Shown piece by piece: positions 1-64,000 of a DNA stretch of 64,000 nucleotides. The notes under the pieces were generated by a model. The model searched no databases and was not told the origin of the DNA. It saw nothing but the letters and a program-made list of their open reading frames with translations. The position numbers and the translations under genes were made by a program. The DNA is from Marinobacter oulmenensis (GTDB lineage: Bacteria > Pseudomonadota > Gammaproteobacteria > Pseudomonadales > Oleiphilaceae). The DNA lies in assembly GCF_014201735.1 (NCBI RefSeq), contig NZ_JACHFE010000002.1:496001-560000 (forward strand). Reading direction: 5' to 3'. Every line of letters starts with the position of its first letter. The stretch's first letter is position 1.

Positions 1-13
1 GGCTCTCCAGCGG

Positions 14-1540
14 TCAGTCTTCGTCATTGTGCAGATCGATAATCGCATTGTCGGTGCCACTCTGGATAGCCGCCTCTGTGCGCTTACCGTCGTTTCGCAG
101 TTCTTCGAGATGCGTCAGATAGGCCTCGTCAACGTCGCCGGTAATGTAGTTGCCGGTAAACACGGAGCATTCCCAGTCGTTGATCTCGTCATTCACATCG
201 TTCACGCAGCTGATCAGGTCTTCCAGATCCTGATAGACCAGCCAGTCGGCGCCGATGAGGTTCTGAACCTCCTCCACCGACCGGTTATGGGCAATGAGCT
301 CGTTCGCCGACGGCATGTCGATGCCATACACATTGGGATAACGGACAGGCGGCGCCGCGGACGCAAAATACACGTTGCGGGCGCCGGCATCCCGTGCCAT
401 CTCGACGATTTCCTCGCAGGTGGTACCGCGAACAATGGAATCATCGATCAGCATCACGTTCTTGTCACGGAACTCCAGATCGATCGGGTTGAGCTTCTGG
501 CGAACCGATTTCTTGCGCATTTTCTGACCGGGCATGATGAAGGTCCGGCCAATGTAGCGGTTCTTGATAAAGCCTTCCCGGTACTTCACGCCAAGGTGAT
601 AGGCCAGCTGCATGGCCGATGTCCGACTGGTGTCCGGAATCGGGATCACCACATCAATGTCATGATTCGGGCGCTCTCTGAGAATCTTGTCCGCCAGGAC
701 CTCACCCATGCGCAGTCGCGCCTTGTAGACGGACACCTTGTCCATAATGGAATCCGGGCGGGCAAAGTAAACGTGTTCGAAGATGCAGGGATAAAGCTTG
801 GGATCTTCCGCGCATTGTTCGGTGTAGAGTGTGCCATCGGTCTCGATGTACACCGCTTCGCCCGGGGCGATATCCCGGACCACGGTGAAACCGGCGGCAT
901 TCAGGGCCACACTCTCGGAGGCGATCATGTATTCCTTCTCGCCTTTCTCCCCTTCCCGTACACCGTAACAGGCCGGGCGGATACCATGGGGATCACGGAA
1001 GCCGACGATGCCATAACCGGTCACCATCGCGATGGCGGCATAGGCCCCACGGCAGCGTTTATGGACCGCCCGCACGGCCTCAAAGATCTCATCCTTGGTG
1101 GGGTTGAGTTTGCCCTGCTTCTGCAGTTCGTGGGCAAAGACGTTCAGCAGGACCTCGGAGTCAGAATTGGTATTGATATGCCGCAGATCGGTACGGAACA
1201 GATGGCTGCTGAGCTCATCGGCGTTGGTCAGGTTACCGTTGTGAGCCAGTGTAATGCCGTACGGGCTGTTGACATAAAACGGCTGGGCTTCCGCCGAACT
1301 GGAGCTGCCGGCCGTGGGATAACGGACATGGCCAATCCCAACATTGCCAACCAGGCGGCGCATATGGCGGGTATGGAACACGTCTCGAACCAGGCCGTTG
1401 TCCTTGCGCAGGAAGAACCGGTTATCCTGGTAGGTCACGATACCGGCCGCATCCTGCCCCCGGTGCTGTAGCACCGTCAGGGCATCGTAGAGAAGCTGGT
1501 TGACGTTTGAACTGCTGACAATACCGACAATGCCACACAT
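14..1540 (-). CDS. purF: Amidophosphoribosyltransferase (purine biosynthesis, first committed step)
   Basis: Makes 5-phosphoribosylamine from PRPP and glutamine in the cytosol. The 508-residue length is normal for the family. The N-terminus MCGIVGIV exposes Cys2 as the N-terminal-nucleophile glutaminase residue after removal of Met. A phosphoribosyltransferase half follows, with the PRPP-binding motif [13 protein letters not shown] near residues 360-375. The ATG start is preceded by a GGAG ribosome site. It is the last gene of the folC-dedD-cvpA-purF group visible in the window, and its stop lies only 13 bases from the window edge, so any terminator is outside. Confidence 0.97.
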
Positions 1541-1627
1541 GAGTGGATAGTTCTCCGAGTGTAAAACTGAATGTTAACGGGCTCAGGGCGCGGGTTCCAC
1601 GCCACTCCGTAATCCGCGCTCCTGCCG

Positions 1628-2146
1628 TTATCCTTCGGCGGTCTCCTGCGCCGGACCAAGCCAACGGCCAAACTCGTCCCCAAACGTTCGCCGTGACCAA
1701 TCCTCGACCACCGCCAGGCGGTCAATCATCACTGAGGTTTGCCACCAGGTGTCCTGAGCCAGCGGCGTATAGCGGGTAAAAGCAATTGCCACAATCACAA
1801 CCACCACCCCCCGCAGCAGCCCGAACCCCATTCCCAGGACCCGGTCCGTTGCCGACAGGCCAGTGGCCCGTACCAGGTGACCGATCATGTTGTTGATGAT
1901 GGCGCCGACGATCAGAGTTCCGAAAAACAGAATGGCGAAGGCTGCAACCAGCCGAACCAGAGGCGTTTCCACCGTTGATTCGAGGAGTCCCTGCATCTGC
2001 GGATGGAAGGTGCGGGCAATGATGAACGCGCCGATCCACGTAACCAGCGACAGGGCTTCCTTGACGAAACCCCGCTTGAGACTGATCAGTGTGGAAACTG
2101 TAATGAGGGCAATGATGACCCAGTCAATCCAGATCAGCGTTTCCAT
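1628..2146 (-). CDS. cvpA: CvpA family inner-membrane protein
   Basis: A 172-residue protein with four predicted hydrophobic segments (about residues 5-25, 30-48, 65-85 and 100-122), typical of CvpA. In E. coli the family is tied to colicin V production and envelope stress, but its molecular activity is unclear. It lies 87 bases upstream of purF on the same strand and downstream of the SPOR protein, the same dedD-cvpA-purF order as in E. coli, so cotranscription with purF is likely. Confidence 0.92.
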   Translation of the reverse strand: METLIWIDWVIIALITVSTLISLKRGFVKEALSLVTWIGAFIIARTFHPQMQGLLESTVETPLVRLVAAFAILFFGTLIVGAIINNMIGHLVRATGLSATDRVLGMGFGLLRGVVVVIVAIAFTRYTPLAQDTWWQTSVMIDRLAVVEDWSRRTFGDEFGRWLGPAQETAEG

Positions 2147-2240
2147 GAATATCCCGGCAGCAAAAAGGAAACGCGGATTCTAACAGGAAACCGGGCGCCG
2201 CCAAACCGCCCGGGCATTATACCTGTGACGGACACGCAGC

Positions 2241-2942
2241 TTACTGACCGGCAACCCGGTCCCCGCTGGTTACCAGGCTATTGAGGCCGAATGCCTCGTC
2301 CAGGCGTGCCTTGGCTTTCTGGGCGTCGGACTTGTCGACAAAGGGACCACTGAACACCCGGGTCAGCCGGGACTCGCCATCGCCCACCTGCTGCAGGTGA
2401 CCGCCATAGCCCATCTCGACCACTTTATCACGCAGGCGACGGGCGTTATCTTCCTTACCGAAGCTGCCCAGCTGGACAACCCAGGCTCCAGCCAGCGAAT
2501 CCGAGAAATCCGCTTTCTGACCGGCGTCCGGAGTGGTGGCATCTTCCGAAGTCTGCCCGGGCGCTGAGGCGGTCTCGTCACCGGCGTCTGTGCTGCCCTG
2601 GCCGGTGTCTGTCACCGTCGATTCGGGTTCGGGTTCGGATTCCGGCTGCGCTGCCGCGGCTTCAGCCTCGGCCGGCTCCTCGACAATACGGTAGCCTTCC
2701 CCTTCGGAGCTTTGGTTGTCCGCCACAGGCGCGACATCATCGGCACCCTGCGGCTCCGGAGCCGTGGCAGTTGATGGCTCGTCGGCTGACATTTCCACTT
2801 CCGGGAACGGCGGTTCTTCGGGAATATTGATCGGTGTGGACTGGCGTTCCGAGTGAGGCTCGTCAAAAATCATCGGCACGAAGATCACCGCAAGCGACAC
2901 CAGAACCAGTGCCCCGATAATTCTCTGTTTCAATCCATCCAC
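2241..2942 (-). CDS. dedD: DedD-like SPOR domain protein
   Basis: A 233-residue bitopic inner-membrane protein. A single transmembrane helix lies at about residues 8-25, then a long Pro/Glu/Ser/Thr-rich periplasmic linker, then a SPOR domain at about residues 150-228 beginning WVVQLGSFGKEDNARRL. SPOR domains bind denuded septal peptidoglycan, so a role at the division site is expected. Position between folC and cvpA matches E. coli dedD. The open frame begins with GTG at 2942. A TTG three codons later has a better ribosome site (GGTGGA), so the exact start is uncertain by three residues. Confidence 0.85.
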   Translation of the reverse strand: MDGLKQRIIGALVLVSLAVIFVPMIFDEPHSERQSTPINIPEEPPFPEVEMSADEPSTATAPEPQGADDVAPVADNQSSEGEGYRIVEEPAEAEAAAAQPESEPEPESTVTDTGQGSTDAGDETASAPGQTSEDATTPDAGQKADFSDSLAGAWVVQLGSFGKEDNARRLRDKVVEMGYGGHLQQVGDGESRLTRVFSGPFVDKSDAQKAKARLDEAFGLNSLVTSGDRVAGQ

Positions 2943-3018
2943 CTGAACAGGCCCCCGTTCAAAGTCGCATTCAGCATGATACTAGCGGTGTCACTTCAAG
3001 AACACAAAGGCCGGCGGG

Positions 3019-4326
3019 TTAACAGGCTGTTAGGCTTGCCGCCCGGGCCTGGGAAACGGTAAAGAATGAGCCGAAAGCAATGATGATATCGTCGGGGCTG
3101 GCCGCTGCCAGCGCCCCTTCAAGGGCTTCGGCAACTGTGGTCGAGGTCTCGAAACCATCAACACCTGCCCCGGCAACCCGCTCACCAAGCCCGGACGCAG
3201 ACAACCCGCGGGGTACCGCGAGACCGGCCAGATACCAGTGATCAACGACCGGAGCCATGGCAGCCACCACCCCTTCGACATCCTTATCGGCCAGGGCGCC
3301 GTATATACCGTACACCCGTCCGCCTGGCTGACGTTTCCGGGCAAGACGATCAGCCAGCCAGCGGGCGGCGTGAGGGTTGTGCCCGACGTCAACCAGCGTC
3401 AGCGGCTGTTTCCTGAGGGTTTCAAAGCGCCCTGCCAGTTCCAGCATCTCGACAACCCCGGTGATCTGTGACGGCGACAACGCCGGCGCCAGGTGCCGAC
3501 AGGCCACCACCGCTGCCGCGAGACTCTCAAGCGGCAGCGGGCCATCGGGTAACTCAATGGTTTCATCACCCAGCGACAGCGACATCGTGCCGGCGCCCTG
3601 CCGGGTAAGCTGATAATCCCTGCCGGTCAACCGGAGCCGGACCGCTTGTGCCCCTGCCTGCTGCATTACAGAAGCTGGCGGTTGCGGGTCGGCACAGACG
3701 GCATCAATGCCAGGGCGAAGGATGCCCGCTTTTTCGTAGCCAATCACCTCTCGGTTGTCCCCGAGAAACCCGACATGATCGATATCGATTGATGTGATAA
3801 TCGCGAAATCGGCATCCAGCACGTTAACCGCATCCAGTCGGCCACCCAGGCCAACTTCCAGGATCCAGTCCTCCACCCCGGCTTCCGCCAGGGCGACGAA
3901 GGCCGCCAGGGTGCCAAACTCGAAGTAGGTCAGCGAAACACTGCCCCTGGCGGATTCCACCGCCTCAAACGCACGAACCAGCGAATCATCCGGGATATCG
4001 GCACCATTGATCCTGACCCGCTCGTTATACCGGTCCAGGTGCGGCGACGTGTAAGCGCCAGTGGTGCGTCCGGAAGCCTGTAGCAACCGCTCCAGGGCTG
4101 CAACCGTGGAGCCTTTGCCATTCGTGCCGGCCACCGTGATGATGCGGCTGCGCGGGCGGGTGGGAAACAGCCTGCGCAGGACCACCAGCACGCGGTCAAG
4201 ACCGAGATCGATTTCGGTGGGATGGATCGCTTCGAGATAATTCAGCCAGTCGTTGACCGGCGCGCCGGCGAGAGGAGCTTTCGCCGGCGCGGGAGTGGCA
4301 TCACTGCTCTTCGGATTCATCGGCAT
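3019..4326 (-). CDS. folC: Bifunctional folylpolyglutamate synthase / dihydrofolate synthase
   Basis: Adds glutamate to dihydropteroate and to folates using ATP. The Mur-ligase type P-loop [15 protein letters not shown] lies about 60 residues in, and the C-terminal domain contains the ligase motif [18 protein letters not shown]. The open frame extends to a GTG at 4419, but that would overlap accD by 119 bases. I prefer the ATG at 4326 or the one at 4320 (proteins starting MPMNPKSS or MNPKSS), overlapping the end of accD by about 20-26 bases, which suggests translational coupling. Length from there is about 435 residues, normal for FolC. Confidence 0.93.
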
Positions 4327-5230
4327 CCGGTTTTTCAGTGATTTCAAACTCAATGGGTTCCTCGATCCCCGGTTTTTCCTGGCCACTGAACTTGGCCAGC
4401 AGATGAGCGACCCTTTCACGCATCTGGTGACGATGCAGAATCATATCGATGGCACCGTGCTCAAGCAGAAACTCACTGCGCTGGAAGCCTTCCGGCAGTT
4501 TCTCACGAACGGTCTGCTCGATAACCCGGGGGCCGGCAAAACCAACCAGCGCATAGGGCTCGGCAATATTGAGGTCACCGAGCATTGCGAGACTGGCAGA
4601 TACACCGCCGAACACGGGGTCTGTCATCACCGAAATGTAGGGAACGCCTTCCTGCTTCAACCGCTCAAGCACCGCCGAGGTCTTGGCCATCTGCATCAGG
4701 GACAGAATCGCTTCCTGCATCCGGGCACCGCCACTGGCGGAGAAACAGACCAGCGGAATCCGCTGTTCCAGGGCCACGTTGGCGGCCTGGACGAATTTCT
4801 CGCCGACCACCTGGCCCATGGAACCACCCAGGAAATTGAACTCGAAGGCACAGGCAACCAGCGGAACACCCATGGTGGTGCCCTGCATGGCAACCAGGGC
4901 ATCTTTTTCACCCGTGGTCTTCTGGGCGGCTGACAGGCGGTCCTTGTAGCGTTTGCTGTCCTTGAACTTGAGGCGGTCATAGGGCTCGAGTTCCGCGGCG
5001 ATTTCCTCACGGCCATCCTTGTCCAGGAAAATATCGAGCCGCCGACGCGCACCTACGCGCAGGTGGTGGTTACACTTGGGGCAGACATCCAGATTCTTCT
5101 CCAGCTCCGGCTTATACAAAAAGGCGCCGCATTTCGGGCACTTCTTCCAGAGCCCTTCCGGCACGCCGGTACGCTGCTTTGACTCCGAGCGAATTTTGCT
5201 CGGCATGATTTTATCCAGCCAGTTACTCAT
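4301..5230 (-). CDS. accD: Acetyl-CoA carboxylase carboxyltransferase subunit beta
   Basis: Beta subunit of the carboxyltransferase that makes malonyl-CoA for fatty acid synthesis; it works with AccA in the cytosol. The 309 residues begin with the family's zinc ribbon, with Cys31, Cys34, Cys50 and Cys53 in CPKC and CPKC pairs. The crotonase-like core follows, with the oxyanion segments [11 protein letters not shown] and [14 protein letters not shown]. It lies 40 bases downstream of trpA and overlaps folC. Confidence 0.97.
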
Positions 5231-5270
5231 GCTTTCGTCCTGTTCTTTGACGTCCGGATGTTTTCCACGC

Positions 5271-6083
5271 TCATTGAGCCAGGCTATCCAGGGCCTCGCG
5301 CATCGGATGAAGCAGATCCGTCAGTGCCTGGTTCAGTGCCTCGGGATCTGCCTGATTTCGGGCTATTGTATCGACCAGCACACTGCCAACAATTACACCA
5401 TCGGATACTCTGCCAACTGCAGCGGCAGTCTTCGCGTCACGAATACCGAAACCGACACCGACGGGCAGCGCCGTCAACTCGTGGACGTGTGCCACCTTGG
5501 AGGCCACTTCCTCCACATTGATGGACGCAGAGCCGGTCACCCCCTTGATGGAAACATAGTACACGTAACCGGAGGAATGCTCACTGATGGCACGAATGCG
5601 TTCGTCGGTGGTGGTCGGCGCCAGCAGGAATATCGGATCCAGTTGCCGCTCCGCAAACAGCGGGGCTACCTGATCCGCTTCCTCGGGCGGCAGATCAACA
5701 GTCAGGACACCGTCCACACCGGCATCGGCGGCAGCGTCTGCAAACGCCTCATAGCCCATGGCCTCCATGGGATTGAGGTACCCCATCAACACCACCGGCG
5801 TATCCGTATCCGTCTCACGGAACTCGCGAACCATGGCGATCACCTGCCTCAGCGAGGTGCCATGCTTGAGCGCCCGTTCGCAGGCCAGTTGAATCACGGG
5901 CCCATCCGCCATCGGGTCGGAAAACGGCACACCAAGCTCAATGATGTCAGCACCGGCCCTGACCAGGGTATGCATAAGAGCAACAGTCTGGTCCGGTGCC
6001 GGATCGCCGGCGGTGATGTAAGGAATCAGCGCCTTGCGACTCTCGGATTTCAGATTTTTCAGTACGGCTTCAATTCGGCTCAT
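5271..6083 (-). CDS. trpA: Tryptophan synthase alpha subunit
   Basis: Cleaves indole-3-glycerol phosphate to indole and glyceraldehyde 3-phosphate and passes indole to TrpB. The 270-residue TIM barrel has the catalytic pair Glu49 ([11 protein letters not shown]) and Asp60 (MADGP) at the same positions as in E. coli. A phosphate-binding GVGFGI motif lies near residue 215. The gene is 17 bases downstream of trpB, the usual coupled BA order. Confidence 0.97.
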
Positions 6084-6100
6084 GCCTGCTCCTGCCCTTT

Positions 6101-7321
6101 TCAGATCCCGATGCCATCCAACTGGGCAATGGTGTGAATGTCCTTGTCACCCCGTCCGGAGACGTTGATAACAACCATCTGGTCCTTGTCCATGGTAGCC
6201 GCGAGCTTGATGGCATAAGCAACGGCATGAGCCGTTTCCAGCGCAGGCATGATGCCTTCCACATGGGTCAGCTTACGGAACCCGTCCAGGGCTTCATCAT
6301 CGGTCACCGACACGTAGTTGGCACGCCCGATATCTTTGAGCCAGGCGTGTTCAGGCCCTACGCCCGGATAATCCAGACCGGCGCTGACCGAATGGGTTCC
6401 GGCAATCTGGCCATTCTCATCTTCCATCAGGTAAGTACGGTTGCCGTGAAGTACGCCAGGACGGCCGGCACAAAGTGGCGCGGCATGCTGGCCGGTATCG
6501 ATGCCCAGGCCACCGGCTTCCACCCCGTACAGCTGCACGGTTTCGTCAGACAGGAACGGATAGAACATGCCGATGGCGTTGGATCCACCGCCGACACAGG
6601 CGACCAGTGCGTCCGGCAGGCGACCGGTTTTCTCAAGTGCCTGGCGACGGGTCTCGCGACCGATTACCGACTGGAAATCCCGGACCAGCAGCGGGTACGG
6701 GTGAGGACCGGCCACGGTGCCGATGATGTAGAAAGTGTCGTCCACATTGGCTACCCAGTCCCGCATGGCATCGTTCATCGCATCCTTGAGGGTCCGCGTG
6801 CCGCTCTCCACGGCATGGACGGTGGCTCCAAGAAGCTTCATGCGGAATACATTGAGGGATTGGCGCTGGACGTCCTCGGCGCCCATAAAGACATGACATT
6901 CGAGCCCGAGGCGCGCGCACACGGTAGCAGTGGCAACACCGTGCTGACCGGCTCCGGTTTCGGCAATGATGCGTTTCTTGCCCAGGAAACTGGCCAGAAG
7001 GGCCTGACCAATGGTGTTGTTCACCTTGTGGGCGCCGGTGTGATTGAGGTCTTCCCGCTTGAGCCAGATCTGGGCGCCACCGGTTTCCTCGGTCAGGCGT
7101 TCCGCGAAGTACAGGGGGCTGGGGCGGCCCACATAATCGGCCAGATCCTTGTCGAAGGCCGCCTGGAATTCCGGGTCTTCCTTCAGGCGCAGATACTCTT
7201 TCTCCAGGGTCATCAGAGAATCCATCAGGGTCTCTGACACAAACCGTCCCCCGAAGTCACCAAAATGCCCACGGGCATCCGGAAACGCCTTCAACATATC
7301 TTCAGTCAGTTTTACAGACAC
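6101..7321 (-). CDS. trpB: Tryptophan synthase beta subunit
   Basis: PLP enzyme that condenses indole with serine to give tryptophan. The 406 residues include the PLP lysine at Lys99 in GAHKVNN and the phosphate-cupping glycine loop [10 protein letters not shown] near residue 235. The start is a GTG at 7321 with a good AGAGGT ribosome site about 6 bases upstream. It overlaps the end of trpF by 20 bases, so trpF and trpB are probably translationally coupled. Confidence 0.97.
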
Positions 7322-7931
7322 GGCGTACCTCTTTGAAAAATTCAGATAGTTTGCTGGCGTCTTTCACGCCTTTGCCGGATTCCACACCACCGCTGACATC
7401 CACGGCCCATGGACGGACCTGCTCGATAGCGCCAGCAACATTAGCAGATGACAGACCCCCGGCCAATATGAGCGGCATGGGCCGCTCAGCGGGGATCAGT
7501 GACCAGTTGAACGAGCGTCCGGTGCCGCCATAGCGGTCGGGATCCCAGGCATCGACCAGCAGTCCGGAGGCATCCGAGTAGTCCATGAACGCCTGCTCGA
7601 CCTGCCCGGCTTCTTTCACACGTATCGCCTTGATCCAGCGACGACCAAAAGAGGCGCAGAATTCCGGGGTTTCATCACCATGAAACTGCAAAAGATCCAG
7701 CGGCACCGTCTGCAGAACCCGCTCCACCTCTTCGGGCTCCGGGTTCACAAACAGACCGGTCAGGGACACGAAGGCTGGAACCCGCCGGGCCAATGCATGA
7801 GCTCTTTCCAGTGTGACCGACCTCTGGCTCGGCTGATAAAACACCAGACCGACGGCATCCGCACCCAGCGAGACTGCCGCATTGATATCTTCGGGGCGGG
7901 TCAGACCACAGATTTTGACTCGGGTAATCAC
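7302..7931 (-). CDS. trpF: Phosphoribosylanthranilate isomerase
   Basis: Amadori isomerisation of PRA to CdRP in tryptophan synthesis. This is a 209-residue TIM barrel. The catalytic Cys8 lies in [12 protein letters not shown], and the second catalytic residue is the Asp in [13 protein letters not shown]. The start is a GTG at 7931 whose bases overlap the truA stop (GTGA), indicating coupling. trpE, trpG, trpD and trpC are not in this window, so the pathway is split. Confidence 0.96.
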
Positions 7932-8836
7932 GACGTCGCTGTCCTGGATTTCTGGTGAATATGGCTGGGTTCAATGGGCGTATTATCCTCCCGGCTGAAC
8001 CAGGGAGCAACGAACGCTGGCCCGCACAGGGCGCGGGGGATACCGAAATGGCCCGGGAATCCAACATCCACCAGATAGAGCCCATGGGGCGGCGCGGTCA
8101 CACCGGCCTGTCTCCTGTCCCTCGCCGCCAGTACGTCAGCCACCCATTGAACCGGCACCTGCCCTGCCCCGACAGCCATCAGGGCACCGGCTATATTCCG
8201 GACCATGTGATGAACAAAGGCATTGGCCTGGACGTCTATTACGACAAAATCACCGGACCGGGTTACCTTGATGCGCTCCATGAAACGCACCGGCGTGTTT
8301 GACTGGCAACCGGCCGCCCGGAACGATGAAAAGTCATGCTCACCCACCAGGGCCTGAGCCGCCTCATGCATCTTTTCAGCATCCAGCGGCCGGAACGTCC
8401 AACTGACCTGCCCGCGCTGAATGCCCGGACGCACCGGGTGGTTGAAAATCACATAGCGGTAACGCCGGTAGACAGCAGAAAAACGGGCGTGGAAATCACC
8501 AACGCCATTGCCGGCCCAGTGGACCGCAATATCATCCGGCAACGCTGTGTTGATGCCCATCACCCAGGACCGGAGATTCCTGACTGACGGCGTCTCGAAA
8601 TGCGCAACCTGGAAACTGGCGTGAACGCCCGCGTCGGTCCGGCCGGCACACACCAGATCCACCGGGTGATTCGCCACACGGGCTACGGCCTTGGCCAGTT
8701 GCTCCTGGACCGAACGCACCCCGCTCTTCTGGAACTGCCAACCATGAAAACCGCGACCATCGTATTCAAAAACAATAACGACGCGACCATTGCCGATAGC
8801 GTTGTCCGTCGTCAGAGGCTGGGGTTCGAGAAACAA
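7928..8836 (-). CDS. truA: tRNA pseudouridine(38-40) synthase
   Basis: Isomerises uridines 38-40 in the anticodon arm of tRNAs. The catalytic Asp lies in [11 protein letters not shown], the N-terminal fold motif is [12 protein letters not shown], and RRYRYVIFN and [14 protein letters not shown] are further family motifs. The open frame reaches a GTG at 8884, but that codon sits inside the hairpin of the fimV terminator and has no ribosome site, so it is unlikely to be used. No ATG occurs before the conserved region. The TTG at 8836 (about 300 residues) is my best guess for the start, with low certainty. Confidence 0.93.
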
Positions 8837-8871
8837 GTTGCGATCCGTTATTGATGGTGTCCTGAAAAACA

Positions 8872-8896
8872 AGCGCCGGCCCACGTGGCCGGCGCT
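8872..8896 (-). terminator. Rho-independent terminator after fimV
   Basis: A 10-base-pair stem, AGCGCCGGCC with GGCCGGCGCT, closes a 5-base loop. Read on the minus strand it is followed by TTGTTTTTC. It lies 28 bases past the fimV stop and overlaps the first codons of the longest truA frame. Confidence 0.75.
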
Positions 8897-8924
8897 CTTT
8901 CTGGGTTGGTGGGATTATAACGGA

Positions 8925-11900
8925 TCAGGACAGATTTTTAAGAAGCTCCTCGGCTTCCGCTTTCTGCTGGTCGTCACCCTCCAGTGAGACTTCCTCGAGA
9001 ATATCCCGGGCGCCGTCACTGTCGCCCATTTCGATGTAGGCCCGGGCGAGATCCAGTTTGGTGGCCGCCTCGTCGGTGCCTGCCAGGAAATCGAAGTCGT
9101 CGTCATCCCCAAGATCCGCCTCGTCCAGATCCAGAGGCGCAGGATCTCCGGTTTCCGCCGCCTCGGGTGGAGCTTCGGTGGAGTCGCCGGTTTCTGCAGC
9201 CTCTTCGGTTGGCAGATCCGGAGACGTCACTTCCTCGTCCAGAGAAGGTATCTCGGTATCATCCGGCTCCGCTTCTGCATCGGGCTCGGAATCAACACCG
9301 CCGTTACCTTCTGAGAATTCATTCATTAACGCGAGGTCTTCCTCGGACAGATCGACATCCAGCTCATCAACGACGGACTCGTCGTCATCCGATACCGACC
9401 CTTCATCACCCGTGACCTTGTCCAGCTCCGAGTCCAGGTCATCAAGGAAGGAGTCATCCAGGCCCTCGCCGGAGAGAGACAGCTCGTCATCAGATTCCGA
9501 TTTATCCTCTCCTTCGACAGGTTCTTCCGGCGTTTCGCTATCGTCAATATCGAGATCCAGCGTATCGCCCAGATCCAGGTCATCCTTCTCTATTTCACCT
9601 CCGGATGTCGAAGCCTGATCGCCGTTGCCATCTTCGAGGTCGAAATCCAGAGTGTCGTAATCGAACCCTTCATCCGGTGACGCATTTTCACCGCCCGCAT
9701 CATCCGTCGACTCATCCAGATCATCCATGGACAGATCGAACTCGATGGCCTCATCGCGGGCATCGGTCGTCCCGGAGCCCTCTGAAGCTGGCTCTCCGAA
9801 CTCATGTGCCAGAGACTCTTCAGACGCCGATTCAAATTCATCGGATTCAAGGTCATCACTGGAAGACGGCAGATCGTCGAAGGACAAGTCGTCTTCAGCT
9901 TCATCGGAGCCTGAGCCTGCCAGGGATTCGGAGCGCAACTGGGACTCCAGGTCATCGATGCTGGGCGTGGCCTCGGCTTCGTCCAGGCGGCGCTTCAGCT
10001 CATCCGCCTGTGCTGTCACGTCATCATCCTCAAAAGCTGCCAGCTCACCGTATTGCCGCTCAAAGGCCTCACGATCCTGGCTGTCGGCGTACACGCCAAG
10101 CAGCTTCAGACGCAGGTCGGAGCGGCTCGGCTCCCGGGAAATGGCCTCTTCGAGCACTTGGGCCGCCTGTTCGTTGCGGCCATACGCCAGGTAGTTGTCC
10201 GCTTCAGCGATGGGATCGCCACCGTCCGGTTTTTCTTCGTCGGTCTCGCCATCGAGACTGAGATCAAAGCCGCCCGTACCGGACTCAACCTCGGAGTCCT
10301 CATCATTGGTGAATTGCTCGTAAAACGCCTTTTCCTGCTGGGCCCGGCGACGCATCACCAGCATCAGCACAAGAAGCAGCAGTACCAGCCCGCCACCCAG
10401 GGCAATCTGATACATCGGATTATCGAGGATCATGCCAATGATATTGCCCGGGAAAGATCTCTCACGGGGCGGCTCCTGATCCTGCTGTACCGGAGCAGGC
10501 GCTTCGGCTTCCGGCTCTGGTTCTGGCTCGATGGCCGCGGGCTGCTCAGCTTCAGCCACGGCATCGGTTGCCGCCGGCTCTTCGGCGGCAACCGGTTCAG
10601 CGTCGTCCTGGGACTGGGTATCGCCTTCACCCTGAGCTGCGTCACCAGTCTCAGACTCGCCGGAAGCGCTGTCCTGTTCAGAACCCGTTGCCTGGGCAGC
10701 TCCCGCTTCGGGCGTTGTCGACTCCACGGTTTCGGAGGCACTGGCGTCGTCGGAATCCATGGCCTCAGTCGTGGCCGACTCTTCTGACGGCAGGGATTCT
10801 GAATCAGTGCTGCTTGCATCCTGGCCGCCAGAGCCTTCGGCCGCAGGCGCGTCGGTGGCAACCGCATCGTCCTGGGCGGCCTGGTTCTGCATGTCAGCAA
10901 GTTGCGTGTTTTTAAGCTCAAGCAGGCGCTGCAGTGTTTCCACCTGGTCCTGCAGATCTTCCATCCGGCTACTGAGCTCTTCATTCTCACGGCGGATCGC
11001 ATCCAGCTCTTCGGCTGCCACAGCCGAACCGGCGTCAGCACCACCAGGCTGTTGACCATCACCACCGGCGGAGCCGCCCTCCTCGGCAGAACGTGACGTC
11101 TCGCTTTCGTTATCAGCAACCAGTAGCTTCAGTTCGCTATCGTCCCCGGCGGCCTCTCCGGCAGGCGCACCGGACTGGGCCGTAGCCGTCGCGTCGACAG
11201 TCTGACGGGACTGGAATTCTTCATTCTGGCGGGCAAACAGTCTGCTGGCCTCGGCACGGCTGCGGCTGCGCATCTGCTCCATCGTGGGAACACGCAACAC
11301 CTCGCCGCGTTTCAGGCGATTGATATTGCCCCCCATAAACGCGTCGGGATTTTCATCCTGAATCGCCAGCATAACCTGGGGAATGGAAACGGAACTATCC
11401 GGACGCACCTGCTCGGCAATGCCCCAGAGCGTGTCGGATGGGCCGGTCGGCCCGAGTGTACGCGGCCCGGTGCTGCGGGACAGCGAGCCCTCGGCTTGCG
11501 CCTGACGACGACGGGATTCGGCGGAGCGTTCCGGGGCCGCAGCCTGCTGGGAAGACGTCGCCGGTGCCTGGACCGGCTCCTCAACGCCGGATTCCTCCGC
11601 GTAAACGGGCGGATCAACCAGCACTGCGTATTCACGCAGCAGACGGCCATTGGGCCAGGTCAGTTCCAGCAGGAAATTGAGATAGGGTTCGCGGACAGGT
11701 TCACGGGAGGAGACATCGATAACCAGGCTGCCGTCGGCACCGGTTACCACTTCAAATTTCAGATTACTGAGAAACTGGTTCCGTTCAAGGCCAACCCGCC
11801 GATAGGCCGCTTCCGGCGCCACGTTGACGATGACGTCATCCGGCGTCATTCCCCGACTCTGGCGCAGCGTTATTTCGGCATCCAGAGGCTCGTTCAGCCA

Positions 11901-11999
11901 CGATTGCAGCTCCATTTCCCCGAGTCCGAGGGCATGCGCCATTCCGGAACCGAGCCCTCCTGCCAGCGCCAGGGCAACCGCAAGCTTGCGTACCTTCAT
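8925..11999 (-). CDS. fimV: FimV/HubP family polar hub and pilus-assembly protein
   Basis: A large inner-membrane protein (1024 residues) that in Pseudomonas supports type IV pilus assembly and in Vibrio and Shewanella organises the cell pole. A signal peptide (residues 1-23, ending AHA) is followed by the conserved FimV N-terminal domain. A LysM peptidoglycan-binding domain follows (about 185-255, with SDTLWGIAEQVRP). Next come a coiled coil (about 325-370), a long acidic Ala/Glu-rich periplasmic stretch, a transmembrane helix (about 525-548), a very acidic cytoplasmic tail with TPR-like helices, and the conserved C-terminal cap (about 985-1024, LDLARAYIEMGDSDGARDIL). The position between asd and truA is the classical one. 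Confidence 0.95.
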   Translation of the reverse strand: MKVRKLAVALALAGGLGSGMAHALGLGEMELQSWLNEPLDAEITLRQSRGMTPDDVIVNVAPEAAYRRVGLERNQFLSNLKFEVVTGADGSLVIDVSSREPVREPYLNFLLELTWPNGRLLREYAVLVDPPVYAEESGVEEPVQAPATSSQQAAAPERSAESRRRQAQAEGSLSRSTGPRTLGPTGPSDTLWGIAEQVRPDSSVSIPQVMLAIQDENPDAFMGGNINRLKRGEVLRVPTMEQMRSRSRAEASRLFARQNEEFQSRQTVDATATAQSGAPAGEAAGDDSELKLLVADNESETSRSAEEGGSAGGDGQQPGGADAGSAVAAEELDAIRRENEELSSRMEDLQDQVETLQRLLELKNTQLADMQNQAAQDDAVATDAPAAEGSGGQDASSTDSESLPSEESATTEAMDSDDASASETVESTTPEAGAAQATGSEQDSASGESETGDAAQGEGDTQSQDDAEPVAAEEPAATDAVAEAEQPAAIEPEPEPEAEAPAPVQQDQEPPRERSFPGNIIGMILDNPMYQIALGGGLVLLLLVLMLVMRRRAQQEKAFYEQFTNDEDSEVESGTGGFDLSLDGETDEEKPDGGDPIAEADNYLAYGRNEQAAQVLEEAISREPSRSDLRLKLLGVYADSQDREAFERQYGELAAFEDDDVTAQADELKRRLDEAEATPSIDDLESQLRSESLAGSGSDEAEDDLSFDDLPSSSDDLESDEFESASEESLAHEFGEPASEGSGTTDARDEAIEFDLSMDDLDESTDDAGGENASPDEGFDYDTLDFDLEDGNGDQASTSGGEIEKDDLDLGDTLDLDIDDSETPEEPVEGEDKSESDDELSLSGEGLDDSFLDDLDSELDKVTGDEGSVSDDDESVVDELDVDLSEEDLALMNEFSEGNGGVDSEPDAEAEPDDTEIPSLDEEVTSPDLPTEEAAETGDSTEAPPEAAETGDPAPLDLDEADLGDDDDFDFLAGTDEAATKLDLARAYIEMGDSDGARDILEEVSLEGDDQQKAEAEELLKNLS

Positions 12000-12343
12000 G
12001 CTTCTTCCTTTCCAGTCTCCGTTATTCCTGACTGCCGTGTGTCGACAGAATCGGACGAGGTTGGCTATCTACCGTCTTGTTCTTCCTGCGCCTGTGTCGC
12101 AAAGATACTGTTAGATCTGGCAAGTATTGTTGATAACATCCCTTTTATCAATCACACAGCTGCAATCCTTTCACTGCCTTTTCAATAATTAGCCGGAACT
12201 TCCTAAGTAACCTACGAAACTCATGGCAGTTTTATTAACTCTATGAAAAATAACAGGGGCGGACCCTGAAATCAGCATCCGCCCCTGTTGGCCTTCCAAA
12301 AACCGGACACAGTTGGCATTAATCTGCCCCCTGAACCCCGGCC
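12000..12343. other. Intergenic region between asd and fimV
   Basis: A 344-base non-coding stretch, AT-rich compared with its neighbours. It contains the asd terminator (12252-12289) and must contain the fimV promoter, which I cannot place with confidence. A 7-base inverted repeat, TTGATAA at 12130-12136 with TTATCAA at 12145-12151, could be an operator. I see no gene here. Confidence 0.6.
12252..12289 (-). terminator. Rho-independent terminator after asd
   Basis: A perfect 12-base-pair stem (AACAGGGGCGGA with TCCGCCCCTGTT) around a 14-base loop. On the minus strand it is followed by ATTTTTCAT. It lies 54 bases past the asd stop, separating asd from fimV. Confidence 0.85.
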
Positions 12344-13459
12344 TTAGCGCTCCTGAAGGATCCGCAGCATACGACGCAGGGGCTCGGCGGCACCCCACAG
12401 CAGCTGGTCACCCACGGTGAACGCCGAAATATACTCCGGCCCCATGGTCAGCTTACGGATCCGGCCAATGGGAATACCCAGCGTACCGGTTACCTTCGCC
12501 GGCGTGAGCTCCTCCATGGTGGCATCCTTTTCGTTGGGAATCACTTTCACCCAGTCATTGGCCTTGGCCAGGATGCTTTCGATTTCGGAAACCGGAAGAT
12601 CTTTCTTGAGTTTGATGGTCAGCGCCTGACTATGGGAGCGCATGGCCCCGATCCGGACACACAGACCGTCGATGGGAATCGGGTTGTCGCTTCGACCCAG
12701 GATCTTGTTGGTCTCAACGCCCGCCTTCCACTCTTCCTTGCTCATGCCGTTATCGAGCGGCTTGTCGATAAACGGAATCAGGCTGCCTGCCAGCGGAACG
12801 CCGAAGTTGTCAGTCGGAAAATCACCTGAACGCATGGTGTCAGTCACCTTGCGATCAATATCCAGAATCGCGGAAGACGGATCATCGAGTTCCGCTTTCA
12901 CGGCGCCATTGAGCGCGCCCATCTGGTTCAGCAGTTCACGCATATGCTTGGCACCGGAACCGGACGCCGCCTGATAGGTCATGGGCGTGACCCACTCCAC
13001 CAGATCCTGCTCCAGCAGTCCGCCCAGCGCCAGCATCATCAGGCTTACAGTGCAGTTACCGCCGATATAGTCTTTCACGCCCCGGTTCAGAGCGTCATCG
13101 ATGACGTTACGGTTGACCGGATCCAGTACGATCACAGAGTGATCAACCATCCGCAGCGTTGAGGCGGCATCAATCCAGTAGCCTTCCCAGCCTGCGTCAC
13201 GCAGTTTCTGATACACCTCACCGGTGTAATCGCCACCCTGGCAGGTAACGATCACATCCATGCTTTTCAGGGTGTCGATATCGAACGCGTCCTGCAGTGG
13301 CGGAACGCCGTCCTTGCCTACGTCCGGAGCCGGCTTCCCGGTCTGGGAAGTGGAAAAGAACACCGGATCGATGTCGGCAAAATCGTTTTCTTCACGCATG
13401 CGCTGCATGAGCACGGAACCAACCATGCCACGCCAGCCTACAAGTCCAACTCGCTTCAT
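12344..13459 (-). CDS. asd: Aspartate-semialdehyde dehydrogenase
   Basis: Reduces aspartyl phosphate to aspartate semialdehyde with NADPH, the branch point for lysine/diaminopimelate, methionine and threonine. The 371 residues begin with the nucleotide-binding [14 protein letters not shown]. The catalytic Cys136 lies in [10 protein letters not shown], one residue from its E. coli position, and the active-site His is in [13 protein letters not shown]. The length matches the gram-negative type. A clear terminator follows, so asd is probably the end of its transcript. Confidence 0.97.
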
Positions 13460-13531
13460 GGGCGACCTTTGAACCTCGTTGTTTTATGCCCGCCCGCTAC
13501 CGTTATCGCTGGCAGGGACAGGATGGGTGAT

Positions 13532-13562
13532 CCCGCAGCGGCTGCGTCCCGCCGCTGTCGGG
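13532..13562. other. GC-rich hairpin between leuB and asd
   Basis: CAGCGGC at 13536-13542 pairs with GCCGCTG at 13551-13557. CCCG and CGGG extend the stem past a one-base bulge. On the minus strand it starts 27 bases after the leuB stop, but no T-run follows, so it is not a typical terminator. It could be a processing or pausing site, or part of the asd leader. The minus-strand loop reads GGGACGCA. Confidence 0.45.
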
Positions 13563-13588
13563 TCTTGTTTGCCGGTCAGGAACCGTCT

Positions 13589-14662
<1,074 letters not shown>

Positions 14663-14678
14663 CATCATTTCCTTGTTC

Positions 14679-15326
14679 TCAGTTTCCGGAATTGAACAGC
14701 CAGGGAGCGGTCTGCCTGCGTTTTTCTTCATAGTCGCGGATCAGGCCGGCATCTTCCAGGGTGACACCGATGTCGTCCAGACCATTGAGCAGGCAATGAC
14801 GGCGGAAGTCGTCCACCTCGAAGCTGAAAGACTCGCCAGATGGCGTGGTCACCGTCTTTGCCTCCAGGTCGATCGAGAGCTGATAGCCGTCATTCTCCTC
14901 GGTCTCAAGAAACAGTTTATCGACCACATCTTCTTTAAGAACAATAGGTAACAGGCCATTCTTAAAGCAGTTGTTGTAGAATATGTCGGCAAAGCTCGGA
15001 GCGATAATCACCCGGAAGCCGAAATCATCCAGCGCCCAGGGCGCGTGCTCACGGCTGGAGCCGCAACCGAAGTTGGAGCGGGCCAGAAGCACGCTGGCGT
15101 TCCTGTAGCGATCCTGATTAAGCACGAAATCCGGGTTGATCGGGCGCTGGGAGCAATCCTGATCCGGCTTGCCTTCGTCCAGATAACGCAGTTCGTCAAA
15201 CAGATTCGGGCCGAAGCCGGTGCGCTTGATCGACTTCAGAAACTGCTTGGGAATGATCATGTCCGTATCCACATTGGACCGGTCCATGGGGGCGACAACG
15301 CCCTGATGTTGCGTAAATGCGCGCAT
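14679..15326 (-). CDS. leuD: 3-isopropylmalate dehydratase small subunit
   Basis: Swivel subunit of isopropylmalate isomerase, which pairs with LeuC. The 215 residues show [19 protein letters not shown] and the characteristic [13 protein letters not shown] motif near residue 85. It lies 17 bases downstream of leuC and 16 upstream of leuB, in one operon. Confidence 0.97.
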
Positions 15327-15343
15327 GGTGTCTCTCCTGTGGA

Positions 15344-16762
15344 TCAGTTCATCAATTCGCGGACATCAATAAAATGGCCGGTAACGGCCGCTGCCGCTGC
15401 CATGGCCGGGCTTACCAGATGGGTACGGCCACCGAAGCCCTGACGACCCTCGAAGTTCCGGTTGGACGTAGAGGCACAATGCTCGCCCTGCCCCAGTTTA
15501 TCGGCGTTCATCGCCAGACACATGGAGCAACCCGGATCACGCCATTCCAGACCGGCTTCGATGAAAACCTTATCCAGACCTTCCTGCTCCGCCTGGGCCT
15601 TCACCAGACCCGAACCCGGCACCACCATGGCCTGCTTGAGGCTCGGGGATACCTTGCGGCCCTTGACCACGGCGGCGGCTTCACGCAGATCCTCAATGCG
15701 GCTGTTGGTGCAGGAACCGATGAACACCCGATCCAGCTGGATGTCGGTGATATTCTGGTTCGGCTTCAACCCCATGTATCTCAGGGCGCGGACAATGCCT
15801 TCGCGCTTGATCGGATCGGCTTCCTGCTCCGGATCCGGTACCTTGCCTTCAACACCGGTGACCATTTCCGGAGAGGTTCCCCAGCTTACTTGCGGCTGAA
15901 TGGCGGAACCGTCCAGCTCGACGACTTTGTCGAATTCGGCATCAACGTCACTGTGCAGCGTGTTCCAGTAAGCCACGGCCTTGTCCCAGGTTTCGCCCTT
16001 GGGCGCAAACGGACGGCCTTTGACATAGTCAATGGTGGTGTCATCCACGGCCACCATCCCGACACGGGCACCGGCTTCGATGGACATGTTGCAGATACTC
16101 ATGCGGGCTTCCATGCTCAGGCCGCGGATCGCCTCGCCACCAAACTCAATGGCATAGCCGGTGCCGCCGGCGGTACCGATTTTGCCAATAATGGCCAGGA
16201 CCACGTCCTTGCCGGTCACGCCCGGCGCCAGCTTGCCATCGACCCTGACCAGCATGTTTTTCATCTTTTTCTGGACCAGGCACTGGGTGGCCAGAACGTG
16301 CTCGACTTCGGAAGTGCCGATACCGTGGGCCAGACAGCCAAAGGCGCCATGGGTAGAGGTGTGGGAGTCACCACAGACGATACTCATACCCGGCAGAGTC
16401 GCGCCCTGCTCCGGCCCGATCACATGCACGATGCCCTGACGCATGTCCTTGATCTTGAATTCCAGGATGCCGAACTCGTCGCAGTTTTTATCGAGAGTCT
16501 CCACCTGCGTCCGGGACACCGGGTCAACAATGCCGTCGATACCGCGCTCACGGTCGGTGGTCGGCACGTTGTGGTCCGGGGTGGCGATATTGGCGTCAAT
16601 GCGCCAGGGTTTACGACCGGCCAGACGCAGGCCTTCAAACGCCTGCGGCGAGGTGACTTCGTGCAGCAACTGCCGGTCGATGTAAATCAGCGCGGAACCG
16701 TCGTCCCGCTGTTTGACCAGATGGTCATCCCACAATTTGTCGTATAAGGTCTTGCCCGCCAT
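15344..16762 (-). CDS. leuC: 3-isopropylmalate dehydratase large subunit
   Basis: Aconitase-family subunit carrying a [4Fe-4S] cluster; with LeuD it interconverts 2- and 3-isopropylmalate. The 472 residues include the cluster cysteines in [12 protein letters not shown] and in GCSMCLAMN, and the substrate motif [13 protein letters not shown]. It is first in leuCDB and divergent from a LysR-type gene across a 581-base region. leuA is not in the window. Confidence 0.97.
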
Positions 16763-16865
16763 GATGCTCTCTCACTCTTTTGGGGGTTCTGTTTTATGGC
16801 ACTTCCTGAAGTTTACCCGCCCATGCTTGATAACCTCAATTCATGTTTTTTATTCATTGCATTCC

Positions 16866-16875
16866 ATTCCGGAAT
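16866..16875. promoter_or_regulatory. Palindrome upstream of leuC, possible regulator site
   Basis: The sequence ATTCCGGAAT is a perfect 10-base palindrome about 104 bases upstream of the leuC ATG, preceded by a second ATTCC. A divergent LysR-type gene makes an operator here plausible. The site has no further support. Confidence 0.3.
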
Positions 16876-16929
16876 TCTTCATTGTTCTTTTGAGACTCAA
16901 AGCCAGGTTAACTGCAGCTCCGTGCCGGA

Positions 16930-17042
16930 CGCGAGTCGGCGGGATGCCTTGCCAAAAGACGCTCGAGCCGTCCATGGGCGCTTGTTTCGGGCCATCCCTG
17001 GCCCTCAAAACTTTTGGCAAGGCATCCCCACCAACTCGCTCT
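16930..17042 (-). repeat. Palindromic structured element, copy 1 (leuC-facing)
   Basis: Perfect 18-base arms (GGGATGCCTTGCCAAAAG at 16941-16958 and its complement at 17011-17028) continue as an imperfect stem to about 16930 and 17042. Between them, read on the minus strand, are a hairpin GGGCCA-GGGA-TGGCCC and a second weaker hairpin with loop CATGGAC. The core aligns with copy 2 in about 44 of 54 columns when the strands are reversed. It is sense-oriented with respect to leuC, whose ATG lies about 170 bases downstream. Confidence 0.8.
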
Positions 17043-17170
17043 TGGGCGATTGCGCAAAACGCTCTCGTCTCCAAACTTTCTAATCCTTCACTGGAGGTGA
17101 GATTGGTATCAGAAGGCCTGACTTACATGACTTCAATACTATCCCGGCAACGGTGCGCTATTACCCAAGC

Positions 17171-17292
17171 GCGACAAGCGGTTTCAGGGGCCTTCTCCCA
17201 AAAATTTCGAAGGCCATGGATGGCCTGAGAGAAGCGCACATGGACGTGCTCGTAGCGGTTTTTGGGAGAAGGCCCCTGAGACCGCGACTATC
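17171..17292 (+). repeat. Palindromic structured element, copy 2 (LysR-facing)
   Basis: Arms at 17179-17204 and 17259-17284 pair over 26 bases with a single mismatch (GGGGCCTTCTCCCAAAAA is the central part). Inside are the hairpins AGGCCA-TGGA-TGGCCT and GCAC-ATGGAC-GTGC. It is homologous to copy 1 but in the opposite orientation, and it ends about 55 bases before the LysR-type ATG on the same strand. Confidence 0.8.
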
Positions 17293-17343
17293 GCCAAGCT
17301 GGCAGGCTAACGAGCATCAGGGCAACTCACAGGTAAAGAAAAC

Positions 17344-18237
17344 ATGGACTCCAACTCGCTAAAAGCGTTTCTATGCATTGTGGACCAGGGCTCATTCTCG
17401 GAAGCGGCCGAAATCCTGCACCTGACCCAGCCGGCCATCAGCAAGCGTCTGGCGACCCTGGAAAACCAGCTAGACACCCGGTTGGTGGATCGCAGCCACC
17501 GGGAAATCCGCCTGACCGACGCGGGCGCCAGACTGCTGCCCCATGCCCGGAAGATCCTCGATGAAATACACAACGCCCGTCATTCCATTACCGCCAATAA
17601 CGAAACCGTCGGCGGGGAATTGCATGCGATTGCCAGCCACCACATCGGCCTGCACCACCTGCCCGACTGGTTACGACGATTCCGGCGGGAGTATCCCCAG
17701 GTCGATCTGAACCTCCAGTTCATGGAATCCGACGCTGCCTATACCCAGATGGACAAGCGCAACGCCGAGCTGGCCTTCGTCACCCTCAGTGACAGCATGA
17801 ACCCGGAATTCAGCATTCTGGCCCAGTGGCCCGACCCGATGGCCTTCGTGGTGGGCGCAGACCATCCACTGGCGGACGTCCCAAGCCCCACACTCAGGGA
17901 TCTGGTTCCACACCCCGCCCTCGTGCCGGATACAAGCTCAGCCACCTATCGCGTGGTCAGCCGCCTGTTTCTGGAAGAGAACCTGACGCTCAAGCCGCTG
18001 ATGCCCACCAACTACCTGGAAACCATCAAAATGATGACCAGCGTCGGTCTGGGATGGAGCGTGCTGCCGGTAAGCATGCTTGATGACAGCCTGCGGGTTG
18101 TCCCGGTCCCGCACCGGGTAAGCCGGGTTCTTGGCGCGATCGCCCTGTCCGGGCGAGAGCTCGGCAAGGCGGCACAGGCGCTGCTCGACATTGTCGAACA
18201 GCAGGAAGGTATCAACAGGGGGCGGGATCAGGCCTGA
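17344..18237 (+). CDS. LysR-type transcriptional regulator divergent from leuC
   Basis: A 297-residue LysR family protein. The winged helix-turn-helix occupies residues 1-60 (FSEAAEILHLTQPAISKRL is the recognition region), followed by a periplasmic-binding-like effector domain at about residues 90-290. Divergent placement next to leuCDB is classical for a LysR regulator and its target and suggests control of leucine biosynthesis. The effector cannot be read from the sequence. The 3' end overlaps the convergent MFS gene by 10 bases. Confidence 0.92.
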   Translation: MDSNSLKAFLCIVDQGSFSEAAEILHLTQPAISKRLATLENQLDTRLVDRSHREIRLTDAGARLLPHARKILDEIHNARHSITANNETVGGELHAIASHHIGLHHLPDWLRRFRREYPQVDLNLQFMESDAAYTQMDKRNAELAFVTLSDSMNPEFSILAQWPDPMAFVVGADHPLADVPSPTLRDLVPHPALVPDTSSATYRVVSRLFLEENLTLKPLMPTNYLETIKMMTSVGLGWSVLPVSMLDDSLRVVPVPHRVSRVLGAIALSGRELGKAAQALLDIVEQQEGINRGRDQA

Positions 18238-19379
18238 GTATCCGGCGCCGGCGGTGGTTCCAGGGCTTTCCAGCAGATAACCAGGGCAATCGCCATGGCC
18301 GCCGCCCCGCCCCAGAAAGCTGCCGACGTACTCACCCCGTCGACAAGGAACCCCGACATCCAGGCCCCCACGGCGCCACCTGCACCGAACGTCAGGCCGC
18401 TATATAGGGCCTGGCCCTGACCATGATGGTGGTGGCCGAAAAAGCCCTGGATGTACTGCACTGAAACCGCGTGCAGCGCCCCATAAGACGCCGCGTGTAA
18501 CAGCTGGGCGAAGATCAGAACCGGCAGCAGCCAGGTCAGCTCGGCGATCAGTGACCAGCGCAGCATGGTCAGGGCCAGCGCCCCCAGGACAATCTGGCGG
18601 ACCGTAAAGCGCCGGGATAACCGGTGCATCACCAGGAACAGACCAATCTCGGCCAACACCCCCAGCGACCAGAGCAGCCCGATCGCCAGCTTGCCATAGC
18701 CATTCTGCTCAAGATGTATGCTGAAGAAGGTGTAGTAAGCCCCGTGGGAAACCTGAAGCAGAAAGTTCATCGCAAAGAAGGCAATCACCGCCGGGTGGGT
18801 GACAATGGCCTTGAGGCTGCCTTTGGGCGCCGGAGGTTTTCTCTCACCCCGCTCCGAGGGCACCAGAAAGGTGGAGACGGCAATACCGGCAAACACCGGC
18901 AACAGCAGCCACGGTAACTGACTGATCTCGATGATCTCGAGCAGCCCGCCGATCATCGCCACTGAGCCGATAAAACCGACCGACCCCCACAGTCGGACGC
19001 GACCATAACGATCCCTCTGGGCCCCCAGCTCCCGGAGGGTAATCACTTCATAGAGGGGCAGGACCGCATTCCAGAAGAAGGTAAAAACCAGCATGACCAG
19101 CAGAAGCCCGTAAAACCCCGGTTCCAGGAAGACCCCGGCGAAAAACAGTGATCCGGACAGAGCCCCGAAGCGCACCAGCCTTACCCGCTGACCGCTCCGG
19201 TCACCGAGCCAGCCCCACACATTGGGGGCCACAACTTTGGTCAACTGGATCGTCGCCATCAGGGTGGCGATCTGGAGGTAGGAAAAGCCCTGCCCCTCCA
19301 GATAGAGGGACCAGTAGGGCAACAGCCCCCCGAGGAGGGCGAAAAACCAGAAGTAGAGATTCGACAGCCGCCAGTAGAT
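18228..19379 (-). CDS. MFS transporter, HcaT/NupG-like (MFS_1-like)
   Basis: An integral membrane protein with about 12 hydrophobic segments, resembling the 3-phenylpropionate transporter HcaT family; substrate unknown. The longest frame with a standard start begins with TTG at 19322 (364 residues), but that cuts through the first helix. The same frame extends upstream without a stop and encodes IYWRLSNLYFWFFALLGGLL, which completes helix 1 and the family N-terminus. A strong GAGGAGG ribosome site lies 7 bases before an ATC codon at 19379, 18 bases after the aroC stop. I therefore place the start at this ATC, tentatively. Confidence 0.82.
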   Translation of the reverse strand: MYWRLSNLYFWFFALLGGLLPYWSLYLEGQGFSYLQIATLMATIQLTKVVAPNVWGWLGDRSGQRVRLVRFGALSGSLFFAGVFLEPGFYGLLLVMLVFTFFWNAVLPLYEVITLRELGAQRDRYGRVRLWGSVGFIGSVAMIGGLLEIIEISQLPWLLLPVFAGIAVSTFLVPSERGERKPPAPKGSLKAIVTHPAVIAFFAMNFLLQVSHGAYYTFFSIHLEQNGYGKLAIGLLWSLGVLAEIGLFLVMHRLSRRFTVRQIVLGALALTMLRWSLIAELTWLLPVLIFAQLLHAASYGALHAVSVQYIQGFFGHHHHGQGQALYSGLTFGAGGAVGAWMSGFLVDGVSTSAAFWGGAAAMAIALVICWKALEPPPAPDTQA

Positions 19380-19397
19380 GGTAGCGCCTCCTCTCGA

Positions 19398-20492
19398 TCA
19401 GAGTTGTTTGAGAACGGGCGTGTCTACACTGACATCGCCATTCTGGCCGCGATGACGCAGATAATGATCCATCAGCACGATGGCCATCATGGCCTCGGCA
19501 ATCGGTGTGGCACGGATGCCGACACAGGGATCGTGGCGCCCGGTGGTCACCACCTCTACGGGGTTACCATCGACATCAATGCCCTGCCCCGGCAGACGGA
19601 GGCTGGACGTGGGCTTAAGTGCCATGCTGGCGACAATCGGCTGGCCAGAGGAAATCCCGCCGAGCACACCGCCCGCGTTATTGGACAGAAAACCGTCCGG
19701 GGTCATCTCATCCCGGTGTTCAGTGCCCTTCTGGGTAACGGATTCAAAACCGGCACCGATTTCCACGCCCTTCACGGCGTTGATGCTCATCAGCGCGTGG
19801 GCCAGATCTGCGTCCAGGCGGTCGAATATGGGCTCACCAAGGCCCGGCGGCACGCCATCGGCGACCACATTGATCCGGGCACCAATGGAATCCCCCTCCT
19901 TGCGCAGCGCATCCATGTAGGCTTCCATTTCCGGCACCTTGTCGGCATCCGGGCAGAAGAACGGGTTCTGGTGTACCTGATCCCAGTCCAGTTTCTCTAT
20001 GCTGATCGGTCCCAACTGGGACAGATAACCACGGATACGGATTCCCAGACGCTGCTCAAGGAATTTGCGGGCCACCGCACCGGCTGCCACGCGCATGGCG
20101 GTCTCGCGAGCCGAGGAACGGCCGCCACCGCGATAATCCCGGATGCCATACTTGTGGGTGTAGGTGTAGTCCGCATGTGCCGGGCGGAACTGCTGGGCAA
20201 TCTTGGAGTAATCCTTGGAACGTTGATCGGTGTTTTCAATCAGCAATCCAATGGGCGTCCCTGTGGTGCGGCCTTCAAAGACACCGGAAAGGATACGGAC
20301 CTCATCGGCTTCCCGGCGCTGCGTGGTATGGCGCGAGGTGCCGGGCTTTCGGCGATCCAGGTCCCGCTGCATATCCGCTTCCGACAGTTCCAGCCCCGGC
20401 GGGCAACCATCAATGATGCACCCCAGGGCAGCGCCGTGACTCTCGCCAAAGGTCGTGACCGTAAACAGTTTACCGAATGTATTTCCCGACAT
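19398..20492 (-). CDS. aroC: Chorismate synthase
   Basis: Makes chorismate from EPSP with reduced FMN, the last shikimate step. The 364 residues carry all three family signatures: [18 protein letters not shown] at the N-terminus, the region around [19 protein letters not shown], and [17 protein letters not shown] near the C-terminus. It is 51 bases downstream of prmB. The MFS gene follows closely and is probably cotranscribed. Confidence 0.97.
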
Positions 20493-20543
20493 AATTCAAT
20501 ATCTTATCAGTGTAATTAAAAGTGCTTCCCCAGGATGGACTGT

Positions 20544-21452
20544 TCAGCCGCCTCGGCGCTCCTGCCATTCACGCAGGTCCCGGGCGAACAACAGGAATAC
20601 ACCGTCGCCCCCGTTTTCGAACTCCAGCCAGGTCAACGGCAGATCCGGATAGGCTTCATCCATGGCCAGCCAGGAATTACCCACTTCGACAATCAGCAGC
20701 CCGTCTTCGGTCAGGTGCTCGGAGGCCTTCGCGATGATGCGGTGGGCGATGTCCAGCCCATCGTCACCGGCGGCCAGGCCCAGCTCGGGCTCGTGATGAT
20801 ACTCGCTGGGCATGCCCGCCAGATCCTGCGCATCGACATAGGGCGGGTTGCTGACAATCACATCGAACCGACCGGTCACCTGGTCAAACACATCGGATCT
20901 CACGGTCTGTACCCGGTTCTCAAGCCCGTGCAGACGTATGTTTGCGTCAGCCACCGACAGGGCCTCTGCCGATACATCCGAGAGCACAACCTCGGCGTCC
21001 TCGAAAACCATCGCGGCGCCAATACCAATGCAGCCGCTGCCCGTACACAGATCCAGCACGCGCTCGACATCAACCTCCCCGAGCCAGGGTTGCAGACCGT
21101 TTTCGAGCAGTTCGCCAATCGGCGAGCGGGGGATCAGCACCCGCTCGTCCACCTGGAACGGCATGCCCATGAACCAGGCTTCGCCAAGCAGGTAGGCCAC
21201 CGGAATCCGCTCAGCGATACGACGCTCAACCCGATCCAGGATCAGGGTTCTCTCCTCACGGGTCAGCCGGGCATCCAGGAAGACATTGTTGTTTTCCTGT
21301 GGCAGGTGGACGCTGCGCAAAACCAATTGTACCGCCTCATCCCAGACATTGTCGGTGCCATGGCCGTAGTAGAGGTCGGAACTGGCAAACCGGGAGCACG
21401 CGTAACGGATGAGATCACGGATGCTGTGCAGATCATCGGCGGGGCTGGTCAA
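20544..21452 (-). CDS. prmB: Ribosomal protein L3 N5-glutamine methyltransferase
   Basis: An S-adenosylmethionine-dependent methyltransferase of the HemK/PrmB type. The glutamine-methylating motif SNPPYVDA lies near residue 195 and the AdoMet loop [14 protein letters not shown] near residue 140. The 302 residues and neighbouring aroC favour PrmB over PrmC. The start is a TTG at 21452 with an AGGA site about 10 bases upstream. No in-frame ATG precedes the conserved N-terminal helix. Confidence 0.93.
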
Positions 21453-21524
21453 AACAATGGTTCCTGAGGATGTGAATGTAGCGGCGGATTATACGCTGTT
21501 TCCCCGCTCACCTGCAGCCATTGA

Positions 21525-22754
21525 TTAAAGCGCCAGCGGCCCGGAGCTGCAGCGACGGGACTCATACCGGTCCAGCGCCGCGGCCATGCGCTCGCGGCCA
21601 AGCTGAATCAGTTCCGGCGCCTTGTGATAGTCATAGCTTCGGCAGGCATTCTTGGGCACATTGACCAGAAGATCCGGTGGATAACCGGCAATCTTGTACT
21701 GCACCAGCGCGCTCTGCATGGTCTCGATGGTCAGGTTCATGACATCAAACTTGCCAATACCCAGCTTGTCCCAGTCGATAACCTCGTTATCCTCTTCGCG
21801 GGTGGTGGGCGCGTTCGCCAGATCTTTCTTGCCAGCGAAGAGTTTGGGATTTTTCGATTTGCGCTCGATCTCCCGGCTGATTTTCTCCTCCGGTGAGTCA
21901 TCGGTTTCGGGCCCGGCCTTACGTGCGGCAAAGGCCTTGAGCGCATCCCAGTCAAACCAGCGCGATGCCTTCTCGCGGACGGTATCGAGCCACTCCTCCA
22001 TTTCGCCACTCAGTTCTTCCTCCTCGAATGCAGCATCAGGGATACGATCACACTGATCGTCCTCGCCACTGAGGTTAACGGCGACAATCATGTCCGCATG
22101 GGAGGAGATGGTAGGAATAATAGGCAGGGGGTTAAGCAGTGCACCATCGACCAGTACGCGACCATTAAGCACCAGGGGCGTCACCACACTCGGGATGGCC
22201 ACGGATGCCCGGATCGCCTGATCCAGACGCCCCTCCTGGAACCAGATTTCCTTGTGGCCAAGCAGGTCGGTGGCCACCGCCGTGTAGGCAATTGGCAGAT
22301 CCTCGATCAGGGTGTCGCCCAGGATTTCACGCACCACCGAGAACACCTTTTCACCGCGAATGGCGCCAACAGAGGTGAACGTGACATCAAGCAGTTTCAG
22401 GACATCGAATTGCCCCAGGCCGGTGACCCAGTCCTTGTAATCCTTCAGCTTGCCGGCGCCATACATGCCACCAATCAGGGCACCCATGGAGCACCCGGAA
22501 ATCGCCTTGATGGTATAGCCACGTTCAACCAGCACCTCGATGGCGCCAATGTGGGCATAGCCTCTGGCACCGCCACTACCCAGTGTCAGCGCAACGGTCT
22601 TGCCCTGGCCGGTTTCCCGCATACGCTTACCAGCGCTGGCCGGCGCCTCTGCTGGCGAAATCCCCGCGCCCTCCACCACAGATTTAATGGCGGAGTCCGG
22701 CCCTCCGGACTTCGGCGGCTGTTTTTCGTCACCCTTTTGCTGATCCCTGGACAT
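21525..22754 (-). CDS. Patatin-like phospholipase / esterase (RssA-type)
   Basis: A 409-residue patatin-fold serine hydrolase. The oxyanion loop is LGSGGARGYAH (about residues 57-67), the nucleophile elbow is GCSMG (about 86-90), and the catalytic Asp is in VDGALLNP (about 204). The Ser-Asp dyad is therefore complete. The N-terminal 45 residues are polar and probably disordered, and the long C-terminal part after residue 240 is charged. No signal peptide is visible, so it is cytosolic or membrane-peripheral. Substrate unknown. Confidence 0.9.
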   Translation of the reverse strand: MSRDQQKGDEKQPPKSGGPDSAIKSVVEGAGISPAEAPASAGKRMRETGQGKTVALTLGSGGARGYAHIGAIEVLVERGYTIKAISGCSMGALIGGMYGAGKLKDYKDWVTGLGQFDVLKLLDVTFTSVGAIRGEKVFSVVREILGDTLIEDLPIAYTAVATDLLGHKEIWFQEGRLDQAIRASVAIPSVVTPLVLNGRVLVDGALLNPLPIIPTISSHADMIVAVNLSGEDDQCDRIPDAAFEEEELSGEMEEWLDTVREKASRWFDWDALKAFAARKAGPETDDSPEEKISREIERKSKNPKLFAGKKDLANAPTTREEDNEVIDWDKLGIGKFDVMNLTIETMQSALVQYKIAGYPPDLLVNVPKNACRSYDYHKAPELIQLGRERMAAALDRYESRRCSSGPLAL

Positions 22755-22760
22755 CTTCCC

Positions 22761-23666
22761 CTACTCTTCGATTACCAGCACTTCGACCCGGTTGCCCTGC
22801 CGGTTTGGCCCGGGAACAGCGACACCGGAACCCACGGGCAATTTTCGGATCTGGTCCCGCCCAACGCCCACCTTGGCCAGGAGGTCCGCCAGTGAATCCA
22901 CCGCCTCACCAGCCCGTACGAGCCCTTCGTCGAACGTTTCATTGTCCCGCAGTTCACTGAACCCGGCCAGGACCACCACCGAACCTTCACCACTGGCCCA
23001 GTCCGTGACCTGCCGCCGGTCCGCCGCGGAAAACTCGAACCGATAGGTTACGCCACCCTGCCAGGGAACCACAATCGGCCCACGCACCCGTTCCGGCGTT
23101 GCCGCGAAACCGGGAATCGGCGCACCGGGCTCCACCTGCAGGTGTTCAACCCAGACATACTCACGGAGATTACCGCGGGTCACTGTGTAGACCAGGGTCA
23201 GCCAACGCTGGCCGGCGCTGTCCATGGTGGCGGCCACCAGGTAATCCTGCTCCCGGTCACGGCCCAGCAGGCGGGACTGCTCGAATACCTGGTTGGCCCA
23301 GACGTTACTGCGCCCGCAATCAATACCGACGCATTCGAAGAGAATCCTGGCTTCTCTCCCCTGCAGAGACTGCCGGTAATGATCCCGGGCCTGGGCACGG
23401 GTCGCGTCACGGTTGAGTTCATACAGCTGGCCCACACCCTGCACAGGAAGACGAGCCATGACATCAGACCGGATTTCATCACGAATTTCACGGATGGGAC
23501 TGAACAGCACCAGATGCCCACTGGACTCGATGCGCTTGGTGGATTGCAGCGTTGATTGCGCAAAAGGCTCCGGGGGTTCCTCAAGGGGCGCGGCCATTGC
23601 TGGCTGGACGGTGGTCAGAGCCAAAAGCAGAAACGTCAGCGTCGGCATCACTCTGCGTTCAGTCAT
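22761..23666 (-). CDS. DUF4892 family exported protein with OmpA-like C-terminus
   Basis: About 301 residues with a signal peptide (residues 1-26, ending AMA). The N-terminal two thirds matches the DUF4892 type. The C-terminal 100 residues read like an OmpA/MotB peptidoglycan-binding fold (VVVLAGFSELRDNETFDEGLVRAGEAVDSL, with GNRVEVLVIEE at the end). The open frame begins with TTG at 23669, but the ATG at 23666, with a GAGG site 9-10 bases upstream, is the better start. It overlaps the hydrolase stop by a few bases. Function unknown. Confidence 0.8.
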   Translation of the reverse strand: MTERRVMPTLTFLLLALTTVQPAMAAPLEEPPEPFAQSTLQSTKRIESSGHLVLFSPIREIRDEIRSDVMARLPVQGVGQLYELNRDATRAQARDHYRQSLQGREARILFECVGIDCGRSNVWANQVFEQSRLLGRDREQDYLVAATMDSAGQRWLTLVYTVTRGNLREYVWVEHLQVEPGAPIPGFAATPERVRGPIVVPWQGGVTYRFEFSAADRRQVTDWASGEGSVVVLAGFSELRDNETFDEGLVRAGEAVDSLADLLAKVGVGRDQIRKLPVGSGVAVPGPNRQGNRVEVLVIEE

Positions 23667-24570
23667 CAAGCAGGAACCTCTCTACAGCAGTCAGTATAGG
23701 CCGGACATCCCCATCCAGGTGGCAGTGATGCCCCCCGGGCACCTCCACCGTCTGCAGGCCGGGAATCAGATGTTCACGCTGCGCCAGATCATCACGGGTG
23801 GATAACAGCCCATCCTTTCCCTTTACGAACAGAGTTGGCACAGAGATGGATGACAGGGATGCCTGAACCTGTTCTTCGGTCATCATCAGGGCCGACGGGT
23901 GGCGCAGTCTGGGGTCGGTCCGCCAGGCCAGGCCATCGCCCTGTTTGCGCATATTCCTCGGCACCAGAATCATCGCCGCCTCGGGGCTCAGCGGACTGAA
24001 ACCCCGTTCCCTTAAACGCGCGGCGGTCGCCAGGTCCGGGTATTCAACGGCCGCACCGGAGCCCGCCAGTCGTTTGCGGATGGACTTGCGCAGTTGCGGT
24101 ACCGTCTCGCTGGCGGGACGGCTCAACGCGCCAAGGCTGTCAATCATGACCAGTTTCCTCACCCGATCCGGAAAGGCAGCGGCAAACAGGGCGCTGACGA
24201 TCCCGCCCAGCGAATGGCCGACCAGATCCACCGGCCCGGCGTGAAAATGCCGGTCAACCAGTTCGGCCAGGTCCGCCACATAATCAGTCAGCCAGTAACC
24301 ATAGCCCGGCGGCCGATGCCCGGAAAAGCCATGGCCGGCCATGTCAATTGCGTGGACATCCCGGTGGGCCGAGAGCTCAGGCCCCAGCCGGGCAAAGCTC
24401 ATGGCATTGTCCAGCCAGCCATGGAGCATAAGGAGAGGCGTGTCACTTTTCGCACCATCGCGGGAGGGCCAGTGAATCCCGGCCAGAGAGGCTACCGCCA
24501 ACGGCCAGACGGCATCGCGACCGCCCGCCAGGGTATCGGCCTGCCCGGCCGCCAGCGTCGCATCAGTCAT
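23659..24570 (-). CDS. Alpha/beta hydrolase
   Basis: A 303-residue alpha/beta hydrolase without a signal peptide. The oxyanion/HG region is LLMLHGWLDNAMSFARL, the nucleophile elbow is VGHSLGGIVS (Ser at about residue 119), and the catalytic His is in VPGGHHCHLDGD near the C-terminus. The substrate cannot be inferred. It sits 11 bases downstream of pilZ and overlaps the DUF4892 gene, so it belongs to the holB-pilZ transcript. Confidence 0.9.
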   Translation of the reverse strand: MTDATLAAGQADTLAGGRDAVWPLAVASLAGIHWPSRDGAKSDTPLLMLHGWLDNAMSFARLGPELSAHRDVHAIDMAGHGFSGHRPPGYGYWLTDYVADLAELVDRHFHAGPVDLVGHSLGGIVSALFAAAFPDRVRKLVMIDSLGALSRPASETVPQLRKSIRKRLAGSGAAVEYPDLATAARLRERGFSPLSPEAAMILVPRNMRKQGDGLAWRTDPRLRHPSALMMTEEQVQASLSSISVPTLFVKGKDGLLSTRDDLAQREHLIPGLQTVEVPGGHHCHLDGDVRPILTAVERFLLDD

Positions 24571-24581
24571 GCATGGTCGTC

Positions 24582-24932
24582 CTACATCGTGTGGGTGGGG
24601 CGATCAGAGTTCAGGGAGCCTGCAAGGTAGGATTCAATTTTAGTCCGGGCGGTTTCATCGTCGCCATTGAACTGGACGCCGATTCCCGCCGCCCGGTTGC
24701 CCTGGGCACCCTTGGGGGTGATCCAGATCACTTTGCCAGCAACGGGGATTTTTTCCGGCTCATCCATGAGATTCAGCAACAGGAAGACTTCGTCGCCAAT
24801 CTGATATTGCTTCTGGGTCGGAATAAACAAACCGCCCTGGCGGATGAACGGCATATAGGCCGCATAAAGCACCGCCTTGTCCTTGATGGTCAGCGTAAGT
24901 ATACCGCTGCGTGCTCCGAATCCGGGCCCCAT
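24582..24932 (-). CDS. pilZ: PilZ domain protein (type IV pilus biogenesis type)
   Basis: A 116-residue single-domain PilZ protein. It lacks the canonical RxxxR and D/NxSxxG c-di-GMP motifs, as in the founding PilZ of Pseudomonas, which supports type IV pilus assembly without binding c-di-GMP tightly. Position directly after holB is the same as in Pseudomonas. FimV elsewhere in the window fits a piliated organism. Confidence 0.9.
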   Translation of the reverse strand: MGPGFGARSGILTLTIKDKAVLYAAYMPFIRQGGLFIPTQKQYQIGDEVFLLLNLMDEPEKIPVAGKVIWITPKGAQGNRAAGIGVQFNGDDETARTKIESYLAGSLNSDRPTHTM

Positions 24933-24976
24933 ATCAAACCCCTTGATTTATCGACATTACAGAATGATAGCAGGTG

Positions 24977-26026
24977 CTACTGACCAACGCCCGCCCGGCC
25001 CCGGGCATCACGGCGGGGCATCAGATCACGCCACGCCATCAGAAGCCGGGAGGCTTCCAGTTCGACACTGGCGTTATATACCGATGCCTCTCGCGCCTCA
25101 CGCACCATATCCAAAAGCTGATGGATCCGCCAGGGTGGATTTTTCTGAGCCAGAAAGCCAAGCATGTCAGCGGCTTCCGGATCGGCCGGCTGGCCACCGG
25201 CGCTGCATCGCGCAAGATCCGCCGCCCAGCATTCAAACAGCCAGAGGGTATCATCCAGCCCCAGGGCCTTGAATGCCCTGGCCGCCTCCCCCACGGTCGC
25301 CCGGCCTTTCATGAACTGCCGGAACGCCTCAAAGGCGTCATCCCGCAAGCCCGGGAACTCACCGGTGGCGTATTCCAGTGCCAGCCTTGGCGCATTGCCC
25401 GCCAGCATCAGGCTCTTGGCGAGGATGTCGGCAGCAGGCTGCTTGCCCTCCTCCATCTTCGCCACCTGGTTTGCCAACCACTGATGCGCCGGCTCTTCAC
25501 CGGGCACAGGGATATTCAGTATCTGGCAGCGGGAACGGATGGTGGGCAGCACCGGACGGCCACTCTCCTGCAGCAACAGAAGCGTCACGTCAGCCAGAGG
25601 CTCTTCCAGCGTCTTGAGCAACGCATTGGCGGCATTGATATTAAGCTGGTCCGCCCGATCCACGATGGCCACCTTGTGATGGGCGACCTGGGGTGAGGCT
25701 ACAGCAAATGTCGACAGCGCCCGGATCTGATCGATACGGACCATCCTGGACTTTTCCGGCGCATAGATGCGCAGGTCCGGATGACTGCCGGCTTCAATCA
25801 GACTGCACTGCTTGCAGGCGCCACAGGCGACCGGAGCCCCCTGGTCCCGATTGACCGGCTTTTCACAGAGCAGCAGTCCGGCGACGGCCTCGGCCCAGAG
25901 ACGTTTGCCGACACCACACTCGCCGGTGACCAGCAGGGCATGAGGCAGGCGATCAGAAGCCAGCTGGTGCTGTACCGTAGACCAGGCTTTGTGCAACCAG
26001 GGCATATCCCGGGCGATGTCTGTCAT
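24977..26026 (-). CDS. holB: DNA polymerase III subunit delta prime
   Basis: Clamp-loader subunit that works with DnaX and HolA to load the beta clamp. The 349 residues carry the degenerate P-loop GECGVGKRLWAEA, the zinc-binding cysteines around CGACKQCSLIEAG, and the sensor motif NALLKTLEEP. The start overlaps the upstream transglutaminase gene stop (ATGA). tmk, often the upstream neighbour, is absent here. Confidence 0.96.
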   Translation of the reverse strand: MTDIARDMPWLHKAWSTVQHQLASDRLPHALLVTGECGVGKRLWAEAVAGLLLCEKPVNRDQGAPVACGACKQCSLIEAGSHPDLRIYAPEKSRMVRIDQIRALSTFAVASPQVAHHKVAIVDRADQLNINAANALLKTLEEPLADVTLLLLQESGRPVLPTIRSRCQILNIPVPGEEPAHQWLANQVAKMEEGKQPAADILAKSLMLAGNAPRLALEYATGEFPGLRDDAFEAFRQFMKGRATVGEAARAFKALGLDDTLWLFECWAADLARCSAGGQPADPEAADMLGFLAQKNPPWRIHQLLDMVREAREASVYNASVELEASRLLMAWRDLMPRRDARGRAGVGQ

Positions 26027-28095
26027 TGGTTTCCATCCACTGAGGGGGCCGGAGGTCTGCGGCGGCCCTGGCGTTTCATGGCTTTGAGTAGCTGTTTCAG
26101 TTGCCGGATTTCCTGTTCCGGTTTCGCAGCTGTCGGCGGGCTATAGTAATGTCTGTTGACCACCCGGGCAAAACGGTACGCCGGTTTCTCCAGCCCCGGC
26201 GCCGACTGCGCGAGCCGCTGCGCCAACTGTCCGGGTGTTTCACCGGTACGTACCGGTACCCCGCACTGTTCACAGAATCTGTGCCAGGACAGAACCAGCC
26301 TACCGAACCGGTCCCCGCGATGGCGGACTCGCAGGCGCAATCCGGAGACCAGCCCTGCCAGCAGCAGCGCGGCACCCACGATCCCCGCCGACAGGTAACC
26401 GAGCTCCTTGAGCCCCAGACCGCCGGGAAGCCGCGACATCAGGTCCATCTGGCTCTGGCCCTGGTAACCGACCACCCAGCGCTGCCAGTTGTAATTGATA
26501 CGGTCGAGCTGCAACGAGGCCCACTGAACCAGGGGCAAGTCATTATAACGCTGGGGGGAGATCATCTCGTCTTCCAGAAACGAGCCTTCGTCCGCCACCG
26601 CATCCCGCAGACCGGACTCAACACGGCTGGGGGCAATGGCCGCGGTCGGATCCACCTGCACCCAGCCCCGGCCGGTCAGCCAGACCTCCACCCAGGCATG
26701 AGCGTCATACTGCCTTACGATCAGATAATCGCCACCGGCTCCCGGCTCTCCGCCCTGATAGCCCAGAACAACCCGTGCCGGTATACCAGCCGCGCGGAAT
26801 ACAAACGTCGCTGCACCCGCATAATGGGCGCAGAACCCGCGCATTTCATCAAACAGCAGGGCATCAATGCCATCGTCCGGCATCGAGGGCGGTCGCAAGG
26901 TATAAAAATAGGGCTGCTGGCGTAAACGCTCGATAAAGCCGGAAACCACCTGTTCAGGGGAACCTCTGCGCACAAGTTCCCGAGCCAGCGCTCTTGCCCG
27001 GGGATTGCCGTCACGGGGCAGTTGCAGATACCGCCTCCGCTCCCCCGTACCCAGAGAGGGCTGCCCTTCCGAATTCCCAAGTGCCATTCGGTAACGCACC
27101 GACGTATCGGCCGGACGACGGAACCGGAACAGATTCTGTCCGGCCGGGATTACGTTATCCGAAACTGCCACGGAACCATCCAGAGCAAACGCCCACTGGC
27201 GGTCGGTGGGCTCCAGCAGCACGTCATACTGGCCGGGCTCGAGCTCTCCCACGCCGCCATCCCGGGCAACCCGCGACGGCGGTTCAATGGCGCTTTCCTC
27301 AAACTGGCGCCAGGTCTCGCCATCGAGATAGTCCAGTACCAGGCCGCGCCAGTACCGGGCCGGGTAAGGCGGCATATCACCGCCAAAGCTGACCCGAAAC
27401 GCCCGCTCACTGTTCTGGGCCAGACTGGAAATATCCCCTGGCCGCATGGTGTCTGACAGGCCCGTCCGTGCCTGGCCGGACACCATCGGCACGCTCCAGA
27501 GCGGCGCCATACGGGGGAAAAACACAAACAGCAGGACCACCACCGGCAGCGTCTTGAGCATCATCCCACCCAGGCGTTTCCAGCCACGCCGGGCACCGGC
27601 GGGTAGATCCGGTGCATTCAGGGTCTGTAACCCCACCAGCAGAAGCGCCAGAGCCGCGAAGTTGATGAATGCCCAGAGGATGCCCTGCCGAAACAGGAAA
27701 TTGACCGCCGCGAGATAGGTAAGGATAAAGAAAACCACATAGAAATCCCGGGCACTGCGGGTTTCCAGCCACTTCAACCCGACCGCCAGAACGAAAAACG
27801 AAGCGGCGGTATCCACCGAAAAATGCCCCTGGACCGTGGCAATGTAGACCGCCATCAACACCAGCATGATCGCCATACGCAGCCACCGCCCGGGCAGCCT
27901 TACCCGCCCGGTGCGGGCCAGCCACCGCCATCCGGCCAGCACGCCGCAGGCGGCCAGCAGCCAGGGAGGAAGGCGATCCCACTGAGGGATCAGCAAGAGC
28001 GCAAACCCGGCCAACAGCCATACCAGTGCGCGCATCGGCAGCACCTCGGGGGGCCGGTCGGTCTGTGCCCGGTTTCCGGACCTGGCTGCCCGCAT
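26023..28095 (-). CDS. TgpA-type membrane transglutaminase-like protein (DUF3488)
   Basis: About 690 residues, the size of Pseudomonas TgpA. An N-terminal bundle of about six transmembrane helices (residues 20-170) is followed by a periplasmic transglutaminase core, with Cys in RGFCAHYAGAATF (about 420), His in YDAHAWVEVW (about 465) and Asp in VDPTAAI (about 481). A further helix lies at about 565-585 and a cytosolic tail follows. The open frame extends to 28206, but the ATG at 28095 shares a base with the stop of the DUF58 gene (TGATG) and is the natural start. Substrate unknown; TgpA is essential in P. aeruginosa. Confidence 0.9.
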   Translation of the reverse strand: MRAARSGNRAQTDRPPEVLPMRALVWLLAGFALLLIPQWDRLPPWLLAACGVLAGWRWLARTGRVRLPGRWLRMAIMLVLMAVYIATVQGHFSVDTAASFFVLAVGLKWLETRSARDFYVVFFILTYLAAVNFLFRQGILWAFINFAALALLLVGLQTLNAPDLPAGARRGWKRLGGMMLKTLPVVVLLFVFFPRMAPLWSVPMVSGQARTGLSDTMRPGDISSLAQNSERAFRVSFGGDMPPYPARYWRGLVLDYLDGETWRQFEESAIEPPSRVARDGGVGELEPGQYDVLLEPTDRQWAFALDGSVAVSDNVIPAGQNLFRFRRPADTSVRYRMALGNSEGQPSLGTGERRRYLQLPRDGNPRARALARELVRRGSPEQVVSGFIERLRQQPYFYTLRPPSMPDDGIDALLFDEMRGFCAHYAGAATFVFRAAGIPARVVLGYQGGEPGAGGDYLIVRQYDAHAWVEVWLTGRGWVQVDPTAAIAPSRVESGLRDAVADEGSFLEDEMISPQRYNDLPLVQWASLQLDRINYNWQRWVVGYQGQSQMDLMSRLPGGLGLKELGYLSAGIVGAALLLAGLVSGLRLRVRHRGDRFGRLVLSWHRFCEQCGVPVRTGETPGQLAQRLAQSAPGLEKPAYRFARVVNRHYYSPPTAAKPEQEIRQLKQLLKAMKRQGRRRPPAPSVDGNQ

Positions 28096-29126
28096 CAAAC
28101 CGCCCCCACCCCTGGAGCCGCATCCACTCCCGAGCGGGTTCCATAACGCATGGCTCCGGTATCCCTCGGTTTTTCCAGTCCCCAGACAGCGAGCGCGCGC
28201 AGGCATCGCTGGGCGTGAAGATCGCCGGCATCCGGCTCAATGGTTTCCCCCGGCAGATTCAGACCAAACCGTTCGCCCCGGGCCAGGCGCTCCCGGACCT
28301 GCCAGGCCAGGTAGCTCAGGCGAAGCTCCACGTCTACGCCGGGAAACGCCTCGAAATCCAGCCAGTCCGGACTGCTCTGAAGGCTTTCCCAGTCGGCCAC
28401 CACCATCTGTCCGGAGCGGGCAAAACGTTTCCACATCACCCGCGTGGTCAGATCCCCTTCACGCCATGGTCGGAGGTCTGCCTGGTCCTGGCCGACGATA
28501 GGACGAGCGTTACTGTCCTCCCGGGCGCCTTCGCCACCGCCGGGTACGTCTGGTGCCGGGAGGGGCCGGGGCAACGCAATCCCTGCGCTGGCCGGTCGCA
28601 GCCAGGACCAGGCTTTCAGTAACCCGAACGGGAACCGGGTTTCAATGCGCACCCGGTCCGGGCGTACGTAACCCCGCTTTGAACTGGGAACAGGCAGGTG
28701 AATGTCCCTACTCTCACCGGCCGGCACATGAATACCGGAAATGACGGCCGATCCCGCCGACAGGGACACCGCCAGGCTGTCATTGCCGGCACGGGTCAGC
28801 CGGAAACGGAACGGGATCTCGGAACCGGCTTCCCCTTCCCCGGCGTCGAGCAATGAAAGCTCAAGTCCGGACAGGTTCCGGTGGGTCTGGTGCATGGCGC
28901 CAACAAAAAGCGCCCCCAGCATGAAAACCAGCAGATAGATCAGGCTGTTCTGGTAGTTGATTCCGGTCAGGAGCATGACCACGAGAAGTATCCCGAACAC
29001 CATGCCCGCGCCCGTTGGCAGTATGAACAGGTTTTTCTGGGTCAGCGTCTGGCTGTCAGAGCGGGGAATCCGCCGGTTGATCCAGCGATTGATCCGGGAA
29101 CCGAACAATTTTCGAGTCATGCCCAT
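28095..29126 (-). CDS. DUF58 domain protein
   Basis: A 343-residue protein with two adjacent transmembrane helices (about 31-53 and 57-77) and a DUF58 domain around LRPWREGDLTTRVMWKRFAR (about residues 225-245). In most proteobacteria the order is moxR, DUF58, tgpA. Here the MoxR gene is not adjacent, and one lies instead at 48372. The gene is first in a long minus-strand run and divergent from pabB. Confidence 0.9.
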   Translation of the reverse strand: MGMTRKLFGSRINRWINRRIPRSDSQTLTQKNLFILPTGAGMVFGILLVVMLLTGINYQNSLIYLLVFMLGALFVGAMHQTHRNLSGLELSLLDAGEGEAGSEIPFRFRLTRAGNDSLAVSLSAGSAVISGIHVPAGESRDIHLPVPSSKRGYVRPDRVRIETRFPFGLLKAWSWLRPASAGIALPRPLPAPDVPGGGEGAREDSNARPIVGQDQADLRPWREGDLTTRVMWKRFARSGQMVVADWESLQSSPDWLDFEAFPGVDVELRLSYLAWQVRERLARGERFGLNLPGETIEPDAGDLHAQRCLRALAVWGLEKPRDTGAMRYGTRSGVDAAPGVGAV

Positions 29127-29166
29127 GAGGCCTGTGAATTCCTGAAAAGTTCACCACGGTATTCGT

Positions 29167-29172
29167 TATAAT
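29167..29172 (+). promoter_or_regulatory. Consensus -10 box before pabB
   Basis: TATAAT is a perfect sigma-70 -10 hexamer. The -35 region is weak: TGAAAA at 29143-29148 gives an 18-base spacer. The hexamer overlaps the first ATG of the longest pabB frame, so transcripts from it would begin after that codon and use the GTG at 29213. Confidence 0.4.
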
Positions 29173-29212
29173 GGCGCGCCACAATCTTTCGCATCGAGAC
29201 ATAGGCCGCCAC

Positions 29213-30571
29213 GTGCATTCCTGCCTGACTGAACTGAGCCAAACAGAGTATCTGAGACTGCTTGACCATGCCGCCCAGGCCCCCGATTTCGTGTTTCTGG
29301 GGAGTGCCGGCCCGGACGGCAACCGGGGCGCTCTGACCGGATTCTCGGCCATGGCAGTGGAGCATTACCGGATTGACCGTGACTCCGGCAACGGCCGGGC
29401 CGCAATCGATACCGGGCACGTATCCGAGAAAATGGAAGCTCTCCGACAGACCTACGCCATTCCCTTATCCAGCGATGACGGCCACCTGCCCGGAGGGTGG
29501 ATTGGCATCCTCGGCTATGAACTGGGTTATGTCCGGGAAAAGCGCCTGGCCAGCCAGTGCCCAAAGACCGGGTTTCCCCTGCTCAGTGCCGGCTTTTATA
29601 CCTGGACAGCCAGCCACGACCGCCAGTCAGACCGTTACTGGCTCTGGCAACACCCCCATGCACCGGCATCCCAGACACCGACGCTTGCTGACTGGCGCCG
29701 CTGCCCCGCACCGGTCGCCATACGGCAATGGCGGATGCCGGAGGTTTTCCATCCACGCCAGCAACCCGATGCCTTCAAAGCCAGCGTTCAGGCTGTGCGG
29801 GATTATATTCAGGCTGGCGACTGTTATCAGGCGAATCTGTCACAGGAATTCCAAGGCCATTTCCAGGGGTCACCCTGGCGGGCATTCCAGGCCCTCTCCG
29901 AGGCCAACCCCACACCCTACAGCGCGTTTTTGAGAATCGGCGATCAGGAGATAATCAGCGTATCGCCGGAGCGATTCCTGGAGATACGCAACGGCGAACT
30001 GTTCACCAGCCCGATCAAGGGTACCCGTCCCCGGGGCGACACTCCGGAACAGGACCGGGCTCTGGCAATGGAGCTGGAAAACGCCCAGAAAGACCGGGCT
30101 GAGAACCTGATGATCGTCGACCTGCTGCGCAACGACCTGAGCCTGAACGCGCAGACCGGCTCCGTAACGGTGGACCAGCTCTTCGCTCTGGAGTCCTACC
30201 GGAACGTCCATCATCTGGTCAGTCACATCAGAGCCAGGCTGAAGGCCGGAGTCAGCCCGCTCAAGGCCCTGTTTGATGCCTTCCCCGGCGGTTCCATCAC
30301 CGGCGCACCCAAGATTCGCGCCATGGAGATCATCCGCGAACTGGAACCCCACTGGCGTGGGCCCTACTGCGGCTCGGTCTTTTATTATGGAGTGGACGGG
30401 CGTCTGGACAGCAGCATCGCCATCAGGACGCTGCTCTGTGGTAAGGACGGCAGCATCCGCTGCTGGGGCGGAGGCGGCATCGTGGCCGATTCAGACCCCG
30501 AAGCCGAGTACCAGGAAACGCTGGCCAAAGTTCAGCCGCTGATGCGCTTCCTGGAAACCCTGGTCATCTGA
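29213..30571 (+). CDS. pabB: Aminodeoxychorismate synthase component I
   Basis: Converts chorismate to 4-amino-4-deoxychorismate with PabA, for folate. Chorismate-binding motifs are DRAENLMIVDLLRNDLS and PGGSITGAPKIRAMEII, and IKGTRPRG is also family-typical. The frame opens with an ATG at 29171, but that codon lies within a TATAAT box. GTG at 29213 (protein starting MHSCLTELSQ, 452 residues) agrees better with the length of other PabB proteins. It runs tail to tail with thrH, 4 bases apart. Confidence 0.92.
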   Translation: MHSCLTELSQTEYLRLLDHAAQAPDFVFLGSAGPDGNRGALTGFSAMAVEHYRIDRDSGNGRAAIDTGHVSEKMEALRQTYAIPLSSDDGHLPGGWIGILGYELGYVREKRLASQCPKTGFPLLSAGFYTWTASHDRQSDRYWLWQHPHAPASQTPTLADWRRCPAPVAIRQWRMPEVFHPRQQPDAFKASVQAVRDYIQAGDCYQANLSQEFQGHFQGSPWRAFQALSEANPTPYSAFLRIGDQEIISVSPERFLEIRNGELFTSPIKGTRPRGDTPEQDRALAMELENAQKDRAENLMIVDLLRNDLSLNAQTGSVTVDQLFALESYRNVHHLVSHIRARLKAGVSPLKALFDAFPGGSITGAPKIRAMEIIRELEPHWRGPYCGSVFYYGVDGRLDSSIAIRTLLCGKDGSIRCWGGGGIVADSDPEAEYQETLAKVQPLMRFLETLVI

Positions 30572-30575
30572 ACGC

Positions 30576-31190
30576 TCAGGCCTGGTGTACCACGCTGGCC
30601 TTGAGGAATTCCTGCTTCAGATCCTCAAAGTTGTGAACGGCCGGGAACTGCGGGAATTCGTCGATGACGTTCTGCGGCGCGTGGAAGAGAATACCTGCTT
30701 CCGCCTGGCCCAGCATGGTGGTGTCGTTGTAGGAGTCGCCGGCAGCGATAACCCGGTAATTCAGCAACTGGAACGCCCGCACGGACTGGCGCTTGGGATC
30801 ACGCTGGCGCAGCAGGTAATGGGTGATCTGGCCATTCTCGGCGACCTCGAGCTTATGGCACAGCAGCGTGGGGAAGCCGAGCTTCTTCATCAGCGGCATG
30901 GCGAATTCATAGAAGGTGTCTGACAGGATCACGACCTGGAAGCGCTCACGCAGCCAGTCCAGAAACTCGGCGGCGCCTGGCAGAGGGTCCAGGGTTCCGA
31001 TCACTTCCTGGATTTCGTTCAGGCCGTAGCCATGCTGGTCCAGAAGCCGCAGGCGCTGGGTCATCAGTACATCGTAATCAGGAATGTCACGGGTGGTGGC
31101 CTTGAGCTCCTCAATCCCGGTTTTTTCGGCAAAGGCGATCCAGATTTCCGGGATCAGCACTCCCTCAAGGTCAAGACATGCAAGTTCCAC
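30576..31190 (-). CDS. thrH: Phosphoserine phosphatase / homoserine phosphotransferase ThrH
   Basis: HAD-family enzyme of about 204 residues that dephosphorylates phosphoserine and can pass phosphate to homoserine. The catalytic Asp pair is replaced by the ThrH-type LACLDLEGVLIPE at the N-terminus. The distal motif VIAAGDSYNDTTMLGQA is typical. The open frame runs to 31280, but a GGAGAG site 7 bases before GTG at 31190 marks the start and gives the length of Pseudomonas ThrH. It is divergent from cysH. Confidence 0.93.
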   Translation of the reverse strand: MELACLDLEGVLIPEIWIAFAEKTGIEELKATTRDIPDYDVLMTQRLRLLDQHGYGLNEIQEVIGTLDPLPGAAEFLDWLRERFQVVILSDTFYEFAMPLMKKLGFPTLLCHKLEVAENGQITHYLLRQRDPKRQSVRAFQLLNYRVIAAGDSYNDTTMLGQAEAGILFHAPQNVIDEFPQFPAVHNFEDLKQEFLKASVVHQA

Positions 31191-31398
31191 AACACTCTCC
31201 TGATAACAGATTGAATAATGCCGGGTGGCGCGTGGGTCACCCGTGAAGCGTATGATATGAAAATCCGGTGCGGAATGCATCGTTGACGCCCGCTTTTGAA
31301 GGCTGCTCGGGCATAAAGATATAGATCCTCATTCCTTCAGGCTATGAATGCTTTGGTGTTAGCCTTGACCATGAATAGCCATCGACAACGGAATACCC

Positions 31399-32124
31399 AT
31401 GACCGATACCGAATCCCTGAACGAACAACTCCAGGACCAGAGCCCGCGAGCCATCCTGAAGGAAGCGTTCGCCCGTTACGACAATATCGCCATTTCCTTC
31501 AGTGGCGCTGAAGACGTGATACTGATCGAGATGGCGCACAAACTGACGGATAACCTGCAGGTCTTCAGTCTTGATACGGGTCGGCTGCATCCGGAAACCT
31601 ATGCGTTCATGGAAACCGTTCGGAAACACTACGGCATCAATATCGAATTCCTGTTCCCGGATGCCCAAGAGGTGCAGGATCTGGTGAACCGCAAAGGCCT
31701 GTTCAGTTTTTATGAGGATGGCCACACCGAATGTTGCGGCATCCGTAAAGTGAATCCCCTGCGCCGGAAGCTGGCCACGGTGGATGCCTGGATCACGGGC
31801 CAGCGTAAAGACCAGAGCCCGGGAACCCGCAACGAGGTGCCGGTAGTACAGGAAGACGGCACGTTTTCCTCGGCCGAACGCACGCTCATCAAATTCAATC
31901 CGCTGGCGAACTGGTCTTCCAAGGAAGTCTGGGATTACATCCGCATGGCGGAGGCGCCCTACAACCCGCTCCACGAACAGGGCTACATCAGCATTGGCTG
32001 CCAGCCCTGCACCCGTCCGGTACTGCCGGGACAGCATGAGCGCGAAGGCCGCTGGTGGTGGGAAGAAGCCACCCACAAGGAATGCGGCCTGCACGCCGGC
32101 AACCTGATCGGGCGTTCCGGCTAA
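31399..32124 (+). CDS. cysH: Adenylylsulfate (APS) reductase
   Basis: Reduces activated sulfate to sulfite with thioredoxin. The 241 residues have the cluster cysteines in [10 protein letters not shown] and [12 protein letters not shown], which indicates the [4Fe-4S] APS-reducing type rather than the E. coli PAPS type, and the catalytic ECGLH near the C-terminus. A strong terminator shared with cysB follows. The LysR-type activator CysB is the next gene, so CysB control is likely. Confidence 0.95.
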
Positions 32125-32138
32125 ACCGGACACCCGCC

Positions 32139-32180
32139 AAAAAAAGCCCGCCGAGAGGCGACTCCGGGCGGGCTTTTTTT
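32139..32180. terminator. Bidirectional terminator between cysH and cysB
   Basis: AAAAAAAGCCCGCC pairs perfectly with GGCGGGCTTTTTTT around a 14-base loop. T-runs occur on both strands, so it can end both convergent genes. Confidence 0.93.
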
Positions 32181-32191
32181 ATGCCTCACAA

Positions 32192-33229
<1,038 letters not shown>

Positions 33230-33301
33230 TCATTCTTTTTTGACATACGGTAATCTGCTGTAATCAGTGTAGACCATTCACTGACTACGCACCCGGCACG
33301 G

Positions 33302-35479
33302 TCAGGGTTCAATAAGCCGGCGGAACGGTGGCAGCGCGTCCAGCAACAGTTGGCCGTAGCGACGGGTAATGATGCGACGATCCAGAATGGTGACCCGGCC
33401 GGTATCCTGTTCCGTACGCAACAGTCGGCCCACTGCCTGTACCAGCTTCACCGAGGCGTCCGGCACGGTGATCTCCATGAACGGGTTGCCGCCCCGCTGG
33501 GTCACCCACTCCGCCAGGCTGGCCTCAATGGGATCGTCCGGTACCGAAAACGGCAGCCGGGTGATGATGACGTGGTGCAGGTATTTGCCGGGAAGATCGA
33601 TGCCTTCAGCAAAACTGGCGACACCGAAAAGAACACTGGGCTTGCCCTGGTCTATGCGATCGCAGTGCTGGCGCAGCACTTCGTTCTTGGCCATGTCATC
33701 CTGGGTCCGGATGAGTTCCGGGTATTTCGGTGACAGGGCATCCCGAACCTGCTGCATCTGCCGACGGGACGTGAACAGCACCAGCGTGGCCTTGCCCTCG
33801 GCCCAGAGGTCCGGCAGACGCTGGATCAGTGCATCACCAAAGCCGTCGTCGGTAGGCATGACCGGCATATTGGGTACTTCGACGGTGGCCATGTCGCCGT
33901 ACCGGAAAGAACTCGGCACCACCATGTAACGACTCGCCTCAGGCAGTCCCGCCCTGGATTTCAGGCGGTCGAACCGCCCCAGGGCCGTGAGTGTGGCACT
34001 GGTCAGAACGGCCCCGTGGGCCCGCGACCAGAGCCGGGCGTACAGCAGGTTATCCGCGAGCACGGGAGAACTGTAGAGCGTGATGTCCTCGCTGTGCTCC
34101 CAGCGCTGGCGCACCGCCCAACGGGCCGGTGCGGGCCCCTTTCGGGTCGGCTTGGCCGGAGCGTCATCGGCCGTCTTTTCCGGCTCATTCACCCCTTCAC
34201 ACCAGGCAGTCCACAGCCGAAGCTGCTCTTCCGCCCGGCTGTGGAAAGCACCGATCACCGGATACCAGGATTCCGCGGTTTCACGGTCCAGATCGGATTC
34301 CTTGCGCTCATCAAAGGCCGTCTGAAGATCATCCACCAGTGCCCCCAGTTGGCGAACCAGTCCGGCGGTCATCACCCGGGTATCACCGGCCAGTTCCGCC
34401 AGCGCCTCGGGCAGCTCACCCTCCGGATAACGCCACTGGGCGCTGCGCCGTTCTTCGTTGAAGTCCCAGTCCGTGTTCTGCTCAACGTCTTCGTAGACCC
34501 GCCCCAGGGCCAGATCCAGATCCCGGCCGGCAGTACTGATTTTTTCCACGGTCCGGGCAGGCTGGGAACCGGCCGGCAGCCAGGGCTGGATCTTGGTCAG
34601 CGCCTGGGCCAACTGTTTGAGCCATTGTCGGGTGGCATTGATCGGCACCGAGGCGGCGAAATGGTTCAGCGCCTTGTCCGGAAGATGGTGGGCTTCATCA
34701 AAGATATACAGGGCATTTTCCGGCTCCGGCAGGATGGCACCACCTCCCAGCGCCAGATCCGCCAGTACCAGGTCGTGGTTGGCGACCACAACATCGGCTT
34801 CGTCCAGGTCCTTGCGGGCATCGAAAAACGCGCAGCTATCAAAATAGGCACAATGCCGGTTGGTGCACTGGCGATGGTCGGTGGTGACCTGACGCCAGAT
34901 ATCATCCGGGATCTGCTCCGGCCAGTGGTCCCGGTCACCGTCCCATTCCCGTGAACCGTAACTGGACAGCATTCGCTCAAAGATGGCTTGGCTGGCCGCC
35001 TCATCGTCCATCGGCTTGTCCAGAAGAAACAGCGGCATGGTATCGCTGTCACCGTGCCCTTCATCGTGGAGTCTTGCTTCCAGACGGGATACGCACAGAT
35101 ACCGTCCACGCCCTTTGGCCAGCGTCCAGTTGAAGTTGAGACGGCTGTGTTTCTTGAGGTCGGGCAAATCCTTGAGCACGATCTGGTCCTGCAGGGCGAC
35201 CGTTGCCGTGGAAATCACCAGGGTCTTGCCGAGCGCCCGGGCCACAGGAATCGCAGCGATCAGGTAGGCCAGCGTCTTGCCGGTACCGGTGCCGGCTTCC
35301 ACCACGCAGGTCGCCGGTGCAGACGTGCGCTTGCCATCGTCCTCGGTGATGTCCCCCATATAACGGGCGATTTCCGCAATCATCAGGCGCTGGCCATAAC
35401 GGGCCCGGATATCCTTGCCCGCGAGAACGTCACGATAGGCCTGCTGGATTTCCTGCTTGGTTTCTTCGGTCAGTGCCAT
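33302..35479 (-). CDS. dinG: ATP-dependent DNA helicase DinG
   Basis: Iron-sulfur superfamily 2 helicase (725 residues, E. coli 716) that unwinds D-loops, R-loops and DNA-RNA hybrids. Walker A is EAGTGTGKTLAYL (about residue 60) and the DEAH box is YIFDEAHHLPDKAL. The four cluster cysteines are spread over CVSRLEAR and CTNRHCAYFDSC. Motif VI is QAVGRLLRTEQDTGR. The start ATG at 35479 shares a base with the upstream gspB stop (TGATG), so the two are coupled. The open frame beyond it lies within gspB. Confidence 0.95.
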   Translation of the reverse strand: MALTEETKQEIQQAYRDVLAGKDIRARYGQRLMIAEIARYMGDITEDDGKRTSAPATCVVEAGTGTGKTLAYLIAAIPVARALGKTLVISTATVALQDQIVLKDLPDLKKHSRLNFNWTLAKGRGRYLCVSRLEARLHDEGHGDSDTMPLFLLDKPMDDEAASQAIFERMLSSYGSREWDGDRDHWPEQIPDDIWRQVTTDHRQCTNRHCAYFDSCAFFDARKDLDEADVVVANHDLVLADLALGGGAILPEPENALYIFDEAHHLPDKALNHFAASVPINATRQWLKQLAQALTKIQPWLPAGSQPARTVEKISTAGRDLDLALGRVYEDVEQNTDWDFNEERRSAQWRYPEGELPEALAELAGDTRVMTAGLVRQLGALVDDLQTAFDERKESDLDRETAESWYPVIGAFHSRAEEQLRLWTAWCEGVNEPEKTADDAPAKPTRKGPAPARWAVRQRWEHSEDITLYSSPVLADNLLYARLWSRAHGAVLTSATLTALGRFDRLKSRAGLPEASRYMVVPSSFRYGDMATVEVPNMPVMPTDDGFGDALIQRLPDLWAEGKATLVLFTSRRQMQQVRDALSPKYPELIRTQDDMAKNEVLRQHCDRIDQGKPSVLFGVASFAEGIDLPGKYLHHVIITRLPFSVPDDPIEASLAEWVTQRGGNPFMEITVPDASVKLVQAVGRLLRTEQDTGRVTILDRRIITRRYGQLLLDALPPFRRLIEP

Positions 35480-36171
35480 CAGCGTGGGCTCACCCATTGA
35501 CGGGCAACGCCCAGACGGAAGGCCTGACCTTCACGACTGAAGACCACACCTTCTTCGGTGATTTGCTCCAGCCGCAGGTTGCCCAGACGGTCGCCGGTCT
35601 GAAGGGGCTGATGATTCACGATAACCCGGCTTGCGGACGGGTTTGAGGAAAAGATATGGCTGCTGAAGGTCAAATCCGGGACACTCTTCTGAAACGAAAG
35701 GGGCAGTTCCACCAGATGCGGTACCCTGCCCTCAGGTGGCGGTGGTGTCAACTGTGCCGATGAACGACTGCGGCCGGGGGTGATGATCACCGGCTCGCTG
35801 AACCCGACCTCGGCACTGCTCGAGGCACCCGACGCCGGTGGCTGCACCGGCCCGCCGGACTCCGGCTCCACGGTGGCCTGCTGCGATTCCGGTACACCAG
35901 GTCTGGATACCGCCGGTTCCGGTTCCTGTTCTGACTGAACGGGGGCCTCGGTGGCCGTGGCGGGTGCGATCTGTACGTTTTCCGGGGCTGGCCAGAACAC
36001 ATACGCCACAATCGCCGCATTAATAAGCAGAGCCACCGTTACCCAGAGACCAATGGGACGCACGGGCCGGCGGGCACCACCCACCGGCTGCCATTGCCCT
36101 GCCAGCGTGGGCGCCTGGCCCCTGTGACGCTCGGCCTCGGACTTGCGGAGTGCATCAAGAATATATGACAT
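35479..36171 (-). CDS. GspB-like general secretion pathway protein B
   Basis: About 230 residues. The N-terminal MSYILDALRKSEAERHRGQ is the GspB/PulB signature, followed by a transmembrane helix (about 33-55), a Pro/Glu-rich linker and a compact C-terminal periplasmic domain (LPLSFQKSVPDLTFSSHIFS). With ExeA it assembles the type II secretin through peptidoglycan in Aeromonas. Start at 36171 is one base after the exeA stop. No other type II secretion genes are in the window. Confidence 0.9.
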   Translation of the reverse strand: MSYILDALRKSEAERHRGQAPTLAGQWQPVGGARRPVRPIGLWVTVALLINAAIVAYVFWPAPENVQIAPATATEAPVQSEQEPEPAVSRPGVPESQQATVEPESGGPVQPPASGASSSAEVGFSEPVIITPGRSRSSAQLTPPPPEGRVPHLVELPLSFQKSVPDLTFSSHIFSSNPSASRVIVNHQPLQTGDRLGNLRLEQITEEGVVFSREGQAFRLGVARQWVSPR

Positions 36172-36172
36172 C

Positions 36173-37834
36173 TCAGCGCGCCTCTCCGGCCGCGGCCACC
36201 AACCGCGGGCCGGGAATCCCAAGGTCGGAATTCATGTGGATCAGAGTCATAACCCCCGGTATTCCGTCCACCGTCAGGCCCCGCTGTTTCTGGTACCAGC
36301 GGACCTGCTGCTCAAGATCCATGCGTTTGATCCGGTCGTTTTCAGCGTCCGAACCTGCAAGGCGGTCGGCCAGCGCCATCATGCGCGCGCCCAGCCAGAC
36401 CGCTTCGGCCGGCGGCTCGCCCGCGCCACCATCGGCAGCCAGAGATTCCGGCGTACGCCAGATCACGTAGAAATGGCCAAACCAACGCGACTGCAGATCC
36501 TCAAAGGAGACAACCTTCGGCCCGTCAGAGGTCACGATCCTGGCCCGGTCCCCAGTCAGTGCAGTGAGGACCAGGTAACGGGTCGCGCCGCGGGTATCCC
36601 GCAGGGTCAGTATGGCTGGCCGGTTTATCTGCTCCAGCGTGCCCCGGCTACCTCTCTGCTCCAGACAGGCAAGGCCCAGCGCGGCGGCGTGATCACAGGC
36701 GACCGGTGCTGTCACCGGGTTGTAGCTTTCATCCCAGAGCCCGAACAGGGACACAAAGGCAGCCCCCAGCTCCAGACCCTCGGCACCAATATTCAGAGGC
36801 GGGCGTGCCGAAGTTAAGGAGGAAGCGGTTTTCGGTTCCGACTCCGGAGCAGAACGCTCAATCGCTCCCTGCCGGGTCACGCCAGAGGTATCCGCCCGTA
36901 TCGACCAGTCTGGATATCGATCAAACCACCACAGGGTCGCGATGACCGCCAACAGCACCGAAGCCAGGACCAGGCCCGTCCCGCGAAACCGGCTGGCTGA
37001 GGCCGGCCGACTGCCGGCCCCTTCCTTGCCATCACCCCGGATTTCCCGGATAGCCTGTCGCACGTGTTTCGCCCTGACACCGAGCTCGTCACCGGCATAG
37101 GCTCCGAGCAGCGCCCGGTCACTGACAAGGTTGATCAGCCGGGGGATACCACCGCTGAACCTGTAAATACGGGCGATCGCCGGACGGGTGAAAATCTGCT
37201 GGTGCCTGCCCGCCACACCCAGCCGGTGTTGCAGATAGGCCGGCAATTCAGCCCGGTCAATGGCGTCCAGATGGTAGCGTGCGGTCACCCGCTGGTTGAG
37301 CTGGCGCAGTTGCGGAAGGGCCAGTATCGACCTGAGCTCCGGCTGACCAACCAGCACAATCTGCAACAGCTTTTTCTCGGAGGTTTCCAGGTTGGTCAGC
37401 AGACGCAGCTGTTCCAGCACCCCCGGTGCCAGGTTCTGCGCTTCATCGATAATCAGTAGTTTATGGCGACCACGGGCGTGGGCATCCAGCAGATCCCGGT
37501 TAATGGCATCGACCATCGATTTGATGGTGGCATCGGCCGCATGGTCAATGCCGAGCTCGTCGCAGATGGCCGAAAGCAACTCCCGCGAGGACAGGCGAGG
37601 GTTAAGAATCAGGGCGATGTCGACATGATCCGGGACATTGTCGATAAAGCACCGGCAAACCGTGGTCTTGCCGGTACCGACCTCGCCGGTGATAACAATG
37701 AAACCGCCCTGCCCCTGCACACCGTACATCATGTGAGCCAGCGCCTCGCGGTGGCGGTCACTCAGATAGAGATACCGTGGGTCCGGCGCAATCGAGAAAG
37801 GAGGCTCCCGAAACCCGAAAAAATCGTTATACAT
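36173..37834 (-). CDS. ExeA/GspA-like AAA ATPase with peptidoglycan-binding domain
   Basis: A 553-residue inner-membrane ATPase. The cytosolic AAA domain has Walker A TGEVGTGKTTVCR (about 45-57) and Walker B KLLIIDEAQNL. A transmembrane helix lies at about 291-312, followed by a periplasmic part with a C39-like fold. A C-terminal peptidoglycan-binding domain (about 505-545, VRWYQKQRGLTVDGIPG) completes it. This is the ExeA layout, helping secretin multimerise in the wall. It forms one operon with gspB and dinG. Confidence 0.92.
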   Translation of the reverse strand: MYNDFFGFREPPFSIAPDPRYLYLSDRHREALAHMMYGVQGQGGFIVITGEVGTGKTTVCRCFIDNVPDHVDIALILNPRLSSRELLSAICDELGIDHAADATIKSMVDAINRDLLDAHARGRHKLLIIDEAQNLAPGVLEQLRLLTNLETSEKKLLQIVLVGQPELRSILALPQLRQLNQRVTARYHLDAIDRAELPAYLQHRLGVAGRHQQIFTRPAIARIYRFSGGIPRLINLVSDRALLGAYAGDELGVRAKHVRQAIREIRGDGKEGAGSRPASASRFRGTGLVLASVLLAVIATLWWFDRYPDWSIRADTSGVTRQGAIERSAPESEPKTASSLTSARPPLNIGAEGLELGAAFVSLFGLWDESYNPVTAPVACDHAAALGLACLEQRGSRGTLEQINRPAILTLRDTRGATRYLVLTALTGDRARIVTSDGPKVVSFEDLQSRWFGHFYVIWRTPESLAADGGAGEPPAEAVWLGARMMALADRLAGSDAENDRIKRMDLEQQVRWYQKQRGLTVDGIPGVMTLIHMNSDLGIPGPRLVAAAGEAR

Positions 37835-37995
37835 GTTCCCTCACGCCCTGTCGGGATCAGGAATAACCGGCAGGGATTCCACTACGGCCGCCTGATCCTC
37901 AACTCTCCACAACTATAGCGGAATTGTGACACATCACCGCGTTTATGCATCCAGTCGCTGTAGAAGGCCAGAAGCGTTATGGGACGGGCCGGAAG

Positions 37996-38781
37996 TCAGA
38001 AATCCTCGAGCATCAGATCTTCGTCGTTACCATCGGCAAAGGGATCTTCCGTAACCTTGCCATCATTGACCAGGAACTCCCGGCGCTGGAGAAAAGCGTT
38101 GCGCATGAAAATGTAGCGGTCGCCGGACGCCAGGTTTTCCGCCGGGATCAGATCGGCCCGCGTGTCCACAATCTGCAGCACCCGAAGGTAATAGGTTTCA
38201 GGCTCGTCAACGGCCTCCCACCCAGAGGGCAGCACGAAGCCGTCGGTGACAAGGCCCGTGGTATGACGCGGCGTCGATGGCCCCAGCAGTGGCAGGACCA
38301 GGTATGGCCCCGAATCCAGGCCCCAGACCGCCAGCGTCTGGCCAAAATCCTCGGGACGCTCGGGCAGGTCGAAGGCTGTTGCCACATCAAACAGGCCGCC
38401 CAGCCCGAACACGGTATTATAGGTGAAGCGGCCAAAGGCAACGACAGCGGACTCGCCTTTGCCCTGCAGCAGGCTGTTGGCAAAATTGCTCACTTCACCA
38501 AGGTTGCTGAAGAAGTTGGTCACCCCCCGGTCCACCAGATCCGGGGTCACTGTCCGGTAGGCTTTGGCGGCGGGACGCAAAGCCCAGCGATCAACACCAT
38601 CATTGAAGGCAAAGACCTTGCGGTTCCAGCCTTCATACGGGTCTTCGGCGCTGATCCTGCCCGCGCTTCCCGGCGCCGGCTGTTGAACATTCTGGGCAGC
38701 AGCACCTGCTGCATGGAACAGGGCGAGAATCAGCAGGCTGACCCCAAAAAAACTGCGGCACGGTCGGGTTAATCCGGTCAT
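37996..38781 (-). CDS. mlaA: MlaA/VacJ family outer-membrane lipid transport protein
   Basis: Removes mislocalised phospholipids from the outer leaflet and passes them to MlaC. Conserved segments are DPYEGWNRKVFAFNDGVD, VDRGVTNFFSNLGEV and GPYLVLPLLGPST. A signal peptide ends at about AAGAAAQ, and no cysteine is near the cleavage site, so it lacks the lipobox of the E. coli protein and is probably not lipidated. The ATG at 38781, with a GAGGGA site, is preferred over 38841. Other mla genes are absent here. Confidence 0.9.
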   Translation of the reverse strand: MTGLTRPCRSFFGVSLLILALFHAAGAAAQNVQQPAPGSAGRISAEDPYEGWNRKVFAFNDGVDRWALRPAAKAYRTVTPDLVDRGVTNFFSNLGEVSNFANSLLQGKGESAVVAFGRFTYNTVFGLGGLFDVATAFDLPERPEDFGQTLAVWGLDSGPYLVLPLLGPSTPRHTTGLVTDGFVLPSGWEAVDEPETYYLRVLQIVDTRADLIPAENLASGDRYIFMRNAFLQRREFLVNDGKVTEDPFADGNDEDLMLEDF

Positions 38782-38869
38782 TTTTCCCTCTCGGGTTGTT
38801 TCTTCTGTTTCTGTTGGCAGACAATACGTCGCTTCATCCATCCCGTATTTCGTTTCCGGAGGAAATCAG

Positions 38870-39277
38870 ATGTCAGTACCGGGAAATCTGGTCAGAAAAC
38901 TGACCATGGCCCTGCGCTGGGGCGACATGGACGCGTTTGGCCACGCCAACAACACTGTCTATTTCCGTTTTTTCGAAGAAGCGCGTATCGACTGGCTATC
39001 ATCGCTGGAGCTCGGCGATGCCATGGCAGACAGCGGCCCGGTCATTATAAAGACCAGCGCCACATTTCTGAAAGAGCTCACCCACCCGGCCAGCGTGCTG
39101 ATTGAAACCTATGCCGACAAAGCCGGCAACAGCAGCCTGGACACCTACCATCTGGTCAAAGACGCGGATAACGGAGAGATCTACGCGGAAGGTTACGCCA
39201 AAATTGTCTGGATGGATCGCAACACCCGGCGCTCCACTGCGCTGCCAGACACCCTCCGGTCGCTGGCAGCCCAGTGA
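38870..39277 (+). CDS. Acyl-CoA thioesterase (4HBT / FadM-YbgC type)
   Basis: A 135-residue hot-dog fold thioesterase. The 4-hydroxybenzoyl-CoA thioesterase motif lies at the N-terminus in WGDMDAFGHANNTVYFRFFEEAR, where the Asp of GDMDA is the expected catalytic residue. A strong GGAGG ribosome site precedes the ATG. It is likely involved in trimming acyl-CoA pools. It is divergent from mlaA and convergent with the KAS III-like gene. Confidence 0.9.
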   Translation: MSVPGNLVRKLTMALRWGDMDAFGHANNTVYFRFFEEARIDWLSSLELGDAMADSGPVIIKTSATFLKELTHPASVLIETYADKAGNSSLDTYHLVKDADNGEIYAEGYAKIVWMDRNTRRSTALPDTLRSLAAQ

Positions 39278-39285
39278 TCCGGGCC

Positions 39286-40407
39286 TCAGCGGTGACGGAC
39301 CACCACTGAGCCAATGGAGTAACCGGCACCGAAGGAGCAGATGACTCCCAGGTCTCCGGACGCCATGTCTGCCCGATGTTTGTGGAACGCGATAATGGAG
39401 CCCGCCGAGCTGGTATTGGCGTACTCATCCAGAATCACCGGGGCCTCATCGGCAGAGGCATCCCGGCCCAGAACTTTCCTGGCAATCAGCTGATTCATAT
39501 TCAGGTTGGCCTGGTGCAGCCACATCCGGCGCAGGTCTGACGGTGCCAGTTCCAGCGACTTCAGGTGGTTGAGAATGGTATCAGCCACCATGGGTGAGAC
39601 TTCCTTGAAGACTTTCCGGCCCTGCTGGATAAACAGCTTGTCGGTTTTGCCAACGCCGGCATCGTCCGCCCGGTTCAGAAAACCGAAGTTGTTGCGGATA
39701 TTGCTGGAGAACTTCGTCTTCAGGCGGGTACCCAGGATTTCGAAGCCCTGCCCCGGGGCGGCATCCTGCTCTCTTTCCACCAGTATGGCGGTACAGGCGT
39801 CACCAAAAATGAAGTGGCTATCCCGGTCACAGAAGTTCAGGTGGCCGGAACAGATTTCCGGGCTGACCACCAGCACCGCGCGGGCCGTACCATTCTCCAC
39901 CGAGTTGACGGCCGCCTGGAGGCCAAACGTGGCGGAACTGCAGGCCACGTTCATGTCGTAGGCAAAGCCCTCAATCCCCAGGGCTTCCTGCACCTCAATG
40001 GCGATCGCCGGATAGGCGCGCTGCATATTGGAGCAGGCCACAATCACGGCATCCACATCTGAAGCCTGCCGACCGGCCTGTTCCAGGGCCTCACGGCTTG
40101 CGGAGACGGCCATCTCACATTGCACCGACGGCTCATCGTTGCTCCGTTCCGGGATGTAGGGCTTCATTCGGGCGGGGTCCAGAATACCTTCGCGATCAAT
40201 GACATGGCGCCGCTTGATACCCGAGGCTTTCTCGATGAATTCGGACGCGGACGGCTGCAGCGCGGCCAACTCTCCACGGGCGATCTCATCAGCATGCTCG
40301 CTGTTGAACTGCTCCACATACTGGTTAAAGGCCTCAACCAGTTCGTGATTATCAATATAGGCGGGCGGCGTATACAGGCCGGTTCCGCTGATGACGGCTT
40401 TGATCAC
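39286..40407 (-). CDS. 3-oxoacyl-ACP synthase III-like condensing enzyme
   Basis: A thiolase-fold KAS III-like enzyme with nucleophile Cys in MNVACSSATFGLQ, His in MWLHQANLNMNQL and Asn in DEYANTSSAGSII, so the Cys-His-Asn triad is complete. At 373 residues it is about 55 longer than housekeeping FabH. The extra sequence is an insertion near residues 35-95. That fits the FabH-like proteins of Pseudomonas that elongate medium-chain acyl-CoA. The start is a GTG at 40407. Confidence 0.88.
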   Translation of the reverse strand: MIKAVISGTGLYTPPAYIDNHELVEAFNQYVEQFNSEHADEIARGELAALQPSASEFIEKASGIKRRHVIDREGILDPARMKPYIPERSNDEPSVQCEMAVSASREALEQAGRQASDVDAVIVACSNMQRAYPAIAIEVQEALGIEGFAYDMNVACSSATFGLQAAVNSVENGTARAVLVVSPEICSGHLNFCDRDSHFIFGDACTAILVEREQDAAPGQGFEILGTRLKTKFSSNIRNNFGFLNRADDAGVGKTDKLFIQQGRKVFKEVSPMVADTILNHLKSLELAPSDLRRMWLHQANLNMNQLIARKVLGRDASADEAPVILDEYANTSSAGSIIAFHKHRADMASGDLGVICSFGAGYSIGSVVVRHR

Positions 40408-40510
40408 GGTAACCCCACGTCATGTTTACAAAAACGGTATGTGACAGATTATTTTTAAAAATACTAACACAGTCGGAAGGAATTGCCCTTTCGGCTTTTA
40501 CCAACCTGCA

Positions 40511-43500
40511 CTATAACCGTGTGTTCTGCCACTGGCGATCCAGTCGTTTGACCGATACCGTCATGGCTGTGCCCAACTGTTGTGCAAAGAAGGACACCCG
40601 GAATTCTTCGAGCATCCAGCGATAGAGCTCCAGTTCCGGGTCCCGCACGCCCTGGCGTTTTTGCTGGTCCCGCCTGGTGGCGTAACGTTCCCAGAGCGGC
40701 TCAATGGTGTGAAGGAACTCACGCTCCCGGCCCATTTCCCGGGGCATCTTGTCCAGACGGATGTTGGCGGCCTCAAAATAGACACCAAAGCGGGCAAGCC
40801 ACTCCGGCGGCGTCGCCACCAGGAACCCGGGATACACCAGGTTTTCGAGCTGGAACTTCAGGTCCGCCATGCTGTTGGCCAGCGCAAGGCTGATTTTGCC
40901 TTTCAACTGTTTTGCGATTTTCTGGTAACCGGTCATGGCCTGATGGAGGCGCTCGTCTGCCGCTTCCAGGGCCGGAATAAAATCACCTCGATGGCGGTCA
41001 AACAGCCGGTTGAAGGACGACTCGTCCCGAGGCAACTCTTCGGCCAGAAAGTGCTGGATTACCGTAGAAAGCAACAGATCATCCATCAGCCCCCGGGCCT
41101 GGCCAACCGGAGCAAACATCAATGCCGACTGCTTGAACCTGGGCAGCTTACGCTCCAGATCCGTCAGGGTATTGCCGAACTGGTTGATCATCAGCCGGGC
41201 AATCCCGCGCCGACTGGTTTCCTCTGCCGTCAGCGGGTCCAGACACCGAATCACGCGGACCTTACCGCCAAGGTCCTCCAGCGCGGGATAGACGGTAATC
41301 TCCATGCCGCCCTTCTCGGTCAACTCCTGTGCCGGCAGCTCACCAAACTGCCAGCTGGCATAGTCCTGCCGGGCCCGGGGAGATTCTTCAGTTTTGGCAG
41401 CTGATGCCAGGGCTTCTTCCGCCCTTCCCTCGAGTTTGGCCTGCACCTGCCCGGTGTCACGGCCTTCTGCCAGCACCTTGCCTTTATCACCGGTGACTCT
41501 CAGATTCATGCGCAGATGGCGGGGCAACTCGTCTTCCGGCCAGGCCTCCGGGTCAATGCTGACGCCCGTCATCCGCCGCAACTGTTCGCCCAGTTTGTGG
41601 GCCAGCGGCTCGTTGTCGGGCTGCATATTGGCCAATGCAGCATCGACAAAATCCGGCACCGGCACAAAATTGCGCCGGAGGGATTTGGGCAACCCCTTGA
41701 CCAGAGCAATGCATTTTTCCCGCAGCAACCCCGGCACCAGCCACTCCAGACGCCTTCCCGGGATCTGTTTTAGTGCCATCAACGGCACATTGAGCGTAAC
41801 GCCGTCACGCTCACTGGTGGGCTCGAATTCGTAGCTCAGAGGGTATTTGACACCCTGCCACTCGAGATAATCCGGATACTGGCTGGCCGAGGATTCATCC
41901 ACCGGCCGCTGGAGGATGTCGGACTCGGTCAGCTCCAGCTTGCGCAATTGCTCGGCCGATAGGCTCTTCCACCAGCTTTCAAAATGCCGGCCACTGACGA
42001 TATCTTCCGGCAGCCGCTGGTCGTAGAAGGCCACCAGCACTTCATCATCCACCAGCAGGTCCCGGCGTCGGGTTTTCTTTTCGAGGTTTTCAACCGTCTC
42101 CAGCATGTCCCGGTTGCGGGCAATAAACGGCGCTTTTGACTCAAAGTCCCCCTCAACCAGGGCCCGACGTATGAACAGGTTGCGACACTCCTCCGGGTCC
42201 ACCTTGGCGTAGGGAATACGTCGCCGGGCCACCACATCCAGTCCGTACAGGGTAACCTTTTCATAGCCCATCACCTGAGCGCGCTTGCGTTCCCAGTGAG
42301 GCTCAAAGTAATGATGTTTGACCACGTGCGATGCCAGCGGCTCCACCCACTCGGGCTGGATTGACGCCACCATGCGGGCGAACACTTTACTGGTTTCGAC
42401 GATTTCCGCGGCGACGATCCACTTGGGAGAGGCTTTCGCGACTTTGGAGCCGGGGAAAATGAACACTTTGCGGTTGCGCGTGGCCAGGTACTCACGCTTT
42501 TCCACCTTGACCGCCACCTGGCCCAGCAGGCCAGCCAGAACCGCCTTGTGAATCCGCTCGTAATCCGCAGCCTGGGTGTTGATCGACAGTTTCTGGTCAC
42601 GACAGATGAGCGTCAGTTGACGATGGATGTCCCGCCATTCGCGCATCCGCATCCAACTGAGGAAGTTTTTCTGGCAGAGTTTTTTCAGCTGGTTCTGGGA
42701 AATCTCCTGGCGCTGTTCCTCAAACCAGTTCCAGATATTGAGCAGCGTGACAAAGTCCGATTCCTTGTCGTTGAACGGCGCATGGGCCTGATCGGCAGCC
42801 TGCTGTTTCTCCTGAGGCCTCTCCCGGGGATCCTGGATACTCAGGCCGGCAATCACCACCAGCAGTTCCGCAAGACTGCCCTGCTCTGCTGCCGTTACCA
42901 GCATCCGCGCCAGACGAGGGTCCAGTGGCAAACGGGCCATGGTACGCCCGAGCCGGGTGACCTTGCGCCGGGCATCGACGGCCCCCAGCTCCTCAAGCAG
43001 TTTGTAGCCATCATTGACCTGTTTGCGGTCCGGCGCCTCCAGGAACGGGAAATTGCGGATTTCGCCCAGGCCGGATGTGGCCATCTGCAGAATCACAGAC
43101 GCCAGATTGGTCCGAAGGATTTCCGGATCGGTGTATTCCGGCCGGTTCAGAAAATCCGTCTCGTCGTAAAGACGGAAACAGATACCCGGTGCTACACGGC
43201 CACAGCGCCCGGCCCGCTGGTTGGCGCTGGCCTGGGAAACAGGTTCAATGGGCAGGCGCTGAATCTTGGAGCGCACGCTGTAGCGGCTGATACGGGCAAC
43301 GCCGGTATCAATGACATAGCGAATGCCTGGCACCGTCAGCGAGGTTTCCGCCACGTTGGTCGACAGCACGATCCGCCGCCCCCGGTGAGACTGGAACACC
43401 CGGTTCTGCTCCTGGTTACTCAGCCGGGAATACAGCGGCAGCACCTCGGTGTGGCGTAGATCGGCATGGCGCAGCACCTTGCTCAGGGAGCGGATCTCCC

Positions 43501-44443
43501 GCTCACCCGGCAGAAACACCAGCACGTCCCCGGGTGGCTTCTTTTCGCGGCGTTCGTGCTGCTCGATTTCCTCCATGGCGCTGAGAACACCGTCTGTCCA
43601 GCTCTGGTCGCGATCATCCTCATCCCCGGCCAGCGGCCGGTACCGGATGTCCACCGGGTATGTCCGGCCACTGACTTCAATCACCGGCGCTTCGTTGAAG
43701 AACTCGCTGAACCGCTCCACCTCGATGGTCGCCGAAGTGATAATGACCTTCAGGTCCGGCCGCTTGGGCAACAGTTGCTTCAGGTAGCCCAGAAGAAAGT
43801 CGATATTGAGACTGCGCTCGTGCGCCTCATCAATAATCAGCGTGTCGTAGCGATCCAGAAAACGGTCGTTCTGTATCTCGGCCAGCAGGATGCCATCGGT
43901 CATCACCTTGACCCGGGAGGCCTCGGAGGTATTGTCGGTGAAGCGGACCTGGTAGCCCACCTGCTGCCCAACGGGCTCGCCGAGTTCTTCGGCAATCCGG
44001 CCGGAAACGCTCCGGGCCGCGATTCGTCTGGGCTGGGTATGACCAATCATACCCTGCAGGCCCCGGCCCTGATTCAGACAGATCTTGGGAATCTGGGTGG
44101 TTTTGCCGGAACCGGTTTCCCCGGCGATGATCACCACCTGGTGACTGGCGATGGCATCGGCGATGTCCTGCACACGGTCACTGACCGGCAACTCTTCGGG
44201 GAAACTGACAGGGCCGGCCAGTGCCTGGCGCTGCCGCACCCGCTCCTGCCCACGCTCCAGCCAGCGCGACATACGCTCGATGTCCTTCTGGCCGGGCTTG
44301 CCTTTGTTGCGGGCGGCCGTGCGAATAATGCGGGCGGCCTCCTGCTGATTGCAGTGATCGAGCTGATCCATGATGGCTCGGACCTGAGCCCGGGGATCGG
44401 CCACGTCTGTTTCCGGGGATTGGCTGGATGTCGGGTCAGTCAT
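40511..44443 (-). CDS. hrpA: ATP-dependent RNA helicase HrpA
   Basis: A very large DEAH-box helicase (1310 residues; E. coli HrpA about 1300) used in RNA processing and rescue of collided ribosomes. Walker A is IAGETGSGKTTQIPK (about 90-104), the DEAH box is IIDEAHERSLNIDFLLG, motif III is TSATIEVERF, and motif VI is QRAGRCGRVAPG. The long C-terminal DUF3418 region is intact. It lies alone between the KAS III-like gene and fadD. Confidence 0.97.
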   Translation of the reverse strand: MTDPTSSQSPETDVADPRAQVRAIMDQLDHCNQQEAARIIRTAARNKGKPGQKDIERMSRWLERGQERVRQRQALAGPVSFPEELPVSDRVQDIADAIASHQVVIIAGETGSGKTTQIPKICLNQGRGLQGMIGHTQPRRIAARSVSGRIAEELGEPVGQQVGYQVRFTDNTSEASRVKVMTDGILLAEIQNDRFLDRYDTLIIDEAHERSLNIDFLLGYLKQLLPKRPDLKVIITSATIEVERFSEFFNEAPVIEVSGRTYPVDIRYRPLAGDEDDRDQSWTDGVLSAMEEIEQHERREKKPPGDVLVFLPGEREIRSLSKVLRHADLRHTEVLPLYSRLSNQEQNRVFQSHRGRRIVLSTNVAETSLTVPGIRYVIDTGVARISRYSVRSKIQRLPIEPVSQASANQRAGRCGRVAPGICFRLYDETDFLNRPEYTDPEILRTNLASVILQMATSGLGEIRNFPFLEAPDRKQVNDGYKLLEELGAVDARRKVTRLGRTMARLPLDPRLARMLVTAAEQGSLAELLVVIAGLSIQDPRERPQEKQQAADQAHAPFNDKESDFVTLLNIWNWFEEQRQEISQNQLKKLCQKNFLSWMRMREWRDIHRQLTLICRDQKLSINTQAADYERIHKAVLAGLLGQVAVKVEKREYLATRNRKVFIFPGSKVAKASPKWIVAAEIVETSKVFARMVASIQPEWVEPLASHVVKHHYFEPHWERKRAQVMGYEKVTLYGLDVVARRRIPYAKVDPEECRNLFIRRALVEGDFESKAPFIARNRDMLETVENLEKKTRRRDLLVDDEVLVAFYDQRLPEDIVSGRHFESWWKSLSAEQLRKLELTESDILQRPVDESSASQYPDYLEWQGVKYPLSYEFEPTSERDGVTLNVPLMALKQIPGRRLEWLVPGLLREKCIALVKGLPKSLRRNFVPVPDFVDAALANMQPDNEPLAHKLGEQLRRMTGVSIDPEAWPEDELPRHLRMNLRVTGDKGKVLAEGRDTGQVQAKLEGRAEEALASAAKTEESPRARQDYASWQFGELPAQELTEKGGMEITVYPALEDLGGKVRVIRCLDPLTAEETSRRGIARLMINQFGNTLTDLERKLPRFKQSALMFAPVGQARGLMDDLLLSTVIQHFLAEELPRDESSFNRLFDRHRGDFIPALEAADERLHQAMTGYQKIAKQLKGKISLALANSMADLKFQLENLVYPGFLVATPPEWLARFGVYFEAANIRLDKMPREMGREREFLHTIEPLWERYATRRDQQKRQGVRDPELELYRWMLEEFRVSFFAQQLGTAMTVSVKRLDRQWQNTRL

Positions 44444-44524
44444 GGAGGAACGGCTAACTCACTTATGCTCGTGATGTCTTCAGGACGCCACAGTCTAGCG
44501 GGAAAGACCGGCGTTAGAAACACG

Positions 44525-44548
44525 AAGACCCCGCACAGGCGGGGTCTT
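44525..44548 (-). terminator. Hairpin terminator after fadD
   Basis: AAGACCCCGC pairs with GCGGGGTCTT around a 4-base loop, about 30 bases past the fadD stop and upstream of hrpA. The following T-tract is broken (TCTTCGTGTTT), so strength is moderate. Confidence 0.65.
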
Positions 44549-44577
44549 GCAGGGGAATAGCGGTTACAGTCGTAACG

Positions 44578-46254
44578 TCAGTCTTCGTTCGCTTCGTCCC
44601 GAAGTTCCCGGCGCAGGATCTTGCCCACGTTACTCTTGGGCAGCTCATCCCGGAATTCGAAATGCCGTGGCACTTTGTAAGCTGTCAGCCGCTCACGACA
44701 GAATTCCTTGATCTCGTTGCCAGTCACCCCTTCCTTGCCAGCCACGACGTAGACCTTGACTGCCTCGCCACTCTTGGCATCGGGCACACCGACAGCGGCG
44801 CATTCGACAACCTTCGGATGGCTGGAAACCACGTCTTCGACCTCGTTCGGGAAGACGTTGAAGCCGGACACAATGATCATGTCCTTCTTGCGGTCAACAA
44901 TACGGATGTAGCCATCTTCCTGAATCACCGCCACATCACCGGTTTTCAGGTAGCCATCCTCGGTGAAGGACTGGCGGGTGTCTTCCGGGCGCTGCCAGTA
45001 GCCGCGCATGACCTGCGGGCCCTGCACGCAAAGCTCACCGGGCTCGCCAATCGGCGTTTCCTGGCCTTCTTCATCAATGGTCTTGACGCGGGTCGCCGGA
45101 ATCGGAAGGCCGATAGTACCAATCTGGATTGCACTGTGAGGATTGAAGGTCACCACCGGGGAGGTTTCGGTCATACCATAACCCTCGGTGATTTCGCAGC
45201 CGGTCACCCGTTCCCACATCTTGGCTGTATCGGTGGTCAGAGCCATGCCGCCGGAGGCCGTGAGCTTCAGGGCGGAGAAGTCCAGTTCCTGGAAATCCTC
45301 GTTGTTGCAAAGGGCCACAAACAGGGTATTGAGCCCCAGGAATGCGGTGAACTTGTGCTTCTGCAGCTCTTTGACAAAGCCCGGAATGTCGCGCGGGTTA
45401 GGAATCAGCACGTTGTGGGCGCCAGCCTCGACCATGATGCCGCAGTTCAGGGTGAACGAGTAGATGTGATAGAGCGGCAGCGGGGCGACAACGACCTCCT
45501 GCCCTTCTTTCACCTGATTTTCCATCATCGGGCGAATCTGCAGCACATTGGCAACCAGATTGGCGTGCGTGAGCATGGCGCCTTTGGCCACACCCGTTGT
45601 GCCACCGGTGTACTGAAGTACGGCCAGATCATCCGGTTTGAGCTCAACTGGCTCAAAGTTTTCCCGGGCACCGGCGCTGAGCACGGCCGGGAGACGATGG
45701 GCACCGGGAATGTTGAACGAGGGCACCATCTTCTTGACGTGACGGACGACCGCATTCATCAGCGTACGCTTGACGGGCGAATGCATGTCCGCCACTTCAG
45801 TAACGATGACATGCTCGACACCGGTATGCGGCAGCACCTTCTCTGCGTTATCGGCCATGTTGGCCAGAACCACCAGGGCACGGGCACCGGAATCATTGAA
45901 CTGGTGCTCCATCTCGCGGGTGGTGTATAGCGGATTGGTGTTGACCACAATCAGACCCGCCCGCATGGCACCGTAGACAACCACGGGGTACTGGGTCACG
46001 TTGGGCATCTGGACCGCGATGCGATCACCCGGTTTCAGATCGGTTTTGTTCTGCAGCCAGGCGGCAAAATTGCGACTCTGAGCATCAAGATCCCGGTAAG
46101 TCAGGGTGACGCCAACCGCGGAGAAAGCCGGCCGATCCCCATACCGGGCCACCGCCTGCTCGAAGACATCCACCATGTGCCTGTACTTGTTCAGGTCCAC
46201 ATCACGGGGAATGCCGGCGGGGTACTTATCTTGATAGAACTGCTCAAAATCCAT
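44578..46254 (-). CDS. fadD: Long-chain acyl-CoA synthetase
   Basis: Activates fatty acids to acyl-CoA for beta-oxidation, at the inner membrane. The AMP-binding P-loop is YTGGTTGVAKGAMLTH near residue 210, A5 is EGYGMTETSPVV, and the fatty-acyl signature is DGYLKTGDVAVIQEDGYIRI. The adenylating Lys is in SNVGKILRREL. About 558 residues. The ATG at 46254 lies 6 bases after AGGAG and is preferred over the ATG at 46260, which directly abuts it. It is divergent from the MaoC gene. Confidence 0.95.
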   Translation of the reverse strand: MDFEQFYQDKYPAGIPRDVDLNKYRHMVDVFEQAVARYGDRPAFSAVGVTLTYRDLDAQSRNFAAWLQNKTDLKPGDRIAVQMPNVTQYPVVVYGAMRAGLIVVNTNPLYTTREMEHQFNDSGARALVVLANMADNAEKVLPHTGVEHVIVTEVADMHSPVKRTLMNAVVRHVKKMVPSFNIPGAHRLPAVLSAGARENFEPVELKPDDLAVLQYTGGTTGVAKGAMLTHANLVANVLQIRPMMENQVKEGQEVVVAPLPLYHIYSFTLNCGIMVEAGAHNVLIPNPRDIPGFVKELQKHKFTAFLGLNTLFVALCNNEDFQELDFSALKLTASGGMALTTDTAKMWERVTGCEITEGYGMTETSPVVTFNPHSAIQIGTIGLPIPATRVKTIDEEGQETPIGEPGELCVQGPQVMRGYWQRPEDTRQSFTEDGYLKTGDVAVIQEDGYIRIVDRKKDMIIVSGFNVFPNEVEDVVSSHPKVVECAAVGVPDAKSGEAVKVYVVAGKEGVTGNEIKEFCRERLTAYKVPRHFEFRDELPKSNVGKILRRELRDEANED

Positions 46255-46473
46255 CACCATCTCCTGTCTGGTTGGCGCTTGGGGAGCTACCGGACGGGCG
46301 CGGATACTCCCTCGTTCTCTTATTGTTCGAAGGTCGAATTGATCAAAAAATCAACCCGACCAAAGTATCAGCCTCAAAAAAGTGGAGAGAGAATAGCAGT
46401 TTTGTTACCGATGAGGTAGCTTTCGACGCAACTGGAATCAAACCAAGCGAGAAACATCACACACGGAGCGGCC

Positions 46474-46962
46474 ATGAGCGACACTCTCGACACCCTGGAA
46501 AACATCACCTACGACGAGCTGAACGAAGGTGATACGGCAACCTTCACACGCACCCTGACCGAAGACGAACTGGTCCTGTTCGCCGCCGTTTCCGGTGATG
46601 TAAACCCCGTACACCTGGATTCCGAGTTCGCCGCCGAGTCCATGTTCAAGGAACGGATTGCTCACGGCATGTGGAGCGGTTCGCTGATCTCTGCCGCACT
46701 GGCCACGGTGATGCCGGGGCCGGGCACCATCTATCTTGAACAGAGCCTTGCCTTCAAACGGCCGGTCAAGCTGGACGACACTCTGACGGTCACCCTCACC
46801 GTGGCCAGCAAGTTGCCCAAGAACCGCGTGGTCATGAAATGCGATGTTCGCAACCAGAGCGGCAGTCAGGTGGTCAGCGGCGAAGCGACCGTGATCGCTC
46901 CCACCGAGAAGATTTCCCTGCAGAAACCGAGCCTGCCGAAAATCACCATCGATAACGGGTAA
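46474..46962 (+). CDS. MaoC-like enoyl-CoA hydratase
   Basis: A 162-residue single hot-dog MaoC domain. The hydratase motif is FAAVSGDVNPVHLDSEFA followed by IAHGMWSGSLIS, giving the catalytic Asp and His of the (R)-specific hydratases (PhaJ-like). Related proteins hydrate enoyl-CoA during beta-oxidation or link it to polyhydroxyalkanoate. Divergent from fadD across 211 bases, so shared fatty-acid regulation is plausible. Confidence 0.88.
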   Translation: MSDTLDTLENITYDELNEGDTATFTRTLTEDELVLFAAVSGDVNPVHLDSEFAAESMFKERIAHGMWSGSLISAALATVMPGPGTIYLEQSLAFKRPVKLDDTLTVTLTVASKLPKNRVVMKCDVRNQSGSQVVSGEATVIAPTEKISLQKPSLPKITIDNG

Positions 46963-47142
46963 TGGCGCTGGGATCACCACTCAGCCTATGGTGTCGACTT
47001 AATTAACAAAGCCGGCAGGCGATGCCCGGGCCATTATCCGGTATCTCACTGATCCGACAGTGGGTATTGAGCAATGGCCCCGAAGTTGCTGCCTGGAACG
47101 CGGCGGATCGGTCATGGCCTGTCCGCCAAAACGCCGAGCTTT

Positions 47143-47173
47143 GCCGATGCCCTCAACCGCATCGGCTTTTTTT
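47143..47173 (+). terminator. Terminator after the MaoC gene
   Basis: GCCGATGC pairs with GCATCGGC around an 8-base loop, followed on the plus strand by TTTTTTT. It reaches the last bases of the convergent VWA gene. Confidence 0.8.
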
Positions 47174-48350
47174 ATCGGCTCAGTTCCCTCATGGCCGCTT
47201 CCATACCTTCAATGGTGAGCGGATACATATGGTCGTTCACCAGTTGACGGGTGATCTGCAGCGATCCGGCGGTGCCCCAGTAGTCCTCAGGTAACGGATT
47301 CAGCCAGACCACCTTGTCGAAATGCTCGGTAATCCGCTGGAACCAGGTGGCGCCAGCCTCCTCATTCCAGTGCTCAATCGAGCCCCCCGGATGGGTGATT
47401 TCATAGGGCGCCATGGTGGCGTCACCCACGAAAATAACCTTGTAGTCCGGGGAATAGGTACGGAGGATGTCCCAGGTGCTGGTGGTATCGTTCATCCGGC
47501 GAATGTTGTTCTGCCAGACGCTCTCATAGACGAAATTGTGGAAGTAGAAATACTCCATGTGCTTGAACTCAAGCCTCGCCGCGGAGAACAGCTCCTCGCA
47601 GACCCGGATATGAGGGTCCATGGAGCCGCCGACATCAAAAAACAGCAACACCTTCACCGCATTATGCTTCTCCGGCACCATTTTCAGATCCAGATAGCCG
47701 GCGTTGCGGGCGGTTGATCGGATGGTGTCATCCATATCCAGTTGGTCTGCAGCGCCCTCACGGGCGAATTTACGCAACCGGCGCAGGGCAACCTTGATGT
47801 TACGGATGCCCAGGGTCACGCTGTCGTCCAGATCCTTGAACTCGCGCTTGTCCCAGACTTTCACCGCGCGACCATGACGGCCTTTGTCCTGCCCCATACG
47901 GACGCCCTCGGGGTTATAACCGTAAGCACCAAAGGGAGAGGTGCCGCCCGTGCCGATCCATTTATTGCCACCGGCATGGCGCTCCTTCTGCTCTTCCATC
48001 CGCTTTTTGAAGGTCTCGATCAGCTCTTCCAGGCCACCGAGCGATTCAATCTGCGCCTTTTCCTCGTCGCTCAGGTGCTTCTCGAATTCCTTCCTGAGCC
48101 ATTCATCGGGAATCAGCGCTTCGAGCAGCTCATCGAGGTTTTCTATGCCTTCGAAATACGCCTTGAAGGCACGGTCAAATTTGTCGAAATGGCGCTCATC
48201 CTTGACCAGGCAAACCCTCGCCAGATAGTAAAATTCCTCCACATCCGCGAACGCCAGGCGGTTCTGAACCGCCTCCAGGAGATCCAGAAATTCCCTGAGA
48301 CTGGCGGGCACTCTGGCCCGGCGTACTTCAAGAAAAAAGTCAATCAGCAT
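47172..48350 (-). CDS. VWA domain protein of the CoxE type
   Basis: A 392-residue cytosolic protein whose C-terminal half is a von Willebrand A domain. The MIDAS motif is FFDVGGSMDPH at about residue 237, DxGxS rather than the common DxSxS. The N-terminal half is alpha-helical and charged. Coupled to a MoxR ATPase by 21 bases, it fits the MoxR-VWA chaperone pairs that mature metalloenzymes or large complexes. The client is unknown. Confidence 0.88.
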   Translation of the reverse strand: MLIDFFLEVRRARVPASLREFLDLLEAVQNRLAFADVEEFYYLARVCLVKDERHFDKFDRAFKAYFEGIENLDELLEALIPDEWLRKEFEKHLSDEEKAQIESLGGLEELIETFKKRMEEQKERHAGGNKWIGTGGTSPFGAYGYNPEGVRMGQDKGRHGRAVKVWDKREFKDLDDSVTLGIRNIKVALRRLRKFAREGAADQLDMDDTIRSTARNAGYLDLKMVPEKHNAVKVLLFFDVGGSMDPHIRVCEELFSAARLEFKHMEYFYFHNFVYESVWQNNIRRMNDTTSTWDILRTYSPDYKVIFVGDATMAPYEITHPGGSIEHWNEEAGATWFQRITEHFDKVVWLNPLPEDYWGTAGSLQITRQLVNDHMYPLTIEGMEAAMRELSR

Positions 48351-48371
48351 AAGACAGGCTCGGCCCGAAGA

Positions 48372-49214
48372 TCAGTTTCGACGGCGCGCCATGAACGCCA
48401 GCCGCTGCAACAGATGCACATCCTGCTCGTTCTTCACCAGGGCGCCGTAGAGCGGCGGCAATGCGGAACTGCTGTCTTTCTGCTGAAGCGCTTCGGCGGA
48501 CAGATCATCGGCCATCAGCAGTTTCAGCCAGTCAATCAACTCCGAGGTGGACGGCTTTTTCTTGAGGCCCGGCACCTTGCGGACATCGAAGAAAACCTCC
48601 AGAGCATCTCTCACCACCTGCTGCTGGATACCCGGGAAATGGACATCCACGATGTTCTTCATGGTGTCATGGTCCGGGAAGCTGATGTAGTGGAAAAAGC
48701 AGCGGCGCAGGAAGGCGTCTGGCAGCTCTTTTTCGTTGTTGCTGGTAATCACCACAATCGGTCGCTGTTTGGCCCTGACAAACTGCTGGGTTTCATAGAC
48801 GAAGAACTCCATGCGATCGAGCTCCAGAAGCAGGTCGTTTGGAAACTCGATGTCTGCCTTGTCGATCTCGTCAATCAGCAACACCACCTGCTCATCAGCC
48901 TCAAAAGCCTCCCAGAGCTTGCCTTTGACAATGTAGTTGCGGATGTCATTGACCTTCTCATCCCCCAACTGGGAATCACGCAGTCTGGAAACGGCGTCGT
49001 ATTCATACAACCCCTGTTGGGCCTTGGTCGTGGACTTGATGTGCCACGGAATCAGCTTGAGGCCCAGTGCCGAGGCCATTTCCTCGGCCAACAGGGTTTT
49101 TCCCGTACCGGGCTCGCCTTTGATCAGCAGTGGCCGCTGCAACGAGATGGCGGCATTCACGGCCATCTGCAGATCGTCTGTTGCCACATAACTGTCAGTA
49201 CCGGTGAACTTCAT
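48372..49214 (-). CDS. MoxR family AAA+ ATPase
   Basis: A 280-residue MoxR ATPase. Walker A is IKGEPGTGKTLLAEEM (about 35-50), Walker B is VVLLIDEIDKAD, sensor 1 is VITSNNEKELPDAFLRRC, and the arginine finger region follows at RCFFHY. It lies between two VWA proteins and close to both (17 and 21 bases), so the three are probably an operon. It is likely a chaperone-like ATPase for a VWA-bound client. Confidence 0.92.
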   Translation of the reverse strand: MKFTGTDSYVATDDLQMAVNAAISLQRPLLIKGEPGTGKTLLAEEMASALGLKLIPWHIKSTTKAQQGLYEYDAVSRLRDSQLGDEKVNDIRNYIVKGKLWEAFEADEQVVLLIDEIDKADIEFPNDLLLELDRMEFFVYETQQFVRAKQRPIVVITSNNEKELPDAFLRRCFFHYISFPDHDTMKNIVDVHFPGIQQQVVRDALEVFFDVRKVPGLKKKPSTSELIDWLKLLMADDLSAEALQQKDSSSALPPLYGALVKNEQDVHLLQRLAFMARRRN

Positions 49215-49231
49215 GGTCTGTTTCCTGTTGG

Positions 49232-51373
<2,142 letters not shown>

Positions 51374-51409
51374 CCTTCGTCGCTCACCGTATTATGTCGG
51401 GTGTTATCG

Positions 51410-51754
51410 TTATTTCCGGACCAGCCGGTATCTCACAAGATCAAGAATCCAGACCAGCACCATCACCAGGGCGGCAATACCAAAATTGAACAACCCACGG
51501 GCCGCGTCATTGGCATCACCCAGAACCAGCTCGTAACCGGAAAACAGCCAGGCCGGCATCCACCAGCCCGCCACATCCAGCGACTCAACGGGGGTCAGCA
51601 GCGCGACCACCAGTGCGGAGAGAAGAAGCGTACGCAGTCCATAGAGTGGCAGGTAACGGAACAGCGCCTTCATCATGTAGAAGAAAATGACAAAAGCAAC
51701 CGCGTAGGCGACCCAGAAAATGGCATAGGCCAGTGAAGCATCAGCGTTGATCAT
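51410..51754 (-). CDS. Small membrane protein of unknown function
   Basis: A 114-residue protein with about three hydrophobic segments (residues 8-30, 40-55 and 88-110) and no motif I recognise. Its start overlaps the ycgN stop (ATGA) and the VWA gene follows 36 bases later, so it lies within the rnd-ycgL-ycgN-VWA-moxR transcript. Function unknown. Confidence 0.8.
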   Translation of the reverse strand: MINADASLAYAIFWVAYAVAFVIFFYMMKALFRYLPLYGLRTLLLSALVVALLTPVESLDVAGWWMPAWLFSGYELVLGDANDAARGLFNFGIAALVMVLVWILDLVRYRLVRK

Positions 51755-52200
51755 GACAGAACCCAGTGAATAATGTGTTCCTCCCAGTCCTCTTCCGGCA
51801 CCCGATCCTCAGACAGAACCCGCCCCCGGACAGATACACCCGCCCGGTGAACAGTTTCCGGATCCCCGCTTATCAGCGGGTGCCAGGCCGGAAGCGGCCT
51901 CCCTTCGGCCAGAGTCCGGTAGGCACAGGTTTGCGGTAACCAGTGATAGTCCGCGACGGTCTCCGGTGTAATCACCGTGCAGCCGGGGACTTTCTCCAGT
52001 CGCTCAGAATAAACCGTGCACCGGCAGTTATCGGTATCCATGTACGAGCAGCTCAGCTCTGTGTGGTATACCTCTCCGGTTTCTTCGTCTTCAAGCTTCT
52101 GCAGGCAGCACTGACCACAGCCATCACACAGGGATTCCCACTCGGCCTGGGACATCTCATGCAGTCGTTTACGCTGCCAGAAGGGAATCCAGGCGGTCAT
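51751..52200 (-). CDS. ycgN: YcgN family cysteine-cluster protein (UPF0260)
   Basis: A 149-residue member of the Fe-S/Zn cluster-type family. Conserved cysteines are in CDGCGQCCLQKL, followed by CSYMDTDNCRC and PGCTV. It may bind a metal cluster, but no activity is known. It overlaps ycgL by 4 bases. Confidence 0.92.
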   Translation of the reverse strand: MTAWIPFWQRKRLHEMSQAEWESLCDGCGQCCLQKLEDEETGEVYHTELSCSYMDTDNCRCTVYSERLEKVPGCTVITPETVADYHWLPQTCAYRTLAEGRPLPAWHPLISGDPETVHRAGVSVRGRVLSEDRVPEEDWEEHIIHWVLS

Positions 52201-52493
52201 TGGCCGTGCTGCTCGATTTTCCGCTTGAAGTCCACAATATAGGTGTCCTGCTCTTCGGGCAATTGCAGGTAGAAGTCTTTCTCCGCGAGCGCATCCAGAA
52301 CCTCAGCGCCAGAGGTTCTGGCCAGCACCTTGTTCCGGTCCAGCAGAAGATCCATGGCATGAACAGGCGTGCCAAAGATGGACCGCAGTGCCTCGGGCAA
52401 CTCGTTCCAGTCCTGGCTTCTCCGGACATAGATGTAAGTATCCCCTTTCTTGCTGCTCCGGAATACCGACACAAATTCACGGTCGTTGATCAT
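52197..52493 (-). CDS. ycgL: YcgL domain protein (UPF0745)
   Basis: A 98-residue protein of the YcgL family (SSKKGDTYIYVRRSQDWNELP is characteristic), function unknown. It overlaps rnd upstream and ycgN downstream by 4 bases each, a translationally coupled trio. Confidence 0.93.
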   Translation of the reverse strand: MINDREFVSVFRSSKKGDTYIYVRRSQDWNELPEALRSIFGTPVHAMDLLLDRNKVLARTSGAEVLDALAEKDFYLQLPEEQDTYIVDFKRKIEQHGQ

Positions 52494-53641
52494 GGTGTAA
52501 GAAGTTCCTCAATATCGGAGACCACCGGAGCGATGAGGCGTTGTCGCCACCCGGTGAAAAAATCATTTCCAGCAAAGGTTCCGTCTTTGACCAGTCGCTC
52601 AACCCGCTTTCTTGGGGCAATTAATTCTATTGGAATATCATTATCTTCAGCGACTTTCCTGAAGTGCTTTTTCACTTTCTTGCAGGTCGTCTGCTGCTCA
52701 CGGGACAATGGCCCCGGAATCAACTCCAGTTGCGGGTCGTCTGCTTCGGCCGCCTGCTGGACAAGCGCGACCAGGTCCTTGCCGTAGCGCTTGACGAAGC
52801 CGCCGGGCACCCCCTGGACATCTTTCAGAACAGCCGTGGTCGAAGGCAGGCGCTCGGCCACGGCAATCAGCAACCCATCATTAAGAACGCGCCCTCTGGG
52901 CCTGTCCAGGCGGCGGCATTCCCTTTCCCGCCAGGCCACCAGCGCCTTTAGGACAGACTGCTGCTTTCGGGACAGCGTCCAGCCACCCCGAAGCTTCAGG
53001 TAGTGTTCCTCCGGGTCATCGTGGCGGCCGGCTTCCTCGGCAAAACGTTGGGATTCGTCGGCCATGGCCTGCTCCAGGTCCCGGTCCCTGAGCCTGGCGA
53101 GAACCCACTGATACAGCGGCAACAGAAACCGTATATCATCCAGTGCGTATCGCTCCTGCTCCGGCGTCAGCGGGCGCGCCAGCCAGTCCGAACGGGTTGC
53201 GGATTTGTCGAGAGTTTCCCCGAACAGGGTTTCAACCAGTCGCGCATAGCCCACAGAGAAACCGGCGCCTGCCAGTGCAGCCCCGATCTGCAGATCCAGC
53301 AGCCCGGCGGGATCAACACCCAGCCAGTGCCGGAACAGCTCCAGGTCTTCACTCATGGCGTACAGCAGTTTTGGACGGGCCGGGTCGGCAAGCACTGCGC
53401 GAAAACGAGCCGATTGTTCCGCCACTCCGGGATCAACCAGCCAGAACTCACCATCTCCCCCCAGTTGGACAAGACCCGGAATCGGATAGAAGGTCGATAC
53501 GCGCTCGAATTCCGTGTCCAGTGCCAGAGGCACTGAGTCCGGCAACTGTTCCAGCCACTGGTCAAGCTGCTCCGGCGTATGCAACCAGTAGACACCTTCC
53601 GGGGCGGGAGGAATCCGGACAGCCGGTTCAGAATGGGTCAT
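52490..53641 (-). CDS. rnd: Ribonuclease D
   Basis: A 3'-5' exoribonuclease that trims tRNA precursors and other stable RNAs. The 383 residues have the DEDD catalytic site (LALDTEFERVSTFYP for Exo I), the Exo III tyrosine in RYALDDIRFLLPLYQ and C-terminal HRDC domains. Confidence 0.95.
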   Translation of the reverse strand: MTHSEPAVRIPPAPEGVYWLHTPEQLDQWLEQLPDSVPLALDTEFERVSTFYPIPGLVQLGGDGEFWLVDPGVAEQSARFRAVLADPARPKLLYAMSEDLELFRHWLGVDPAGLLDLQIGAALAGAGFSVGYARLVETLFGETLDKSATRSDWLARPLTPEQERYALDDIRFLLPLYQWVLARLRDRDLEQAMADESQRFAEEAGRHDDPEEHYLKLRGGWTLSRKQQSVLKALVAWRERECRRLDRPRGRVLNDGLLIAVAERLPSTTAVLKDVQGVPGGFVKRYGKDLVALVQQAAEADDPQLELIPGPLSREQQTTCKKVKKHFRKVAEDNDIPIELIAPRKRVERLVKDGTFAGNDFFTGWRQRLIAPVVSDIEELLTP

Positions 53642-53655
53642 AGATCATCCGGTTG

Positions 53656-54258
53656 TTAGTCAGAAAGGGGCTTTCGCCCTCTGAATGCGTGGGTCAGGGT
53701 GAAGCCATCGACATAGCCCAACTCACCGCCCACCGGAATACCATGGGCCAGCCGGGTAATCAGTACGTTCTGGCCATCGAGCCGATCAGCGATGTAATGG
53801 GCTGTCGCCTCACCTTCTACGGTCGGATTGGTCGCCAGGATCAGCTCGCTGACGCCTTCCTCCCGGATACGGCCGAGCAGGCGTTCAATGCCGATCTCTT
53901 CGGGGCCGACGCCGTCAATCGGAGAAAGATGCCCCATCAGCACAAAGTAACCACCCCGATAATCCCCGGCCTGTTCGATGGCCAGCAGATCGGAGGGGCT
54001 TTCAACCACACAGAGCGTTCCGTTTTTCCGCTCCGGGGTTTCGCAGATCGGACACAGTTCGGTATCTGCAAAATTCTGACAGCTGTCGCAACGCCGGACG
54101 CCGTCCATCGCCTGATTCAGCGCATCCGCCAGGCGGGTGCCCCCGGAACGGGCGCGCTCAAGAAGGTGAAAGGCCATCCTCTGGGCCGTTTTCTGCCCAA
54201 CACCGGGAAGGCACCGTAGCGACTCCACCAACTCATCAACCAGAGGGCTGAATGCCAT
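53656..54258 (-). CDS. recR: Recombination protein RecR
   Basis: A 200-residue protein that works with RecFO at DNA gaps. Order of domains: helix-hairpin-helix ([17 protein letters not shown]), a zinc finger ([16 protein letters not shown], about 57-72), then a Toprim domain beginning [17 protein letters not shown]. It lies 24 bases after ybaB in the conserved dnaX-ybaB-recR unit. Confidence 0.97.
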
Positions 54259-54282
54259 GACTACTCCTCAACCGTGGCTTCG

Positions 54283-54606
54283 TCAGAATGGCATCTTGAA
54301 GCCGGGAGGCATGCCCATGCCAGACATCATTCCCGACATCTTGTCTTTCTGGTTGGCCTCAACCCGGCGCACCGCGTCGTTCACCGCTGCCGCCAGAAGA
54401 TCCTCCAGAACCTCTTTCTCTTCGGTCATCAGCGAGGGATCGATATCCACCTTCCGGACATCATGACGGCCATTCATGGTTACCTTCACCAGTCCGGCGC
54501 CGGCTTCGCCGGTCACCTCGGCTTTGGCGATTTCTTCCTGGGCCTTCTGCATCTGCTCCTGCATCTGCTGGGCCTTTTTCATCAGGTCGCCCATATCATT
54601 CATCAT
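54283..54606 (-). CDS. ybaB: YbaB/EbfC nucleoid-associated protein
   Basis: A small (107-residue) DNA-binding protein. The typical [22 protein letters not shown]-terminal coiled coil is followed by the [17 protein letters not shown] sheet. Two ATGs (54606 and 54603) could serve as the start. It follows dnaX by 4 bases. Confidence 0.95.
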
Positions 54607-54610
54607 TCAG

Positions 54611-56530
<1,920 letters not shown>

Positions 56531-56666
56531 GTTCTTTCAACTGCCTTGAAATGCGCCTAACTCTAGCATGGACCGGGGTTGATAAGAAGCAAAGCCGGGA
56601 CGCGGCTATTCATTCAGGCGGACAAGTGGAAAAACCGGAGAAACGGGATTCGGGGAAGGAAATCTG

Positions 56667-56778
56667 GGGGTGACCCCATCAGCGATCCTCCGGCACACAA
56701 TTCCACCGCTGCGGCTGCTCCCTTCCGGGCCTGACCGGGTTCACGGTTTCATGTTGCGGAGGCACCAATGGGGCCACC
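56667..56778 (-). ncRNA. ffs: Signal recognition particle 4.5S RNA
   Basis: On the minus strand the invariant core GGTCAGGCCCGGAAGG is followed by GAGCAGCC, as in all SRP RNAs. The two ends pair: GGTGGCCCCATT at the 5' side with ATGGGGTCACC at the 3' side. Length about 112 nt; E. coli 4.5S is 114. It binds Ffh to target nascent membrane proteins. Ends are estimated. It sits upstream of dnaX, a common position. Confidence 0.93.
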
Positions 56779-56841
56779 ATAACAACGCGTCCGGGGCTTT
56801 TCCCCGAAAGCGGCGCGCATAGTATCAGAAGGCCTGGGGGA

Positions 56842-57603
56842 CTACAATGGCAATGGTACTTCATCCTGCCGGAACCAGCAGGCAATGCTGAAGCGGGTCC
56901 GGTTGGCAGGTAACACCTCATGAGGCACTTCCTCGCTCATGAAAAGTACCGCCCGCCCGGCTTGAGGCAATACCTCAGCGGCGACCTCTGACTCATTTCC
57001 CGGATGAAAAACCCGGAGTTGCCCACCATCCGCCATATGCCAGTCATCATTGAGGTATAGCACCAGACTCACCACCCGGGAAGCTCGGCCACGAAAGCTG
57101 TCCAGATGGCACTTATAAAAGTCCCCCGGACGGTAGGTGGCATAGTGACTTTCATAGCGCTTCAGGTTCAGAAACAGTCGCCGGTTCAGCCCTTCGCGCA
57201 ACTGGTCGAGAAACCGGAACAGCAGTGCCTGGGGCTCAGTGACACCTTCCAGCCAGGCAATACGATCCCGCCGGACGCTTCGGTCATTGGTTTGCTCCCT
57301 TCCACGGCCAATACCGGCGTGGGCCATGGCCTCGCCCTTGTTGAGAATATCAGCTTCATTGGCCAAGGCACCGACCAGACCTTCCGGCAGATGCCGGGCC
57401 AGATCCAGCTCAAGCCAGGAATCACGGGCCAGACCATCAGCCAGAGAGTCGAGCCAGCACTCGTCAACCTGAGACGCCAGAGGGCGGTCGTCGCCGACCT
57501 GAACGGTGTCATCACCTGCCACCCGGCCCAATTGACCGGAGGCATGCTCCAGCCTGGGTTCTGGCAGCGGAACCACGACCGATGGGGCATTTTTCTTCTG
57601 CAT
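56842..57603 (-). CDS. 2OG-Fe(II) oxygenase (prolyl-4-hydroxylase type)
   Basis: A 253-residue protein with the double-stranded beta-helix oxygenase core in the C-terminal half. The iron ligands are His and Asp in YKCHLDSFRG, and the distal His lies in EEVPHEVLPANRTR, whose Arg binds 2-oxoglutarate. The substrate is unknown. The N-terminal half lacks motifs. It is divergent from prsK. Confidence 0.85.
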   Translation of the reverse strand: MQKKNAPSVVVPLPEPRLEHASGQLGRVAGDDTVQVGDDRPLASQVDECWLDSLADGLARDSWLELDLARHLPEGLVGALANEADILNKGEAMAHAGIGRGREQTNDRSVRRDRIAWLEGVTEPQALLFRFLDQLREGLNRRLFLNLKRYESHYATYRPGDFYKCHLDSFRGRASRVVSLVLYLNDDWHMADGGQLRVFHPGNESEVAAEVLPQAGRAVLFMSEEVPHEVLPANRTRFSIACWFRQDEVPLPL

Positions 57604-57705
57604 TGTTCAGCCTCCCGAATTTTGCGCTATTGTAAGATCAAACACGTCCGCTGGGCGTTTTTTATTCACCCTCCGGGTACGCAGATACACTTAAGGAAAG
57701 ACCGG

Positions 57706-59850
57706 ATGCTCAAGGACCCAGCCCTGATCAGCTATGGCGTATCTGCAGCGCTGTACACCATCCTGGCGATACTGATCGCAAGCCGCTACTTCCGTCGGGA
57801 CATCGACAGGGCGCTGGTTCTTGCCTCTTTCATCACAGCACTCTGGTCCGCCGCCATTGTTGCCCAGGGTCTGTTCAGGGAACCAGGCTTTCTGGTCCGC
57901 TACCTGCTGGAACTGCTCAGGGATACCGCCTGGATACTCCTGCTGTTTGCCATTCTTCGAACCACCTTTAAACAGGGCAAGCTGGGCGGCCAACTGAAGA
58001 AAATGCTGGGCATTGCCGCCATTATACTGGTGATGGCACTACTGGCCCTGGGAACGATCGAGTATGCCCTGGAAATCGATCTGGTGGACGGCAAGACCCG
58101 CCTGATCGGACAGCTCGCCCTGTCACTGCTGGGTCTGTCCCTGGTCGAGCAGATATGGCGTAACGCGCCTGCATTCGGACGCTCCAGCCTCAAATATCTG
58201 TGTATCGGTGTTGCCATCGTTTTCGGCTACGACTTTGTGATGTACGCGGACGCTTTGCTGCTTTCCAAGATTGATGGTTCGTTCTGGGATGCCCGGGGGT
58301 TCGTCAATGCCGCCCTGGTGCCCATGTTCGCCATTAATGCCATGAACACCCGCAAGCAGCCGGTGGACTTCCAGCTTTCACGCTCGGCAGTCTTCCATGC
58401 CGGGACACTGCTGTTTGCAGGCGGCTACCTGCTGTTTCTTGCCGCCGGTGGCTACTATGTCAAGGCAATGGGCGGCGCCTGGGGCGAGGTACTGCAGATT
58501 GTGCTGGTTGCCGTATCAATCGCCTTTCTCATTACCCTGCTCATGTCGCGCCGAATCCGAGCCAGGCTGATGGTATTTATTGGCCAGAATTTTTTCGACT
58601 ACAAATACGATTACCGGGAAGAATGGCTCAGGATGACCCGGGAGCTTGCCGACCTGAGCAACGAGCCGCCGCTGGCAGAGCGCGTCATCAGGATCCTCGC
58701 AGGCCTGGTCGAGAGCAATACCGGGGCTATCTGGCTCAGGAATGAGCAGGGCAACTATATGCTAAAAGCAAGCCTGGGCCTTGCCACGCCGAAGTACACG
58801 ATTATCGATCAGGATTCTGCCCTACCCCGGTATTTTCAGGACCAGGAATGGGTTATAAGCCTCCGCGAATACCGCTCCGATCCCGACTGCTACAACCTTC
58901 AGTGCCTGCCTGACGCCATCACCAGCACGCAGGGGGCCTGGCTCATAATCCCCCTGTATCAGGGCAATGACCTTTACGGTATCGCCGTGATCGGCGAACC
59001 CTACGCCAAAGTGGAACTGAACTGGGAGAACTTTGACCTGATCAAGGTAGTGGCAAGGCAGGCCTGTAACCTTCTCGCCCAGGCTGACGCCCAGCAAAGA
59101 CTGTCACGTGCCATGCAGTTCGAGGCGGTAAGCAAAGCCTCGGCATTCATGGCTCATGACCTGAAGACCCTGATCGCCCAGCTTTCGCTAATGGTCAGAA
59201 ATGCCCCGAAACACAGGAACAATCCGGCCTTCTTCGACGACATGATCAGCACTACGGACCACGCCGTCCGTAAAATGACCAACCTCGTCGAACATATTCG
59301 AAAACCTGCAGATGGGCAGGGCCGGTCCGAAACCTGCGTGGATATGACCGACCTGATCAAACGTCAACTGGAAACCTGGAGCAAGCGCCAGCCCATTCCC
59401 GTTGTGGAGGGAGATCCAGGCCCCGTCTTTGTTCAGGCCGATACCGAGCAACTGGCCAGTATACTCGGACACCTGATCCAGAATGCCCAGGACGCAACAC
59501 CCCCCGATGGTGAAATCACGCTCAACCTCAAGTCCGCCAGCGACAACGTGGTCCTCTTCATTCAGGACACCGGAGCCGGGATGACAGAAGAGTTCCTGCG
59601 CAACCGGCTGTTCAAGCCTTTTGAGAGCACCAAGGGACTGACCGGGATGGGCATAGGAGCCTATCAGGCCCGGGAATATATTCGCGAATTGGGGGGAGAT
59701 ATCGACGTGTCCAGCACCCCCGACCTTGGCACCTGCTTTTCCGTCCAGATTCCCCTGGCCCGGAAACATGCCAACGCCACCCTTCCAGAATCTGTTTTTG
59801 ACGCAGACATACCGGCGGAAGGCGTCAATTATCCGTCGAACTCCAATTAA
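57706..59850 (+). CDS. prsK: PrsK histidine kinase of the XrtA/PEP-CTERM system
   Basis: A 714-residue sensor kinase. About eight to ten transmembrane helices fill the first 300 residues, followed by a GAF domain (about 325-465). A histidine-kinase core includes AHDLKTLIAQLSLM (His at about 483) and HATPase motifs QNAQDATPPDGEI and DTGAGMTEEF. An upstream open frame of 200 codons (from 57106) is antisense to the 2OG gene; the real ATG at 57706 has an AAGGAAAG site. It is paired with PrsR in loci that make PEP-CTERM-linked exopolysaccharide. Confidence 0.93.
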   Translation: MLKDPALISYGVSAALYTILAILIASRYFRRDIDRALVLASFITALWSAAIVAQGLFREPGFLVRYLLELLRDTAWILLLFAILRTTFKQGKLGGQLKKMLGIAAIILVMALLALGTIEYALEIDLVDGKTRLIGQLALSLLGLSLVEQIWRNAPAFGRSSLKYLCIGVAIVFGYDFVMYADALLLSKIDGSFWDARGFVNAALVPMFAINAMNTRKQPVDFQLSRSAVFHAGTLLFAGGYLLFLAAGGYYVKAMGGAWGEVLQIVLVAVSIAFLITLLMSRRIRARLMVFIGQNFFDYKYDYREEWLRMTRELADLSNEPPLAERVIRILAGLVESNTGAIWLRNEQGNYMLKASLGLATPKYTIIDQDSALPRYFQDQEWVISLREYRSDPDCYNLQCLPDAITSTQGAWLIIPLYQGNDLYGIAVIGEPYAKVELNWENFDLIKVVARQACNLLAQADAQQRLSRAMQFEAVSKASAFMAHDLKTLIAQLSLMVRNAPKHRNNPAFFDDMISTTDHAVRKMTNLVEHIRKPADGQGRSETCVDMTDLIKRQLETWSKRQPIPVVEGDPGPVFVQADTEQLASILGHLIQNAQDATPPDGEITLNLKSASDNVVLFIQDTGAGMTEEFLRNRLFKPFESTKGLTGMGIGAYQAREYIRELGGDIDVSSTPDLGTCFSVQIPLARKHANATLPESVFDADIPAEGVNYPSNSN

Positions 59851-59986
59851 CCAGAAACACAACGTTGCAAAACGTCAATAATCAGCTAAAAATCAAGTCA
59901 GGAAAGGTGCCCTCACCGAGTTTCCGATGAGGTACAACTGCTTTGGGCGACCTATCATTACATGGACCAAAGGACTGACTGTTACT

Positions 59987-61357
59987 GTGAAGCAGCTGCT
60001 TATCGTTGAGGATGACCCCGGCCTGCAAAGCCAGATGCGATGGTGCTTCACCGAGGATATCGACGTCTCGCTAGCCACCGACCGCAACTCGGCCCTTGCT
60101 GCCATCCGCCGTTTTGAGCCCGAAGTGGTCACTCTGGATCTCGGGCTTCCGCCGGATCCGGGTGGGGCCAGTGAAGGTTTTGCCCTTCTTGATGACATTC
60201 TGCGCCTGGCGCCGACAACAAAAGTCATTGTCGTGACTGGCCGAGAGGACAAGGAAAACGCCGTCAAAGCCATCGGGATGGGAGCCTGTGACTTCTACCA
60301 GAAGCCGCTTGATGCCGATATTCTATCCTTCGTCGTTCACCGGGCCTTCCGGCTTGCCGAGCTGGAACGGGAAAACCGGGAGCTTTCAGCCCATCCGATA
60401 GACACTTCGGTCAAAGGCATCGTCGCGGCCTCACCAGAAATGCTGACCATCTGTCGAACCGTTGAGAAAGTGGCGCCAACCGATGTAACCACGCTGATCA
60501 TGGGCGAAACCGGCACCGGCAAGGAATTGCTGGCCAGGGCACTGCACGATCTCAGCCAGCGTTCCGACAAGCCTTTCGCAGCCATAAACTGTGCAGCTAT
60601 CCCCGAAAATCTGCTGGAAAGCGAACTCTTCGGGTTTGAGAAAGGTTCGTTCACCGGCGCGACCCAGACAAAACAGGGCAAGATTGAAAGTGCCAACGGA
60701 GGCACCCTGTTTCTTGATGAAATCGGAGACATGCCCATGGCCCTTCAGGCCAAGCTTCTCCGTTTCCTGCAAGAGCGGGTTGTTGACCGTGTTGGCTCTG
60801 TACGCCCGATCCCCGTCGATGTCCGCGTGGTCTGCGCAACTCACCGCAATGTCCAGGAACTGATTGATCGTGGTGATTTCCGGGAAGACCTGTATTACCG
60901 CATCAGCGAAATCGTGCTGGACATTCCGCCCTTGCGTGAACGCCAGGGAGATCCGCTGATCATTGCCCGATCATTGCTCAAATCCCTCGGAACTCAGTTG
61001 GACCGACCCAACCTCACCTTTTCGGAAGATGCGGTGCAGGCCATCAATGGCCACCCCTGGCCGGGCAATGTCCGGGAAATGATCAACAAGGTCAAACGCG
61101 CGATTATCATGGCGGATGGCAAACGGGTGACCGCGGAAGACCTGCAGCTTGAATCCTGTGAAGCCGCGATCGAAGCCCAGCTTAACCTCCGTCAGGTTCG
61201 GGAGAACGCAGAACGCAGGGCCATTACCCAGGCCCTGCATGACACCGGGTTCAACATGTCACAGGCATCGCGGCTGCTCGGTGTAACCAGGCCGACCCTC
61301 TACAACCTGACGGACAAATACCGGATTGAGACCACCGCAGTCGTACCCGCAACCTGA
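59987..61357 (+). CDS. prsR: PrsR, sigma-54-dependent response regulator of the PEP-CTERM system
   Basis: An NtrC-type regulator of 456 residues. The receiver has Asp51 as phosphoacceptor (VVTLDLGLPP). The AAA domain has Walker A MGETGTGKELLAR (about 173) and the sigma-54 contact loop GSFTGATQ in place of GAFTGA. A Fis-type helix-turn-helix (MSQASRLLGVTRPTLYNL) ends the protein. Frame starts at ATG 59927, but the family N-terminus (MKQLLIVEDD) is reached from GTG 59987, with AGGA 12 bases upstream. It is predicted to control sigma-54 promoters of the adjacent exosortase locus. Confidence 0.92.
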   Translation: MKQLLIVEDDPGLQSQMRWCFTEDIDVSLATDRNSALAAIRRFEPEVVTLDLGLPPDPGGASEGFALLDDILRLAPTTKVIVVTGREDKENAVKAIGMGACDFYQKPLDADILSFVVHRAFRLAELERENRELSAHPIDTSVKGIVAASPEMLTICRTVEKVAPTDVTTLIMGETGTGKELLARALHDLSQRSDKPFAAINCAAIPENLLESELFGFEKGSFTGATQTKQGKIESANGGTLFLDEIGDMPMALQAKLLRFLQERVVDRVGSVRPIPVDVRVVCATHRNVQELIDRGDFREDLYYRISEIVLDIPPLRERQGDPLIIARSLLKSLGTQLDRPNLTFSEDAVQAINGHPWPGNVREMINKVKRAIIMADGKRVTAEDLQLESCEAAIEAQLNLRQVRENAERRAITQALHDTGFNMSQASRLLGVTRPTLYNLTDKYRIETTAVVPAT

Positions 61358-61410
61358 TCATTGCATTCAGGTGCATTGTCAGATGGAAGGGTGATCAAGG
61401 AGCGAAAAAC

Positions 61411-64000
61411 GTGAAAACCGGAAACACCAGCCGTAAGCCATTCATCACCTCCGCACTGCTAATCGGGACACTGTTACTGCCCATACCCGTGCTCACCGGC
61501 TGCAGCAACGATAAGAACACATCCGATGAAGCGGCTAGCCACATCACGCGTGCTGACACCTACATTGAGCAGAAACAATACCGGTCTGCCATGCTCGAGC
61601 TGCGTAACGCCTTGCAGACCGACCCTGGCAACGCACAGCATGTTGTCAAACTGGCAAACCTCTATTTGACCATTGGCACACCACGCCAGGCTTCGGAGCT
61701 TCTTGAACCATGGCTGGAAGAACATACCCAAACCGTTGCACTACCCCTGGCGCAGGCCTATGTTGATCAGCGCAAACATCTCTCTGCCCGGGAAACACTG
61801 GATCGCTTCACACCGGAGACCGCCGGCGACCAGCTCTCGGCATCCCTGATAAGGGCCGAGGCTGCCCGGATTGCAGGTAACCGGGGAGAAGCCCTGTCCC
61901 TGTTCAGCGGTCTGGTCGACAGCCATCCCTCCAACCCGGACGCCATTGCCGGACTTGTCCAGACCTACGTAGACCTTGGCCGCACAAGAGAAGCTATTGC
62001 TGTCGCCGATGACTGGATGGCGCGCAACCGGCCGCTGCCTGAAGTCGGTTACTGGAAAGGCATGGCCCAGTACCGACAGAATGAACTCGAGCTGTCGGCC
62101 CAGACCCTGACTGAGGCTGCCAGCAATCTGCCCACCGCTGACGTCTTCCTGCCAGTCAGACGGGATGTTCTGACACTGCTATCCCGAGTGTTGACGGAGC
62201 AGGGAAAAACGACCGACGCTCAGGTCTACAACAAGATCCTGGCAGAAAACCAGAACACCGAAGTCCGCGAACAGAGCGAAGCAGCCATCGCCGCCTTACG
62301 CGAAGGCAAGGTGGAAGAAGCCAAATCAGTACTCAGGGATATGCTCAAGGTCAACCCGGACAGCCGGGAAGCAGCCCTGATGCTCGGCGCTCTGACCACC
62401 GACACCGGGGAAGTCGAGGAAGGCGCCCGCCTGCTTACCGAGAATCTTGACCCCGAAACCACGCCCACACCCTTCCTGCGGGCGGCGGCGATGGCACAGA
62501 TCGACACCGGTGACCGTGTACAGGCGCTCGAGACCCTTGAGCGGGCCATGGAAGCCCGCCCCAATGACAACGACATTGCCGCCATGCATGGCGTGCTGGC
62601 ACTTACCCTTGAGGATCAGCAGGAAGCCGGCATCATCAGCCTGAGCAAAGTTCTGGACCGCCAGCCGGACCGGACCCGCCTGCGCCTGGCACTGGCTCAG
62701 CACTATATTGGCCAGAACCAGCCGGAACAGGCGCTGGCACAGCTCAGACGCGCATTCGCTTCCCGGCCGGACGACTGGGAAACAACCGCCGCCTACCTTG
62801 AACTCCTCCTGGACCACGGTGAACAGAAGGAAGCGGCGGAAACACGTGATGCCCTGATCAACGGTTATGCCGACGCCCCCACCGCACTTTACCTTGCCAG
62901 TGTGGTTGACGCCCGCCTGGGCAACCTCGAATCAGCCAGACAAAGGCTCGAAGCTCTGGTCGAAAAGCAACCGGATTTCCAGCGCCCACGGCTGCTGTTG
63001 GCCAGGCTCCACGCGCAAGCAGGCAATACAGGCAGTGCCATCGACCAGTTGCTGGAAGCGGCGCGGCTGGCTCCCAACAACATTCAGCCTCTGCAGGAAG
63101 CCGGCCGACTCTATGCACAGAACCATTCTCCGCAGGAAGTGTTGCAATGGCTCGATGACATTGCCAGCGATAACGACCAGTTGGCCAGAAACGCTGATCT
63201 GCTAAGTACTCTGGTGCACGTAGGCCTGGGGAATTTCAGTGACGCCCATGAGCAACTGGCTCCCTGGATAGACAGTGACGCACCGGACGTGCGTAGAACC
63301 CGCCTGGAGCTGCTGGTGACTGAAACCCGGGCCGCTTTGTCCGAAAACCGGTATCCGGATGCCAGGGCGAAGGCAGCAGAGGCCATCAGCCTCGCCCCCG
63401 ACAATCTGCAACTGGCGCTTCTCCCTGCTGGCATCTCCCAGGCAGGCGAAAACTACGACCAGGCACTCACCGAAATCGATGCGGTGGAGCAGACCTTTGG
63501 TGAGACACCCCGGACGATACTGGCAAGAGCCTCGATTCTGGAAAGTCGTGAAGGCGCAACTGCCGCCTATGACTACCTGGCCCGGCAATGGCAACAGCGA
63601 AACGACGGAGCCCTGGCCCCCACGCTACTGCAACTGACATCCGGACAAAGTGATCCGAAACGGGAAGCCCTCACACGTGAATGGCTGGACCGGCAACCGG
63701 ATAGCCCGGCCGCCCATATGGCTCGTGCCGACTGGCTCCTGGGGAATGGCCAGGAAGAGCTGGCCGCTGTTCATTATGAGTCGGTACTGAAATTCAGGCC
63801 TGCCAATACCGCTGCCCTGAACAACCTGGCCTGGCTGCTGCGGGAGTCTGACACTGACAGGGCTCTCACCCTGTCGCGTCGCGCCATGGAGAACGCCCCC
63901 AACAGTCCGGCAGTTCTGGATACCCATGGCTGGATACTGCATCTGGCTGGCCAGCACTCCGAAGCGGTAAGCGTACTGGAGAATGCCTCCCGCCTGGCAC
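61411..64000 (+). CDS. prsT: PrsT, TPR lipoprotein of the PEP-CTERM system (partial, runs off the window)
   Basis: The reading frame from GTG 61411 stays open to the window edge (863 codons), so the C-terminus is missing. An AAGGAG site lies 8 bases upstream. The first 31 residues form a lipoprotein signal ending in VLTGC, placing it in the inner or outer membrane. The rest is tandem TPR repeats throughout, as in the PEP-CTERM TPR protein (PrsT, usually about 900 residues). Together with prsK and prsR it marks the XrtA exopolysaccharide locus, expected to continue to the right. Confidence 0.92.
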   Translation, partial: MKTGNTSRKPFITSALLIGTLLLPIPVLTGCSNDKNTSDEAASHITRADTYIEQKQYRSAMLELRNALQTDPGNAQHVVKLANLYLTIGTPRQASELLEPWLEEHTQTVALPLAQAYVDQRKHLSARETLDRFTPETAGDQLSASLIRAEAARIAGNRGEALSLFSGLVDSHPSNPDAIAGLVQTYVDLGRTREAIAVADDWMARNRPLPEVGYWKGMAQYRQNELELSAQTLTEAASNLPTADVFLPVRRDVLTLLSRVLTEQGKTTDAQVYNKILAENQNTEVREQSEAAIAALREGKVEEAKSVLRDMLKVNPDSREAALMLGALTTDTGEVEEGARLLTENLDPETTPTPFLRAAAMAQIDTGDRVQALETLERAMEARPNDNDIAAMHGVLALTLEDQQEAGIISLSKVLDRQPDRTRLRLALAQHYIGQNQPEQALAQLRRAFASRPDDWETTAAYLELLLDHGEQKEAAETRDALINGYADAPTALYLASVVDARLGNLESARQRLEALVEKQPDFQRPRLLLARLHAQAGNTGSAIDQLLEAARLAPNNIQPLQEAGRLYAQNHSPQEVLQWLDDIASDNDQLARNADLLSTLVHVGLGNFSDAHEQLAPWIDSDAPDVRRTRLELLVTETRAALSENRYPDARAKAAEAISLAPDNLQLALLPAGISQAGENYDQALTEIDAVEQTFGETPRTILARASILESREGATAAYDYLARQWQQRNDGALAPTLLQLTSGQSDPKREALTREWLDRQPDSPAAHMARADWLLGNGQEELAAVHYESVLKFRPANTAALNNLAWLLRESDTDRALTLSRRAMENAPNSPAVLDTHGWILHLAGQHSEAVSVLENASRLA

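Follow-up and report, generated by a model that had tools for sequence, protein, structure and literature searches.

Paired intergenic repeats beside leuC in Marinobacter oulmenensis: a putative divergent, high-copy branch of the TwoAYGGAY RNAs and candidate CsrA-binding elements

The TwoAYGGAY RNA family, reportedly described in 2010, is formed by a closing stem and two hairpins with A-Y/N-GGA-Y hexaloops, and its hairpin P2 contains non-canonical G-A pairs. A stem with tandem G-A pairs is a feature of this family, which on the grounds of its motifs has previously been proposed to be a CsrA-binding RNA (PMC4333381); no demonstrated function was found for it in the open-licence literature. The site recognized by CsrA/RsmA was defined by SELEX as RUACARGGAUGU, with an ANGGAN hexaloop and a preference for short stems, and a CsrA/RsmA dimer bridges two sites separated by 10-63 nt, most favourably by more than 18 nt (PMC7652899). 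ANGGA hairpins able to titrate CsrA/RsmA are present in CsrB, CsrC and RsmX/Y/Z, which are single genes for trans-acting sRNAs with many sites each. Other repeats of bacterial genomes, known as REP, BIME and REPIN, are dispersed intergenic palindromes that form head-to-head pairs and are enriched between convergent genes.

The window analyzed here is a stretch of 64,000 nt of the M. oulmenensis genome. As the initial annotation had described from the sequence, a pair of structured elements lies head to head between leuC and a LysR-type gene, the first on the minus and the second on the plus strand. Their location was correct, and the extents given for them, 16930-17042 and 17171-17292, were corrected to 16932-17038 (minus) and 17178-17285 (plus). 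The features of the locus are given below; P1 is the closing stem, P2 and P3 are the hairpins that it encloses, and R1 is a covariance model of the elements.

15344-16762, minus strand: leuC (context), named from its sequence and from leuD/leuB lying beside it
16932-17038, minus strand: element copy 1, whole, upstream of leuC; match to model R1, 89.7 bits
17011-17028, minus strand: copy 1, inner and perfectly paired part of the P1 5' arm; beyond a one-base bulge the stem extends to ~17039
16941-16958, minus strand: copy 1, inner and perfectly paired part of the P1 3' arm; the stem extends to ~16931
16989-17004, minus strand: copy 1, P2 hairpin GGGCC-AGGGAT-GGCCC; its hexaloop with GGA (16994-16999) is CsrA-type site 1
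16967-16979, minus strand: copy 1, P3 hairpin around CATGGACG (16969-16976); its hexaloop with GGA (16970-16975) is CsrA-type site 2
17178-17285, plus strand: element copy 2, whole; match to model R1, 116.8 bits; 58 nt separate its end from the LysR-type start codon (17344)
17178-17204, plus strand: copy 2, P1 5' arm
17259-17285, plus strand: copy 2, P1 3' arm
17211-17226, plus strand: copy 2, P2 hairpin AGGCC-ATGGAT-GGCCT; its hexaloop with GGA (17216-17221) is CsrA-type site 1
17236-17249, plus strand: copy 2, P3 hairpin GCAC-ATGGAC-GTGC; its hexaloop with GGA (17240-17245) is CsrA-type site 2
17234-17235 with 17255-17256, plus strand: copy 2, outer GC/GC pairs of P3
17344-18237, plus strand: gene for the LysR-type regulator (context)

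The pairing reported for the outer arms was confirmed: in copy 1, 16941-16958 and 17011-17028 are 100% complementary over 18 nt, and in copy 2 the figure for 17178-17204 and 17259-17285 is 96% over 27 nt. Counted past the one-base bulge, P1 of copy 1 comprises ~28 pairs in total. Read on their own strands, the two cores agree in ~44 of 53 columns, according to a visual count in the alignment of the copies of this genome, much as first noticed, and the compensatory change in P2, GGGCCA/TGGCCC against AGGCCA/TGGCCT, is real. RNA folding gave z-scores of -8.3 and -8.9 for the two elements, and none of 200 shuffles reached these values. Whichever strand is taken, the long stem gives both elements a much more stable fold than that of shuffled sequence (z from about -7 to -9).

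This pair is the only occurrence of the element in the window according to R1, and it belongs to a large family of repeats. A BLAST search with the region as query found 39 matches, spread over many places of the same genome; when the copies were listed with their flanks, they consisted of a core of ~68 nt with flanks that are unrelated between copies but self-complementary. R1 was built from 27 copies of this genome and found the element, ~108 nt long, at 60 places in the 3.7 Mb, namely 56 intact copies (R1 score of at least 73 bits), three copies with an insert, and one weak hit. The initial annotation had suggested a scan of this kind and had named the absence of further copies with covarying stems as the outcome that would speak against it; such copies exist, both in this genome and in its relatives. 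The three interrupted copies (L017:2380-2567, L020:2246-2432 and L021:2370-2472, at genome places G000:C11:31445, C6:177804 and C1:639344) carry ~80 nt inside the P3 loop that are 97-100% identical over 62 nt among the three, form hairpins of their own, remove the second GGA loop and are absent elsewhere in the genome; the one insert of the three that was searched had no match in Rfam.

The closing stem P1 has ~25-30 bp and encloses the short hairpins P2 and P3, each of which presents a six-base A-N-G-G-A-N loop closed by a C-G pair, with a spacing of 24-25 nt between the starts of both loops. No two copies have the same P1 sequence: the outer arms are on average 44% identical, part of which corresponds to a common GGG and CTTTCC. 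P1 cells are paired in 96% of cases among the 27 copies of this genome, where 25 of the 26 P1 pairs have changed on both sides and the covariation score is 0.703 compared with 0.175 in shuffles; for 67 matches from other genomes the values are 99% and 26 of 26, in an alignment that was fitted to R1 and so leans towards the model. Compensatory changes also occur in the stems below the loops of P2 and P3, in this genome as well as in others. The loops themselves hardly change. The sequence CANGGANG is present in both hairpins of all 56 intact copies (112/112 loops) and in both hairpins of 92 out of 104 copies from relatives, the remainder mostly keeping ANGGA or GGA. When loops are compared with GGA as the anchor, it is the two N positions that vary, the adjacent A being almost constant; although the anchor is part of the comparison, the pair of GGAs is missing in only 1 of 148 distinct cores, which is an interrupted copy. 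Many P3 loops are ACANGGANGU. This pair of invariant, CsrA-type ANGGAN loops, which the initial annotation missed, is the feature that tells most about function.

The initial annotation did not recognize the elements as a named family, an opinion that has to be revised. Rfam gives no match at the elements at gathering level; nonetheless, no Rfam family but RF01731, TwoAYGGAY (clan CL00106), comes up repeatedly at the copies of this genome; it is the top Rfam match for many of them, with 23-38 bits (up to 38.2 bits, and 23.2 bits for copy 1 of the window), below its gathering cut-off of 43 bits. A search of 116 genomes of the order with RF01731 yielded matches above the cut-off in nine other genomes, often as head-to-head pairs, and the matches below the cut-off fall on coordinates already found by R1. 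Since R1 and RF01731 match identical coordinates in several genomes and R1 recovers members above the cut-off with 52-79 bits (R1 and RF01731 score 79.4 and 52.7 bits at L121, 70.3 and 45.6 at L126, and 52.0 and 60.6 at L120), the sequence comparison identifies the elements as a divergent, high-copy branch of TwoAYGGAY that lies under the Rfam threshold. With the described family they share the closing stem, the two hexaloop hairpins and the G-A pairs of P2: read by eye in the alignment, tandem G-A pairs (YGA...GAR) flank the inner stem of P2 in two main subtypes, TTTCGAAGGCC and TTGAGGGCC, whereas in the GCGGAGCC subtype GGA is opposite GGA in P2 and the CTGTGGCC subtype has Watson-Crick pairs instead. 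They differ from it in scoring below 43 bits, in a shorter core and in the 56 intact copies per genome; in addition, the second letter of their loops is mostly T or G and sometimes A or C, which gives ANGGAN and not strictly AYGGAY. Two animal miRNA precursors, mir-642 and mir-4477, also appeared when Rfam was searched by E-value, and were discarded as chance matches to a long stem.

Across the order R1 has matches in 38 of 116 genomes and in 30 of 83 genera (E ≤ 0.001), with up to at least 33 matches per genome. The family is also found in many other Gammaproteobacteria: a pattern scan of named genomes included, among the matches listed, Stenotrophomonas, Xanthomonas, Rheinheimera, Microbulbifer, Alteromonas, Idiomarina, Alcanivorax, Cellvibrio, Marinobacter, Yersinia and others, and R1 confirmed nearly all the loci listed. 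No match was obtained when collections of plasmids and phages were searched with the element. In Yersinia proxima an element of the family (L207:352-481) overlaps the sRNA Ysr224 (RF02770), which Rfam annotates on the strand opposite to the ANGGAN strand; this overlap hints that the region is transcribed.

The placement of the elements relative to genes was examined in three genomes with genes called by a simple caller based on codon usage. None of 116 elements is inside a called gene. All 18 pairs run minus then plus, and 10 of them are located between convergent genes, an arrangement found in 56 of 364 neighbouring gene pairs (15%; p = 2e-4). For single copies between co-directional genes, the ratio of sense to antisense orientation was 21:7 in this genome and 10:10 in two others taken together (G014 and G017), with a pooled p of 0.06; in the sense cases the element mostly starts 10-90 nt past the upstream stop codon, in short gaps.

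At the leuC-lysR site one or two elements are present in 10 of 16 species of the genus. Orthologous copies from different species have P1 stems that differ by compensated pairs (for instance, GGGTTGG/CCAACCC in G013 and GGGGTGG/CCACCCC in G005), which argues for a long retention of the elements at this place, as judged from these comparisons. In two species (G014 and G007; loci L039 and L041) the second element seems to have been deleted, leaving part of the outer stem, e.g. TTGCCGGCATA, and such remnants are as expected from a deletion stimulated by a palindrome. No target-site duplication could be shown at this site in the comparison of the genus, and the six element-free species (G001, G004, G006, G008, G011 and G012) are too diverged to give a base-exact empty site. 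Another palindromic repeat, GTAGGTCGGAT...ATCCGACCTAC, is located between the two leuC-lysR elements in four species (L039-L042, from G014, G010, G007 and G003), in one or both orientations.

The elements have the features known for a CsrA/RsmA target, i.e. ANGGAN hexaloops in short hairpins and two such sites separated by a distance within 10-63 nt. A point against CsrA binding is that in a subfamily with long P2 stems the hairpins are more stable than the SELEX optimum. M. oulmenensis has a single csrA gene, whose canonical product has L4 and R44. It directly follows the sequence of an aspartate-kinase-like C-terminus, an arrangement also known from Pseudomonas. All 38 carrier genomes have csrA and the nine genomes with no match to csrA have no elements (p = 0.03, with phylogeny ignored); given that csrA is nearly universal in the order, this co-occurrence is weak support. 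The elements are probably CsrA-binding RNA elements, and the explanation that we favour on balance is that each of them is a divergent TwoAYGGAY RNA in which one CsrA dimer would bridge P2 and P3 upon transcription, and that the copies would act both as a titrating pool and in local control. The grounds for this explanation are observed, namely the anatomy, the covariation, the invariant loops, the membership in the family, the distribution and the intergenic placement.

From these grounds we infer transcription, CsrA binding, titration and local regulation, in the following manner. The long and locally unique P1 would hold up P2 and P3, whose ANGGAN loops would be the two halves of a single CsrA/RsmA dimer site. 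On a transcript that carries the element in its leader, in its 3' UTR or between cistrons, P2 and P3 could be bridged by one CsrA dimer; the 56 intact copies of a genome, with 112 loops, would jointly make up a dispersed pool that titrates CsrA, and locally the stability of the host transcript or the read-through would be tied to free CsrA. Such a system would resemble CsrB, CsrC and RsmX/Y/Z in its motif and differ from them in having one dimer site per element, dispersed between genes and closed by a long, unique stem. No description of dispersed repeats with CsrA sites was found in the open-licence literature; what is new here is the number of copies, their dispersed location, their arrangement in head-to-head pairs and a closing stem that is unique at each site. 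If the elements do bind CsrA, the capacity of titration of the Csr system would be spread over the genome and would vary among species with copy number. Dozens of natural copies in which the CsrA-type loops are invariant while the stems change freely make the proposal of CsrA binding directly testable.

Covariation in P1 could have another origin. The initial annotation took the paired changes as direct evidence of selection on structure; the covariation stands, but for two copies and P1 alone that wording was too strong, because template switching that corrects imperfect DNA palindromes also makes the arms match, and for this reason pairing of P1 is no proof of RNA. If the elements were neutral inverted repeats kept perfect by this quasipalindrome correction, with no selection on RNA, a P1 that is nearly perfect in Watson-Crick pairs and unique at each site would be accounted for. 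Template switching is symmetric between strands, so G-T and A-C mismatches should be equally frequent; instead, the sense strand of P1, delimited by its Watson-Crick pairs only, shows G-U and A-C in a ratio of 43:5 in the set of this genome and 64:12 in relatives (20:6 when only the outer part of P1 was counted, in 28 copies). This origin also leaves unexplained the conservation of the loops and the compensatory changes in the short stems of P2 and P3, and we consider it very improbable. The wobble asymmetry favours a structure formed by one strand alone, that of the ANGGAN sense; as the folded strand, RNA is likelier than single-stranded DNA, although G-T pairs also fit the latter and a mutational strand bias is another option. 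Together, wobble asymmetry and loop conservation argue for a function of the single strand (RNA). A function of this kind could reside in the stem only, with P1 stabilizing the upstream mRNA or stopping transcription, as has been proposed for REPs, and with the loops being secondary. The very stable P1 and the sense copies placed in short gaps shortly after a stop codon agree with this possibility, which is nevertheless quite improbable considering that it does not explain invariant loops on changing stems, that the sense bias of this genome was not replicated in the other two, and that no T-run follows P1 in the copies listed. Intrinsic terminators, in which a T-run comes after a G+C-rich stem, are not supported as an identity: a terminator scan found nothing at the elements.

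A mobile DNA of the REP/MITE type is a further conceivable explanation. Copies with identical 68 nt cores have arms that are unrelated and nearly perfect, and the three copies that share the ~80 nt insert have different arms. Either a mobile core receives newly made arms wherever it lands, or the arms are old and the cores have been made alike by gene conversion; how a core could be copied while nearly perfectly paired arms of 18-20 bp become new at each site is a puzzle. A core that a transposase copies as hairpin-forming single-stranded DNA and that acquires new palindromic arms per site, the GGA loops being the recognition signal of the enzyme and having no function as RNA, would fit these observations, the high copy number, the strictly intergenic placement and the uniformly head-to-head pairs enriched between convergent genes, and single-stranded DNA tolerates the G-T wobble as well. 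We regard it as unlikely, however, since the double match to ANGGAN would be a coincidence, no GTAG/CGTC-type tag was seen in the elements, no plasmid or phage matched, and orthologous copies persist across species at leuC-lysR. The elements also depart from REP, BIME and REPIN repeats in their length of ~108 nt and their two internal hairpins. A RAYT/Y1_Tnp partner is not supported: this genome has no intact Y1/RAYT gene, and 8 of the 38 carriers lack any Y1_Tnp match, some of them with 10-19 copies. Mobility and CsrA binding could also be combined, a tentative idea that we find rather doubtful, in which a dimer site ready for CsrA is spread through gammaproteobacterial genomes by an element that is selfish or has been domesticated; the core of this element would move or be gene-converted, a new stem would arise at each site, and the dozens of copies would set the level of free CsrA. 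If this were so, the buffer of a global regulator would be written into the intergenic regions rather than into one sRNA gene.

The only PF01797 match in the genome is what is left of a transposase gene of the REP-associated Y1 type, and it contains an in-frame TAG (G000:C6:31216-31437; L027). Integron attC sites were considered for locus L009, where three copies run in one direction, and no attC-like core sites were recognized by eye. In the window, positions 56674-56770 of the minus strand match the bacterial small SRP RNA with 74.8 bits.
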